DNA from: a virus
DNA length: 43,401 nucleotides
Virus record (IMG/VR): IMGVR_UViG_3300009370_000056
Location: 1 to 43,401 of that record
Reading direction: 5' to 3' (one strand)
In this document: positions 1-43,401 of the stretch, piece by piece
How the letters are laid out: each line of letters starts with the position of its first letter
Numbering within the stretch: position 1 is the stretch's first letter
Made by a program: the position numbers and the translations under genes
Notes under the pieces: generated by a model
Databases searched by the model: none
Seen by the model: the letters and a program-made list of their open reading frames with translations, nothing else
What the model was told of the DNA's origin: nothing

Positions 1-365
1 GTGGTCGTAGTTGCTCCTCCTCCTGAGCTTACATTAGTTATACGGCTAGCAGGAAGACCATCTACAACAGCATAAGTAATTGTTATGTTCCCGCTTTGGG
101 CGTTGGTATATACGCCTTGACCAGCGGGGACTATGAGTGAGACGCCATATTCGTTGTGTCCTGCATTTATGAAGCCGAGGCGAGTTCCTCCACCGTCAGC
201 AGCAGTGCCTAACGTGCCAGCGCCGTAAGACAATACGTCATACACGATAATGCTTTTGTCTGCGTTACACGCGGGAATAAGTAAGCCATCATTTGCGCTT
301 AGATAAGTAGAATCTCTACTTATAACATTCCCAGAATCTTTTTGCCCCGTATCTCTAAAGTTCAT
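1..365 (-). CDS. Unidentified protein downstream of portal (N-terminal 121 residues, runs off the left edge)
   Basis: The ATG at 363-365 overlaps the last codons of the portal gene and is preceded by GAGGA five bases upstream, a good ribosome site. The reading frame stays open to base 1. The visible part is rich in Gly, Ala, Ser and Thr, has few charged residues and no membrane segment, and contains a Ser-Gly-Gly-Gly linker near the window edge. Position just after portal suggests a head or virion protein, but no family is recognised. Function is inference from position only. Confidence 0.7.
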   Translation of the reverse strand, partial: MNFRDTGQKDSGNVISRDSTYLSANDGLLIPACNADKSIIVYDVLSYGAGTLGTAADGGGTRLGFINAGHNEYGVSLIVPAGQGVYTNAQSGNITITYAVVDGLPASRITNVSSGGGATTT

Positions 366-2376
366 TTTTTTCCTCTGTTTTGCTATGATACAGTATACTT
401 GCCATGAAAGTGTCTAGCTGATGCTCAAAGGCTATTTCTTCTACCGCTCTAACCTGCTTTTCGTTTTGGTCTGCTGGGGTTTTGCAATATTTCTCAACAG
501 ACTTTTCCCAATTATCGGGGGTTTCGTTAGCAATAATTATGTGCCCAATGGTTTGTGCGATCTCTTTCTGAGCTTTGGTAAGTCTTGTTTTTTTGTGTAT
601 TTTTCTGAGTTGTTTTTCAACTTTCTTTTCCAAGCCTTGAGACTTGACGATGTTTGCTCTTACTTCTTCGAAACTGTATTTTTGTTTCGCTGCAGCTTTC
701 TCTCTTTCTTGGGGAATGCCGTCTGTTCCCGAGGGCCTTCCGTTGTTTGGGGAGGTGGTTTGACTTTTTTGTGTCTCTTTGCTCGGGTCAACCACATTCT
801 TTGGCTCTGGAGCTTCCCAAGATTCCATGGCCGGATTTTCTGTGGGAGAGCCTCCAACCAAGGGGAAATAAAGCCCATCATCTCGATCATTCAGATATTG
901 CTTCTGAGATTCGGTAGAGTCTTCTTTGTTGGGGAGCCTGTTTGAATTCAGTGCTTGGAAAAGTTCTTCGGGAGTCAATAGTCCAAGTTCTGCCATTCTG
1001 GTGTATACCCTGTATTTTTGAGTATTGTCTCTTAATAAGATTTCTTCAAATTTTGGCGTAGGGTAATTCTTAAATCCAAGGGTTTTAGATATTTTTTTAA
1101 CTTCGGGCAAAAGAAAATCATTTAAAAACGTTTTTCTAGCCTGCCTAAGCCTAGCAATAAACACTTCAACTTTTCCTTGCTGGTTTGCAAATTTTTCTCC
1201 AGCAGCACCCACGCCAGTAAGCATGTTGTTAAGGCCAGCGTTAATATCCGAGTTAACTACTTCATATTTTTTTGGATCAAGAATGTCAGACACCTGAGGA
1301 ATAACGAATTGAGCTTTGGTTGTATAATCAGCAATTAAAACTCTTCCAACCGATTGATTTTCAAAAAGAGCCTGCATTTTTATAAGGTTTTCTTGATTGA
1401 TCCCTCCCTTTTCGGGCTCATTCCCCATAGTTACCAAAAGAATGGCTTGTTGAACCGTTCTTGTAATTGCCATGTCCATTCTTTTAAGTTCGGCCTTATG
1501 GTTTAAATCTTCTAAGACCGGATAACCCATAGGTACAGCGTACGGTTCGTAATCTTGCTTTTTGTAGAATACCGCCGAAAACCTTTCTCCGTCTAGTTCG
1601 ATTGTAACCGTTGTTGAAAGCGGCGCCCGCTTTATGGCTTTCTTAGTTTCGTCCGGAAGAGCGTCATAGATTTCTTTATCTTCCTCGGTCTTGGGATTTC
1701 TTATTTTCTCAAGCTCCCAATCGGTAAGTACTTTATGATATCTTCTAGACTGCGAACCAAAGTTTAAAGAGCCAGCTATTGTTACGTCCGCGGGATTTAG
1801 GATTACATATCTGTAAGGAATTTTAACTTTCGAAGATTTTCCCCCAAAAGTTTGGCTAATTTTTTTAACGTCAGCAGGTTTTAATTTTGCATCAAATCTA
1901 TACAAAAAAACATTTCCTGATCTATAGTATTCTCTAAAAAATCTATCTTGCAAGTCCCATATGTTTACCTTGTTAAATAAGGACTCGAAAAAATTTCTCG
2001 ATTTTTTGCTCCCCCCCTCAAAAAAGATATCGCTAGTAGAAAATTCCGTCATTAAATCAATGGTGTTCCTGAATACAGAAAAATTATAATAAGCTTTTTG
2101 ACATAAAATTACAGCATCCCTAATAGAGATTCCGGTTTGGCCTGCCCCACTATAAAGCTTGAACGGAATAAGCCCGTTTTCAATGTTTGTAAATTTGTCT
2201 GTTCTCTCTATGGACCCAGCCTTGTTTCTTCTGTAGGAGGTCTCAGATGTATGAGCTAAAGACTCGTGTGAAGCCGTCGCAGTCATTAACGGTATGGCTG
2301 AAGCTTCCGCTTTTTTCGGAGCCCCCCTTTTCCTCTTCTGCGGGGTGCTTTTCGCGTTTGGTTTATTTTGGCTCAT
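355..2376 (-). CDS. Phage portal protein
   Basis: Forms the dodecameric ring at the head vertex through which terminase pumps DNA. The 673-residue length is in the usual range for large portals. It starts with a basic, low-complexity tail (residues 1-60), followed by a mixed alpha/beta body with portal-like phrases: an NxIDLMTEF segment near residue 104, a WDLQDRFFREYY segment, and a long helix with the pattern ARLRQARKTFLNDFLLPEV near residues 410-430. The C-terminal 150 residues are charged and coiled-coil-like. It lies directly after terL, the normal order in tailed phages. There is no obvious SD before the ATG. The assignment rests on overall pattern and position. Confidence 0.85.
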   Translation of the reverse strand: MSQNKPNAKSTPQKRKRGAPKKAEASAIPLMTATASHESLAHTSETSYRRNKAGSIERTDKFTNIENGLIPFKLYSGAGQTGISIRDAVILCQKAYYNFSVFRNTIDLMTEFSTSDIFFEGGSKKSRNFFESLFNKVNIWDLQDRFFREYYRSGNVFLYRFDAKLKPADVKKISQTFGGKSSKVKIPYRYVILNPADVTIAGSLNFGSQSRRYHKVLTDWELEKIRNPKTEEDKEIYDALPDETKKAIKRAPLSTTVTIELDGERFSAVFYKKQDYEPYAVPMGYPVLEDLNHKAELKRMDMAITRTVQQAILLVTMGNEPEKGGINQENLIKMQALFENQSVGRVLIADYTTKAQFVIPQVSDILDPKKYEVVNSDINAGLNNMLTGVGAAGEKFANQQGKVEVFIARLRQARKTFLNDFLLPEVKKISKTLGFKNYPTPKFEEILLRDNTQKYRVYTRMAELGLLTPEELFQALNSNRLPNKEDSTESQKQYLNDRDDGLYFPLVGGSPTENPAMESWEAPEPKNVVDPSKETQKSQTTSPNNGRPSGTDGIPQEREKAAAKQKYSFEEVRANIVKSQGLEKKVEKQLRKIHKKTRLTKAQKEIAQTIGHIIIANETPDNWEKSVEKYCKTPADQNEKQVRAVEEIAFEHQLDTFMASILYHSKTEEKNEL

Positions 2377-2419
2377 TTTTTTAAATTTTAGATTATTTTT
2401 TTATTTGCGTCTGCTTTTA

Positions 2420-4246
2420 TTACACCATTCTAGGTATAAATGTCGCACTTCCTTCATTTAACTTATAATTTTCCATGTCAAAGTAGCACTTCACCGCCCA
2501 GTTCGCAAGCAGCAAGGCTGTATAATTATCCTTTCTAGCTCTATTTGCGCTAGTATTCCTCTTCAAATGCTGCGGCAGGTCAAATGTTTGAGTCCCCCTT
2601 GCCGTGGTTTTTACCTCTACTAGCGCGCACTGTCTTTTAACTTGATATACTAGATCATCTTGAGTTTCTATGAACATTCCCAAATTATCTTCGTTAACCT
2701 GCTTTAAATTAATCTTGTATGTACTTTGTTTGTCGAATTCTGAGCCGTTCGCAGATGTTCTAGAGGCAAACCATATTTTTTTATAGTCAATGTTGGCCTG
2801 TAAGAGCTCGTTGGCTTTTCTTATCCAATCGCTTGAAAAAACCTGATTAAATACTATTTGTTTATTTTCTTTATTATACGATCTTTTAAAATCTCTTACT
2901 TGTTTAATGTAATCGGTTCCTTCTTTATTAGAATCAAATTCAATTGTTTTTAAATTAACTCTATCGTCTAAAAAAAGCTTAGAGTTATTAGCTGCTTCAA
3001 TAAACATATCTGCCCCGGCATTATCAATAGAAATTAAAACTGGATCAAAATTTTCCAATATGTAATAAAGGTATTGTACGTGTTTATTTAAATTACCTAA
3101 ACCAGCGTAATTATGTACCAGCGTAGATGTTTCTTTTTCTTCATCAATTTCCATTATCGCTATTCCAAAGTAGTCCGCGCTTGGGCTATCACTCATGTTG
3201 GGGTCAATGCCTACTATGTATTTTTTGTCTTGCCTTCCTTTTATAAGGGTTGTTGGTTCTTCGCCGTCTGGGATAGTGCATGCGTGCATTTTGATTGCGC
3301 TAAAATAACTATCACTTCCGTCTGTAAACATAGCGCAATACTCACGCTGAAAAGAAGCGTTAGACGTTCCTCCGTCTTGGGCTGCCTCAATAATTGTTTG
3401 ATCAATCATGTGTTCTGGTAAAGCTTCGTACCCCATTTGAGAAATAAAATACGAAGAGTCTGATTTTTTATCATCGTAAACATGATTCGCCCAATCTTTA
3501 TAAGTTTTATATAAATTTTCAAACGTATAAGAAGCTGAAGATAGGGCTATCATTTTAGAGTCATTCTCAAAGACTATTCTATCTTCTTCTTCCATGTGCC
3601 CCGACTCAATCAACTTATCCTCCATTTCCCTAATCTCTATGCGCTCCTTCATGTTTTGTGGAGCTACCAAGAAGGGCATAAGGACTGTATTAATTAGGTC
3701 TTCGGGAAGCAAAAGATACTCGTCTAATAAAAGTACATTTGCACGAAAACCACGAATCTTTTCACCGTTGAGAGGAATCGCGGTAATTGTTCCCCCATTG
3801 ATAGACCACTCAAATTGGTCATTACGCTTTACTTTTGCCCCAAAACATTGAGCCAACAATTCTGCACCCTTAGACTCCACCAATTTTTCTAAATTACTAA
3901 ATATAAATCTTGCCGTACGAAAAGTTGGCCCAGCCACAAGAATTTTAGTTCCCGGATTAAAAATACACTGCAAAAAACAAAACACCGAAGCTATAAAAGT
4001 TTTACCGCAACCACGTCCCCACACACACATGCTAAAATTTCTATTCATCATGCCCCTGAGGGTAACTTCCTGAAAAGGAGCAAGCTTAATTCCTGAAATT
4101 AATTCCGTTGTAAAACCTAAATTGGCATGTAAAAATTTAGCCAATGTTATCTTGGCTTCTTTGTCTGACAAGAAGCCTTCGATTGACATCATCTTTTCGT
4201 TGATGTTTTCCGGTTCGACTTCGTATTTTTCAGGACAATACCACAT
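2420..4246 (-). CDS. terL: Terminase large subunit (packaging ATPase and nuclease)
   Basis: The motor that cuts concatemeric DNA and drives it into the prohead. The 608 residues contain a Walker A motif with an extra Arg (WGRGCGKT, 76-83), Walker B (VLLLDE, 171-176) and a coupling motif (SSAS, 237-240). The RNase H-like nuclease half has Asp348 in VGIDPNMSDS and Asp408 in ISIDNAGAD as likely metal ligands. A late DNYTALLLANWAVKC segment could carry the third acidic residue. The domain order matches T4 gp17-type terminases. The ATG overlaps the stop region of the upstream nuclease gene, so the two are probably translationally coupled. Confidence 0.95.
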   Translation of the reverse strand: MWYCPEKYEVEPENINEKMMSIEGFLSDKEAKITLAKFLHANLGFTTELISGIKLAPFQEVTLRGMMNRNFSMCVWGRGCGKTFIASVFCFLQCIFNPGTKILVAGPTFRTARFIFSNLEKLVESKGAELLAQCFGAKVKRNDQFEWSINGGTITAIPLNGEKIRGFRANVLLLDEYLLLPEDLINTVLMPFLVAPQNMKERIEIREMEDKLIESGHMEEEDRIVFENDSKMIALSSASYTFENLYKTYKDWANHVYDDKKSDSSYFISQMGYEALPEHMIDQTIIEAAQDGGTSNASFQREYCAMFTDGSDSYFSAIKMHACTIPDGEEPTTLIKGRQDKKYIVGIDPNMSDSPSADYFGIAIMEIDEEKETSTLVHNYAGLGNLNKHVQYLYYILENFDPVLISIDNAGADMFIEAANNSKLFLDDRVNLKTIEFDSNKEGTDYIKQVRDFKRSYNKENKQIVFNQVFSSDWIRKANELLQANIDYKKIWFASRTSANGSEFDKQSTYKINLKQVNEDNLGMFIETQDDLVYQVKRQCALVEVKTTARGTQTFDLPQHLKRNTSANRARKDNYTALLLANWAVKCYFDMENYKLNEGSATFIPRMV

Positions 4247-5205
4247 TATAAAACTTTCGTATCGTACGCGTACTGAAGGTCTATTTTTTTATAAAAACAC
4301 CCACTAAAAAATATTTTTTTAATTACTCTTTCTGCCTCTTTTCTACCACCAACAAACAGGAACTGAATATGTGGGTATTTTTGTATTAGTTCTCTTACGT
4401 TGTGAAATATATATTCTGGTGTTGCCTTTATTTTTTTTGATATATGGGGTAAATATTTAAAGCTGACGGCGTGAGCCAAGGTGTCTTCTACTAAAATGAT
4501 TAAGTTAATTTTTTCGTCTTCCGCTCTTATTATTTCTTTTTCAAATCTATCTAAGTTTTTGACGCTCATGGTAGAAATAAAGTCAGCCAAAGATTTTCTT
4601 TCTATATAGCAGTTACAGGTTAGCTTGGGCTCGCTAAAAGTATAGTCTCCCACGGATAACGTCGTGGACCTAGTGCGGTAATCATCAAACTTTAAGGGGA
4701 GTTGCTCTCTTGTATCTATATGTATAGAATATTGCGGCTTCGCGTACTCTTTTCCTTCAACTATTTCCGAGGGTAATTGATATTTATTTTTAAACCCCAT
4801 TTCTTCACAGACTTTGTAATATCCATCTAGAATTTCTCGCAGATATTGAATGGGTGGTGAAAGTATTGTTCTAAGTTCTACTTGAGTCGGGGTATAAATA
4901 AGACCCTTATCATTTTTTCTTTTTAATAAAATATTTTTACAGTAAGTCTCCGCTTCGTCCTCCTCAACAGATTTGAGCCAAAGCCGAAGATTGGTTCTAG
5001 AATTGAAATCTGTAGAAAAATATTGTTCTAAAGTTTTGTATTTAATAATGTTGTTATCGTGAAGATCATACCTTGGGAAATACTTTTGATAATACCCCAC
5101 AACCCTTAAATCGTGAGCTTTAAGGTGAGCGTGTAATTGCCTGTGCGTTTCAAATTCTTTTTGGCAAGCTTGACAAGTCGGACTTGGAACAATGACGTTA
5201 CTCAT
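4246..5205 (-). CDS. C2H2 zinc finger plus ERCC4/XPF-type nuclease
   Basis: Predicted structure-specific DNA endonuclease. Residues 11-31 form a classical C2H2 finger (C11, C14, H27, H31; spacing C-x2-C-x12-H-x3-H). Residues about 158-290 form an ERCC4 nuclease fold with DTRE (164-167), GDY (187-189) and ERKSLAD (202-208), matching the GD...ERKxxxD catalytic signature of the XPF family. The gene abuts terL (shared bases at 4246) and overlaps the upstream gene by a few bases. A branch-clearing role during packaging, similar to endonuclease VII in T4, is a reasonable inference. The substrate is unknown. Confidence 0.85.
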   Translation of the reverse strand: MSNVIVPSPTCQACQKEFETHRQLHAHLKAHDLRVVGYYQKYFPRYDLHDNNIIKYKTLEQYFSTDFNSRTNLRLWLKSVEEDEAETYCKNILLKRKNDKGLIYTPTQVELRTILSPPIQYLREILDGYYKVCEEMGFKNKYQLPSEIVEGKEYAKPQYSIHIDTREQLPLKFDDYRTRSTTLSVGDYTFSEPKLTCNCYIERKSLADFISTMSVKNLDRFEKEIIRAEDEKINLIILVEDTLAHAVSFKYLPHISKKIKATPEYIFHNVRELIQKYPHIQFLFVGGRKEAERVIKKIFFSGCFYKKIDLQYAYDTKVL

Positions 5206-6358
5206 CTAAAACCTCTCCCTTGCTTAGTCCCAAAATCCTACACTTAATTTCATCCATGCCAGTTAGGTTTTTTATTTCGTCTGACACGGCTTTTTTTCTT
5301 ATATTAGCTAGCTGTACTAGCTTCTTTCTGCTTTCTTCTTCCTTCCAGAGCTGAACAAGATTTAGCACGCTTGCGTTTTCTTTAATTTTGTTTTTGAGTA
5401 TGTCGCTTCTTTTTTGCTTTAAGGAGTCTAGCAATTTTTGTTGTCTATTAATGCACTGATTGTACTCTGTCTGAGCAGAGCTGATTGCGTCTACAAGAGC
5501 CATGGCAATGCGCCTTCCTTCCGTGTCTTCTGCCGCGTTGTCGAGCAATTGCTGTAATCTTTCCGTCCTTCTTTGAATACTGGCGGCGATAATAACTTCT
5601 GTAGAAAGAACTATATATTGGTCTACTTCTTCTTGGGACAGGTCTGCTTTGTCATGGGTATATCTTATAAAGCTACTTTCAAATAATTCTCTATCTGTCT
5701 GGGATGAATAAGTATTAATTTGATGACTAAACCTATAAGTGCTTAAATAGTTTATTAAAGAATCAATATTTTTTTTGACAGAACTTGTGATTTTGTTTTT
5801 ATCAATCGCACCATTAACGTACTTATTAACTGTGTTAACGGTTTTATCAAAGGTTTTTGGCGCTTTGTATTCTGAGCTTGGAACTTCGTTGGGATTTTCG
5901 TATGGCTCTAAGTCTAAAGATTTTATATAGTCATTAACCGTTCTGACTTCTTGGTGAAGATTTGTAAGTTCGTTATTAGCAAATACGACACACGCTATCT
6001 CTCTTCCGTTCATCAAAGATGCGTTATTTTCTATGAACTGTTTATGTTCGTTTGTCAGGGTCACTTTTTCTTTCGCTTGATATTCGTGCGCTCCTCTAGC
6101 TTTTATTTTTCTTGTTGCCAAAAAAGCTTTTACAGCTCTTCCCTCCTTAGTTCTTCCGTCCAAGTTTTGCCCGGGGAAAGCAAGTTGTATGAGCTCTAGC
6201 AATGAGGGGGGATTTTCAAGTCTAGAATTCCATTCTTCTAAAATAATTTCCCCTTGTTCATTTGTTAATTTGAATTTAGCCATCATAGGTGTGGGGAGCT
6301 TTCGCTTTTTTGGGGATTTTTTTGGGATCTTTGCACCGCCCCCCCTCGTCTGGCTCAT
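5198..6358 (-). CDS. Coiled-coil protein, possible terminase partner
   Basis: A 386-residue protein if started at the ATG at 6356-6358, which has GAGG three bases upstream; a TTG three codons earlier is possible. Its first ~90 bases overlap the 3' end of the SET gene in another frame. The N-terminus is basic (KIPKKSPKKRKLP), followed by an LTNEQ / LTNEHKQF repeat that may be helix-turn-helix-like (residues 30-120), then long amphipathic helices to the end. Its position two genes before terL would fit a small terminase subunit, but it is long for that family and no diagnostic motif is visible. Treat it as unassigned. Confidence 0.75.
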   Translation of the reverse strand: MSQTRGGGAKIPKKSPKKRKLPTPMMAKFKLTNEQGEIILEEWNSRLENPPSLLELIQLAFPGQNLDGRTKEGRAVKAFLATRKIKARGAHEYQAKEKVTLTNEHKQFIENNASLMNGREIACVVFANNELTNLHQEVRTVNDYIKSLDLEPYENPNEVPSSEYKAPKTFDKTVNTVNKYVNGAIDKNKITSSVKKNIDSLINYLSTYRFSHQINTYSSQTDRELFESSFIRYTHDKADLSQEEVDQYIVLSTEVIIAASIQRRTERLQQLLDNAAEDTEGRRIAMALVDAISSAQTEYNQCINRQQKLLDSLKQKRSDILKNKIKENASVLNLVQLWKEEESRKKLVQLANIRKKAVSDEIKNLTGMDEIKCRILGLSKGEVLDE

Positions 6359-7034
6359 GCACCTCAAGTGCTTTCCCTATATCTTCCGCCCGTTGCTTCA
6401 TCCCCTTTTCTAGGGTGCTCCAATGAGCTGGGTTTGTTACCCTCTCCATTTGTTCGTCCCCTGCCTCTCCCTCTTTGAGAAGGGGCTTATCTATTTCGTT
6501 TTCCTTTTTCCTTCTTTCGTCTGTTTTCCAATAATCGTCACCATAATCAACAAAAATTTCTTCCCCAGCCTTTATCCCTCTGAAGCTTAATACATAGGCT
6601 CTAGGTTGATTCGGAAAAAACCAAAAATAACCATTATAACCAGCGCTAAGCCAATATCCCAGCAAGTCGTTAGTATTGTCTAGCGACTCTGGTCTATCTT
6701 GACGTTGTTCAAAAGTCTGTGCGTCATTAACAAATCCTCCTAATCCTATTTCGCTTTGACAGAAAATCGGATGACAATCTATCACGCTCTTAGAAGGGGG
6801 GTGAGCTATAGAATAACTTAATTCCCGCGTAAGAAGACCACCCTTTAAAGTGTAGTTGTATCTTGCGTAAAGCTTTTCCATGTCGGCGGGATTTTGTTCG
6901 AACACATCTCCTTTGTATTCGGCCACTGGCACCCCGCCGCCTATATCTTTGCTAGTAAAAAGCCCCACTCCTGAGCCCGGTATTGTGGAGGGCCCAAGGT
7001 ATAATCCGTCTGCTATATTGTCTATTATTTTCAT
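6276..7034 (-). CDS. SET-domain protein (predicted protein lysine methyltransferase)
   Basis: SET enzymes transfer methyl groups from S-adenosylmethionine to protein lysines. The 252-residue protein shows the ordered SET motifs: GSGVGLF (20-26, matching the GxG-x-G/A-L/V-F start), a KGDVF strand, FVNDA (101-105, the place of the NHS/C motif), and GEEIFVDYGDDYW (157-169, the GEELxxDYG motif with the catalytic Tyr). A charged Lys/Glu-rich tail follows from residue 170. The ATG overlaps the sigma-factor gene stop by four bases. SET proteins are uncommon in phages, and the substrate (host, capsid or histone-like protein) cannot be told from sequence. Confidence 0.85.
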   Translation of the reverse strand: MKIIDNIADGLYLGPSTIPGSGVGLFTSKDIGGGVPVAEYKGDVFEQNPADMEKLYARYNYTLKGGLLTRELSYSIAHPPSKSVIDCHPIFCQSEIGLGGFVNDAQTFEQRQDRPESLDNTNDLLGYWLSAGYNGYFWFFPNQPRAYVLSFRGIKAGEEIFVDYGDDYWKTDERRKKENEIDKPLLKEGEAGDEQMERVTNPAHWSTLEKGMKQRAEDIGKALEVHEPDEGGRCKDPKKIPKKAKAPHTYDG

Positions 7035-7738
7035 AGTATATCAATGTCTCCCTTGCCTAAGCATTTTTTAACTTTTTCCATAACTTTTTTTCTAAGGTTT
7101 TTAATTTGTTTGTATCCGGGTTTTCTGTTTTTTTCGTTTGATTTAAATCCCAACAAATTAGAGACTTCTTCTTCCTCTAAGTTATTTATAAATAATCCCT
7201 CATAAACTATCCATTCGTTTGGTTTTAAAATTTGTCTCATTTTATCATGTAGGTTTTTGGCGTATTTTTCTATATTAATTCCGTCTTCCCAAGACATATA
7301 ATTAATTTCATGTAAATGATCGTCTAGAGCTAATGGTATTTTTACATTATATGCTTTCTTTTTTGTTTTCTCCCATTTAGCGTAAAGAGGGCACTCGTTA
7401 CATTGTTTTTCGTATATTTTACATAAATCGTTAGGTTCTGCCGCCTCGCATTTTAAACATGGTCTGCTAAAATTTCCATAATTATTTCTTATGAGATTTT
7501 TTATTTGGTTTGAGATTATTCTATTAATCCAAGGGCCTAGGGGTTTTTCGGGATTATACAGGTGCCATTTTTCATGGATATGTATTCTTATTATTTGTGA
7601 TACATCATCATAGTCTAACCAATGAAGAGAGGTTAGATTCCATTTACCTTTTCTTTTATTAATTTCTCCATCTATAAAGCCTATAGATTCTTCAAACGTA
7701 GGCTTCTCTGTTGTAGTTTTATTCTCATGTTTTGGCAT
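7031..7738 (-). CDS. Phage RNA polymerase sigma factor with Cys-rich insert
   Basis: Likely a late-transcription sigma factor like T4 gp55. Residues about 38-88 resemble sigma region 2 (YDDVSQIIRIHIHEKW, then GPWINRIISNQIKNLIRNN). Residues about 162-222 resemble region 4 (LKPNEWIVYEGL, then EEEEVSNLLGF with a helix-turn-helix pattern and a basic tail). Between them are C94, C97, C106, C113 and C116, which could bind zinc; this insert is unusual for sigma factors. It overlaps the SET gene and the zinc-ribbon gene by 4-14 bases. No T4-type TATAAATA late promoter was recognised at gene starts here, so its target sites are unknown. Confidence 0.8.
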   Translation of the reverse strand: MPKHENKTTTEKPTFEESIGFIDGEINKRKGKWNLTSLHWLDYDDVSQIIRIHIHEKWHLYNPEKPLGPWINRIISNQIKNLIRNNYGNFSRPCLKCEAAEPNDLCKIYEKQCNECPLYAKWEKTKKKAYNVKIPLALDDHLHEINYMSWEDGINIEKYAKNLHDKMRQILKPNEWIVYEGLFINNLEEEEVSNLLGFKSNEKNRKPGYKQIKNLRKKVMEKVKKCLGKGDIDIL

Positions 7739-8120
7739 CTTTCTTTTTTGGGTTTTCTCTTATTGCTCCTGCTTCTTTTCGAAACATTTCCATAGCTTCA
7801 TCTTTCGTCATTTTTGGCATATTTGCCGCTGGCATGACACTCGCCTGATCGTTTTCTAAAGTTCCCATTATAGCCCCAAGTTTTTCCCCTTTGGCGCTTA
7901 ATGAATTATCGTCAAATTCATAGTCAAGACCGTCTATAGTCGGAATACTTACGTTGTCCTCCTCCTCTTCTTCGTAGGCGCCCGCCGCCGGCGCAGGATT
8001 CTCTTGCCCTCCTCTTTTTGATCCATCTAGGAAGGAAATTCCACATTTCGCACAGAACTTGGGCTTATCTTTAGGGGAGAACTCTGATTTTGCTCCGCAA
8101 CTATAGCAGTATGTTTTCAT
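7725..8120 (-). CDS. Small zinc-ribbon protein
   Basis: A 131-residue protein. The N-terminus carries CysSerCysGly-type knuckles (YCYSCG near 5-8 and FCAKCG near 22-27), a two-knuckle zinc ribbon. The rest is acidic and probably disordered, with a run of five Glu residues near 51-55. The ATG lies just downstream of an AT-rich stretch with overlapping TATAAT-like hexamers, and no -35 is obvious. The 3' end overlaps the sigma-factor start by 14 bases, so it may be co-made with the sigma factor. A role as a transcription accessory factor is only a guess. Confidence 0.75.
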   Translation of the reverse strand: MKTYCYSCGAKSEFSPKDKPKFCAKCGISFLDGSKRGGQENPAPAAGAYEEEEEDNVSIPTIDGLDYEFDDNSLSAKGEKLGAIMGTLENDQASVMPAANMPKMTKDEAMEMFRKEAGAIRENPKKKDAKT

Positions 8121-8194
8121 GTTTATAATTATATTATAAAGCTTTTAAAAAAGAAATATAAAAATTTATGTGTAATTAGCTTTAGACGCAAAAA

Positions 8195-8386
8195 ATGAAA
8201 AAAGATCTAAAAAAAATCATGGATTTAAGCTTTCCTTTTTGTAAAAGTAACAATGATCAACTTGCTCTGTATTTTCAAAAAATAAATTCCCTAGCTCATG
8301 ATGCAGAAATCTATATAGAGCAAAATGGATTAAGTAAAGAAAATCACTGGACAGAGCAGCATCGCCGAAATTACCACGGTTCTTAA
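8195..8386 (+). CDS. Small plus-strand protein, hypothetical
   Basis: A 63-residue frame on the opposite strand to all neighbours, filling the gap between two minus-strand genes. Its stop overlaps the convergent gene stop by about three bases. Composition looks protein-like: a charged N-terminus, a Leu-rich middle, and a Trp-Thr-Glu-Gln-His-Arg-Arg-Asn-Tyr-His end. No clear SD precedes the ATG; the upstream 60 bases are very AT-rich. It could be a real small gene or a chance frame. Confidence 0.45.
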   Translation: MKKDLKKIMDLSFPFCKSNNDQLALYFQKINSLAHDAEIYIEQNGLSKENHWTEQHRRNYHGS

Positions 8387-8697
8387 AGATTTAGATATTT
8401 TAAATATTCGTTTGGAGTATTGAATTTAATTAAAATTTCCGCAGCCAAATCATTAGGTATCCCTTCTTTAATGCTAAACCCCTCTTCCTCTGCCCATTTC
8501 CATTTATCAAGATTAACCTTAAAACAGGACAGCATATTGTGTATTTTTCCTTCTTCCAAAGCCAAGCATACAAGTCGTTCGTCACAAGAAATAAAAACAA
8601 CATTCTCTAATTGAGTCTCTATAAGAGCGAGAGAGATACCCTTTTTCTCGGATAGGGCTTTAAGATTTTTAAATTCCTTCCTTAGGGCCGGGTGCAT
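8383..8697 (-). CDS. Hypothetical 104-residue protein
   Basis: The ATG directly follows the stop of phoH with no spacer, so it is probably translated by reinitiation. The protein is mixed alpha/beta with an ISCDERLVCLALEEGK core and no membrane segment or metal motif. The function is not recognised. It ends convergent with the small plus-strand frame. Confidence 0.75.
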   Translation of the reverse strand: MHPALRKEFKNLKALSEKKGISLALIETQLENVVFISCDERLVCLALEEGKIHNMLSCFKVNLDKWKWAEEEGFSIKEGIPNDLAAEILIKFNTPNEYLKYLNL

Positions 8698-9501
8698 TTA
8701 TTCCTCCTCTGCAAATTGGTGGATTTTTTTAATTAAAAACTTAACTAACTCCGACCTCATAATGTCCTCCTCCGAAAATTCAAACGTATATATTCCCATT
8801 TTAATGCTTTCTTCGTCGGAAAAAATATGTGATAACCCTTCAAATCCGCCATGTGAATTTTCATTTTTTAAATCAGTTTGCATTGGGTCAGCCAGTATGA
8901 AACATCTACATCCTTCTCCCATTCTGGTGAGGACAGTTATAATTTCTTTTATGGAGCTGTTTTGAGCTTCGTCAAGGATAATGCACTTATATTTCCAGTT
9001 CATACCTCTAGCGAAATTTACTGGGAACATGGAAACCCTTTTTTGGTCTTCTAATTTTTGGGCGGTGCTCTCTGTTAATAATTCGTCTAGCTTGTCAAGG
9101 AAGGGTAGATTATAGAATCTTAGTTTTTCGTTAGCATCACCGGGGAGATATCCCAAGCTTTTATCGGAACTTTCTACGGCAGACCGTAAGTACATTATAT
9201 CGTCTGCCGCCTTCATATTTAAAAGCTGAAGACCACAATACACAGAAAGGAGAGTCTTTGCTGTGCCCGCTGGACCATTAACAAAAACCACGTTAGTCGA
9301 AGGATCTAAAGCTACTCTAAAAAATTCTTTTTGCTTGTCGGTCCAAGAAAACTGATTTAACTTTATTTGCCTTTTTATTGGATTCGGGGTTTTGGGAGCC
9401 TTTCTGCTGGTTTCCGTTAGGTCTTTTGCAGTTTTTCTGTCACCACGAATTTTTACTTTGCTGCGCTGCCCCCTGTTTTCTGAAGACTCATGTTCTTTCA
9501 T
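8698..9501 (-). CDS. phoH: PhoH-like ATPase
   Basis: PhoH-family proteins are RNA-associated P-loop ATPases common in large phages; their role in infection is unsettled. This 267-residue copy has Walker A GPAGTAKT (76-83), the SAVESS...LGYLPG segment typical of the family (about 107-121), FARGM, Walker B IILDEAQN (174-181) and an ADPMQTD motif (204-210). The first 50 residues are a basic, low-complexity extension. The start overlaps the WbqC-like gene by 14 bases, tying it to the 3' end of the sugar operon. Confidence 0.92.
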   Translation of the reverse strand: MKEHESSENRGQRSKVKIRGDRKTAKDLTETSRKAPKTPNPIKRQIKLNQFSWTDKQKEFFRVALDPSTNVVFVNGPAGTAKTLLSVYCGLQLLNMKAADDIMYLRSAVESSDKSLGYLPGDANEKLRFYNLPFLDKLDELLTESTAQKLEDQKRVSMFPVNFARGMNWKYKCIILDEAQNSSIKEIITVLTRMGEGCRCFILADPMQTDLKNENSHGGFEGLSHIFSDEESIKMGIYTFEFSEEDIMRSELVKFLIKKIHQFAEEE

Positions 9502-10168
9502 CTTGCAAAAGATTACACTCTTTTACAAGTATATCTCTATAAGAATAATTATTCATAATCTCGTCAATTATTGAATAATTTTTGGAATAAGAAGTAAAAT
9601 AACTTACGCCAATACCATTGTTAGTAAATTTTTTCTCGTCAAAAGAGCCTCGGGTCCCGGCAAAGGTATAAAGCATGGTGGCTTTTTCTTTTTTACATAT
9701 ATAAAGAATTTTTTCATAAAACGACACTTTAACTTTACTGTATCCCATCGAAGAAAAAGTAAACTTAGCTTTAGAATCAAGTATGCTGTGGGCTAACCTA
9801 AATACACTATACGCAGATGTATGAGCAAAGCACTCGGTGGGGATATTAATAATTTCTTTTACAAGAGGGTACATTACGTCAAAGTTCGGGGAGCGCTTGT
9901 ATTGAACTTTGATAATTTTTAAAAATTTCTTTTTCCAGCTTTGGCTTTTGGGTTTTATATCCTTGGTTAGGATCATGTCTTTTGGGTTATGTTTTAGGGG
10001 TACCCTAAAATAGTAATCCTTGGAATTTAAATTGAGAATTGTCTTGTTTACCCAGCTTTTGTTATTGTAGGGCGTGTCGTCTAAAAAAATGAACTTATCT
10101 ACCCTTTTGGCTAAATCGTAATAAGCTTTAAACGGAAAAAAATTGGGTTGAACGACAGCTAGCTTCAT
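9488..10168 (-). CDS. WbqC-like family protein
   Basis: WbqC-like proteins occur in O-antigen clusters; the exact reaction is not settled. The family signature is clear: QPNFFPFKAYYDLAKRVD at the start, FLDDTPYNNKSWVNK near residues 28-42, then a RVPLKH segment. Length (226) is usual for the family. It sits at the 3' end of the sugar operon, overlapping its neighbours by 1 and 14 bases, as expected for a late step in modified-sugar synthesis or transfer. Confidence 0.8.
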   Translation of the reverse strand: MKLAVVQPNFFPFKAYYDLAKRVDKFIFLDDTPYNNKSWVNKTILNLNSKDYYFRVPLKHNPKDMILTKDIKPKSQSWKKKFLKIIKVQYKRSPNFDVMYPLVKEIINIPTECFAHTSAYSVFRLAHSILDSKAKFTFSSMGYSKVKVSFYEKILYICKKEKATMLYTFAGTRGSFDEKKFTNNGIGVSYFTSYSKNYSIIDEIMNNYSYRDILVKECNLLQDERT

Positions 10169-11142
10169 TAGTCTTCCGCGTCAAAAAAGAACATATGAAA
10201 AAGCCTTGAGTTGTATTTGTTCTCCCCAAAGTATTCAGATGCAGCGTGTATTAATTTGGCGTCCCAAACGACGAGTCTATTAAACACATTGCCAATAACA
10301 TCAACTGTTTCAAATTGGGTTTTGTCGTAAAATCCATTTTTAAAAATTTCAGATCTTAATTGTTCTTTGCTTTTGTTTAGTTGTTTAGATATTTTATCTG
10401 TAGGGTTTTCTCTTAAGCCGTTAACTTTACTTCTGTAAAATGTTGTGCCGCTTTCGGGTGGAGCGTCGGGAGTTAGAAAAACAACGGCGGCATAAGACTG
10501 TGTATCAACATGATAAACCAAGGGGTCTTCCGACGTGCAAAACTGAAAAACTCCATTAGCTCCATGAGTTTCCCAATTTTTTATTTTTTTGTGTAAAAGT
10601 TTACCCAAAATTTCTTTTACCCCGTCTGGCCTAAAATTTTCTTCAGTTCTTTGCCCTTTGTGATATTGCGGGTGGGGGCTGAAAGAGCCTCTGGATAGAG
10701 CGAAATCCCTTATGTGGTAAGGATCTTTGTAAAAATCATCAACAACAATTAAATTGGTGTCTAAGGTTTTATTTAAATCAAAGCTAAAATCTATTTCTTT
10801 CAGCCGAAAACCTAAGCTGGCGTCTATCTTTTTAACATTTTGCCATTTGTTTTTGTGTAAAATTTGCAGGAAAATATCTTCATCTGTTTTTAATTTTTCC
10901 GAGACAGGAATAACAAACCCAGAATTTAAAAATTTTTCATTTTTTTCGTAAAATTTATAAACATCTTTTCTTTCGTCACCATATTTTCCGTTAAAGGAAA
11001 AGTTCTTGTTAGCGAATAACCTTATTTTTTTTACACTCGTAGCGTCAGAGGCGCACCATCCCTTTAAAACCATGTTATCCTTGTCACCAGAAGAAATTCC
11101 GTCAACGTGAAGTTTTACGTCTTTTATTAGTGTTTCATGCAT
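10168..11142 (-). CDS. 2OG-Fe(II) oxygenase-like protein
   Basis: Residues 115-324 look like a double-stranded beta-helix dioxygenase of the DUF6445 type. His211 and Asp213 (YHVD), His299 (LIHAAS) and Arg313 (NSRLFH) fit the HxD...H...R pattern that binds iron and 2-oxoglutarate. The N-terminal ~110 residues form a separate beta-rich domain with the phrase VLKGWC. The gene lies inside the sugar operon, overlapping RmlB by 8 bases, so a sugar or glycoprotein hydroxylation is possible. The substrate is not predictable. Confidence 0.7.
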   Translation of the reverse strand: MHETLIKDVKLHVDGISSGDKDNMVLKGWCASDATSVKKIRLFANKNFSFNGKYGDERKDVYKFYEKNEKFLNSGFVIPVSEKLKTDEDIFLQILHKNKWQNVKKIDASLGFRLKEIDFSFDLNKTLDTNLIVVDDFYKDPYHIRDFALSRGSFSPHPQYHKGQRTEENFRPDGVKEILGKLLHKKIKNWETHGANGVFQFCTSEDPLVYHVDTQSYAAVVFLTPDAPPESGTTFYRSKVNGLRENPTDKISKQLNKSKEQLRSEIFKNGFYDKTQFETVDVIGNVFNRLVVWDAKLIHAASEYFGENKYNSRLFHMFFFDAED

Positions 11143-12076
11143 AATAATCTATAGCCTTTTTAAGGCCGCTTTTCAAGCTGGTTTTGGGTTTCCACTTTAA
11201 TTCTTTAACTACTCTACTGTTATTAATCGCATATCTAAAGTCATGACCTAAACGATCCTTTACAAACGAAATGAAGTCATTAGGATCCTTTTTCAATATT
11301 TTACAAATTTCGTGTATTATTTCTAAATTTGTTTTTTCACAATTTGCGCCAACCAAGTATGTTTCTCCTAGTCTGCCCTTTTTTAAGATCTTCCATATAG
11401 CGTCACAGTGGTCGCTCACATAAATCCAATCCCTGATATTGTCCCCCTTGCCATAAACAGGTATTTTGGCCTCGTTTAACAATGAGTCAATAACGGTGGG
11501 TATAAATTTTTCTTTGTGCTGGTTTGGGCCATAGTTGTTGCTGCAATTTGAAATCGTTATCGGCAAGCTGTGTGTGTGAAAATAAGATCTTACCAAAAAA
11601 TCAGAAGCTGCTTTCGACGCGGAATACGGGTTCCTTGGATCGTACGGAGTGCTTTCCGAAAACTTCTTGTCTCCCACATTCAAGTGTCCGTACACTTCGT
11701 CTGTTGATACGTGATGAAATCGCTGTATTTTGAATTTTAAGGCCGCTTTAAGTAAGTTGTGTGTCCCGAGTACGTTTGCCGATAAAAACGCGTCAGCGTC
11801 CAATATAGAGTTATCTACGTGTGTTTCTGCAGCGAGATGGACTACGTGTGTTATATCATGCTTGTAAAAGGTGTCGTACACTTTTCCGTAGTTTGACAAG
11901 TTGTAATTTTCTAGAAGGTATTTGGGGTTTTTGTAAACTTTTTTCGTGTTATCAAGTGAACCTGCGTAAGAAAGACAGTCTACATTAACAAGCTTGTAAA
12001 TTTGTTTTTTGTTTATAACGCGCTCTATAAAGTTAGAGCCGATAAACCCGCATCCTCCTGTTACTAGTAAGTTCAT
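11135..12076 (-). CDS. rmlB: dTDP-glucose 4,6-dehydratase
   Basis: Converts dTDP-glucose to dTDP-4-keto-6-deoxyglucose. It is an extended short-chain dehydrogenase of 313 residues with an NAD-binding TGGCGFIGS (6-14), HLAAETHVD (80-88), a catalytic S124-T125-D126-E127 in STDEVYG, and Y151-x3-K155 in YSASK. The Thr-Asp-Glu set separates dehydratases from plain epimerases. NCSNNYGPNQ and DWIYVSDHC follow in the usual places. It is made in the same operon as RmlA, which supplies its substrate. Confidence 0.95.
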   Translation of the reverse strand: MNLLVTGGCGFIGSNFIERVINKKQIYKLVNVDCLSYAGSLDNTKKVYKNPKYLLENYNLSNYGKVYDTFYKHDITHVVHLAAETHVDNSILDADAFLSANVLGTHNLLKAALKFKIQRFHHVSTDEVYGHLNVGDKKFSESTPYDPRNPYSASKAASDFLVRSYFHTHSLPITISNCSNNYGPNQHKEKFIPTVIDSLLNEAKIPVYGKGDNIRDWIYVSDHCDAIWKILKKGRLGETYLVGANCEKTNLEIIHEICKILKKDPNDFISFVKDRLGHDFRYAINNSRVVKELKWKPKTSLKSGLKKAIDYYA

Positions 12077-12085
12077 GGTTTTTTA

Positions 12086-12730
12086 TCAATTTTTGTATAT
12101 AATTTCCCCCTGAGGAGTTACCCTTTTGACTAATCGCTTTACTTTTCCTTCAATAACAAACGCGGGGTATTCTTCGGGGTCACACGCACGGAATAATCTA
12201 TATTTTTCTTCATTGCTTGCATTAATATTTATTTGACTATCTTCATATCTACGTTTCGGGGCGTAAGTAACATTAGCTTGATTTTGTTGAACAGCTTTAT
12301 CTAAATAAAATTTAGGTTTTTCAAAGAATTTTTTTATTAAAGGCTCAAATTCTTTAAAGCACTTATGTTTTAAATCATTAATTGTGTCATGTTCTCCGAT
12401 AGACACAGGAGCTTGGAGAACTATGTCGCCGGCGTCAAATGAATCAACCATTTCATGAATAGTTACGCCAGCCTGCTTGTCTCCCCAAATTAATGCCCAA
12501 TTTAATGGTTGTACGCCACGTTGCTGTGGTAATAATCCCGTGTGAATATTTACAGCGCATAATCGAGCTTGCTCTCTCATTTCTTTTGTTATTCTATGGG
12601 GCCATGACGCAGAAAAAATAATGTCAGGATTGTCCTCCACAATTTGTACGCCCCCTAGAGAGCTAATAATTTTCGTAGAAACTTCTCCGGCATCATTTGC
12701 TACATATAATTTAACTCGATACATAAGCAT
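12086..12730 (-). CDS. Sugar N-formyltransferase
   Basis: Predicted to formylate an amino sugar using 10-formyltetrahydrofolate. The formyltransferase core is plain: N61 and H63 in VNIHTGLLP, a PLNWAL segment, and HEMVDSFDAGDI (92-103) with the conserved Asp. A short C-terminal part with the PEEYPAF phrase resembles ArnA/VioF-type enzymes. The lack of a long C-terminal domain argues against methionyl-tRNA formyltransferase. It overlaps the aminotransferase fusion gene by 20 bases; a second ATG at 12724 is an alternative start. The neighbouring aminotransferase would make its amino-sugar substrate. Confidence 0.85.
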   Translation of the reverse strand: MLMYRVKLYVANDAGEVSTKIISSLGGVQIVEDNPDIIFSASWPHRITKEMREQARLCAVNIHTGLLPQQRGVQPLNWALIWGDKQAGVTIHEMVDSFDAGDIVLQAPVSIGEHDTINDLKHKCFKEFEPLIKKFFEKPKFYLDKAVQQNQANVTYAPKRRYEDSQININASNEEKYRLFRACDPEEYPAFVIEGKVKRLVKRVTPQGEIIYKN

Positions 12731-14177
12731 TACAGCTATTAAAATACCCCCTTATGACGGCGAACATGTACCTAACGTCCTCAGATGACATATTATCGTG
12801 AATGGGAACATATAACACGGCGCTTGGGTGGTATTTGCCAGATTGAATACCAAACTGTTCCAGCCTTTCGATGAGCTCGCCGACGATTTTATCTCCATCT
12901 TCAAAGTTCCCCGTGCCAAAATCGATCATGTAAACGGTGGGGGCCCATTTTTTATTTTTTATAAAACCTTCTATGTCTTTGCCTTCGTATGCGGCCCACC
13001 CTTCCGCACAAACATAATCATGAAATTGAGTCCAGTTATTTATTCTAGACTCGATATTAACACATTGATTTTGCAGATCTTTTTTAAAACGCTTTGCCTT
13101 CACGAAATCATAAGCGCCATAACCCCATAGTTCTTCGCTTGGAATCGAAGTGCCGATTATGAGTCCGCCGTAATTCATATCATAAATTTTTTGAGACGAA
13201 AATATAGAATAGTCGCTGAAATGAAAAACTTTGTCCTCTCTCCACGCGCAGTCTTCAATAATTTTTAACCCGAGATCTCTAGCGACCATAACTAATTCGT
13301 TGCCTTGCGATATTGGTATGCCAAATTCATGGATGAGTAGCACCACCTTACAGTCTGGTAATGATTCCCCTTGATTAACTACATATGCGGCGCCGACATT
13401 CTTAACGGCTTGTGTAACGCAGCCCGAAACGAAAGCGGTGTCAAATGTTTTGATGATCCCCACCTTGTCTCCCTTTCCTATTTTTAAATATTTTAATAAT
13501 GTGCTTATAGCATAACTACCCCTAGGAACGAAAGTATGCGGCGTATTTGGATCAAGCCATTTGTGCGGCTTTTTACTATCCGAATCTTCTATGTCCCGAA
13601 AACTTTTGAATGGCGAAAAGCGTATTATCGGAGTGTAAAATGGTTTTTTTAAAATAATGGGATACTCTTCAACGGCAAAATGTCGAAAAAAATTATATCT
13701 TGCTGGATTATACGAGACGCCAACGTCAATTGAGTGCCATTTTTTTCGTGTTAACATGCGTGCGGCGTGCCAAACCAATAGGGTGCTGGCTTTTATTTTT
13801 TTTCCTTCTTCTCCAGCAACTAATTGATGCATAAAAAGCACATCACCAATTGGCTTTAGAATAATCCCACCGACAACCTCCCCATCCTTCAGTAAAACAA
13901 AGCCTATGTGGGACGACAAGTCCCTCGGAAATGTTTCGTCATTAGGATCAAACCACATATTTCGAAGCAGATCTAAATCGTTTTCGATAAGCTCGCGATA
14001 CTCAATGTCTAAGTCTGGTCTCTCTAATTTGATGACTCTCCTAGAATTGTTTGAAAATTTATCCAGAAGGTCGAGAGAATATTGCCCCCTTAGAGGAATA
14101 CGGATGCCCTCAAGGACAATATCTTTCCCTTGGTAATTTTTTTCTGAAAAAATTGGTGATATAATTTCATTACTCAT
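12711..14177 (-). CDS. Fusion of GNAT-like acyltransferase and DegT/DnrJ-type aminotransferase
   Basis: Residues about 55-190 look like a GNAT acetyltransferase (GFVLLKDGEVVGGIILKP, then HQLVAGEEGKKIKASTLLVWHAAR as acyl-CoA binding helix). Residues about 215-480 look like a PLP-dependent sugar aminotransferase: HEFG (283-286), IIEDCAW with Asp309 for the pyridine nitrogen, and SSQK with Lys330 as likely Schiff-base lysine, followed by YGGLI. The pairing suggests that a 4-keto sugar is aminated and then acylated. The aminotransferase half is shorter than usual and its motifs are divergent, so activity is uncertain. Confidence 0.75.
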   Translation of the reverse strand: MSNEIISPIFSEKNYQGKDIVLEGIRIPLRGQYSLDLLDKFSNNSRRVIKLERPDLDIEYRELIENDLDLLRNMWFDPNDETFPRDLSSHIGFVLLKDGEVVGGIILKPIGDVLFMHQLVAGEEGKKIKASTLLVWHAARMLTRKKWHSIDVGVSYNPARYNFFRHFAVEEYPIILKKPFYTPIIRFSPFKSFRDIEDSDSKKPHKWLDPNTPHTFVPRGSYAISTLLKYLKIGKGDKVGIIKTFDTAFVSGCVTQAVKNVGAAYVVNQGESLPDCKVVLLIHEFGIPISQGNELVMVARDLGLKIIEDCAWREDKVFHFSDYSIFSSQKIYDMNYGGLIIGTSIPSEELWGYGAYDFVKAKRFKKDLQNQCVNIESRINNWTQFHDYVCAEGWAAYEGKDIEGFIKNKKWAPTVYMIDFGTGNFEDGDKIVGELIERLEQFGIQSGKYHPSAVLYVPIHDNMSSEDVRYMFAVIRGYFNSCNAYVSS

Positions 14178-15039
14178 ATTCGCAAATTGTTTCTAAATTT
14201 TTTATAGACTCTTCTAGGGTACATTTTTCATGAGGTTCGTTATTAATAAATTTAATAAAATTGAAAATCTCTTCTTTAAGTGGTTCTAGCTTTTTTATTC
14301 TTATGTTTTCTTTCATTCCGAAGCGAGATTCCTTGGTAAGCGTTTGGGTTATCAGGTCTCCGGAGTAAAGAGATTCGGGGGTGAGGATCTTTATTTGTCT
14401 TAGTTTTTGTGGGCTTATCCAAGAAGACTCGAGTAAAAAATATATATCGTTGTATAAAAAAGAAGCTAGAGCGTAAACTATATTGTTTTTTTCTTTAAAA
14501 ATTTTTTTCGTTTTTTGCTCTTGATTTAAGCCTTTCCAAAGAAAACGAACTATATCTATATCGTGGATCATTAAATCTAAAACCACGCTATCATTTTTTA
14601 TAGTTGGTTGATGTATGCCTAGCCTTTTTATGCTGAAGGTTAATATTTTTTTGTCTTTAATAACTTCTTTTATTTTCAGAACCACGGGATTATATCTTTC
14701 TATATGTCCTACGAAAATATTCTTTTTATATGGAAGAAGTTTCTTGGCGAGATCTAAGCTAGAATCTATTGGTTTTTCAATTAGCAGTTTTATTTTTGGA
14801 TTAATTTTTAATATATCTAAAGCAGTTTTAGCATGTGTTCCTGAAGGTGAGCAAATTGATACGCCATCTAAATTTTTGCAAGAATCTAAAAAAGAGTTAT
14901 AGTTTGTATATTTTTTATTAATGTGCTCCGGGTCAAACACTGAATCTACCTGAGCATTATTGTTAGATTTGTAGACCTTAAGATGCTTTGAACCCATATT
15001 ACCTAGCCCGCAGATTCCTATTTTGTTTTTTGATTTCAT
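14170..15039 (-). CDS. Gfo/Idh/MocA-type NAD(P)-dependent oxidoreductase
   Basis: Family members oxidise or reduce sugars, often nucleotide sugars. The 289-residue protein has a Rossmann GLGNMG (11-16), ICSPSGTHA near 62-70, the EKP motif (88-90) that fixes nicotinamide, GHIERYNP, and DLMIHDID (155-162) with His159 in the active-site position. It overlaps neighbours by 4-8 bases. In the operon it could make a keto sugar for the aminotransferase; the substrate is unknown. Confidence 0.85.
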   Translation of the reverse strand: MKSKNKIGICGLGNMGSKHLKVYKSNNNAQVDSVFDPEHINKKYTNYNSFLDSCKNLDGVSICSPSGTHAKTALDILKINPKIKLLIEKPIDSSLDLAKKLLPYKKNIFVGHIERYNPVVLKIKEVIKDKKILTFSIKRLGIHQPTIKNDSVVLDLMIHDIDIVRFLWKGLNQEQKTKKIFKEKNNIVYALASFLYNDIYFLLESSWISPQKLRQIKILTPESLYSGDLITQTLTKESRFGMKENIRIKKLEPLKEEIFNFIKFINNEPHEKCTLEESIKNLETICEYE

Positions 15040-16433
15040 AGGGGTCTATCAGCAGGGGTTCCGCCCACTATGTAAGTGGTTCGGGCTGATTTGCTTTTTT
15101 TATTTTTGGCTTTAGCTTCTAACATATCTACAATCAATTTCCAATCATGTCCATAAAAAGCTTCTGTTGGGGGCATTTTTTTTAAAAAATCTGTTTTAAT
15201 TATTAACTCAGCATGACCAATGCGATCTGGAATTAGCTGAGGAACCCTTATGTAGTCTTGTTTAGAGCTTCTTATAAAAGTGTTATAATAAACAAAATCA
15301 TAATCTGTGCCTTCTATCTCAGATAAATAATGTTCAAAATGATCGTTAGCCATTTCGTCATCGTTTGCTCCGAACAAGAAATATTTTCCGAGAGCATTTC
15401 GTATGGCGTAATTTATAATTGAGTAACCCCATCCCCCTTTATGTTCTGGGTTATTTTTAAAAATTATGCTATTTCCTTCTAGCCTGCGCTCTTGTATTTT
15501 TTTTAATATTTCTTCATCGGTTAAAATTTTGGACTTAAACTCTGGGCATCCGTCCCCAATAATAAAAGCTTCCCAATTATTTATGTTTTGATTTAACAGT
15601 TTTAAAATAGAGATTTTCGTTTGCTCTGGTCTGCCCCAGCAAGGAGTAACAACAGAAATTCTATATTTATTTATATTTGCTTTTTCTTGAAAATGTTTAA
15701 GAGAGTTTTTTTTACCTTTTTCTCCCCCCGTGTGAGCAGACCACATATAAGCGTCTTTATCAAAAGAGGAATTTATAAAATTTTCGTGAGGTAATTTTCT
15801 TATTTTTAATATTTTTCGAGAAATTAATTCTTCCACTGTAATTTTAAGAGTTACTTGGTCCCAAAACCAATGCCCCTTTTCAATTTTGTCTATTTTATTA
15901 TGAACGTTCATGCTGTTAACCCAAGAGTCTACTAAGGCCTTACAGGCTAAATTATTTTTTAACGCCATTACACCGCTTCTAATTTGATTATGAAATCCTT
16001 GTCCCACCGCTGTAGGACTTGGGTCCTCACCTACCAAAAGCAGTGCGTCATCATCGCCCATTTCCTCCTCAAACGAAAAACCTTTATTAATAAAAACATC
16101 AGCGTCAGTCATAATAAATAATTCTTCATTTAAAAATTTTTTAAAAGCCCACGAAAGAACCTTGGCTTTTCGGCAAGCCATAAACTCGGGCATATGGTTT
16201 CCGACTGTTCCACCCCAGCGATTTCTAGTTTTTACTTTCGGCACGCTTTTTTCGTCAATGATTTCATTGGTAATAATTATGTCGTGGTGAAGGTTTGTGA
16301 GTTGTTCTATATCTTGGTCATTAAGGTTTACTGTTGACAAAAACAATTTATGGTTAGGAAGTTTTTCTCCTGAGGTTTTTGTTAAAATTTTTCCCCACTC
16401 TAAATATTTTTTATCGAACTGAGAAACAATCAT
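15036..16433 (-). CDS. Two-domain glycosyltransferase
   Basis: Two GT-A-like units seem fused. The N-terminal one (about 1-240) has a DxD-type motif D110-A-D112 in IMTDADVFIN. The C-terminal one (about 257-465) begins with the family-2 phrase ISVVTPCWGRPEQ, has IIGDG near 291-295 and an NDDE segment (358-361). A soluble protein with no membrane span, so transfer would take place in the cytoplasm. Acceptor and donor are unknown; host lipid-linked glycan or a virion protein are both possible. Confidence 0.8.
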   Translation of the reverse strand: MIVSQFDKKYLEWGKILTKTSGEKLPNHKLFLSTVNLNDQDIEQLTNLHHDIIITNEIIDEKSVPKVKTRNRWGGTVGNHMPEFMACRKAKVLSWAFKKFLNEELFIMTDADVFINKGFSFEEEMGDDDALLLVGEDPSPTAVGQGFHNQIRSGVMALKNNLACKALVDSWVNSMNVHNKIDKIEKGHWFWDQVTLKITVEELISRKILKIRKLPHENFINSSFDKDAYMWSAHTGGEKGKKNSLKHFQEKANINKYRISVVTPCWGRPEQTKISILKLLNQNINNWEAFIIGDGCPEFKSKILTDEEILKKIQERRLEGNSIIFKNNPEHKGGWGYSIINYAIRNALGKYFLFGANDDEMANDHFEHYLSEIEGTDYDFVYYNTFIRSSKQDYIRVPQLIPDRIGHAELIIKTDFLKKMPPTEAFYGHDWKLIVDMLEAKAKNKKSKSARTTYIVGGTPADRPL

Positions 16434-17200
16434 GACGATAAATATCTTTCAATGTTTTCTTTTATTTCGTAAGGAATATCGCTTACGTTTAAAATTCGCT
16501 CGCGCAAGCTTTGAGTATGGCGTCCGTAAAATGGCTTGCTTTTAAAATGTAATATCTTAGAAGTGCGTCGATAATCGGCGTGCTCCTTAGCGTTTAAGGA
16601 AGCCACTGCATTTTCGAGGTTTTCTTTCGTTAAGTAACGGTCTTTGGTCGTGGAGATAAGAGAGCATAAAGCGGGGGTTTCCTTGTGCCCTCCACGCATA
16701 TGAGGAATAGTTCTTATCCATGATTCCACAAATTCTTTTCCCCAGTCAGTGTGAACCAAAAACCAACACCCTATGTAATCTAATCTATATCCTGCGTTGT
16801 TTGTTAAAACGGGGCGCTTACATACTTGTATATCACATTCATCATAAACTTCGTTAGAAAAATCCTTAACAACATACATATCACAATCAAGCATTAATAT
16901 GGGGTAGTTTTCTTTTTTGCATATTTGATATAACCCAACCGTTTTTTGACTGACTGCTAGTCTCCATTTTTCTGTGTGAACTTCAGGTCCTGATGAAATT
17001 GCTATTGCCGTAGTTTTCATAAATTCTACTTTATCAATAGTATTAATTATCCAATCCTTCTGCTCCTCCAACAAACCTAAATCATTAATTATAATTTTTT
17101 TAATTTTTTCGTTTGGAAAGTTTTCCGACAAAGAGCCGAGTAGAATTTTGGAAAATTCATAATAGTCTTGATTTACAGCTATATAAATTGTTAATTTCAT
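16430..17200 (-). CDS. Glycosyltransferase, GT-A fold
   Basis: A 256-residue soluble protein. The motif D105-C-D107 in LMLDCDMYV matches a metal-binding DxD. An N-terminal strand (TIYIAVNQDYYEFSKILL) is typical for donor binding, and a HFKSKPFYGRH segment near the end is GT8-like. Start and stop overlap neighbours by four bases. The donor sugar is presumably that made by the surrounding operon, which is inference from context. Confidence 0.75.
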   Translation of the reverse strand: MKLTIYIAVNQDYYEFSKILLGSLSENFPNEKIKKIIINDLGLLEEQKDWIINTIDKVEFMKTTAIAISSGPEVHTEKWRLAVSQKTVGLYQICKKENYPILMLDCDMYVVKDFSNEVYDECDIQVCKRPVLTNNAGYRLDYIGCWFLVHTDWGKEFVESWIRTIPHMRGGHKETPALCSLISTTKDRYLTKENLENAVASLNAKEHADYRRTSKILHFKSKPFYGRHTQSLRERILNVSDIPYEIKENIERYLSS

Positions 17201-18063
17201 TGGCTCACCCAGTTTGACAGGGAATCGTCTATAGCTTCTTTTGTATCTCTTATTTTAACGCCTGATGATAATAGTTTAGAGTTGTCGAGCAAACAATTAG
17301 ATCTTGGAGCTATTGCTCCAAATTTATAAAATTCTTCTTCGCTTTGAAAAAAGCTAAAATCATTTTTAATATTATGATAAGCCATCTGCTGCGTAACCCA
17401 AGCGGTTGTCACCGAGCCGGTGTTAACGACATTGTAAATGCCGGTATCACAATTCATTTCATATAAATCTAAACATGCTTTAACAAAATCAGCTCTATGA
17501 GAGATAGAGTTTTCTGCGTTTAATAATTTATCATAATTTTTTAATTTGCTAAAATAATTTCGAGAATTGTCAAATTCATCAAAAGGAATTCTCAAACGAC
17601 AAATATAAGAATTATCTTTATCAATTAAATCTTCAGCTAGGGCTTTGCATCCAGAATAAAAAGAACCATTATTAGTTTTAAAACAAAAATCGGGTGGGTC
17701 TTCCTCGGTGTAGCTTTTCGTATACCCATTGTAGATACATCCAGAAGAAATATGCATCAATTTTGTATAACCTGTTTCCACGCAAATGTCTGACAACATT
17801 TTTGGTAATACAACATTTCCTTCTATCGTTTCTGCCTTATGGTCTTCGCAAGCGTCTACGTTCGGTCTCCCTATGTATCCAGCGCAATTAATAATTAAAT
17901 CATAGCCCCTAAGATCAGAAGTGGTTAAGAAAGAATATAAGTCGGAATAATTACAATAATTTATATCTACCCGCGATATGCCTCTATATGGTAATTTCCT
18001 ATATTCTAACTCATTTATGAATTGAGTTCCTATGTATCCGGTTTGTCCTAATACTAATATCAT
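17197..18063 (-). CDS. NRS/ER-like 3,5-epimerase/4-reductase (RmlD superfamily)
   Basis: Predicted to finish a dTDP-deoxysugar such as rhamnose. The Rossmann start is GQTGYIG (6-12). NCAGYIGRPNVDACEDHKAET (59-79) and SGCIYNG (107-113) resemble plant and giant-virus NRS/ER proteins more than bacterial RmlD, which has STDYVFDG there. Cys109, Tyr136 and Lys140 (YSGCK) occupy the positions of the epimerase Cys and the YxxxK pair. No RmlC gene is present in the window, which fits a bifunctional enzyme. A plain RmlD-like reductase is the alternative. Confidence 0.75.
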   Translation of the reverse strand: MILVLGQTGYIGTQFINELEYRKLPYRGISRVDINYCNYSDLYSFLTTSDLRGYDLIINCAGYIGRPNVDACEDHKAETIEGNVVLPKMLSDICVETGYTKLMHISSGCIYNGYTKSYTEEDPPDFCFKTNNGSFYSGCKALAEDLIDKDNSYICRLRIPFDEFDNSRNYFSKLKNYDKLLNAENSISHRADFVKACLDLYEMNCDTGIYNVVNTGSVTTAWVTQQMAYHNIKNDFSFFQSEEEFYKFGAIAPRSNCLLDNSKLLSSGVKIRDTKEAIDDSLSNWVSQ

Positions 18064-18914
18064 AATAATCCTTCTATATACTCTTTGTAATCACTATCTG
18101 GCATTTTGGCCACTATGTCTATTAATTCAGCTTTTTTTAAGAATTTTCTTTTAAAAGCAGCTTCTTCGACGCAACCAATTTTAATTCCTTGTCTTTCTTC
18201 TATGACTTTAATGTATTCTGCTGAATCATGCAAAGATTTAGGAGTTCCAGCGTCAAGCCACGCACAACCTCTATTGATTTTTACTAGTTTTACTGATTTT
18301 CTTGCAATATATTGATTAATTACAGAAGTTATTTCAAGTTCCCCCCTTTTAGAAGGAGTTACATATTTTTTAGTAATTTCAGCAACGTCTTTATCAAACA
18401 AGTATAGTCCCGGAACCGCATAGTTACTTGTTGGTTTTTCTGGTTTCTCTATTACGCTACCGAGTTTTCCATCTTCAAAATTTACTACACCATATCTTGT
18501 GGGGTCTTTTACTTCGTACCCAAATATAGTACCCCCGGATCTGAAGCCTCGAAAGGCCCGACTAAACACACGGCTTCCATAGAAAATATTATCACCAAGT
18601 ATTAGCGCGACTTTACTTCCTTTAATAAAGGTTTTAGCAATTAAAAAAGCCTGCGCGATTCCTGCGGGAGTTTTTTGAGTTTTATAACATATTTTAATAC
18701 CAAATTTACTTCCATTGCCTAATAGCTTTCTATAGTGATTAATTTGATCAGGGGAAGAGATTAAACATATATCTTTTATGCCGCTTTCAATTAATGTACA
18801 TAATGGATAATATATCATTGGTTTATCATATATTGGTAATAAACCTTTATTTTGTATTTGGGTGGTCGGATACAGCCTTGTTCCACTACCCCCCGCTAAT
18901 ATAATTCCCTTCAC
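18060..18914 (-). CDS. rmlA: Glucose-1-phosphate thymidylyltransferase
   Basis: Makes dTDP-glucose from dTTP and glucose-1-phosphate, the entry step of the operon. GGSGTRLYP (8-16), KGLLPIYDKPMIYYP (23-37), LILGDNIFYG, and GCAWLDAGTPKSLHDS are all in place. The start codon is GTG at 18912-18914. It is the first gene of a run of overlapping sugar genes. Length (284) is normal for the short RmlA class. Confidence 0.95.
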   Translation of the reverse strand: MKGIILAGGSGTRLYPTTQIQNKGLLPIYDKPMIYYPLCTLIESGIKDICLISSPDQINHYRKLLGNGSKFGIKICYKTQKTPAGIAQAFLIAKTFIKGSKVALILGDNIFYGSRVFSRAFRGFRSGGTIFGYEVKDPTRYGVVNFEDGKLGSVIEKPEKPTSNYAVPGLYLFDKDVAEITKKYVTPSKRGELEITSVINQYIARKSVKLVKINRGCAWLDAGTPKSLHDSAEYIKVIEERQGIKIGCVEEAAFKRKFLKKAELIDIVAKMPDSDYKEYIEGLL

Positions 18915-18923
18915 AATGTTTTT

Positions 18924-18951
18924 ATAATAGCAAATAAAAGCGCAAAATCAA
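18924..18951 (-). promoter_or_regulatory. Candidate promoter of the sugar operon
   Basis: TTGATT at 18946-18951 and TATTAT at 18924-18929 are 16 bp apart. The GTG start of rmlA lies 9 bp past the -10, giving a leader of about three bases. The match is weaker than the accessory-region promoters. Confidence 0.45.
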
Positions 18952-19077
18952 TTAAATACCGCGCGCGAATAATTTTAAATAATTATTAATATATATTCAC
19001 TAGGGGGTTTTTTTGTCGGGCAGATAAATTTTAAGCCCCCACCCGCCACTATGTTAATAAGTTGTTAATATGTTTTT

Positions 19078-19137
19078 TTTAAAAGGGGGGGCATGCTATA
19101 GTATTAGCAGACTTTCATACTAGTCCCCCTCCTTCCC
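19078..19137 (-). terminator. Intrinsic terminator after the 72-residue gene
   Basis: The end of the coding sequence and its stop form one arm: GGGGGACTAGTAT pairs with ATACTATAGCATGCCCCC (small bulges) and TTTT follows. The hairpin overlaps the last codons. Confidence 0.6.
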
Positions 19138-19333
19138 GCATCATCTTGGCAATTTGTTGCATGGTCTCCTGTGGGTCGGGAGACTCGCGCAGCAAAGTCA
19201 CAACGATAAGCATGGCCGGATACTCATTGCGCTCACACTTACGCCAGCCGTCTTCTTTTGTCCAGATGGCAGACTCTTGCGTGCGACTGTTTTGAAACAC
19301 GGCAAAGTCTGGGACTGGTGGTTGTTCGTTCAT
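19115..19333 (-). CDS. Hypothetical 72-residue protein
   Basis: Starts at the ATG at 19331-19333, which overlaps the upstream stop as ATGA, so translation is probably coupled. Helical C-terminal half (PDPQETMQQIAKMMREGGG). No recognised family; last gene of a three-gene unit that begins at the leaderless promoter at 19823-19851. Confidence 0.7.
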   Translation of the reverse strand: MNEQPPVPDFAVFQNSRTQESAIWTKEDGWRKCERNEYPAMLIVVTLLRESPDPQETMQQIAKMMREGGGLV

Positions 19334-19614
19334 TTTTCGATTGGACGAGCAGCCGAGCCAAGAATCCCACGAGAATTCAATAAAGAGCCGGCAAGGTTGC
19401 TGGCAATGTTCGCTTGACCAAGAGCCTTGGCTTGTGGGGTTGGGTTGTTGGCTGCCCAATCATTCCAAAGTGGGCTAGACTCATCGGGGCGAGGCGCACC
19501 GAAATCGGTGGGCTTGGCGATGGGCTTGATGGCCCCGTTAATGTTTCCCCAAACAGGGTCAAGTTCCCATCCTTCAGGGATGACGTTTCCGAAGTTGTCA
19601 GTGTTTTTGTTCAT
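19330..19614 (-). CDS. Hypothetical 94-residue protein
   Basis: The start is taken as the ATG at 19612-19614, preceded by a weak AAGAAA. The N-terminus reads MNKNTDNFGNVIPEGWELDP and the body is Pro/Asn-rich with a small Ala/Gly-rich helix near the end. This composition resembles small structural or scaffold-like phage proteins, but no family is recognised. Confidence 0.7.
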   Translation of the reverse strand: MNKNTDNFGNVIPEGWELDPVWGNINGAIKPIAKPTDFGAPRPDESSPLWNDWAANNPTPQAKALGQANIASNLAGSLLNSRGILGSAARPIEK

Positions 19615-19642
19615 AGTTTTTCTTTTTATAAAATTGGACTCT

Positions 19643-19816
19643 CTAGCAATGCCATTGACCATTGAGAAAAGCTGGGCCTTGCGGAAGCTCAAAAGCCTCG
19701 CTGCTGTTGCTGGCTTGCGTGGAACCAGTTTGCTTGAGTTGCTCAAGTTCTTGCGCGGTGAGTGTCACAGAGACAATCTCTGCAACCATCGGCTCTTGGG
19801 TAATGTTCTCGTTCAT
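19643..19816 (-). CDS. Hypothetical 57-residue protein, leaderless start
   Basis: The start is fixed by the promoter: the ATG at 19814-19816 lies 6 bp after the TATATT -10, so the mRNA should begin at the start codon. Frames that extend further upstream only read through the promoter. The protein has a Thr/Ser-rich, Gln-containing middle and no known motif. Confidence 0.7.
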   Translation of the reverse strand: MNENITQEPMVAEIVSVTLTAQELEQLKQTGSTQASNSSEAFELPQGPAFLNGQWHC

Positions 19817-19822
19817 TGGTAT

Positions 19823-19851
19823 AATATACTCTATAAAATGGTGTTTGTCAA
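19823..19851 (-). promoter_or_regulatory. Cassette promoter for the gene ending at 19816
   Basis: TTGACA 19846-19851, 17-bp spacer, TATATT 19823-19828, then 6 bp to ATG. DnaA-box-like TTATTCACA lies at 19857-19865. Confidence 0.85.
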
Positions 19852-19869
19852 GGGGTTGTGAATAACTTT

Positions 19870-19974
19870 CTAGTGACCCACGCACCATGCTGTTACAACA
19901 GAGGTTATCCAGAAAAGGACGGTGATAGTTGCTGCGAGGTCAGTTTTGTTGATGTTTCGTAGGTTGTTTTTCAT
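19870..19974 (-). CDS. Single-span membrane microprotein, 34 residues
   Basis: A 34-residue frame starting at the ATG 7 bp past a TATATT -10. A charged N-terminus (KNNLRNINKTD) is followed by one hydrophobic span (LAATITVLFWITSVVTAW) and a short tail. The stop sits next to the DnaA-like box of the next promoter. Function unknown; holin, antiholin or host-membrane effector are all possible. Confidence 0.65.
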   Translation of the reverse strand: MKNNLRNINKTDLAATITVLFWITSVVTAWCVGH

Positions 19975-19981
19975 TAGATAT

Positions 19982-20010
19982 AATATACCACACAAAGAGG
20001 TGCTTGTCAA
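19982..20010 (-). promoter_or_regulatory. Cassette promoter for the 34-residue membrane microprotein
   Basis: TTGACA 20005-20010, 17-bp spacer with TGTGG just before the -10, TATATT 19982-19987, then 7 bp to ATG. TTATTCACA box at 20015-20023, four bases from the -35. Confidence 0.85.
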
Positions 20011-20032
20011 GGGTTGTGAATAACTTTTTCAG

Positions 20033-20077
20033 AGTAAGTTGGCATCCGGCGTGCGGCAGCTCCCATGCCAAGTTACT
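20033..20077 (-). repeat. Cassette palindrome copy 1
   Basis: Arms AGTAAGTTGGCAT and ATGCCAAGTTACT with one central mismatch, 19-bp GC-rich middle. It lies just upstream of the DnaA-like box and promoter. Confidence 0.8.
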
Positions 20078-20135
20078 AGCTTGGGGCTGATATGTTAATG
20101 GGTTGTTTACATAATGCTTGTGTCCTTGCTTGTTA

Positions 20136-20408
20136 CTATGATTCGTCTTCCCAGTGATAGCCTTGCGGTGGCATAACCTCGTCAAGGGCTGCACCCTTGG
20201 CTGTACTGATGATGTAGGGCTTCAGCTCCTCCATTGAAACGCTGCCCCACTCATTCTCAACACCCATCACATAGCCAAAGGCTACGCCGTTCTCGTCTGG
20301 CTCTTCTAGGTAGTACTCCCAGAAGTTGCGTAGGATGACGTGCAGGGCTACTGCAAAGGGTTCGCTTGTGTCTTCGTTGTTACTGTTAATGATGTTTCTT
20401 GTTTTCAT
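20136..20408 (-). CDS. Hypothetical 90-residue acidic protein
   Basis: The ATG overlaps the upstream stop as ATGA. The protein has an alpha/beta pattern with a VALHVILRNFWEYYLEE helix and an FGYVMGVENEW strand; acidic overall. No family recognised. Second gene of a two-gene unit. Confidence 0.75.
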   Translation of the reverse strand: MKTRNIINSNNEDTSEPFAVALHVILRNFWEYYLEEPDENGVAFGYVMGVENEWGSVSMEELKPYIISTAKGAALDEVMPPQGYHWEDES

Positions 20409-20731
20409 AGTGCTTTGATAGGTAAACGGTGGCCTTTTGTAAATTCGTCAATACTCATGCTCCACACTGTCTCGTCGTGTTGACCATGCTCGCCCCAACG
20501 ATGCACGATCTCTGCTTCACCAACAACACCACCAACAGAGGCGGCATCGGTAAGCATCTGGTGCGCTTCTTGCAATAGCGCGTTAAGGGTTGTGCGGTTC
20601 TTTGTCTGCGGCTCGCCTACCATGTCACCCAAGAACCAAAGCTCATAGGTGTGAGTGGATAGGCCGAGGTGCTGACGTACTGCTTCGGCTACTTGAGGGG
20701 ATGGGCTTGTTACTCCGATTTCGATCTTCAT
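20405..20731 (-). CDS. Hypothetical 108-residue protein, leaderless start
   Basis: The start is set at the ATG at 20729-20731, exactly 6 bp after TATATT (20738-20743); the frame upstream is promoter and hairpin. The protein begins MKIEIGVTSPSPQVAEAVRQ, which looks like a small alpha/beta domain. No known family. Confidence 0.7.
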   Translation of the reverse strand: MKIEIGVTSPSPQVAEAVRQHLGLSTHTYELWFLGDMVGEPQTKNRTTLNALLQEAHQMLTDAASVGGVVGEAEIVHRWGEHGQHDETVWSMSIDEFTKGHRLPIKAL

Positions 20732-20737
20732 AATAGT

Positions 20738-20743
20738 AATATA
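20738..20743 (-). promoter_or_regulatory. Cassette-like -10 element without a -35
   Basis: TATATT with the TGTGT extension and 6 bp to ATG, but the -35 place holds part of the hairpin at 20751-20775. Either weak or dependent on a factor. Confidence 0.5.
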
Positions 20744-20750
20744 ACACACA

Positions 20751-20775
20751 GGGTGGGACATCCGTAGTCCCACCC
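20751..20775 (-). terminator. 3' hairpin with conserved loop, copy 1
   Basis: Perfect 9-bp stem GGGTGGGAC / GTCCCACCC just after the gene ending at 20787. The inner loop sequence ACATCCGTAG (plus strand) recurs at 21071-21093. No U-run follows. Confidence 0.55.
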
Positions 20776-20786
20776 CTTAAATTCTT

Positions 20787-21023
20787 TCATATCTCCATAA
20801 GTCCTGCGTCATACGCCTGAACCTCTGCATCACTCCACAGAGGGTGAAAGTCGGTGCGTCCGTCCTCGGTGTAAGCAAAAATCTCCGCTTTGAAGATAAT
20901 TGCTCCCTTTTCATAAGCGTCCAAAACTATCACTTGAGCTATCTCGATCAGCGTGTCGATATCGTCATGCCAAGCTAGTTCGGTGTCGCCTTGCATCAGT
21001 TTGTATGTGTGTTTGTATTCCAT
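20787..21023 (-). CDS. Hypothetical 78-residue protein
   Basis: GAAGGA is placed 8 bases before the ATG, a normal ribosome site. The protein is mixed alpha/beta, with a long hydrophobic helix (TLIEIAQVIVLDAYEKGAI) and an acidic C-terminus. Followed by a conserved-loop hairpin. No family recognised. Confidence 0.75.
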   Translation of the reverse strand: MEYKHTYKLMQGDTELAWHDDIDTLIEIAQVIVLDAYEKGAIIFKAEIFAYTEDGRTDFHPLWSDAEVQAYDAGLMEI

Positions 21024-21070
21024 TGTTTGTTTCCTTCTTTGTTTATGTCTGCGTACATTATCTCATAGAG

Positions 21071-21093
21071 GGTAGGACATCCGTAGACCTACC
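21071..21093 (-). terminator. 3' hairpin with conserved loop, copy 2
   Basis: Stem GGTAGG / CCTACC around ACATCCGTAGA. The stem differs from copy 1 by a paired change, while the loop is kept. It lies directly after the 25-residue membrane gene. Confidence 0.55.
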
Positions 21094-21095
21094 TG

Positions 21096-21173
21096 TTAAA
21101 TAGTTGCTAATCTAATGATAAGGCCCGCGCTAATGGCTACGATAAAGGCGAGGTCTATAATGTTGTCTTTCAT
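21096..21173 (-). CDS. Single-span membrane microprotein, 25 residues
   Basis: The ATG lies 6 bp after TATATT. After KDNIID comes one hydrophobic run (LAFIVAISAGLIIRLATI) to the stop. Too short for routine gene finding, but the strong promoter and the 3' hairpin frame it well. Function unknown. Confidence 0.6.
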   Translation of the reverse strand: MKDNIIDLAFIVAISAGLIIRLATI

Positions 21174-21179
21174 TGGTAC

Positions 21180-21208
21180 AATATACCACCGAATGCCCCT
21201 CCTGTCAA
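21180..21208 (-). promoter_or_regulatory. Cassette promoter for the 25-residue membrane gene
   Basis: TTGACA 21203-21208, 17-bp spacer, TGG-TATATT with the -10 at 21180-21185, 6 bp to ATG. TTATTCACA at 21225-21233 is 16 bp from the -35, wider than in the other copies. Confidence 0.85.
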
Positions 21209-21244
21209 GGGGGTGAGGTACGATTGTGAATAACTTTCTTCAGG

Positions 21245-21287
21245 GTAAGTTGGCATACGGGCTGCGGCCCGCCCGCTCACAACTTAC
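21245..21287 (-). repeat. Cassette palindrome copy 2
   Basis: Arms GTAAGTTG / CAACTTAC with an inner CGGGC / GCCCG stem. Confidence 0.8.
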
Positions 21288-21310
21288 TAGCAAAAGTTAC
21301 TAACAAGTTA

Positions 21311-21391
21311 CTAACGGAGGTGGCTTGTGATGCTCAGGTAGAATGACCCGAACATTAATACACAAACGCTTACTATCAATATCACTTCCAT
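21311..21391 (-). CDS. Single-span membrane microprotein, 26 residues
   Basis: The ATG directly follows the stop of the upstream gene (TAAATG). Hydrophobic from residue 2 to about 20 (EVILIVSVCVLMFGSFYLS), then a short SHLR tail. Last gene of a six-gene unit started at 22428. Confidence 0.6.
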   Translation of the reverse strand: MEVILIVSVCVLMFGSFYLSITSHLR

Positions 21392-21670
21392 TTATAATAC
21401 GGTCAGGTCATAGGGCAAGGCAGTAACGCACCCCTTGGGTATGTCAACCTCTAGCACCGTGGGATGCTCCTCGTGAATAACCTTTTCTTGCGTGTCATAT
21501 CCATTCTCTACTATCTGCATCACTTTGTCTTTGTATAGGCCAAGGCGAGTAGTTTCAAGCAAGTCAAAGGCTTTCTCTTTTGCTTCTTCGTATGTCTGGC
21601 CGCTATCGCCGTAGCTATACGCTGCGCGTCTTTCGTAGTCTGCTCTTAATTCAATCCAATTTTTGTCCAT
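21392..21670 (-). CDS. Hypothetical 92-residue protein
   Basis: Starts after GAAAGAAAG. Helical N-terminal half with charged heptads (RADYERRAAYSYGDSGQTYEEA), then a beta-rich C-terminal part. No motif recognised. Fifth gene of the unit 22428-21311. Confidence 0.75.
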   Translation of the reverse strand: MDKNWIELRADYERRAAYSYGDSGQTYEEAKEKAFDLLETTRLGLYKDKVMQIVENGYDTQEKVIHEEHPTVLEVDIPKGCVTALPYDLTVL

Positions 21671-21683
21671 TGTCTTTCTTTCG

Positions 21684-21947
21684 TTATAGTTTTTTAATGA
21701 CGTTTATCCAATCTTGTACATCACTTTCATTCTGCCAACCTTTGACGGTATCACCCCAATCAGCAGGGTCAACCATATGATTGTTAAAGAATACACCAAT
21801 CTCATACAAACCTTTTTCGCTACCGTATGAAAACTTGTGCTTCACCACGGAAACATCATAACCATTCGGCAATTCCACATATGCCTGAATTGCATTTTCT
21901 CCGTGCGTTTCAGATATGTCGCTGAATTTTAATTCGTCAAACTTCAT
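21684..21947 (-). CDS. Hypothetical 87-residue protein
   Basis: The ATG overlaps the upstream microprotein stop. The protein looks like a small beta-sheet fold with a C-terminal WQNESDVQDWINVI helix. Translational coupling to the membrane microprotein upstream is likely. No family recognised. Confidence 0.75.
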   Translation of the reverse strand: MKFDELKFSDISETHGENAIQAYVELPNGYDVSVVKHKFSYGSEKGLYEIGVFFNNHMVDPADWGDTVKGWQNESDVQDWINVIKKL

Positions 21948-22042
21948 AGTGTTTCAATATAAATTCCTGTTACTAATATAATAATAAACGATACAATGCC
22001 AACAATAAGGAAAAAGTGAATATCTCTATAATCGTCATTCAT
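21944..22042 (-). CDS. Single-span membrane microprotein, 32 residues
   Basis: The ATG follows the stop of the 53-residue gene within TTAAGATTATGA, a junction repeated one gene upstream. After NDDYRDIH comes a strong span (FFLIVGIVSFIIILVTGIYI). Its stop overlaps the next ATG. Function unknown. Confidence 0.6.
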   Translation of the reverse strand: MNDDYRDIHFFLIVGIVSFIIILVTGIYIETL

Positions 22043-22046
22043 AATC

Positions 22047-22208
22047 TTAAAACTCCAATTCTTTAGGTTTAACGCCTGTCCTCTGCCATATGGACACCCA
22101 GCTTAATTGGTTGTTTGCCCATAATGCAATCTCGGTTACTTCCTCTTTGGACTTGGCCTTTAGGGCGCGCTCCATTCCTTCTAGTGTTATCTTTTCTTCT
22201 ATACTCAT
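22047..22208 (-). CDS. Hypothetical 53-residue helical protein
   Basis: Starts at the ATG at 22206-22208 just after the upstream stop (TTAAGATTATGA junction). The protein is charged and helical with a Trp-rich middle (WANNQLSWVSIWQ). Function unknown. Confidence 0.65.
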   Translation of the reverse strand: MSIEEKITLEGMERALKAKSKEEVTEIALWANNQLSWVSIWQRTGVKPKELEF

Positions 22209-22212
22209 AATC

Positions 22213-22428
22213 TTAACCCTCGTAAAGTTCGGTGGTAAATTCTTGCTCATCGTAAGAGTAAACCTCTTGCCCATCTTCGAGAGTGAACGTCTCAAGCGTA
22301 TGACCAAAATCATCAAAATGATGAATGTTTGTGATGCGGAGAATCTCTCCGTCAATGTTTAACCAACCATCTTCCGCAAGGTCGATTGGTGGAATGAATG
22401 TTATGTTTTCTTTCTTTGTTGTTGTCAT
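22213..22428 (-). CDS. Hypothetical 71-residue protein, leaderless start
   Basis: First gene of a six-gene unit. The ATG lies 5 bp after TATATT, so the transcript should start at or next to it. The protein is a small acidic beta-rich domain (GEILRITNIHHFDDFGHTLETFTLEDG), like a short OB- or SH3-type barrel, but no family is named. Confidence 0.75.
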   Translation of the reverse strand: MTTTKKENITFIPPIDLAEDGWLNIDGEILRITNIHHFDDFGHTLETFTLEDGQEVYSYDEQEFTTELYEG

Positions 22429-22433
22429 ATCTA

Positions 22434-22462
22434 AATATAGCATAAGAATGTTGCTTTGTCAA
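22434..22462 (-). promoter_or_regulatory. Cassette promoter of the six-gene unit
   Basis: TTGACA 22457-22462, 17 bp, TATATT 22434-22439, 5 bp to ATG. TTATTCACA at 22467-22475, four bases away. Confidence 0.85.
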
Positions 22463-22698
22463 GGCTTGTGAATAACTTTCTTAAATCCGTTTTCGCAGTA
22501 GTCCGTAAGCCCTTGCTTGTTAATGAAATGCTCTGCCAATTCGTCAAAGTCATCCTCACCTGTCCCCATGTCGTTAGCGTGCTGCAACGCCCGAAACAAG
22601 CTGCAAGCCTCATAATGGTCATCGCAAGCCTTGGCGGCTGCGAGGTTCTGCTTGCGTGTGGTGGGAACTACGTTTTGGACTTTACCGTTCTTAATCAT
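22459..22698 (-). CDS. Hypothetical 79-residue protein, leaderless start
   Basis: The ATG lies 6 bp past TATATT. The 3' end runs into the -35 region of the next promoter. The sequence is helical and charged (AAAKACDDHYEACSLFRALQ, then DFDELAEHFINKQ). Two Cys residues are present but no metal motif. Function unknown. Confidence 0.75.
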   Translation of the reverse strand: MIKNGKVQNVVPTTRKQNLAAAKACDDHYEACSLFRALQHANDMGTGEDDFDELAEHFINKQGLTDYCENGFKKVIHKP

Positions 22699-22704
22699 TG
22701 GTAC

Positions 22705-22733
22705 AATATAACACACAAACACCCTCTTGTCAA
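22705..22733 (-). promoter_or_regulatory. Cassette promoter for the gene starting at 22698
   Basis: TTGACA 22728-22733, 17 bp, TATATT 22705-22710, 6 bp to ATG. A perfect DnaA box TTATCCACA lies at 22752-22760 in the reverse orientation to the other copies. Confidence 0.85.
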
Positions 22734-22780
22734 TGGCTTTCTTGAAAAAAGTTATCCACAGGCTGTGAGTAAGTTCTTAT

Positions 22781-22825
22781 AGTAAGTTGGCATGCGGCGT
22801 GCTGGCCGCTCGCTCACAAGTTACT
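22781..22825 (-). repeat. Cassette palindrome copy 3
   Basis: AGTAAGTTG / CAAGTTACT with one mismatch, GC-rich middle. Confidence 0.75.
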
Positions 22826-22924
22826 AAATAAAGGTAATGGGCCCTAAACGGCATCTGCCCACTCGCCGTCGGTGACCGCTGACAATCTTCGGGTTAAGCC
22901 CGTACCGTGCCAGTTATCCGCACC

Positions 22925-23038
22925 TTAAAGAGCCCGAGCGATTTCCCGCTCGGGAGGCCTTGATGCCGGGGTTTTTCGCCCGGGAAGTACCCGCTCTTAG
23001 TCCGTGAGCCGAGGGGAAGTCGGAATACCCTCACGAAC
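22925..23038 (-). ncRNA. Structured small RNA A
   Basis: A cassette promoter predicts +1 at 23038, and the RNA begins exactly with a 9-bp stem (GUUCGUGAG / CUCACGGAC). A shared 71-nt domain (22928-22998) follows: a closing stem AAGAGC / GCUCUU, a CCGGG / CCCGG hairpin and an 8-bp CCCGAGCG / CGCUCGGG hairpin, ending in UUU. No start codon or open frame follows the promoter. Length about 114 nt. Function unknown. Confidence 0.75.
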
Positions 23039-23044
23039 TACTAT

Positions 23045-23073
23045 AATATACCACAGGAGGGGGGTCTTGTCAA
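23045..23073 (-). promoter_or_regulatory. Cassette promoter of small RNA A
   Basis: TTGACA 23068-23073, 17 bp, TATATT 23045-23050, then ATAGTA and +1 G at 23038. There is no ATG at +1, unlike the protein-coding copies. Confidence 0.8.
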
Positions 23074-23108
23074 GGGGGTAGAGTGCATTTTTTTCATTTT
23101 TTTTTCGC

Positions 23109-23153
23109 AGTAAGTTGGCATCTGGCGTGCGGCCGCGCCGCCCACAACTTACT
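23109..23153 (-). repeat. Cassette palindrome copy 4
   Basis: Perfect 9-bp arms AGTAAGTTG / CAACTTACT with GCGGCCGC in the middle. Confidence 0.85.
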
Positions 23154-23156
23154 AGC

Positions 23157-23381
23157 AAAAAAGAGCCCGAGCGATTTCCCGCTCGGGGGGCCTTGGTGGC
23201 GGGGTTTCTCACCCGCGAAGTACCACACTCTTAAAATCGGTTGCCCATCCCCGCTTGAACTAGGGGCACGGCGTTGGCACTCCAGTAATTAGGCCTAGCC
23301 AACTGTTACGGCGTCGCTGGGTGGGGTCAGCTCCCGCTTAACGACCCCTAGCAAAGGGCCATCTCTAATCCTCGCGTTCAT
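23157..23381 (-). ncRNA. Structured RNA B with the same 3' domain as RNA A
   Basis: Starts at +1 23381 from a cassette promoter and ends at an 8-bp hairpin with UUUUUU. Inside are GUUGGC / GCCAAC and a 7-bp long-range CUAGGGG / CCCCUAG that competes with GGGGUC / GACCCC. The last 72 nt (23161-23232) repeat the RNA A domain, with the second hairpin changed from CCGGG/CCCGG to GCGGG/CCCGC, a compensatory change. It may be a pure RNA or the mRNA of the 28-codon frame at its 5' end. Confidence 0.65.
23295..23381 (-). CDS. Possible 28-residue leaderless peptide
   Basis: The RNA B transcript begins with ATG and stays open for 28 codons. The peptide is basic with no hydrophobic span. The region is also heavily structured, so the frame may be chance. 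Confidence 0.35.
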   Translation of the reverse strand: MNARIRDGPLLGVVKRELTPPSDAVTVG

Positions 23382-23387
23382 TGTTAT

Positions 23388-23416
23388 AATATACCACATA
23401 AAGGCCTATCCGTCAA
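23388..23416 (-). promoter_or_regulatory. Cassette promoter of RNA B
   Basis: TTGACG 23411-23416, 17 bp, TATATT 23388-23393, 6 bp to ATG at +1. TTATTCACA at 23425-23433 is in the reverse orientation. Confidence 0.8.
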
Positions 23417-23435
23417 GGGGAAAGTTATTCACAGG

Positions 23436-23579
23436 TTACTGACACCCGCAGCAAGGGGCATCCTCACACTCGCACTGACGGGGGTCATCACACACAGGCT
23501 CGGCATCACGGTCATCAAACCACGCGCGCAGGGATGCGTGGTCGTCGTCAGTCATCTGGCTATATGGATCGCTCATCAT
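23436..23579 (-). CDS. Cys-rich 47-residue protein, leaderless start
   Basis: The ATG at 23577-23579 lies 6 bp after TATATT. The N-terminal half is acidic. The C-terminus packs six Cys as C-x5-C-x-C-x4-C-C-x-C, a likely zinc or other metal site. No signal peptide. Function unknown; too short for routine gene finding. Confidence 0.65.
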   Translation of the reverse strand: MMSDPYSQMTDDDHASLRAWFDDRDAEPVCDDPRQCECEDAPCCGCQ

Positions 23580-23585
23580 TAGAAT

Positions 23586-23614
23586 AATATACTACAAAAG
23601 AATGTCATTGTCAA
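23586..23614 (-). promoter_or_regulatory. Cassette promoter for the Cys-rich protein
   Basis: TTGACA 23609-23614, 17 bp, TATATT 23586-23591, 6 bp to ATG. TTATTAACA at 23619-23627, four bases away. Confidence 0.85.
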
Positions 23615-23638
23615 GTGTTGTTAATAACTTTCTTTCCT

Positions 23639-23683
23639 AGTAAGTTTTGATCCGCGCGGCCGCACGCCCCATGCCAAGTTACT
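23639..23683 (-). repeat. Cassette palindrome copy 5
   Basis: AGTAAGTTTTGAT / ATGCCAAGTTACT with mismatches, GCGGCCGC in the middle. Confidence 0.75.
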
Positions 23684-23707
23684 ATTAGCTCTCAAATTAT
23701 CTAATGT

Positions 23708-24352
23708 TCACTTTTTTATACTACGCGTCACTTTTACTCTGGTGAGTACTCCGTTAATGTATTGTGTCTCTATATTCGTGTAAGCTGGTATCCTTATTCC
23801 TTGCGTGTCGTATCTTGACCACGGGACAGTAGTAGTTTTCACTGGCGGCGCTTTAAGCGTTACTTTCTTGTTGCCACGACGCAACTTAAAAAATTTATGA
23901 TTACCAATTACAATAACAGGTCTGTGTCCGTTCATCCAATAGACTTGTGTTTTCAATGTAACATAATGATCAGCATACTTTACAAAACTACGATCTAACC
24001 CTTTGATGTTTTCTGCGAGAAGCATCGCATAAGCTCCCTCTTTTGTTTTTAGTTTGCGCTCAAATGTAGACACAGGAGTTTGATTGCTAGAGAATTGATT
24101 TTGCCAACAAGAAAACTGTTTACGCTGCAAACAAACTTCTGCTGGTGTTGTGTTTCTGTTGATTGCGCGCTGACTAATGACACAGGCAACAGCATACATA
24201 CCCGCCTTGCCTTCGCCTCTAGCTTCGCCCCAGATAGTCATTGCAACAATCTGATTGTCAGTCAGTCTGCATTCTTTTCTATCATCTGCAATTGCTACTG
24301 CTGCGCTGCCTAGTATAATAATAACAAGTATAGTGAATAGTCCGTTTTTCAT
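23708..24352 (-). CDS. Exported SleB-type cell-wall hydrolase (endolysin)
   Basis: Predicted to cut peptidoglycan, probably for host lysis. Residues 1-22 form a signal peptide (hydrophobic FTILVIIILGSAAVA then an A-x-A site). The Hydrolase_2/SleB core follows: MTIWGEARGEGKAGMYAVA (38-56) with likely catalytic Glu43, VISQRAIN, and the QFSCW motif (79-83). A signal peptide in an endolysin means Sec export rather than simple holin release. It is the last of four genes in the unit from 25234; there is only a weak ribosome site. Confidence 0.88.
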   Translation of the reverse strand: MKNGLFTILVIIILGSAAVAIADDRKECRLTDNQIVAMTIWGEARGEGKAGMYAVACVISQRAINRNTTPAEVCLQRKQFSCWQNQFSSNQTPVSTFERKLKTKEGAYAMLLAENIKGLDRSFVKYADHYVTLKTQVYWMNGHRPVIVIGNHKFFKLRRGNKKVTLKAPPVKTTTVPWSRYDTQGIRIPAYTNIETQYINGVLTRVKVTRSIKK

Positions 24353-24366
24353 GGTTAGTTTTTTGT

Positions 24367-24750
24367 TTAGTTGTTTTGTAGTAGTTGTTTGATTAGAGCG
24401 TCTTTTATCTTTTGCTCTGTTAGTTCGTGACCTTCTTTTTTCTTTGGTTCGTCACCCATTACCTCTTCCCAAGGCACGTTGATACGCCAGCCAAAAGGCA
24501 AGCACTCATGCCACACACCATCAATGTTAATGTAGTCTCCCACCATCATCGAACGAACACCGAGGTTTAAGAATTGCTTTGATTCATTGCCTGATCCTGC
24601 ATTCCATTGCTCCCAAACAATGTCGAGAACTTCGGGGTCTGTGTATTCACGCTCTGCGTTTGCGTCTAACATCCAATCATAGCAGAATTGCCAATCAGAG
24701 GAGATCCGTTTGCTGGTGTCGTCGTGATATCTAACTGATACGTGTTTCAT
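24367..24750 (-). CDS. Hypothetical 127-residue protein
   Basis: Overlaps the upstream stop as ATGA. Trp-rich middle (VWEQWNAGSG, DGVWHECLPFGW) and charged C-terminus. No motif recognised; co-transcribed with the endolysin. Confidence 0.75.
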   Translation of the reverse strand: MKHVSVRYHDDTSKRISSDWQFCYDWMLDANAEREYTDPEVLDIVWEQWNAGSGNESKQFLNLGVRSMMVGDYINIDGVWHECLPFGWRINVPWEEVMGDEPKKKEGHELTEQKIKDALIKQLLQNN

Positions 24751-24917
24751 TTTGTTTTAGTTAATTCCCATGACGCTGTTGGCTTCTCGTCGTTAATCAA
24801 CGCAGCAATGTCATTGTGAAGTGCTTCAAGACGTTTCATTGGTTTTACGTTTCTAGCACCGGCTACATTCTGCGCGAACAGAATCATTGTTAGGCTGTTT
24901 TTTTCTTTTTCTTTCAT
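24747..24917 (-). CDS. Hypothetical 56-residue protein
   Basis: The start is put at the ATG at 24915-24917, five bases after the upstream stop, with AGAAGAT before it. Basic, helical; no motif. It overlaps the next gene by four bases. Confidence 0.65.
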   Translation of the reverse strand: MKEKEKNSLTMILFAQNVAGARNVKPMKRLEALHNDIAALINDEKPTASWELTKTK

Positions 24918-24922
24918 AAATT

Positions 24923-25234
24923 TTATCTTCTGTGATATTCCCACGCAGGAGACATAGTTTGCTCATTGTTCCAACTATAATCTGTTTCACCAATCTGAAT
25001 GAAGTCGTCAACGCTCCAACCAGTAGCCATGCCTTTGTTTTTAATCTCACACTTTTCATCTAGCTTGATGCCATATACCAAGCCCAAGCGTGACCACTTG
25101 TGCGATTCGATTGCTTCGTCTAGCTCGGCAATGGGATATTCGTGGTAAGAGTGGTTTGCGTAGGTAAAGCGAACGTGCGTTGGCTCGCTATTCTCTGAAA
25201 TCTTAACGTGTTCTTCTAGCTCTATCGTTCTCAT
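24923..25234 (-). CDS. Hypothetical 103-residue protein, leaderless start
   Basis: First gene of the endolysin unit; the ATG lies 6 bp after TATATT. A small acidic beta-rich domain (HVRFTYANHSYHEYPIAELDEAI) resembling phage KTSC-like or similar small folds, not securely assigned. No membrane span. Confidence 0.75.
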   Translation of the reverse strand: MRTIELEEHVKISENSEPTHVRFTYANHSYHEYPIAELDEAIESHKWSRLGLVYGIKLDEKCEIKNKGMATGWSVDDFIQIGETDYSWNNEQTMSPAWEYHRR

Positions 25235-25240
25235 TGTTAT

Positions 25241-25269
25241 AATATAACACACAAATGGTTGTTTGTCAA
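25241..25269 (-). promoter_or_regulatory. Cassette promoter of the endolysin unit
   Basis: TTGACA 25264-25269 directly abuts the upstream stop codon, 17 bp, TGT-TATATT with the -10 at 25241-25246, 6 bp to ATG. There is no palindrome or DnaA-like box here. Confidence 0.85.
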
Positions 25270-25461
25270 TCAGTTTTTTAACAGTCTTTCGCATTCGTCA
25301 TAATACCCACAAGCCTCCTTAAAACGCTCCTCATCAAAGCGTGGGTTATCCTTCGCAAACTTAGCGGAGGCAAGCTGCACCAAGTTCAATGGTGGTGTAC
25401 CCTTGAGGGCTGCGTTGAGGAGGGCTGCGGTAAACTCGAAGTCTTTCTTTGTCGCTTTCAT
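25270..25461 (-). CDS. Hypothetical 63-residue protein, leaderless start
   Basis: The ATG at 25459-25461 is 6 bp past TATATT. Helical, Ala/Leu-rich N-terminal half, then charged (FAKDNPRFDEERFKEACGYYDECERL). Function unknown. The stop lies against the next -35. Confidence 0.75.
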   Translation of the reverse strand: MKATKKDFEFTAALLNAALKGTPPLNLVQLASAKFAKDNPRFDEERFKEACGYYDECERLLKN

Positions 25462-25467
25462 TGTTAT

Positions 25468-25496
25468 AATATAACACACAAATGGTGCTTTGTCAA
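25468..25496 (-). promoter_or_regulatory. Cassette promoter for the gene starting at 25461
   Basis: TTGACA 25491-25496, 17 bp, TATATT 25468-25473, 6 bp to ATG; TTATTAACA at 25501-25509, four bases away. Confidence 0.85.
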
Positions 25497-25514
25497 GTGT
25501 TGTTAATAACTTTT

Positions 25515-25727
25515 TTAATGGCAATTCACGTAATCTTTTTCTAAAGGCAATTCAATCATCAAACTCTTGGGCATCCTGCACAGGGGCATTGATACGCTAA
25601 AGTGCCGCACCATCACGTACCCGTTCACGGGGTGCAACGGGTTAAGGTCTTGAACCACTACACCCTTCCATTGAGGGTTGTCTTTGTGCATCACTTGTGT
25701 GCCTTGAGCTATCTTGTATCCTGTCAT
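25515..25727 (-). CDS. Hypothetical 70-residue protein, leaderless start
   Basis: The ATG at 25725-25727 is 6 bp past TATATT. The sequence looks like a small barrel (YKIAQGTQVMHKDNPQWKGVVV, then GYVMVRHF), possibly KOW- or SH3-like. Function unknown. Confidence 0.75.
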   Translation of the reverse strand: MTGYKIAQGTQVMHKDNPQWKGVVVQDLNPLHPVNGYVMVRHFSVSMPLCRMPKSLMIELPLEKDYVNCH

Positions 25728-25733
25728 TAGTAT

Positions 25734-25762
25734 AATATACCACATAAACGCCCCCTTGTCAA
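25734..25762 (-). promoter_or_regulatory. Cassette promoter for the gene starting at 25727
   Basis: TTGACA 25757-25762, 17 bp, TATATT 25734-25739, 6 bp to ATG; TTATTAACA at 25767-25775, palindrome at 25785-25829. This copy shows the complete cassette. Confidence 0.9.
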
Positions 25763-25784
25763 GCGATGTTAATAACTTTTTTAA

Positions 25785-25829
25785 AGTAAGTTGGCATACA
25801 GGCTGCTGCACGTCCCATGCCAAGTTACT
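25785..25829 (-). repeat. Cassette palindrome copy 6
   Basis: AGTAAGTTGGCAT / ATGCCAAGTTACT, one mismatch. Confidence 0.8.
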
Positions 25830-25849
25830 AGCTTGGGAGTGCTTGCGCC

Positions 25850-26026
25850 CTAGTTCCCCCAGTGACGGAGGAGGATGGGCGAGGCTGCCTTGATTTGGTA
25901 AAGGCGATAAGCCTCTGCCTTGGCGACCTCATGGGCCACACCCAGTTTCTTCTGGGCGATGATGTGGTTGGTGACTTGCGCGGCCTTGACCGCGTTACGA
26001 GCTTGGTAGGTTTTGTAGGTTTTCAT
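25850..26026 (-). CDS. Basic 58-residue helical protein
   Basis: The ATG at 26024-26026 lies 9 bp after a TATAAT -10, so the leader is about three bases. The protein is basic and helical throughout (KTYQARNAVKAAQVTNHIIA, then HEVAKAEAYRLYQ). Could bind nucleic acid, but there is no motif. Confidence 0.65.
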   Translation of the reverse strand: MKTYKTYQARNAVKAAQVTNHIIAQKKLGVAHEVAKAEAYRLYQIKAASPILLRHWGN

Positions 26027-26035
26027 TATGTTTTA

Positions 26036-26063
26036 ATTATAGCACTGATTTTTGGTTTGTCAA
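26036..26063 (-). promoter_or_regulatory. Promoter for the basic 58-residue protein
   Basis: TTGACA 26058-26063, 16 bp, TATAAT 26036-26041. The TGA inside TTGACA is the stop codon of the upstream 174-residue gene. Confidence 0.75.
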
Positions 26064-26584
26064 TTACTTTGTTGTGTTTCTAACGTTGGAACTTGCGCCC
26101 AAACTTTCGGGCCGATGATTACTTTGCGAGCGGTATAGATTGGTTCAATAACGTCTTCAATAGTACCACGGAAGGGATCTGTGTCACGAGTCACAAAGGT
26201 CTTATACTTGTAAGGATTATAAAGAACCTCTATCCACTTGTAGCCCTCACGCTCATCCATGTACTGCTGTTTAAAATAATCACTCGCATCCTTGGCGTGA
26301 CCCTTCTCAAACGCATCCATGTCAGCATAAGCCCACACAGCATTAACCATGCAACCACGAATGACTGCGTGAACATTTTTGCGCTGCTCATCACGCACAC
26401 GCTGATTGCCTTTCGGGCCTACGGCAAAGGTGACGGGGTGCTTAGTGCTACCATCTAGGATGATAGTATAAGAGTGACCTTCAACGAGTCCATCCGAGCA
26501 TTTACGCACAGAGTAAACCGTTTCATCTTTCCAGTGAAGATTACGATAAACTTCCCGACGTAATTGTTTGGCAATGGCGTCCAT
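26060..26584 (-). CDS. Hypothetical 174-residue protein
   Basis: The ATG follows the upstream stop after one base (TAGAATG). Mixed alpha/beta with a VKYKTFV-like strand pattern, a VRDEQRKNVHAVIRGCMVNA helix and a Tyr-rich middle (DYFKQQYMDEREGYKW). No recognised family. Second gene of a two-gene unit. Confidence 0.8.
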   Translation of the reverse strand: MDAIAKQLRREVYRNLHWKDETVYSVRKCSDGLVEGHSYTIILDGSTKHPVTFAVGPKGNQRVRDEQRKNVHAVIRGCMVNAVWAYADMDAFEKGHAKDASDYFKQQYMDEREGYKWIEVLYNPYKYKTFVTRDTDPFRGTIEDVIEPIYTARKVIIGPKVWAQVPTLETQQSN

Positions 26585-26585
26585 T

Positions 26586-26789
26586 CTAGTCCTCCTCTAC
26601 GCCAAAGATTCCGTCTTGGCAGCACTGGCAAAGGGCCGAGATGCTGTACTCCTTGCGGGAGATTTCGTCACGGAACTCAAGGTTGAATTCCCCGCACTTT
26701 ACGCACTCGTTGCCAGCAAGGGCAATGGTGCGGCTCCGACCAAATAGTTTCATGGCCATGTCCTCTTTCATTTGTTCTATCTCGCTCAT
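26586..26789 (-). CDS. Phage zinc-finger protein, 67 residues
   Basis: C-x2-C (CVKCG) and a later C-x-C-C (LCQCC) separated by the FRDEISRKEYSISAL stretch. This layout is common in small phage proteins, where the SxKEYxISxLCQ phrase recurs. Probably binds zinc; function unknown. The ATG lies 8 bp after the -10, a leader of about two bases. Confidence 0.8.
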   Translation of the reverse strand: MSEIEQMKEDMAMKLFGRSRTIALAGNECVKCGEFNLEFRDEISRKEYSISALCQCCQDGIFGVEED

Positions 26790-26797
26790 CTTGTTAT

Positions 26798-26826
26798 AAT
26801 ATAACACACAAACAGGCTCTTGTCAA
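26798..26826 (-). promoter_or_regulatory. Cassette promoter of the zinc-finger unit
   Basis: TTGACA 26821-26826, 17 bp, TATATT 26798-26803, 8 bp to ATG; TTATTAACA at 26831-26839. Confidence 0.85.
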
Positions 26827-26849
26827 GGGTTGTTAATAACTTTCTTAAA

Positions 26850-27321
26850 ATGTGGGATGCTTCTTGTGAGGGTGCATCCCCAACCCACGACCACTTAGTT
26901 TATTCTGGTTGGCCGCTTAACCGCGTTTAGGCTTCTTACTCGCTCCAGTTGCCTTTTTACCTTTCGTTACCTGCCCGCGTTATTGCTGGCAGGGTGTGGT
27001 CTTGTTACCTCGCCACGGCTTCCCACATTACCGACAGAAGGATTACTTATCTGCGTCCGGTTGAGGCGAGGGTAAAATCAGGGTGTCAGGATTCGAACCT
27101 GACCCGACCAGTATCGTATCACCGTCTAGCTTCGTCGCGCTTCCACTAGGGGCTTTCCTGCGTCAGGCTGCGCTGCTGATCTTATTCAATCGCGCACCAA
27201 TTTCACCCTTCAAATGTGCCTCGTCCGTCACGCTGTCTCGCTTATGGCCTGTAACCCAGCACCACCTAGCTCAAGCGTAGGTTTCAGAGGACTTAAAATC
27301 TCTCTACTTCTCTCAAAGAAC
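26850..27321 (-). ncRNA. Large structured RNA C (~470 nt) with an embedded T-arm
   Basis: A cassette promoter predicts +1 at 27321 and a GGGAUGC / GCAUCCC hairpin with UUUU ends it near 26850. No long open frame is present. Visible helices: ACCUA/UAGGU (27264-27282), AGGGUG/CACCCU (27204-27209 with 27080-27085) closing a domain that holds UGCGC/GCGCA and a 6-bp T-arm with loop UUCGAAU (27085-27103), CCUCGCC/GGCGAGG (27008-27014 with 27065-27071), and CCUGCC/GGCAGG (26970-26993). The T-arm sits next to the acceptor-like 3' strand as in tRNA, but no cloverleaf or anticodon arm fits. Function unknown. Confidence 0.75.
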
Positions 27322-27327
27322 TACTAT

Positions 27328-27356
27328 AATATACCACACAAATAGACGCTTGTCAA
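27328..27356 (-). promoter_or_regulatory. Cassette promoter of RNA C
   Basis: TTGACA 27351-27356, 17 bp, TATATT 27328-27333, then ATAGTA and +1 G at 27321. The sequence from the -10 to +4 (TATATTATAGTAGTTC) is identical to the RNA A promoter. Confidence 0.85.
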
Positions 27357-27743
27357 GGGCTTGAGGCAACTTTTTTCACTTTTTTTTGCCAATCATTTTC
27401 TCCGCTTTTTGATCGTCAAGCTTGTTTGTCGATCATTCGTGAGCGGCAAAATAATTTGTCAATCAATTAGGCTATATAATGAGCGACAAAGGGGGTAATT
27501 GTTTTCGTTGATAATGCTGTTTTCGTGAGGTATGGTAGCAAATAGTTTCTTGTTTACCCCCGTTTTCTCCGATGTGAAATTCGCTGTTTTTAAGAAACTG
27601 TCAGTAAGTTGTCAGTAACTTTCTCTAGTAAGTTGTGATCTGCGCGGCCGCACGCCGTATGCCAACTTACTCGCAGGGACGCAAGGCGAAAAATAAAAAA
27701 AACCCTGCGCCCCTATTAGCGAGTAAATATGTTAGTGCCCTAT
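27357..27743. other. Gene-free 390-bp region with short spaced repeats and a palindrome
   Basis: No supportable gene. It holds three copies of TTGYCRATCAWT (27386, 27426, 27456) and two of GAGCGRCAAA (27441, 27481), spaced by 30 or 40 bp. A GGGGGTAA / TTACCCCC pair lies near 27490-27565, followed by cassette palindrome copy 7 and a CGCAGGG / CCCTGCG pair near 27673-27700. It could be an origin or regulatory region. Confidence 0.5.
27627..27671 (-). repeat. Cassette palindrome copy 7
   Basis: AGTAAGTTG / CAACTTACT with GCGGCCGC in the middle. No cassette promoter follows directly; the spaced repeats do. Confidence 0.8.
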
Positions 27744-27866
27744 TTAAATACTATTTAACGCGCGCCAGATTCCCTTAGCGTGAAAAGGGATTTTATAAAA
27801 CTGACTTTCTTTTATATCAATTAGTATACAATGCGAATGTAAATATAGTTGTTGTGTTGTTTTCAT
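27744..27866 (-). CDS. Hypothetical 40-residue protein
   Basis: The ATG follows the upstream stop (TAAAATG). Begins MKTTQQLYLHSHCILIDIKE and ends in a basic, Trp-containing tail. No motif. Plausible because of coupling, but weakly supported. Confidence 0.45.
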   Translation of the reverse strand: MKTTQQLYLHSHCILIDIKESQFYKIPFHAKGIWRALNSI

Positions 27867-27867
27867 T

Positions 27868-27939
27868 TTAATTTTTTGATGCCATTTTATATATAATTGC
27901 GCCTAATAATATAACAATGAAGATTGCCGCCACTTCCAT
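27868..27939 (-). CDS. Single-span membrane microprotein, 23 residues
   Basis: AAAGGA lies 6 bases before the ATG, a good ribosome site. One span (AAIFIVILLGAIIY) and a short basic tail KMASKN. Its N-terminus MEV is shared with the 26-residue microprotein at 21391. Function unknown. Confidence 0.6.
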   Translation of the reverse strand: MEVAAIFIVILLGAIIYKMASKN

Positions 27940-27953
27940 AGGGTTCCTTTCTT

Positions 27954-28712
27954 TTACGCTGTTGCGAGTTGTTGTTTGTTTGCTTTTTTGATCGCTGACA
28001 ACGCCACACTTGCCGCACTACCTTTTGGCTGTGTGCCGTGAATCAACAATGCAAAATTTTCTTTTCCAAACGCTGCGTGCGTGTCGTCGTGGTCAATTTC
28101 CAAATCACGTTCTTTTGCCTCTTGTTCACTGTAAACGACAAGAGCTTCTTTCCATCCGTGCAAATCAATCAGTTCGTCGTGCTTGCCACCACGGGAAGCA
28201 GTTAAAACTAAATTTTCGGGAAGGGCAAACTGTTTGAAGAAATGCAAGCTCTTGGAATAAGAGTAAAACACTTTGTCAGGATTCTGCTTGGCAACTTCAA
28301 TCCACGCTTGCAAATACTCTTTGACAAAATAATCACCACCAACGTGAACTCGCATAACGTCAAACTTTTTTGGCAAGCTTTTCTGAATGAGATCCGCTGT
28401 GTGCGGCATATTCTCAAATCCTGCTTTTTTATCCTTAATAAGCGCAGCGCGTAACAGCTCGAAATTGTGCCAAACCATTTTGCGTAATGACGGATAGGTT
28501 GCCTCTGCGCTGGCAGCAAAGCAACGAAACAATGTGTCAGGCCCGTCTTGAATCTTGCCCGTTTCCCTGTTTGCGCGTGACAAACAATCTTTTGCCCCCG
28601 GACACGTCCAACCAGCGGGAAGCGTAAAGGTTTTAAGGACAAGGCCGAGTTTCTTAATCAGTTTCTTGAGTTTGGAATTTGGATTGCCAAATCGTAGTAG
28701 GTTGTCGTTCAT
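27954..28712 (-). CDS. GP88-like phage protein, leaderless start
   Basis: The ATG at 28710-28712 is 6 bp past TATATT, giving 252 residues. It matches the phage gp88 superfamily: an N-terminal NPNSKLKKL, the LPAGWTCPGAKDC segment with conserved Cys, FRCFAASAEATYPSL, then MRVHVGGDYF and FYSYSKSLHFF. The biochemical role of the family is unknown. Likely a soluble early protein. Confidence 0.75.
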   Translation of the reverse strand: MNDNLLRFGNPNSKLKKLIKKLGLVLKTFTLPAGWTCPGAKDCLSRANRETGKIQDGPDTLFRCFAASAEATYPSLRKMVWHNFELLRAALIKDKKAGFENMPHTADLIQKSLPKKFDVMRVHVGGDYFVKEYLQAWIEVAKQNPDKVFYSYSKSLHFFKQFALPENLVLTASRGGKHDELIDLHGWKEALVVYSEQEAKERDLEIDHDDTHAAFGKENFALLIHGTQPKGSAASVALSAIKKANKQQLATA

Positions 28713-28718
28713 AATAAT

Positions 28719-28747
28719 AATATAACACAGGTTGTTGTTTTTGTCAA
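28719..28747 (-). promoter_or_regulatory. Cassette promoter of the GP88-like gene
   Basis: TTGACA 28742-28747, 17 bp, TGT-TATATT with the -10 at 28719-28724, 6 bp to ATG. The -35 abuts the 3' end of the upstream gene. Confidence 0.85.
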
Positions 28748-28749
28748 GT

Positions 28750-29220
28750 CTAGCCAAGTCTTTTTGCTGATGTAGCTTGCAAGGTTTCAACGGCTTTGCT
28801 TTTCCATGCCTCCTCATCGTTAGCAATGCCATCGCTTTGCACAACGAGAGGTTCGCTCTTTGAAACGGAATAATCGTAATTGGCAAGCTGCGTGGAATAA
28901 AACACCTCGGTGTTTTCTTTCAGATCCTCAAACCTACGCGCAGCAAGTTTGCGAGCATCTTCCACAACACCACCTTTTACGCCTTTATACTTTTGCGGAA
29001 ACTTGTTTAACAGTAGGTGAAAGGAAGAATTGAAAAAATACTTTTCCATCTTTTCGGGACTGCTTGTGATATAATGAAAGTTGTCGCTCATCTCGTGGAG
29101 CTTGCCCGATGTTGCGCCGTGATTCCAAAACGAGTAATACTGCTCCGTGCGTTTTTCTTCGTCGGTGGTTTCAATGCCTACTAAACAAGTGGTTCCGAGT
29201 GGTTGGTATATCAATTTCAT
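28750..29220 (-). CDS. Hypothetical 156-residue protein, leaderless start
   Basis: The ATG lies 7 bp after TATATT. Mixed alpha/beta: a YYSFWNHGATSGKLHEM segment, then helices with VEDARKLAARRFEDLKE. No family recognised; no membrane span. Confidence 0.75.
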   Translation of the reverse strand: MKLIYQPLGTTCLVGIETTDEEKRTEQYYSFWNHGATSGKLHEMSDNFHYITSSPEKMEKYFFNSSFHLLLNKFPQKYKGVKGGVVEDARKLAARRFEDLKENTEVFYSTQLANYDYSVSKSEPLVVQSDGIANDEEAWKSKAVETLQATSAKRLG

Positions 29221-29227
29221 ATAGTAT

Positions 29228-29256
29228 AATATAGCACAGAAAATGCTATCTGTCAA
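29228..29256 (-). promoter_or_regulatory. Cassette promoter of the 156-residue gene
   Basis: TTGACA 29251-29256 lies inside the last codons of the upstream gene; 17 bp; TATATT 29228-29233; 7 bp to ATG. Confidence 0.85.
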
Positions 29257-29374
29257 GGGGTTTCTTATGTTTTTTGCTACGGCGAAAGGATCCTTTTCCT
29301 TTCTTCACTCTATGCTCACGGGACGCGCTGCCCATAAGGCCGTCTTTGTTTACTCTGGCTTTAACGCGTTTCAT
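29246..29374 (-). CDS. Highly basic 42-residue protein, leaderless start
   Basis: The ATG lies 6 bp after TATATT. About a third of the residues are Lys or Arg (GKGSFRRSKKHKKPLDR at the end), so nucleic-acid binding is likely. The stop overlaps the next -35. No family recognised. Confidence 0.65.
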   Translation of the reverse strand: MKRVKARVNKDGLMGSASREHRVKKGKGSFRRSKKHKKPLDR

Positions 29375-29380
29375 TGTTAC

Positions 29381-29409
29381 AATATAACACACATACCGGC
29401 CCCTGTCAA
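29381..29409 (-). promoter_or_regulatory. Cassette promoter of the basic 42-residue gene
   Basis: TTGACA 29404-29409, 17 bp, TATATT 29381-29386, 6 bp to ATG; TTATTAACA 29414-29422; palindrome 29432-29476. A complete cassette. Confidence 0.9.
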
Positions 29410-29431
29410 GCATTGTTAATAACTTTTTTGG

Positions 29432-29476
29432 AGTAAGTTGGCATCCGGCGTGCGGCCGCGCCGCCCACAACTTACT
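29432..29476 (-). repeat. Cassette palindrome copy 8
   Basis: Perfect AGTAAGTTG / CAACTTACT; middle nearly identical to copy 4 with GCGGCCGC. Confidence 0.85.
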
Positions 29477-29540
29477 AGCAAAACTTACTCACAGGTTACT
29501 CACATATAAAACTCCTGCCTTTTAATATTAGGCCAAGGCA

Positions 29541-29568
29541 AAAAAAGAACCCCGCGCGTGGCGGGGCG
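29541..29568 (-). terminator. Intrinsic terminator of the DUF932 gene
   Basis: CCCCGC / GCGGGG hairpin with a CACGC loop, then TTCTTTTTTT. It lies 20 bp past the stop at 29587. Confidence 0.85.
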
Positions 29569-29586
29569 TGGTGTAGGTTGTCGAGC

Positions 29587-30471
29587 TTATTCAGTCACGA
29601 CCACAACGTCCGACTTCGCGGGAGTCCAGAGTTTTTCCAGACGCTTGGAGTTACGAGCCGCCATGTCGAAACGCTTCAGCACATTGCTGGTCACACGGTT
29701 GGCGTACTCGAAACGCTCATCCGCAACCTCATGGGTGAGGTGTTGCGTCACGGCGTTGTTGAGGTTGTAGAGGTTACGCCCCTTGTCCTCGTCATGGGTT
29801 GGGTTGTTCCAGATGTGCGCGATGCTCTCGCGTACCTTTTCGGAAATCACCTTGCCATTGGCGAGGTTCTGAAGGATGTTCAAACCCTGCTCCTGCTCTA
29901 GCTCAACTTGAGCCAAGCGGCCAAACACGTTCACGCTGTCGCCCAACTTGGCAAGCGCACGGTCAAGCGCATCATCGGAAATGATGTCGCCAATGTTCAC
30001 CTGACGGGAATGCTTTTTAACCATCTCGACCTCTTTTTCCATAGTGGTCATGCCGTTGGTGCAGATAAGGCGAACCAAGCCCAAGGCAAACGAGATGCGG
30101 AGGGAACGGTCAAACGAGTTTTGAGCCGTGAGACGGTACGCCATTGTGTCGCCCACTTGCGGGACTTCGGCGCGGAACATATCACCGGACAGGTCGTACT
30201 GCGCTCGCATTTTCGCGCCACCCTCGGTCACAATAACCTTGCGTGTAACGTCGATGCCGCGAGCCTCGAAAGCAGAATCCGCTTTGTCGAGCAAATCCAT
30301 GTTGTTGACCAGACCATAACGGTCACTTGTCCAGCCGAGAATTTCGTCGTTGTCCTCACGGACGTTCATAAAGTAACCAGACTTGCCGCCCTTTGTTGGG
30401 TGGGGTACTTCGACTTGCTTCACGCGGTAGTCGTAATCTTGGTTGATGGCTTGTTTTGCGATAATTGGCAT
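29587..30471 (-). CDS. DUF932 phage/plasmid-like protein
   Basis: A 294-residue protein typical of DUF932: RYGLVNNMDLLDKADSAF near 51-68, RLTAQNSFDRSLRISFALGL near 113-132, then LICTNGM. These proteins are common in phages and plasmids and have no settled role. Unlike its neighbours it has a ~44-nt 5' leader with an AAGAAAG ribosome site, and its own strong terminator, so it looks like a well-expressed single-gene unit. Base composition is higher in GC than the small genes. Confidence 0.88.
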   Translation of the reverse strand: MPIIAKQAINQDYDYRVKQVEVPHPTKGGKSGYFMNVREDNDEILGWTSDRYGLVNNMDLLDKADSAFEARGIDVTRKVIVTEGGAKMRAQYDLSGDMFRAEVPQVGDTMAYRLTAQNSFDRSLRISFALGLVRLICTNGMTTMEKEVEMVKKHSRQVNIGDIISDDALDRALAKLGDSVNVFGRLAQVELEQEQGLNILQNLANGKVISEKVRESIAHIWNNPTHDEDKGRNLYNLNNAVTQHLTHEVADERFEYANRVTSNVLKRFDMAARNSKRLEKLWTPAKSDVVVVTE

Positions 30472-30521
30472 AATGGTTTTTTGCTTTCTTGGTTAGTTTG
30501 TTGTTGTCTCTTACTACTATA

Positions 30522-30549
30522 AATATAACACACATTTTAGGTTTGTCAA
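30522..30549 (-). promoter_or_regulatory. Promoter of the DUF932 gene
   Basis: TTGACA 30544-30549, 16 bp, TGT-TATATT with the -10 at 30522-30527; +1 near 30515, leaving a leader of about 44 nt. Confidence 0.8.
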
Positions 30550-30559
30550 CCCTTAATCG

Positions 30560-30736
30560 TCACTTTCTTGCATTTTCTTTCTTACAATGTTCACACTCGC
30601 ACCCCTCTATAACACCGAAAGGCTCCTTGGGGGGAGCAGGGAACAGGCAAGCCAAGCAAGTGCCGTCATTACCCTCTAGGAGCAAGGCATCATTCCCGCA
30701 CTGGTTGCAAGGTTCAAAGGTGGTTTGCGTTGTCAT
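30560..30736 (-). CDS. Small zinc-ribbon protein, leaderless start
   Basis: 58 residues with C-x2-C (CNQCG), C-x2-C (CLAC) and a CECEHC cluster at the end, so up to two metal sites. The ATG lies 6 bp after TATATT. Function unknown. Confidence 0.75.
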   Translation of the reverse strand: MTTQTTFEPCNQCGNDALLLEGNDGTCLACLFPAPPKEPFGVIEGCECEHCKKENARK

Positions 30737-30742
30737 TGTTAT

Positions 30743-30771
30743 AATATACCACAAGAACGTCACTTTGTCAA
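30743..30771 (-). promoter_or_regulatory. Cassette promoter of the zinc-ribbon gene
   Basis: TTGACA 30766-30771, 17 bp, TGG-TATATT with the -10 at 30743-30748, 6 bp to ATG; TTATTAACA at 30776-30784; palindrome 30795-30837. A complete cassette. Confidence 0.9.
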
Positions 30772-30794
30772 GCATTGTTAATAACTTTCTTGGA

Positions 30795-30837
30795 GTAAGT
30801 TGGCATCCGGCGTGCTGCGCATTTCTTCCCAACTTAC
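30795..30837 (-). repeat. Cassette palindrome copy 9
   Basis: GTAAGTTGG / CCAACTTAC arms, 25-bp middle. Confidence 0.8.
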
Positions 30838-30891
30838 AAGCAAAATCTTCAAAACTTACTCACAAAAAATCCCCATCTTACTGACAGGGTT

Positions 30892-30946
30892 ATTATTGAA
30901 TCATTATTGAATTGTTATTAAATCATTATTAAACTATTATTAAATT
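30892..30946. repeat. Five 11-bp AT-rich tandem repeats
   Basis: Units read ATTATTGAATC, ATTATTGAATT, GTTATTAAATC, ATTATTAAACT, ATTATTAAATT. The 11-bp step is close to one helical turn. They lie downstream of the 59-residue gene and end next to the palindromes. Confidence 0.85.
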
Positions 30947-30955
30947 GTATCCTAT

Positions 30956-31135
30956 TTAACATCTATCTGGCAACATCCAATCCTCTCTTATTCTTTTTGT
31001 TCTTTCAACTGACTCATCTATTATATTACAAACATCATCTGATATTTCCTCTCCCATCATCACCTGTCCGTGGGTTTCCATCCACTCTTTTACATCTAAT
31101 TTGATTCTATTAATCATTACTTGGTCGTGTTGCAT
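30956..31135 (-). CDS. Hypothetical 59-residue helical protein
   Basis: Starts MQHDQVMINRIKLDVKEWME; charged and helical, ending DWMLPDRC. No SD before the ATG; upstream is AT-rich. The codon pattern is clean but no family is recognised. Confidence 0.6.
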   Translation of the reverse strand: MQHDQVMINRIKLDVKEWMETHGQVMMGEEISDDVCNIIDESVERTKRIREDWMLPDRC

Positions 31136-31170
31136 AATATTTTATTGTTATTTTATTTTTATTAAAGGTC

Positions 31171-31251
31171 GATAGTAAGTACCGGAGATTGCGTGTACGG
31201 GCAGTAACCATAGCGGAAACGCCAACGGCATCAAGGCTTTACCTTACTATC
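31171..31251 (-). repeat. Long-loop inverted repeat at the 3' end of the RuvB-like gene
   Basis: GATAGTAAG (within the last codons) pairs perfectly with CTTACTATC 63 bp further. The enclosed sequence is GC-rich and unlike the AT-rich flanks. It may be a 3' RNA structure. Confidence 0.5.
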
Positions 31252-32193
31252 TAAATCTTTTAAATACTTATGACCAGTGCTAGTCAGTGACCGACCACCA
31301 GTTGTAATTTCCATTAAATTATGTTTCTGAATATATAATTCAAAGTCTTGACGGATACACTGTACGGTGAGTCCTGTCTTGGCAGATAGGTTGGTAAGGC
31401 TCGACTCCTTCTTCTCTGCTAGTGCGCGGAGTATCTGCAACTCGATGCGTGAGATGCCCAAGGGGAGAATGCCGAGCGCGTGTTTAAGTGTGTCCCAATC
31501 TTTTTTAGTAAACTTCTTGCCCTTGGTGCGTTGCAAGTAACTTTTCATGTTGTTTGCCATCTTTTGTGCTGCGCGAGCATTACCACGGAGAACGGGTGCA
31601 ATATCCTCAAGGACATCATTATCACAATCTAATTCAATAGCAGCAACATTCATACGGATAATTTTTGCAAGCTCATCGTATGTGTATTCTTCCAAGTCAA
31701 TACGGTCACAACGGTCAATCAACGCATGAAACATCTTATGTGCCTCGGTAGTAGCGAACATGAACGACTGTTGCCTAAAATCAAAATCCATTACATAATC
31801 TTCAAATGAGAATGTAGTACGATTCTCTGGATTAGGATTCAGTACGGTAAGCAACATCATCGTGACACTCTTGGGAAGCTCGCTCGCCTCATCAAATAGA
31901 ACGGTGCATTCTCTCTGGTGAATATGTGGTACAACAACTTGGTTAATGAATTGAGGAACAGACTTGAGAGTTGAGCAGTTAATTTCAAGGAAGGTCTTTG
32001 GCGCACCAACTCCACCCTCGCGTAAATTCTGTCCTGCTGCCTTGGCTAATGTAGTCTTGCCACACCCTTTGGGCGCGATAAATAGAAGGTGAGGTATCAC
32101 ACTGGACGCTTCGTAATTGTCCAAGTGAAAGTTTAATTTGCGCTTTGCAATCTTCTGCCCAACTATCTTGGGGAATCGTTCGGTTGTTTTCAT
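31231..32193 (-). CDS. ruvB: RuvB-like AAA+ branch-migration ATPase
   Basis: Likely moves Holliday junctions or acts as a clamp-loader-like motor. In order: IVGQKIAKRKL (10-20), Walker A APKGCGKTT (40-48), Walker B LFDEAS (99-104), sensor 1 FATTEAHKM (146-154), Arg161 as possible arginine finger, then a C-terminal winged helix (ISRIELQILRALAEKK to TSTGHKYL) as in RuvB. Length 320 is normal. No RuvA or RuvC is in the window. The gene lies downstream of a leaderless promoter gene and may share its transcript. Confidence 0.88.
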   Translation of the reverse strand: MKTTERFPKIVGQKIAKRKLNFHLDNYEASSVIPHLLFIAPKGCGKTTLAKAAGQNLREGGVGAPKTFLEINCSTLKSVPQFINQVVVPHIHQRECTVLFDEASELPKSVTMMLLTVLNPNPENRTTFSFEDYVMDFDFRQQSFMFATTEAHKMFHALIDRCDRIDLEEYTYDELAKIIRMNVAAIELDCDNDVLEDIAPVLRGNARAAQKMANNMKSYLQRTKGKKFTKKDWDTLKHALGILPLGISRIELQILRALAEKKESSLTNLSAKTGLTVQCIRQDFELYIQKHNLMEITTGGRSLTSTGHKYLKDLDSKVKP

Positions 32194-32213
32194 GTAGGTT
32201 GTATGTTAGTTTC

Positions 32214-32450
32214 TTACCAGTTCTCTTTGTTCACTTCTACCACTGGTTCAAGTTGCTCCGCTTTAATCTTAACAGGCGTTTGAGCTTCGATGTTCGTAGT
32301 AGTAGCGGCAAAGTTGTCGGTCTGCAAGGATAGTGTCTCTGCGAATCTGCGCGATACAATAACTGTCGCATCTTCTTTAAGCACACGGTTGAGTTCGCGT
32401 AGGTTTACTTGAACGAAACTCCCAGCACCTTTTGTCTTTCCTCTTGCCAT
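32214..32450 (-). CDS. Hypothetical 78-residue protein, leaderless start
   Basis: The ATG lies 6 bp after TATATT. Basic N-terminus (MARGKTKGAGSF), a VNLRELNRVLKEDATVIVSRR segment and an acidic tail. It could be a small DNA-binding protein. First gene of the ruvB unit. Confidence 0.7.
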   Translation of the reverse strand: MARGKTKGAGSFVQVNLRELNRVLKEDATVIVSRRFAETLSLQTDNFAATTTNIEAQTPVKIKAEQLEPVVEVNKENW

Positions 32451-32456
32451 ACTTCT

Positions 32457-32484
32457 AATATACCACGTTTTTTAATAAAGTCAA
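32457..32484 (-). promoter_or_regulatory. Leaderless promoter of the ruvB unit
   Basis: TTGACT 32479-32484, 16 bp, TGG-TATATT with the -10 at 32457-32462, 6 bp to ATG. Same layout as the accessory region but with a 16-bp spacer. Confidence 0.8.
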
Positions 32485-32513
32485 CCCCTAATCAATAAAT
32501 AATTAAAATAATT

Positions 32514-32711
32514 CTACTTGCATTGATTGTTACTTTCTTGTATGCGCTCTTTAATTATTCTATCAACTGTGTTGTTGAACCTTATGGCTGTACCACCATT
32601 TGGTTTATTGATTATAATATTCTTAATTTCAAAATCAAGAGTATCAAGTTCATTGAAGTATACCTCTTTATGTAAGTCCCAGTATTTAGGGTGGTCTTTT
32701 ATGTTACTCAT
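32514..32711 (-). CDS. Hypothetical 65-residue protein
   Basis: TATAAT lies 12 bp before the ATG (leader about six bases) but no -35 is visible. Sequence has DHPKYWDLHKEVYFNELDTL and a basic C-terminus. Function unknown. Confidence 0.7.
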   Translation of the reverse strand: MSNIKDHPKYWDLHKEVYFNELDTLDFEIKNIIINKPNGGTAIRFNNTVDRIIKERIQESNNQCK

Positions 32712-32729
32712 TTTCTTATATGTATTATA

Positions 32730-32942
32730 TTAGGGTGAGGGAGTAGTAGTTTTTCCTTTTAATTCTCTCTCCCACTTCTCTGCTAGACGCGCTGCTGTGC
32801 GTGCAACCTCGTCTGCGACATCCTTATCGCAACGATCTTCATATGGAAAATTATTAATAATTATACCTTTTTTCCAATCATTAAGGTTAGATACTGTTTC
32901 GTTCCACGCCTTTTCATATAACTTTGCCATTCGTTCGCTCAT
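32730..32942 (-). CDS. Hypothetical 70-residue helical protein
   Basis: TATACT 9 bp before the ATG with TTGCAT 16 bp further gives a leader of about three bases. Charged helices (MAKLYEKAWNETVSNLNDW, then VARTAARLAEKWEREL). Function unknown. Confidence 0.7.
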   Translation of the reverse strand: MSERMAKLYEKAWNETVSNLNDWKKGIIINNFPYEDRCDKDVADEVARTAARLAEKWERELKGKTTTPSP

Positions 32943-33106
32943 TGTAACTACAGTATACGGGGTTTTTTAGGAAATGCAACTATAAAATAATCTAAAATCA
33001 TCATTATAATAATAATTACATTTAAAATCATCAATATTACAATTAAAATTCACAAAAATGCCTAAATAAATATTAATAATTATTCAACAGTATGTATATT
33101 ACAATT
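32943..33106. other. AT-rich gene-free stretch
   Basis: About 160 bp beyond the promoter of the 70-residue gene. Contains imperfect repeats AAAATCATCA (twice) and ATTACAATTAAAA (twice). No gene seen. Confidence 0.5.
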
Positions 33107-33144
33107 AAAAAACCCCTGCCAGCCGAATAGTAAACTGACAGAGG
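33107..33144 (-). terminator. Intrinsic terminator of the thioredoxin-fold gene
   Basis: CCTCTGTCAG / CTGGCAGGGG stem (10 bp with two G-U pairs) followed by TTTTTT, 20 bp after the stop at 33167. Confidence 0.85.
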
Positions 33145-33166
33145 CTTATTTGGGAGAAAAGCAACA

Positions 33167-33640
33167 TTATTTCGCTTCTTTTTTCTCAACTTTAGGCTCC
33201 TCTTTCTCTAGCTTTTTAAGGCTTTCGAGAGTCTTGTCCGTGATGAGGTTCCTGTTAGTGATCCGCATCAGTTCCTTACCCTCCGAGTCTAAAACTAGCA
33301 TTGTAGGATAATGCCTGACCTTATATTTGCGAGACATTGAGATGAACAGGTCTGTTTCCTTCGGGCGCAAACCTCTATCTAAAACAACAACCACTAGGTT
33401 ATCATTTGTATATTTTTTGAATGAATCATTCTTTTGAATGTCACTATTAATCTTCCTTCCCCAGAACATGGGAGAGAGAGTCAACATTACATTCTTATCC
33501 GACTTCTTGGCTTCTGCCAATGCCTTATCTACCAGAGGTAGTATATTTGCGTCTGGCCCCTTCTTTTGGGCTGGGGGTACTGCCGCGAAAAGCGTGCTAG
33601 TGAGTGTGAGGGCTAGTAATGTAATAATGGTTTTCTTCAT
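33167..33640 (-). CDS. Exported thioredoxin-fold protein without Cys
   Basis: Residues 1-19 are a signal peptide (MKKTIITLLALTLTSTLFA). The rest follows the thioredoxin fold: VMLTLSPMFWGRKI (51-64) where the CxxC helix should start, LVVVVLDRG, then VRHYPTMLVLDSEGKEL with the cis-Pro at 112. There is no Cys at all, so it cannot be a disulfide enzyme; a binding or periplasmic chaperone role is possible. Strong leaderless promoter and terminator frame it as a single-gene unit. Confidence 0.8.
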   Translation of the reverse strand: MKKTIITLLALTLTSTLFAAVPPAQKKGPDANILPLVDKALAEAKKSDKNVMLTLSPMFWGRKINSDIQKNDSFKKYTNDNLVVVVLDRGLRPKETDLFISMSRKYKVRHYPTMLVLDSEGKELMRITNRNLITDKTLESLKKLEKEEPKVEKKEAK

Positions 33641-33646
33641 ACTCTA

Positions 33647-33674
33647 ACTATACCACTTATTTCATTTATGTCAA
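33647..33674 (-). promoter_or_regulatory. Leaderless promoter of the thioredoxin-fold gene
   Basis: TTGACA 33669-33674, 16 bp, TGG-TATAGT with the -10 at 33647-33652, 6 bp to ATG. Confidence 0.85.
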
Positions 33675-33685
33675 GTGATATATTT

Positions 33686-33721
33686 AAAAAAAAATCCCCT
33701 CCACCCGAATGGGTGAAGGGG
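33686..33721 (-). terminator. Strong intrinsic terminator
   Basis: CCCCTTCACCC / GGGTGGAGGGG stem (11 bp, one G-U) with an ATTC loop and a run of nine T after one A. It lies upstream of the thioredoxin promoter and ends transcripts from higher coordinates. Confidence 0.85.
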
Positions 33722-33777
33722 TCTGTCGATGAACGAACAAACATCAAACAGATTTGGATTATCAAAATATGATTATC
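33688..33777 (-). ncRNA. Candidate ~90-nt small RNA D
   Basis: Promoter TTGACA 33807-33812, 17 bp, TAATAT 33784-33789 gives +1 G at 33777; the strong terminator at 33686-33721 ends it. The RNA starts with a direct repeat GATAATC-N7-GATAATC. No convincing frame is inside. Confidence 0.5.
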
Positions 33778-33783
33778 GCTTTT

Positions 33784-33812
33784 ATATTAACGGATATTTC
33801 GGTAGTTGTCAA
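33784..33812 (-). promoter_or_regulatory. Promoter of small RNA D
   Basis: TTGACA, 17-bp spacer, TAATAT. No gene follows before the terminator. Confidence 0.55.
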
Positions 33813-33945
33813 AAAAAAATTATAATAAAATATCAATAATTAGTTATATTTATTCGGGGGTAGATTTATCTATATTTAGCTTTTTTTCTCACAACTTTTG
33901 TTATTTTTTCCTTGACTCTAATTAAAGATTATATTTAATTATATT

Positions 33946-34020
33946 ATGAATAGTGTTCTAATAGCTGCGATTGTAATTGCTCTATATTATGCTATAATTG
34001 ATTCATTGGGTAAGAAATAA
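33946..34020 (+). CDS. Single-span membrane microprotein on the plus strand, 24 residues
   Basis: After MNS comes one span (VLIAAIVIALYYAII) and a DSLGKK tail. TTGACT 33912-33917, 16 bp, TTTAAT, 6 bp, ATG again puts +1 at the start codon. It resembles the minus-strand microproteins despite being on the other strand. Confidence 0.5.
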   Translation: MNSVLIAAIVIALYYAIIDSLGKK

Positions 34021-34176
34021 TATATAAATAGTAAAAATAATACTTGATATTTGATTAAATAAATGTTAAAGTCAACCCACATTCCCCCATATTTCAACAC
34101 TTTCCTACATTCGCGGGTACTGACTTGAATAATAATTAATAATTAATAATAAAAAAACAAGTGATTTAAGACCCTT
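34021..34176. other. AT-rich gene-free stretch with AATAAT tandem units
   Basis: About 155 bp with the tandem AATAATTAATAATTAATAAT near 34131. No gene or clear terminator seen. Confidence 0.4.
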
Positions 34177-34278
34177 TTAGTCAAATCTTTCTGGCTTTTT
34201 CGTTCCCCTGCTTATTTTCCATAGATTGTATATCATACCAAAAAAGAACCAGCTTATGAATATTGCAAATAATTCCAT
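34177..34278 (-). CDS. Single-span membrane microprotein, 33 residues
   Basis: AAAGG lies five bases before the ATG. One span (LFAIFISWFFFGMIYNLW) is followed by a basic tail ISRGTKKPERFD, predicting N-out/C-in. Function unknown. Confidence 0.6.
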   Translation of the reverse strand: MELFAIFISWFFFGMIYNLWKISRGTKKPERFD

Positions 34279-34346
34279 GACAACCTTTCGTATATGACAA
34301 AGGACGTTTCATATATTAAAAAACCCCTTTGTAGGTAGGCTGTCAT

Positions 34347-34364
34347 GTTCTCGTAGGATAGAAC
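34347..34364 (-). terminator. Short hairpin after the 97-residue gene
   Basis: GTTCT / AGAAC around ATCCTACG (minus strand). The loop resembles the complement of the conserved-loop hairpins elsewhere. Weak U-run. Confidence 0.35.
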
Positions 34365-34379
34365 AAAATTATATCATAT

Positions 34380-34673
34380 CTATTCCATTAAATCAATTCC
34401 TTCCACTTCCATTCCGTTCCAGTACCAAGTTCCATCATATTCTTCAAGAACCTTTTTTTGGTTATTCATTCTGATATATTGAAACCATCCATAAACACCT
34501 TGAAAGCATTTAAAATCTGCTAAAGGAAGTACCGCGACTTTCGGCTTTCCGTTATCCTTGAGTTGGTTGTCGCAGACAAGGCGAGCGTGTGTGGCGTGTT
34601 TGGGTGGATTGGGTACTTCTACTTTCCAATCTCCAGACCCTACCGTCACTACTGGTTTTCTTTTAAACGGCAT
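34380..34673 (-). CDS. Hypothetical 97-residue protein
   Basis: Start at the ATG at 34671-34673 after GGAGA. Basic N-terminus MPFKRKPVVTVGSGDW; aromatic middle (GVYGWFQYIRMNN). No family recognised. Confidence 0.75.
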   Translation of the reverse strand: MPFKRKPVVTVGSGDWKVEVPNPPKHATHARLVCDNQLKDNGKPKVAVLPLADFKCFQGVYGWFQYIRMNNQKKVLEEYDGTWYWNGMEVEGIDLME

Positions 34674-34677
34674 ATTT

Positions 34678-34878
34678 TTAGTCTCCACGTTTGCTGTACC
34701 AATCATTTATCGCAGACTTTGATTGCTTGCTGTTAAGCTGAAATTCTTTTTCAAAGGCTGCAATAGAATCCTTATCGTACATCATGTGGTAAAGACCTTT
34801 TTCGTGCCGCATATTTTCCAACCATTTTTCCATGTGAGAGGTTAATATCAACGACTGCATATTTCGGATTACACTCAT
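34678..34878 (-). CDS. Hypothetical 66-residue protein
   Basis: Start at the ATG at 34876-34878; upstream is the rIIB terminator and AT-rich DNA, no clear SD. Helical and His/Met-rich middle (MRHEKGLYHMMYDKDSIAAF). Function unknown. Confidence 0.65.
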   Translation of the reverse strand: MSVIRNMQSLILTSHMEKWLENMRHEKGLYHMMYDKDSIAAFEKEFQLNSKQSKSAINDWYSKRGD

Positions 34879-34908
34879 GTTACGATAAAATTTAAAAAAA
34901 TATTCAAG

Positions 34909-34959
34909 TAAAAAAAGAGGGGGAGGATTTGGGGAACAACAACAAAAACCCAAACCCTC
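34909..34959 (-). terminator. Intrinsic terminator of the rIIB-like gene
   Basis: GAGGGTTTGGG / CCCAAATCCTC stem (11 bp, one G-U), 17-base loop, then CCCCTCTTTTTTT. Confidence 0.75.
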
Positions 34960-34973
34960 GCCCCTTATCCCGA

Positions 34974-35798
34974 CTATAATCCGTGTTCCTCCTTGGCCGC
35001 TTCATACCCCTCGTTGAAGCCCTTGTCAAAGTCGTTCTCATATCCATCGTCCCAATCGACGTAGGATTCGCGCCCTTCTTCCAAGGGTGGTGCTTCAATA
35101 GTCTCATAATGCCCTACAACCTTATATTCGGATGTACGCAACTTCTGGCACTCGCAATCGTGAGGTACACTCACAACGTCAGCGGGGTTGATTTCTACAA
35201 CCATGAGATTGCCTCCACCAGAGGCATAACCCTTGGCGTAATCGTAGCTACCAGCATGGAAACCACTTGAGCAACCCAAGTTAGCGTTATCACATACACC
35301 GTTTCGGCGCATCTTGAGAACTTGCCCAACAGAGTTGTCGAACTTCCCACTGTAATTATCCGTGAAATCATTATTCACGCCTTTGTACGCAAGGAAGTTG
35401 CCCTCTGCTGTAATGGGCATATTCTTATGCTCCAAGAACGTGTAAAGCTCATCCACGGAGCGTCTGGATGGATTGTCCATCAGCTTGCCAAGGAACTTCA
35501 CAAGAGGCTTGTACGGCAATCCTCCGCGCATAAAGGAGAGGATACGTTCTACAACCAAGTTGTGTACGGATTCGCCAGCGAAAAATACGCCGCCATCTTT
35601 TACTTCGATTTGCGCTTCCGCATCAAAGTAATCGTCAACTGCTTTATCAACCTCAAAGAGATTGGACAGTCTATCCCAATCATCATGCTGCAATGCTTCT
35701 TTTGCTTGAAGCCATGCAGGATGGTCATGGTTCATTGTGTGCGCCTTACCGTCGATTACAACGGTGAGGGATTCGTCTGTCAGGATATATGGATTCAT
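34974..35798 (-). CDS. rIIB: rIIB-like protein
   Basis: T4 rIIB acts with rIIA at the host membrane and matters for growth in Rex-positive lysogens and for lysis timing. This 274-residue protein has the rIIB-type segment GNFLAYKGVNNDFTDNYSGK (133-152), then GFHAGSYDYAKGYASGGGNLMVVEINPADVVSVPHD and KYKVVGHYE-like strands. The tail is acidic. Its partner rIIA lies upstream; three small genes separate them, while in T4 the two are adjacent. Confidence 0.82.
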   Translation of the reverse strand: MNPYILTDESLTVVIDGKAHTMNHDHPAWLQAKEALQHDDWDRLSNLFEVDKAVDDYFDAEAQIEVKDGGVFFAGESVHNLVVERILSFMRGGLPYKPLVKFLGKLMDNPSRRSVDELYTFLEHKNMPITAEGNFLAYKGVNNDFTDNYSGKFDNSVGQVLKMRRNGVCDNANLGCSSGFHAGSYDYAKGYASGGGNLMVVEINPADVVSVPHDCECQKLRTSEYKVVGHYETIEAPPLEEGRESYVDWDDGYENDFDKGFNEGYEAAKEEHGL

Positions 35799-35832
35799 AT
35801 TCTGTGTGTCTTTCTTTTTTTTCTTTTATGTC

Positions 35833-36036
35833 TTACTTCTGGATTTTGGGTAGGACAACATTTGTCATCTGTGCTTCAGACAGGTTAAGTTTCTTTGCTA
35901 GTTTGGCAAGACCCCTGCGATACTGTCTTTTGTTCATGGGTTGCCCAAGAGCAAGCTGGGAACTGTGATTGGTTATCCAAGGGTGCGCTCCTCTCTTAAA
36001 CTGGGTCGGAATTTTTGATTTTGAATTGTTCTTCAT
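35833..36036 (-). CDS. Basic 67-residue protein
   Basis: Own promoter inside the upstream gene, leader of about 17 nt with AGAAG. Lys/Arg-rich (NKRQYRRGLAKLAKKLNLSEAQ), with a possible helix-turn-helix in the second half. Could bind DNA. Confidence 0.7.
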   Translation of the reverse strand: MKNNSKSKIPTQFKRGAHPWITNHSSQLALGQPMNKRQYRRGLAKLAKKLNLSEAQMTNVVLPKIQK

Positions 36037-36049
36037 AGTTTAATATCTT

Positions 36050-36274
36050 CTATACTCTTAATATACCACTTTTTTCAGATTTGTCAAGAGGTTTTTTAAG
36101 TTTTTTCAAATCTTTTACAATTAAGTCTACCATGTGCATCTGTCCACCGTCATAATCATCCATCACTAGCATATTTTCCTTTATGCGCTCGTATTTAGCG
36201 AGCATTTCATCAAGACCCTTGAAGGTTTTGGCGATCCGGTACAACTCTTGTGTGTTTAATTCGTTATTCTTCAT
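36050..36274 (-). CDS. Hypothetical 74-residue protein
   Basis: Start at the second of two ATGs, six bases after AGGAG; it overlaps the upstream stop. Helical and charged (LYRIAKTFKGLDEMLAKYER). Its last 15 codons contain the complete promoter of the next gene. Confidence 0.7.
   Translation of the reverse strand: MKNNELNTQELYRIAKTFKGLDEMLAKYERIKENMLVMDDYDGGQMHMVDLIVKDLKKLKKPLDKSEKSGILRV
36060..36087 (-). promoter_or_regulatory. Promoter nested in the 3' coding end of the 74-residue gene
   Basis: TTGACA 36082-36087, 16 bp, TGG-TATATT with the -10 at 36060-36065, then AAGAGT and +1 A at 36053. The start region AAGAGYATAGA is shared with the rIIA promoter. Confidence 0.8.
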
Positions 36275-36716
36275 CATGCTCTCCTGTTTCAAATTTGCGT
36301 AGAGTTTTCATTTCTTGCATAATTAATTCTGTTACTTTCTTTTGTAAGTCTATTGATTTATCTACTGATTCATTATAGTTTTCAAATAACTCAAACCTTT
36401 CACCTTCGGGTATATCTAAATCACTATCAAATACATTTTGAGATAATTTTTTCATCATTTCCATTTCTGTCACGAACTTTTTTGACATTACTAGGAATTG
36501 CTCTCCTGCTTCCCGCGCTTTTTTAAATTTTTTAATATTTATTCGGCTGGAGGGTGAGACTCCCTCATTCTCCGCGATTTCTGACACTTGATGGATATGC
36601 TTTATGCACTTTTCAGAGTGGTTGAAGAAGTTTCTTTCCGCTTCTCTGGTTTCTTTGAGAAAAAATTCATAACTGTCTGAATTTATCAGCATTTGATTTT
36701 TTGTTTCTTCGTTCAT
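36264..36716 (-). CDS. Coiled-coil 150-residue protein
   Basis: Nearly all helix with many Glu and Lys (FFLKETREAERNFFNHSEK, then EMEMMKKLSQNVF). No known domain. It lies just after the rIIA terminator and may use a promoter not recognised here. Confidence 0.75.
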   Translation of the reverse strand: MNEETKNQMLINSDSYEFFLKETREAERNFFNHSEKCIKHIHQVSEIAENEGVSPSSRINIKKFKKAREAGEQFLVMSKKFVTEMEMMKKLSQNVFDSDLDIPEGERFELFENYNESVDKSIDLQKKVTELIMQEMKTLRKFETGEHDEE

Positions 36717-36746
36717 AATATTTTATATATTTTAAATTTTAAAACG

Positions 36747-36814
36747 GGTAGTACGGGACAACCTACGAACCCGTACTACCCTATCCCAAGACAGGACAAC
36801 CTACGAACCGTCTT
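36747..36814 (-). terminator. Double 3' hairpin of rIIA with identical loops
   Basis: Hairpin one: 11-bp stem GGTAGTACGGG / CCCGTACTACC. Hairpin two: AAGAC(A)GG / CCGTCTT. Both enclose the same 12-base loop ACAACCTACGAA (plus strand). The second contains the rIIA stop codon. CGTTTT follows. Confidence 0.7.
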
Positions 36815-39035
36815 GAGAATTGATTCCACAAACGTCTATCACGTTGATGTAGTTTGCAAAGTCCTCAATGAACTTTGGAGTTGCTTTCCAGTTCCAGTGA
36901 CCGTACTCCATGTGGTTAATCATGGCGTATTTTTCCTCAACTAGCTTGCGGAGCTTACGCAAATCCTCTGTGGGCTTAACCTTGAACTCTAACTCCAACC
37001 CCATTTTGTTCATAATTGTTTCAGATGCCTCAATCAACTCAAGCGCATCTTTGCTCAAGGTTTTCTTTACCTTGGCTTTTGCCTTATAGAAGGATGCGAA
37101 TGTGCCATCCTTGTTGATAACCTTGGGCATTAGTTTGCTCAAGTTTTTATCATCTTCTTGCCATACCCAAGACTCCTTCTGGACTTCGTTGAGCATACGT
37201 CTGTCTACGACAATCTGCTCAAAGGATTTAACATTGGCTTTAGCTTGCTTTTTAAGCCACTCAAAGAAGTGTGTCCAGCCTTCTTTACCCTCAACTTTTT
37301 TACGGGAACCAACTTTGACTCCGATAACCTTGGGTAAGTCAAGGCCAAGTCCCTTGATGAATTTCTTAATGTCGCTCCAACGCCGCAAATCGTTGAGTTG
37401 GTATGTAGCATCTTTCCCTACTTCTGGCTGGAATCTGTCGATGATTAGGTACAGACCTTCTTCATTATCAAAGTCTACGGAATCTTTAGTCCAGTAACTT
37501 GAGTGTTTGTCCTTGTATCCACCGACTGCTTCCCAATCCACTTCAAAGACTTTGCTTGAGTGCTTCTCGTTCTTTTCCCATGTGCCAGATGGGCCATTGC
37601 TTACGCGCCCGTAGCCTTCAAATTCGTTGAGCTTACGCACTGGTCTGTCAGAGAGCTTACTTGTCTCTCCATCAAAATGAGTTTCTTTGATGAACGCTTT
37701 CTTGGCAGAAGGCTTTTCGTAATCAATCAGAAATACTTTCTTGCCCTCCTCAACTGGAAGCGCAAGCAATCTATTCATCAATCCACGATGAGTATGCAAG
37801 TCATTCTCAATGACAACCGCTTCCTTTGTGCAAGTGATTCCGTTGCACCAATCCAGCTTGAGTTTGCCTGACCTTTGAGTTTTTGTAAAGGTTTTGATGG
37901 TTACTCCGTCAACCTTACCCGCCCAAAACTGGTCAGATTCAATCTTTACACCGTTGACTTCAATGTTGCCTTTAACCAAGTCGCGAAACTGGTAAAGACC
38001 ACTTCCGTAATCATTAATTGACCCGTGGAGGCATTTCGCTTCAAAGACGGTCTTTGCTCCGTCAAATTCTGCTTGCAGAAGTTTGACTATCTCATCCTTC
38101 GTTTCGCGTAATCGCTTTATGATATTCTTAATTGTGTAATCAGTGTATTGGAGTTGTTCGCGTGATGCTGAAATCTCCACATCACCAATTTCCATCTTGA
38201 GTATAAGGTTGTCATGGCACAACGATTGTAGTGCGGAATAATCTTCATCATTACAATTAAGTGAACTCCAATCAATCGGATACCCGATGTTGCCCATTAC
38301 TGCAACAGCATCACCGCTTCCACTCCTGCGATGGTAGTGGTAAGAACCAGCATCGGGGTCATTTCCTCTCCATGTCCACTTTTCTTCATCGTAAATCGAA
38401 TTTCTATCATCGAATTTGACGGTTTGCCCCTTGATAATTGGGCGAACCTTGAAAAATTGAAAGATTTCTGATGCAGTATCAACAAAAGTTTGTGCGTCAT
38501 TTTCTTTTGTAGGGATAACAATCTCTACCCCGTTTTCCTCATCACTATCTTCTTCGCCCATTTTGGCGATTTGTCCAACTTGGGAGGGGTCGATAAAGGC
38601 GTTGTAAGTATGTTTCTTACCATCAACAAACGAATTGATTACAAAGTTATCACCGTATGCAAATGCGCTCTTTGAGCCGATGCCAAGCATACCAGTTTGG
38701 CTATTCGTGTTGCGCTTGGTGCTTTCACCATAGAAAGCGTAAATTTCATTCACCTCTTGTTGTGTAAGGGCGCAACCAAAGTCCCGAATCTTCAAGTTTG
38801 GACTCAATGCGGTAGGAAGTGTGACCTCAATGGGACGGTCAGGGCAACCCGCTTCAATGTGAGCATCAACAGCGTTTACTGCGTACTCACGCAAAACTGC
38901 TTTATACTTGTCTGAATAGAGTTGGTTACGCAACACATTGAAAATGTGTGCAAATCCATCTTCTTTGATTCCAAAGGAGACTGTGTTTTTGATTCCGCTT
39001 GACGCGAGATTTCGTGAGGTAGGTTGTAGTTTCAT
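36801..39035 (-). CDS. rIIA: rIIA-like GHKL ATPase
   Basis: T4 rIIA is a membrane-associated protein that works with rIIB. The first ~250 residues are a GHKL/HATPase fold: N box E50-x3-N54-x2-D57 in EYAVNAVDAH, G1 D85-F-G87, G2 GMLGIGSKSAF (115-125). The remaining 500 residues are unassigned, as in T4. Length 744 is close to T4 rIIA. A promoter with a 32-nt leader precedes it and a double hairpin ends it. Confidence 0.88.
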   Translation of the reverse strand: MKLQPTSRNLASSGIKNTVSFGIKEDGFAHIFNVLRNQLYSDKYKAVLREYAVNAVDAHIEAGCPDRPIEVTLPTALSPNLKIRDFGCALTQQEVNEIYAFYGESTKRNTNSQTGMLGIGSKSAFAYGDNFVINSFVDGKKHTYNAFIDPSQVGQIAKMGEEDSDEENGVEIVIPTKENDAQTFVDTASEIFQFFKVRPIIKGQTVKFDDRNSIYDEEKWTWRGNDPDAGSYHYHRRSGSGDAVAVMGNIGYPIDWSSLNCNDEDYSALQSLCHDNLILKMEIGDVEISASREQLQYTDYTIKNIIKRLRETKDEIVKLLQAEFDGAKTVFEAKCLHGSINDYGSGLYQFRDLVKGNIEVNGVKIESDQFWAGKVDGVTIKTFTKTQRSGKLKLDWCNGITCTKEAVVIENDLHTHRGLMNRLLALPVEEGKKVFLIDYEKPSAKKAFIKETHFDGETSKLSDRPVRKLNEFEGYGRVSNGPSGTWEKNEKHSSKVFEVDWEAVGGYKDKHSSYWTKDSVDFDNEEGLYLIIDRFQPEVGKDATYQLNDLRRWSDIKKFIKGLGLDLPKVIGVKVGSRKKVEGKEGWTHFFEWLKKQAKANVKSFEQIVVDRRMLNEVQKESWVWQEDDKNLSKLMPKVINKDGTFASFYKAKAKVKKTLSKDALELIEASETIMNKMGLELEFKVKPTEDLRKLRKLVEEKYAMINHMEYGHWNWKATPKFIEDFANYINVIDVCGINSQDGS

Positions 39036-39073
39036 TTTAGTAGGTTTTTTTTCTTGTTTTTGTCTATGCTCTT

Positions 39074-39101
39074 AATATAACATTTTTTTTAGTTTTGTCA
39101 A
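39074..39101 (-). promoter_or_regulatory. Promoter of rIIA
   Basis: TTGACA 39096-39101, 16 bp, TGT-TATATT with the -10 at 39074-39079, AAGAGC, +1 A at 39067; leader about 32 nt. Confidence 0.85.
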
Positions 39102-39131
39102 GCTACTTTTTTAACTTTTAATTTTGGAGAA

Positions 39132-39152
39132 AACGAATCCAAAGGATTCGTT
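39132..39152. terminator. Perfect 9-bp hairpin after the 131-residue gene
   Basis: AACGAATCC AAA GGATTCGTT. A T-rich run follows on the plus strand (ATTTTTTT 8 bp on); on the minus strand TTTTC follows. Could serve both strands. Confidence 0.5.
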
Positions 39153-39174
39153 CCTACAAATTTTTTTAAACAAT

Positions 39175-39570
39175 TCAAATTTCCGCTGTCTTTAGGTAAA
39201 CGTCACATATACGATCTTCACACACGACATCAACTACGTCTAGTAAGACTCTTAATTCAGAATGTTTAATTTTAGGTCGATTAAAATGGATGTCACCTTC
39301 TTCTATGTTTATGCTGGCAATCGTATTGGGGCAATCTGTCCAAGATTTAGTAATCCACTTTCCCGCTGTGTTTTTTTCTCTCCTCTCTTTTCCTTCTCTG
39401 CTTCTGGAGAACTTAACATTTACAGTAGGATGCTTCTTACTAACATTCGTCATACTAACAACTACATCAGATTCTTCAGCGTCAGATTCTTTTTCGAGAA
39501 TACTTGATGGGTCAATTTTGGGGTATTTTTTGATTCTACTATTTCTAACCCACTTAATTTTAGGATTCAT
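39175..39570 (-). CDS. Hypothetical 131-residue protein, paralog of the gene at 40166
   Basis: Starts IKWVRNSRIKKYP and has KKHPTVNVKFSRS and a C-terminal DVVDVVCEDRICDVY helix. The same order (IKWxxNSR, xKNPNVTIHIRG, C-terminal DVxxVV helix) is seen in the gene at 40166-40537, so the two look like diverged copies. Function unknown. Confidence 0.7.
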   Translation of the reverse strand: MNPKIKWVRNSRIKKYPKIDPSSILEKESDAEESDVVVSMTNVSKKHPTVNVKFSRSREGKERREKNTAGKWITKSWTDCPNTIASINIEEGDIHFNRPKIKHSELRVLLDVVDVVCEDRICDVYLKTAEI

Positions 39571-39583
39571 TATTTTTAAATAA

Positions 39584-39778
39584 TTATTCAGATTTAGAAA
39601 GTAAGGCTTCTATCTCTGATACGTTTTCTTTTACTGGAATTGCTCCTTGCTGCTCGAAAGCAACTTCCGTATATTTTTCGCCAAAATTATTTTCTGTTTC
39701 AGCAACGAAAAGAACATTGTCCCAATTAACTAATACAGTTTGACCAGAGCTATTATGCGTGAGTGTTATCATCTTCAT
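39584..39778 (-). CDS. FlbD-like 64-residue protein
   Basis: Begins MITLTHNSSGQTVLVNWDNVLF and ends IPVKENVSEIEALL, a small beta-rich fold with the VKExxxEI end of FlbD-like proteins. Likely a small regulatory or binding protein. The family link is by eye. Confidence 0.7.
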   Translation of the reverse strand: MKMITLTHNSSGQTVLVNWDNVLFVAETENNFGEKYTEVAFEQQGAIPVKENVSEIEALLSKSE

Positions 39779-39786
39779 ATTATAGT

Positions 39787-40143
39787 TTAATTTTTATTTT
39801 TATCAAGTTTCATTGTGCCTGTCCGTGAAAAAAGGTTTAGTATTAAACCGCTTAATGAGACATCGTGACAATTAAGGTGGATAAACGCTGGCGTGTATTC
39901 ACCGACATACGCCTGTGTCACATTAAAGTCCATATATTCTATGGCTTCGTCATAAGTCATGCCATCCCTGTTCATAAGAATATCAATACATTTTAAAAGG
40001 TCATAGCAAGCCTTCGGCTGACTTCCAAAGCTCTCTACAACACCAAGAAACGCATCCTCAAAACCATCTGCAAGAAGAATTTCGCTCATTGTGTCTGGGT
40101 AATGTGCTTCTAGGTATTCTAATATAGTGGGTGTAGTTTTCAT
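39787..40143 (-). CDS. Conserved phage protein, 118 residues
   Basis: The segment GMTYDEAIEYMDFNVTQAYV (with GEYTPAFI after it) is a pattern met often in phage genomes (EEAxEYxxFNxxxAYVGExTP). Role unknown. No ribosome site of note. Confidence 0.75.
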   Translation of the reverse strand: MKTTPTILEYLEAHYPDTMSEILLADGFEDAFLGVVESFGSQPKACYDLLKCIDILMNRDGMTYDEAIEYMDFNVTQAYVGEYTPAFIHLNCHDVSLSGLILNLFSRTGTMKLDKNKN

Positions 40144-40165
40144 TTTTTAATAAGTTTATCTTTCA

Positions 40166-40537
40166 TTAAATCTCCATAGCTTCTTTAACTCTGGTTACTA
40201 CGTTGTGAACGTCTTGCCAATCGTAATCTTGGTGAAGGTCGCCATTTGAGTTCATCGTTGGGTTAGCTGCTCCTCCCCATGTCAAGCCTCCAAAATTTAC
40301 CCGACAAGTAGTTGCGTGTTCGTAAGCGTGACCGTTCCAACCTTTTGTTTTTTGGATTGGGCCGCGAATGTGAATCGTAACATTAGGATTCTTCTCTCTT
40401 ACTTTTGCTAATCTTACCGTTGCCGCTTCCGCTGGAAAGTTATCAGTTTGTGTCCTTGAGATAACATCCTCGTCCCGAATTTTACCTTCAGCCACAAGGC
40501 GTTCGACTCTACTGTTCTTTTCCCATTTAATAATCAT
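40166..40537 (-). CDS. Hypothetical 123-residue protein, paralog of the gene at 39175
   Basis: The ATG lies next to GGAG from the upstream gene. Contains IKWEKNSRVERL at the start and EKNPNVTIHIRGP in the middle, like its paralog, but has a distinct Gly/Asn-rich insert (GGLTWGGAANPTMNSNG). Confidence 0.7.
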   Translation of the reverse strand: MIIKWEKNSRVERLVAEGKIRDEDVISRTQTDNFPAEAATVRLAKVREKNPNVTIHIRGPIQKTKGWNGHAYEHATTCRVNFGGLTWGGAANPTMNSNGDLHQDYDWQDVHNVVTRVKEAMEI

Positions 40538-40540
40538 AAT

Positions 40541-40699
40541 TTAGTCTCCGTAGATTTCGTTGTATCTTTCTTCGATGTCTCCGTCAGACATCTGGTTGAA
40601 CCCCAAGACCCCATCCATTAACATCTCACGAATGTCTCTGTCTCCAATCTGTTCAAATACAGATTCCATTAAGCGTTCTCTTTTATCGTCAACAGTCAT
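40541..40699 (-). CDS. Acidic 52-residue protein, leaderless start
   Basis: The ATG lies 6 bp after the TACATT -10. Acidic helices (DDKRERLMESVFEQIGDRD, then GDIEERYNEIYGD). First gene of the unit that reads into the paralog pair. Confidence 0.65.
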   Translation of the reverse strand: MTVDDKRERLMESVFEQIGDRDIREMLMDGVLGFNQMSDGDIEERYNEIYGD

Positions 40700-40705
40700 A
40701 CCTAT

Positions 40706-40733
40706 AATGTAACAGGTTTTTTAAGAAAGTCAA
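40706..40733 (-). promoter_or_regulatory. Leaderless promoter of the gene starting at 40699
   Basis: TTGACT 40728-40733, 16 bp, TACATT 40706-40711, 6 bp to ATG. Confidence 0.7.
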
Positions 40734-40734
40734 T

Positions 40735-40851
40735 CTACTTTTTTTGAAAAATCGCATCGGCTATGTTAATGACAATCATACCTAGAGTAATCAACGCTAC
40801 TAAAGGTAAAGTCAAAACCACTAACAAATAAATAATAAAAAATATTTCCAT
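40735..40851 (-). CDS. Single-span membrane microprotein, 38 residues
   Basis: AAAGGA lies seven bases before the ATG. Hydrophobic over residues 3-30 (FFIIYLLVVLTLPLVALITL), then ADAIFQKK. The length could hold one long or two very short spans. Function unknown. Confidence 0.65.
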   Translation of the reverse strand: MEIFFIIYLLVVLTLPLVALITLGMIVINIADAIFQKK

Positions 40852-40864
40852 AGTTTATTCCTTT

Positions 40865-41041
40865 CTAAATATCCCATTCTCCTAATGCTGCTTCTAGTAC
40901 CTGTTCCATTGTCTGATCGTGTTCGTTCGCTTCCGCTGCCATTGTGAGCGCACTCCACATTACTTCTGCCGCCATTCCATGCTCATTAGCAATATCCAAT
41001 GTCTCTGCTACTAGCGTTAAGTTTGTTGGTTGCTCGTTCAT
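40865..41041 (-). CDS. Acidic 58-residue helical protein
   Basis: GGAGGA eight bases before the ATG. Ala/Glu/Met-rich helices (VAETLDIANEHGMAAEVMW). The ATG overlaps the upstream TGA. Function unknown. Confidence 0.7.
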   Translation of the reverse strand: MNEQPTNLTLVAETLDIANEHGMAAEVMWSALTMAAEANEHDQTMEQVLEAALGEWDI

Positions 41042-41217
41042 TCGTTAATTCCTCCGTGTTCCCAGCCCTCTTTAATTGTATTATCATTTGCTGGTCTACA
41101 CGCATCGCATAGCAAAACCTCTTGGCCGCTTTTAGATGTGGTGTTAAACAGTTGGTTTGTCGTTTCTCCGCATTCGGGACACTCCACTCCTTTTGATTCG
41201 TATATATATTTAGTCAT
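41038..41217 (-). CDS. Small zinc-ribbon protein, 59 residues
   Basis: Two knuckles C-x2-C: CPECG (13-17) and CDAC (37-40). AAAGGA lies just before the ATG. The start overlaps the upstream stop. Function unknown. Confidence 0.7.
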   Translation of the reverse strand: MTKYIYESKGVECPECGETTNQLFNTTSKSGQEVLLCDACRPANDNTIKEGWEHGGINE

Positions 41218-41383
41218 TTGTCCTTTCTAAATCTAGTGGCAACGGATATTGTAATGCTGCTTGCATTGGTATATCGTCCTCCGCTTCATTTACTGTGTCG
41301 TATGGGCCATTAACTACTCCAAGTTCATCAGTAATCCAGTAGCCGCTTGAGCGTTCAACAATTTCGTATTCGTCTTTTTTCAT
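41210..41383 (-). CDS. Hypothetical 57-residue acidic protein
   Basis: Starts at the ATG overlapping the upstream TGA. Contains YEIVERSSGYWITDELG and NGPYDTVNEAEDDI, a pattern seen in small phage proteins with a WxI...GPY turn. Function unknown. Confidence 0.7.
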   Translation of the reverse strand: MKKDEYEIVERSSGYWITDELGVVNGPYDTVNEAEDDIPMQAALQYPLPLDLERTND

Positions 41384-41589
41384 TGTGGGTTTGGGGTTGT
41401 GGCGGAAAAATGGTTTTCGCACCTCTCTTTCAATTTTAATTTAAAATTATTCAACAAGTCGTATAGAAGCTGTTCTTCTTCTGTGTTGTTTCCTATATCG
41501 TATTCTTCTTTGGCTATGAAAAATATTTCTCCAAATCTCTCATCAATATGATGATCGAGTGTTTTCTTCCTTTCTTCTTCGTGGTTCAT
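41380..41589 (-). CDS. Hypothetical 69-residue helical protein
   Basis: The ATG overlaps the upstream TGA. Charged helices (MNHEEERKKTLDHHIDERFG, then LLYDLLNNFKLKLKE). Function unknown. Confidence 0.7.
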   Translation of the reverse strand: MNHEEERKKTLDHHIDERFGEIFFIAKEEYDIGNNTEEEQLLYDLLNNFKLKLKERCENHFSATTPNPQ

Positions 41590-41741
41590 CGTTCTATCTT
41601 TTCAAAGTGTTTATCAAGAATATCATAAGCAATATCCTCTGCGATTGTTTGCCCAAATTGTGGGTTAATATCGCCATTCTCTATCAATTTATCCATGTAA
41701 TCAAACACGGCGTATTGGATATTTTCTTTTAGTTCTTTCAT
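41586..41741 (-). CDS. Hypothetical 51-residue protein, shares its 3' end with the next gene
   Basis: Start overlaps the upstream stop. The last residues ILDKHFEKIER and the DNA below them match the end of the gene at 41738. Helical and acidic. Function unknown. Confidence 0.65.
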   Translation of the reverse strand: MKELKENIQYAVFDYMDKLIENGDINPQFGQTIAEDIAYDILDKHFEKIER

Positions 41742-41920
41742 CGTTCTATCTTTTCAAAGTGTTTGTCTACAATGTCGAGTATATCCCTTTCAGTCGTCCT
41801 CAATCGTAGCTTGTCGCAGCTTTCTTGAGGGTACGCTGGAAGCATCGTTCCTTGCAGTTCAAAGTATTTTTCAACATCTTCATGGATGTCTGCTTTAACG
41901 TCTAGTATTTTGTATCCCAT
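41738..41920 (-). CDS. Hypothetical 60-residue protein, shares its 3' end with the previous gene
   Basis: AGGAT precedes the ATG. Ends ILDIVDKHFEKIER like the gene at 41586; the N-terminal part is different. Function unknown. Confidence 0.65.
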   Translation of the reverse strand: MGYKILDVKADIHEDVEKYFELQGTMLPAYPQESCDKLRLRTTERDILDIVDKHFEKIER

Positions 41921-41929
41921 AATTTAATC

Positions 41930-42250
41930 CTATTCTGCTGCCCATCCCACAAAGGTATAGTAGCTTTGTTTCTTGTTCTTCTGGGTGTGAACCAGAGTAC
42001 CCCAAACTTTTCCCCACTTCTCTGTGTTGTCCCAACCTTCTTCTTCCCACTTGCTCAAGCCTTCACGCTCTCCATGCTTTTTTACTAGACTTTCATATAG
42101 TGCGGTTTTGTCTATAAAACCGTTAGTGGTTGAAATCGTTCCGTTGTAGGCATTATGCCCGTGTTCGTTTTTAGCATACGATACAGAGTCCTCATAAGCC
42201 TCCTTCATCGTTTTAGCTGTCGTTGTGTGTGCTAGATTGTGCGCTCCCAT
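41930..42250 (-). CDS. Hypothetical 106-residue protein
   Basis: AGGAG nine bases before the ATG. Begins MGAHNLAHTTTAKTMKEAYE; contains GHNAYNGTISTTNGF and Trp-rich end. This AYNGTISTT phrase recurs in phage proteins of unknown role. Confidence 0.75.
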   Translation of the reverse strand: MGAHNLAHTTTAKTMKEAYEDSVSYAKNEHGHNAYNGTISTTNGFIDKTALYESLVKKHGEREGLSKWEEEGWDNTEKWGKVWGTLVHTQKNKKQSYYTFVGWAAE

Positions 42251-42252
42251 AA

Positions 42253-42444
42253 TTATATACTCCTATCTAATGCTTCTAGTTCCCAATTATCCTTATCTTC
42301 TTTAAAGGCTTGAGTACCCATAAATTTAATCCACGCTCGCGCTCCTGCGTGACCATCACTTATCCCATCACACGCAACGGTGATTGCCGTGTTTTGTTTC
42401 TTGTTTTGAAACCAAGCGTGATAATTTTTCATTTCTATTCCCAT
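42253..42444 (-). CDS. Hypothetical 63-residue protein
   Basis: GGAGGA four to five bases before the ATG at 42442-42444. Contains GISDGHAGARAWIKFMG. It overlaps the upstream gene by ten bases. Confidence 0.7.
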   Translation of the reverse strand: MGIEMKNYHAWFQNKKQNTAITVACDGISDGHAGARAWIKFMGTQAFKEDKDNWELEALDRSI

Positions 42445-42563
42445 ACTTCCTCCGCTTCTGCAACTGTGTCCCATTCGGAATCCTCATGTGCAGCCTTAAT
42501 CTTTTCAAGGCTATCTCTGATCCCTTCGACGATCCAATTTGCATTTTCTAATTCTTGTTTCAT
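42435..42563 (-). CDS. Acidic 42-residue helical protein
   Basis: The ATG directly follows the upstream stop. One amphipathic helix (NWIVEGIRDSLEKIKAAHED) and an acidic end. Function unknown. Confidence 0.6.
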   Translation of the reverse strand: MKQELENANWIVEGIRDSLEKIKAAHEDSEWDTVAEAEEVWE

Positions 42564-42740
42564 TTAATCTTCCTCCCTCATTAAGTCATTCATGTAGTCT
42601 TGCATTTGATAAATAGCTTCGGGATGTTGATCTCTCTCTTTATCGGTCAATCGTTTTCCGTCCAGCCCCTTGACTTGTGCTATTGAGTCTCCAAATTCTG
42701 CGAGCTTCAACACTATTTCCATTGCTTCTCTGTTTGTCAT
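42564..42740 (-). CDS. Hypothetical 58-residue protein
   Basis: Start chosen at the ATG after GGAGGATAAA, giving MTNREAMEIVLKLAEFGDS. The first 20 residues resemble the upstream neighbour (MLTAEALDIVLNIAKE), so the two may be paralogs. Confidence 0.65.
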   Translation of the reverse strand: MTNREAMEIVLKLAEFGDSIAQVKGLDGKRLTDKERDQHPEAIYQMQDYMNDLMREED

Positions 42741-42741
42741 T

Positions 42742-42921
42742 TTATCCTCCGATTCCGTAGTCGCATCCTGTTGATGGTTCATCTCCTTCATCATAAGAAG
42801 ATAAAAGAACTTCTACTTCTTTGATGGCTTCAAGCTCCGTTGTCGTTACTTGAGTGTTTTTGCAAGAGAGTCTTTCTTTTGCTATGTTCAATACAATATC
42901 TAGTGCTTCCGCTGTTAACAT
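42742..42921 (-). CDS. Hypothetical 59-residue protein
   Basis: GGAGGA seven bases before the ATG. Begins MLTAEALDIVLNIAKERL and ends acidic with GDEPSTGCDYGIGG. Function unknown. Confidence 0.65.
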   Translation of the reverse strand: MLTAEALDIVLNIAKERLSCKNTQVTTTELEAIKEVEVLLSSYDEGDEPSTGCDYGIGG

Positions 42922-42937
42922 TTTTATCCTCCGTAAA

Positions 42938-43078
42938 TTAAGATTCTTCTTTTACTCCCCATTTTGCTCCCTCTGGAGTTTCGCTTTTAAGTCTAATCAC
43001 TTCGGTTCTTTTGTTAAACCATTTTCTCTGATGGTATGCCCAATTTCGGGCGGCGTGTTCGTATTTAAATAGTATCAT
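42938..43078 (-). CDS. Basic 46-residue protein
   Basis: GAGGA before the ATG. Basic and Trp-rich (MILFKYEHAARNWAYHQRKW). Function unknown. Confidence 0.6.
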   Translation of the reverse strand: MILFKYEHAARNWAYHQRKWFNKRTEVIRLKSETPEGAKWGVKEES

Positions 43079-43081
43079 TTT

Positions 43082-43401
43082 TTAATCCTCGTAGAAGTCG
43101 CTCCCCTCCAATACATAAGTCCAATATCTGCTGTCTGTCTTGTCCTGCTTCCTGTCCCACAAGATTGCACGGGCAATCGTGGACGGCACATTCCACATGG
43201 CGCACATTCCTAACCAATAATTCTCAATCTCAATATAGCGGCGAGCATCCTTACTCTGGTCAAGTCCAAACGCTTGGAACAAGTGAGTATCCATGCACGT
43301 TACTTTCGCCTCATTGGGGTAAATCATTTCAAGCGCAAAAGATACCTTGGCTATTCCAAGACCCAAAATGTTCTTAACAAGTTTGTTTCGGAAATCCTGC
43401 C
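43082..43401 (-). CDS. HhH-type DNA glycosylase-like protein (C-terminal part, runs off the right edge)
   Basis: The frame is open to the window end (106 codons seen, no start inside needed). ILGLGIAKVSFALEMI followed by CMDTH resembles the helix-hairpin-helix and catalytic Asp of the endonuclease III / AlkA fold, a set also found in phage proteins of unknown substrate. The WNVPSTIARAILW segment follows. The N-terminal half is outside the window, so activity cannot be judged. Confidence 0.65.
   Translation of the reverse strand, partial: QDFRNKLVKNILGLGIAKVSFALEMIYPNEAKVTCMDTHLFQAFGLDQSKDARRYIEIENYWLGMCAMWNVPSTIARAILWDRKQDKTDSRYWTYVLEGSDFYED

Follow-up and report, generated by a model that had tools for sequence, protein, structure and literature searches.

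The question raised by this locus is whether two similar structured domains, lying side by side on the minus strand of a viral DNA, belong to a family of phage small RNAs, and what sort of transcript carries each of them. The window, i.e. the whole stretch of DNA that was analyzed (one IMG/VR record, 43,401 bases long, 40% G+C), holds most of its phage genes on the minus strand, among them those for terminase, clamp loader, RIIA, RIIB and an endolysin-like protein. This uncultivated phage has rII genes of T4 type; its terminase has only distant matches (26% identity to the best one in other phages), and no named family was therefore assigned. By DNA comparison, nothing similar to the window was found in the phage collection. 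Relatives were found among IMG/VR contigs, namely G001 (73-82% identical in the larger matches), G011 (70-81%) and, further, G014, G015 and G016 (about 65-78% identical to the window). The two domains are referred to as A and B, and the transcripts predicted to carry them as RNA A and transcript B (Table 1).

Table 1. Positions of the features discussed; those without a contig prefix are in the window.
Feature	Position	Strand	Details
Promoter of RNA A	23045..23073	-	TTGACA-17-TATATT, extended -10 TGTGG; RNA-type start ATAGTAGTTC
RNA A	22928..23038	-	about 111-113 nt; predicted +1 G23038
P0 5' hairpin	23000..23038	-	GUUCGUGAG/CUCACGGAC, inner CCGA/UCGG; 9 bp
Domain A	22928..22998	-	P1 AAGAGC/GCUCUU (22998-22993 with 22933-22928), P2 arm 22992-22955, P3 hairpin 22953-22934
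Stretch of ~100 nt from domain A to cassette hairpin	22826..22927	-	TTTA at both flanks; absent in G001 and G011
Cassette hairpin 3' of RNA A	22779..22825	-	AGTAACTT...AACTTACT; repeat families D4, D6
Promoter of transcript B	23388..23416	-	TTGACG-17-TATATT, 10/12, sigma70-like, ORF type (TATATTATAACAATG)
Putative 28-codon leaderless ORF	23295..23381	-	start of transcript B, MNARIRDGPLLGVVKRELTPPSDAVTVG; frame read from sequence
Domain B	23161..23232	-	P1/P2/P3 as in domain A; U6 tail at 23162-23157
Cassette hairpin between B and promoter of A	23109..23155	-	AGTAAGTT...AACTTACT
Copies of ~46-nt inverted repeat	20031, 21242, 22779, 23109, 23637, 25783, 27625, 29424, 30786		
P0-headed structured leader L272	G015:3758-3869	+	fold z -3.5
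P0-headed structured leader L273	G016:37761-37896	-	fold z -3.0

The first-pass annotation had described two domains sharing one order of elements, and both are borne out on the minus strand, with 91% identity over the 65 nt compared (repeat family D12). Repeat comparison and a covariance model (R1) find only these two copies in the window, B scoring 76 bits with a model to which it had itself contributed. A pattern search of the IMG/VR contigs added two more members, one each in G001 and G011, which brings the copies so far to at least four, in three related phage contigs. The matches listed for broader patterns were filtered by structure, and among these only the true copies survived, with no additional one. 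Run on the relatives' contigs, the covariance model scored the known members and gave no new one; the domain was not found by it in G014, G015 and G016, i.e. its distribution is patchy and accessory. No match to Rfam 15 was obtained in the window at the gathering threshold, and at a permissive threshold the best match in the region was on the plus strand and far below threshold (E 0.28), with nothing for RNA A. BLASTN against phage and plasmid collections returned no match to RNA A, or short chance matches. A tRNA or tmRNA identity was rejected for RNA A by ARAGORN.

RNAalifold, given the four sequences, models P1, a P2 arm and P3 as a compact three-way junction. P1 is AAGAGC/GCUCUU; the P2 arm pairs GGGU-(bulged A)-CUU with AAG-GCCU and continues through a 1x4 internal loop (C opposite CAYC) into CCGGG/CCCGG; and P3 is closed by a GAAA loop. 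The strands GGUACUUC and CAYCAAGG(CC), earlier taken to be free, are thus probably paired with each other in this model (GGU-(A)-CUU with AAG-GCC). The base changes reported between A and B, i.e. CCGGG/CCCGG against GCGGG/CCCGC in the inner P2 stem and C-G against U-G in the closing stem, are both real and keep every model pair. Two pairs are compensated, a C-G to G-C change in P2 between A and B, and a G-C to A-U change in P3 between A and G011, which accounts for the sole differences of the latter two sequences. All seven A/B substitutions keep every pair of the model (P about 0.002 under random placement, or about 0.001 when a compensated pair is also required), and the two A/G011 substitutions hit both partners of a single P3 pair (P about 0.002-0.003). 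Standard pairs occupy 143 of 143 scorable cells, as compared to 23-58% when the partners are slid by 1-3 columns, a contrast that is partly built in since the structure came from the same four-sequence alignment. Column-shuffle controls (25-30 of 500) were weaker, being limited by four sequences of which three are nearly identical. When sequences are folded singly, the minimum-energy folds retain P0, P1 and P3 and favor an alternative P2 arm by 1.5 kcal/mol (A, G001 and G011) or 4.0 kcal/mol (B), which makes this arm the least certain part. The U-G pairs of P0 (U3-G37) and of P1 in B exist only in minus-strand RNA, and this strand is therefore favored as the RNA. In all, the conserved secondary structure shows two compensatory pairs and no broken ones, in four sequences only.

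Together, these data suggest that the domain defines a new family of phage small RNAs, apparently genuine though small. The family proposed in the first-pass annotation gains from the two further homologs, one with an independent compensatory change, and from the unit being self-contained, with no gene behind it. Claims on motifs conserved beyond the helices are not yet warranted in a family this tiny (four members in three contigs).

The promoter of RNA A is sigma70-like with an 11/12 consensus match, and the RNA has 61% G+C, as compared to 40% in the window. Out of 24 promoter matches in the window, 17 have an ATG 5-9 nt past the -10 element, i.e. with +1 at the usual spacing, most cassette promoters would give mRNAs without a leader. 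Many strong extended -10 promoters with an ATG at the predicted +1 occur on the minus strand between 19800 and 32460, which appears from its sequence to be an early region using leaderless mRNAs throughout. The RNA-type start is never that of a leaderless ORF, and the promoter of RNA A is without an ATG 5-9 nt past its -10 element. The same start is found at a large RNA (27321), at the homolog of the latter in G014, in G001 and at the P0-headed leaders of G015 and G016. With the +1 spacing of the leaderless ORFs, RNA A is predicted to start at the first base of P0, i.e. it has, as far as can be read from sequence only, a promoter of its own at its 5' end. The earlier proposal that RNA A begins exactly at its first stem holds in this sense, but P0 lies outside the shared three-stem domain. 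It precedes the domain in A, G001 and G011 and is missing in B, and its stem also heads the different leader RNAs in G015 and G016. The units in G001 and G011 match A in RNA-type start, P0 and domain, the G011 contig starting just before +1 with the promoter hexamers outside it. In both, a cassette hairpin comes right after the RNA, then the next promoter, with no downstream gene for the RNA to regulate.

Transcript B is different. Both promoters are indeed sigma70-like, as the first-pass annotation had it, but they are of different classes, and since the ORF-type promoter of B would start a putative 28-codon ORF, B is taken as a domain ending another transcript and not as a twin of A. In the 149 nt ahead of its domain, folding is not above that of shuffled sequence (z -0.31), and a search of the relatives gave no match to them. 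From its sequence, B is best read as the transcript of another cassette that has acquired the RNA A domain at its 3' end, and is probably a composite rather than a second copy of the RNA A gene. The notion of two sibling RNAs is thereby reduced to a common domain, in B without P0 and behind a promoter of the ORF type. A terminator of their own, likewise expected, is found in only two of the four members: the tails after P3 in B (UUUUUU) and G011 (UUUUUUU) are canonical and look like intrinsic terminators, but the U-tract is curtailed to UUUA in both A (UUU, then AAGG) and G001 (UUUAGUAACUUG). A terminator scan finds that of B only. The stretch behind domain A has a fold z-score of -0.28, and its flanks fit either its insertion into A or its deletion from G001, via the short TTTA repeat.

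Between the cassettes, an inverted repeat of ~46 nt (AGTAAGTTGGCAT...ATGCCAACTTACT) recurs without a U-tract. The repeat may be the site of cassette recombination, because identity between the phages breaks inside it. The copies of RNA A in G001 and G011 are 98-99% identical to it (two differences in 112 nt for G011), as compared to 70-82% for matching genes of the same phages. The identity between A and G001 spans the promoter spacer and an upstream A-rich stretch and ends inside the flanking hairpins, beyond which the neighbors differ. As it covers spacers and not flanking genes, recent cassette exchange would account for it, at least in part. High identity as sole proof of selection was hence rejected, since it runs through the promoter spacer just as recent exchange predicts; the case for structural selection rests on the compensatory changes instead.

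Additional RNA candidates occur in this group of phages. The large RNA mentioned above, a noncoding candidate of ~460 nt (26860-27321, minus strand) behind an RNA-type promoter, has a homolog in G014 (39576-40150, minus strand) that is 76% identical over the 3' two thirds. It carries a tRNA T-arm-like GUCAGGUUCGAAUCCUGAC, has no Rfam match (best E 1.7) and is neither tRNA nor tmRNA according to ARAGORN; possibly it is an ornate large RNA like GOLLD or ROOL, a membership that the Rfam models do not support. The two P0-headed leaders share a second domain, GCCAC/GUGGC with a covarying inner stem (CGGA/UCCG vs CAAACG/CGUUUG), and the ORFs that they precede differ and have no evident Shine-Dalgarno sequence. 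A G+C-rich region without an evident gene, L144:10620-10800 (minus strand), has CUACGCUUGA...GACAGCGUG in common with the large RNA. A hairpin such as GGGTGGGACATCCGTAGTCCCACCC occurs twice (75%), at 20740-20794 and 21059-21113 of the window (repeat family D16).

RNA A is probably, in our judgment and with moderate confidence, a stand-alone early small RNA gene of the phage, with predicted transcription and stability. A host-type sigma70 promoter would start transcription at the base of the perfect 5' hairpin P0, after which the RNA would fold into its compact three-way junction of P1, P2 arm (with bulged A and 1x4 internal loop) and P3. The latter, together with the U-run, would end the transcript, and as the U-run is partly re-paired in P1, both ends of RNA A would be protected. 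Its gene, like many other small early genes, would be an insert that is shuffled from phage to phage as a promoter-plus-hairpin cassette, and the RNA would act in trans on host or phage RNA or protein, in takeover or counter-defence. Behind this stand the sequence itself, the structure-preserving changes, the self-contained unit and the cassette context, from which we infer transcription, stability and action in trans; of the descriptions considered, a stable small RNA, made early and working in trans, is the most likely. When loops and linkers were searched against phage mRNA starts, antisense complementarity was not above that of shuffled sequence. With few free strands and no target signal in these mRNA starts, a protein partner is slightly favored over base-pairing.

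A special case of this explanation is that RNA A serves as a decoy for a host protein involved in defence or RNA binding, its junction mimicking or titrating a host ligand. The strong early-type promoter, the compact fold, whose few free strands suit protein binding better than base-pairing, and the patchy, accessory distribution (no copy found in G014, G015 and G016) all agree with this, and we see it as a serious minority possibility, even though the Rfam search was negative and matched no known decoy RNA. The shared domain could also be a mere terminator and 3'-end stabilizer travelling with cassettes, RNA A being a short by-product, located between two cassettes, without a function in trans. 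In B and G011, P3 and its U-run form a canonical intrinsic terminator, domain B ends an ORF-type transcript, and PeSL (promoter early stem-loop) cassettes of T4-like phages join promoter and terminator, going by the title of Comeau et al. 2014 as cited in PMC4503421. P0, the P2 arm and P1 are unneeded by a terminator, yet kept, the domain is retained in A and G001 despite a damaged U-tract, and the other cassettes of the window do without it (two copies only); we regard this reading, too, as a minority possibility.

As for a cis-acting leader, i.e. a riboswitch or attenuator, the P0 hairpin does open structured leaders before two unrelated ORFs in G015 and G016, but no ORF separates the RNA from the next promoter in A, G001 and G011, and the absence of a downstream ORF in these three members speaks against such a role, which we regard as very improbable. 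Scarcely credible is a small protein encoded from the GTG at +5, with a frame open for more than 35 codons in all three of A, G001 and G011. An open frame of this length is not rare in so G+C-rich a sequence, all three substitutions among these copies alter the amino acid (two of them restoring a base pair), and an insertion shifts the frame in B; the micropeptide was accordingly rejected.

Under the preferred reading of RNA A as a small RNA gene, an RNA of ~110 nt with predicted exact ends, found in three related genomes and with two compensated pairs, is a concrete candidate for an RNA-based factor of takeover or counter-defence, and points to RNA genes, besides protein genes, on the early-gene cassettes that such phages shuffle. 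We advance only tentatively, as a doubtful extension, that there are distinct RNA cassettes, marked by ATAGTAGTTC instead of the leaderless-ORF start, which swap structured RNAs as others swap proteins, their contents (RNA A, the ~460-nt RNA and the P0-headed leaders) forming a modular takeover or anti-defence set.

To our knowledge, phage small RNAs known from outside the model phages are few. Like the trans-acting small RNAs of phages, RNA A is short, structured and predicted to have a promoter of its own, and its family has an intrinsic terminator in two of four members. RNA A matches no Rfam family. The stable RNAs C and D of T4 are small, stable and from the early region of an rII-bearing phage, and they are processed products of a tRNA cluster. 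RNA A is likewise small and belongs to the early region of an rII-bearing phage, but has its own predicted promoter and no tRNA neighbors, a comparison made by description only. Lastly, the cassettes can be compared to the PeSLs of T4-like phages, as these are portrayed in PMC4503421 and PMC3950731 (after Arbiol et al. 2010; Comeau et al. 2014). Repeated units of an early sigma70-type promoter and a stem-loop occur between small accessory genes in both, here with family D2 (14 copies of the promoter repeat) and a number of AGTAAGTT hairpins, and the flanks of the shared unit vary between relatives, consistent with shuffling. The hairpins here, however, have no U-tract, the transcribed strand being A-rich and not U-rich after them, and the terminator scan was negative for them; lacking terminator features, the cassettes are PeSL-like rather than PeSLs. 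A further difference from PeSLs as portrayed there is that most promoters here drive apparently leaderless ORFs, and that some cassettes hold an RNA instead of protein genes.
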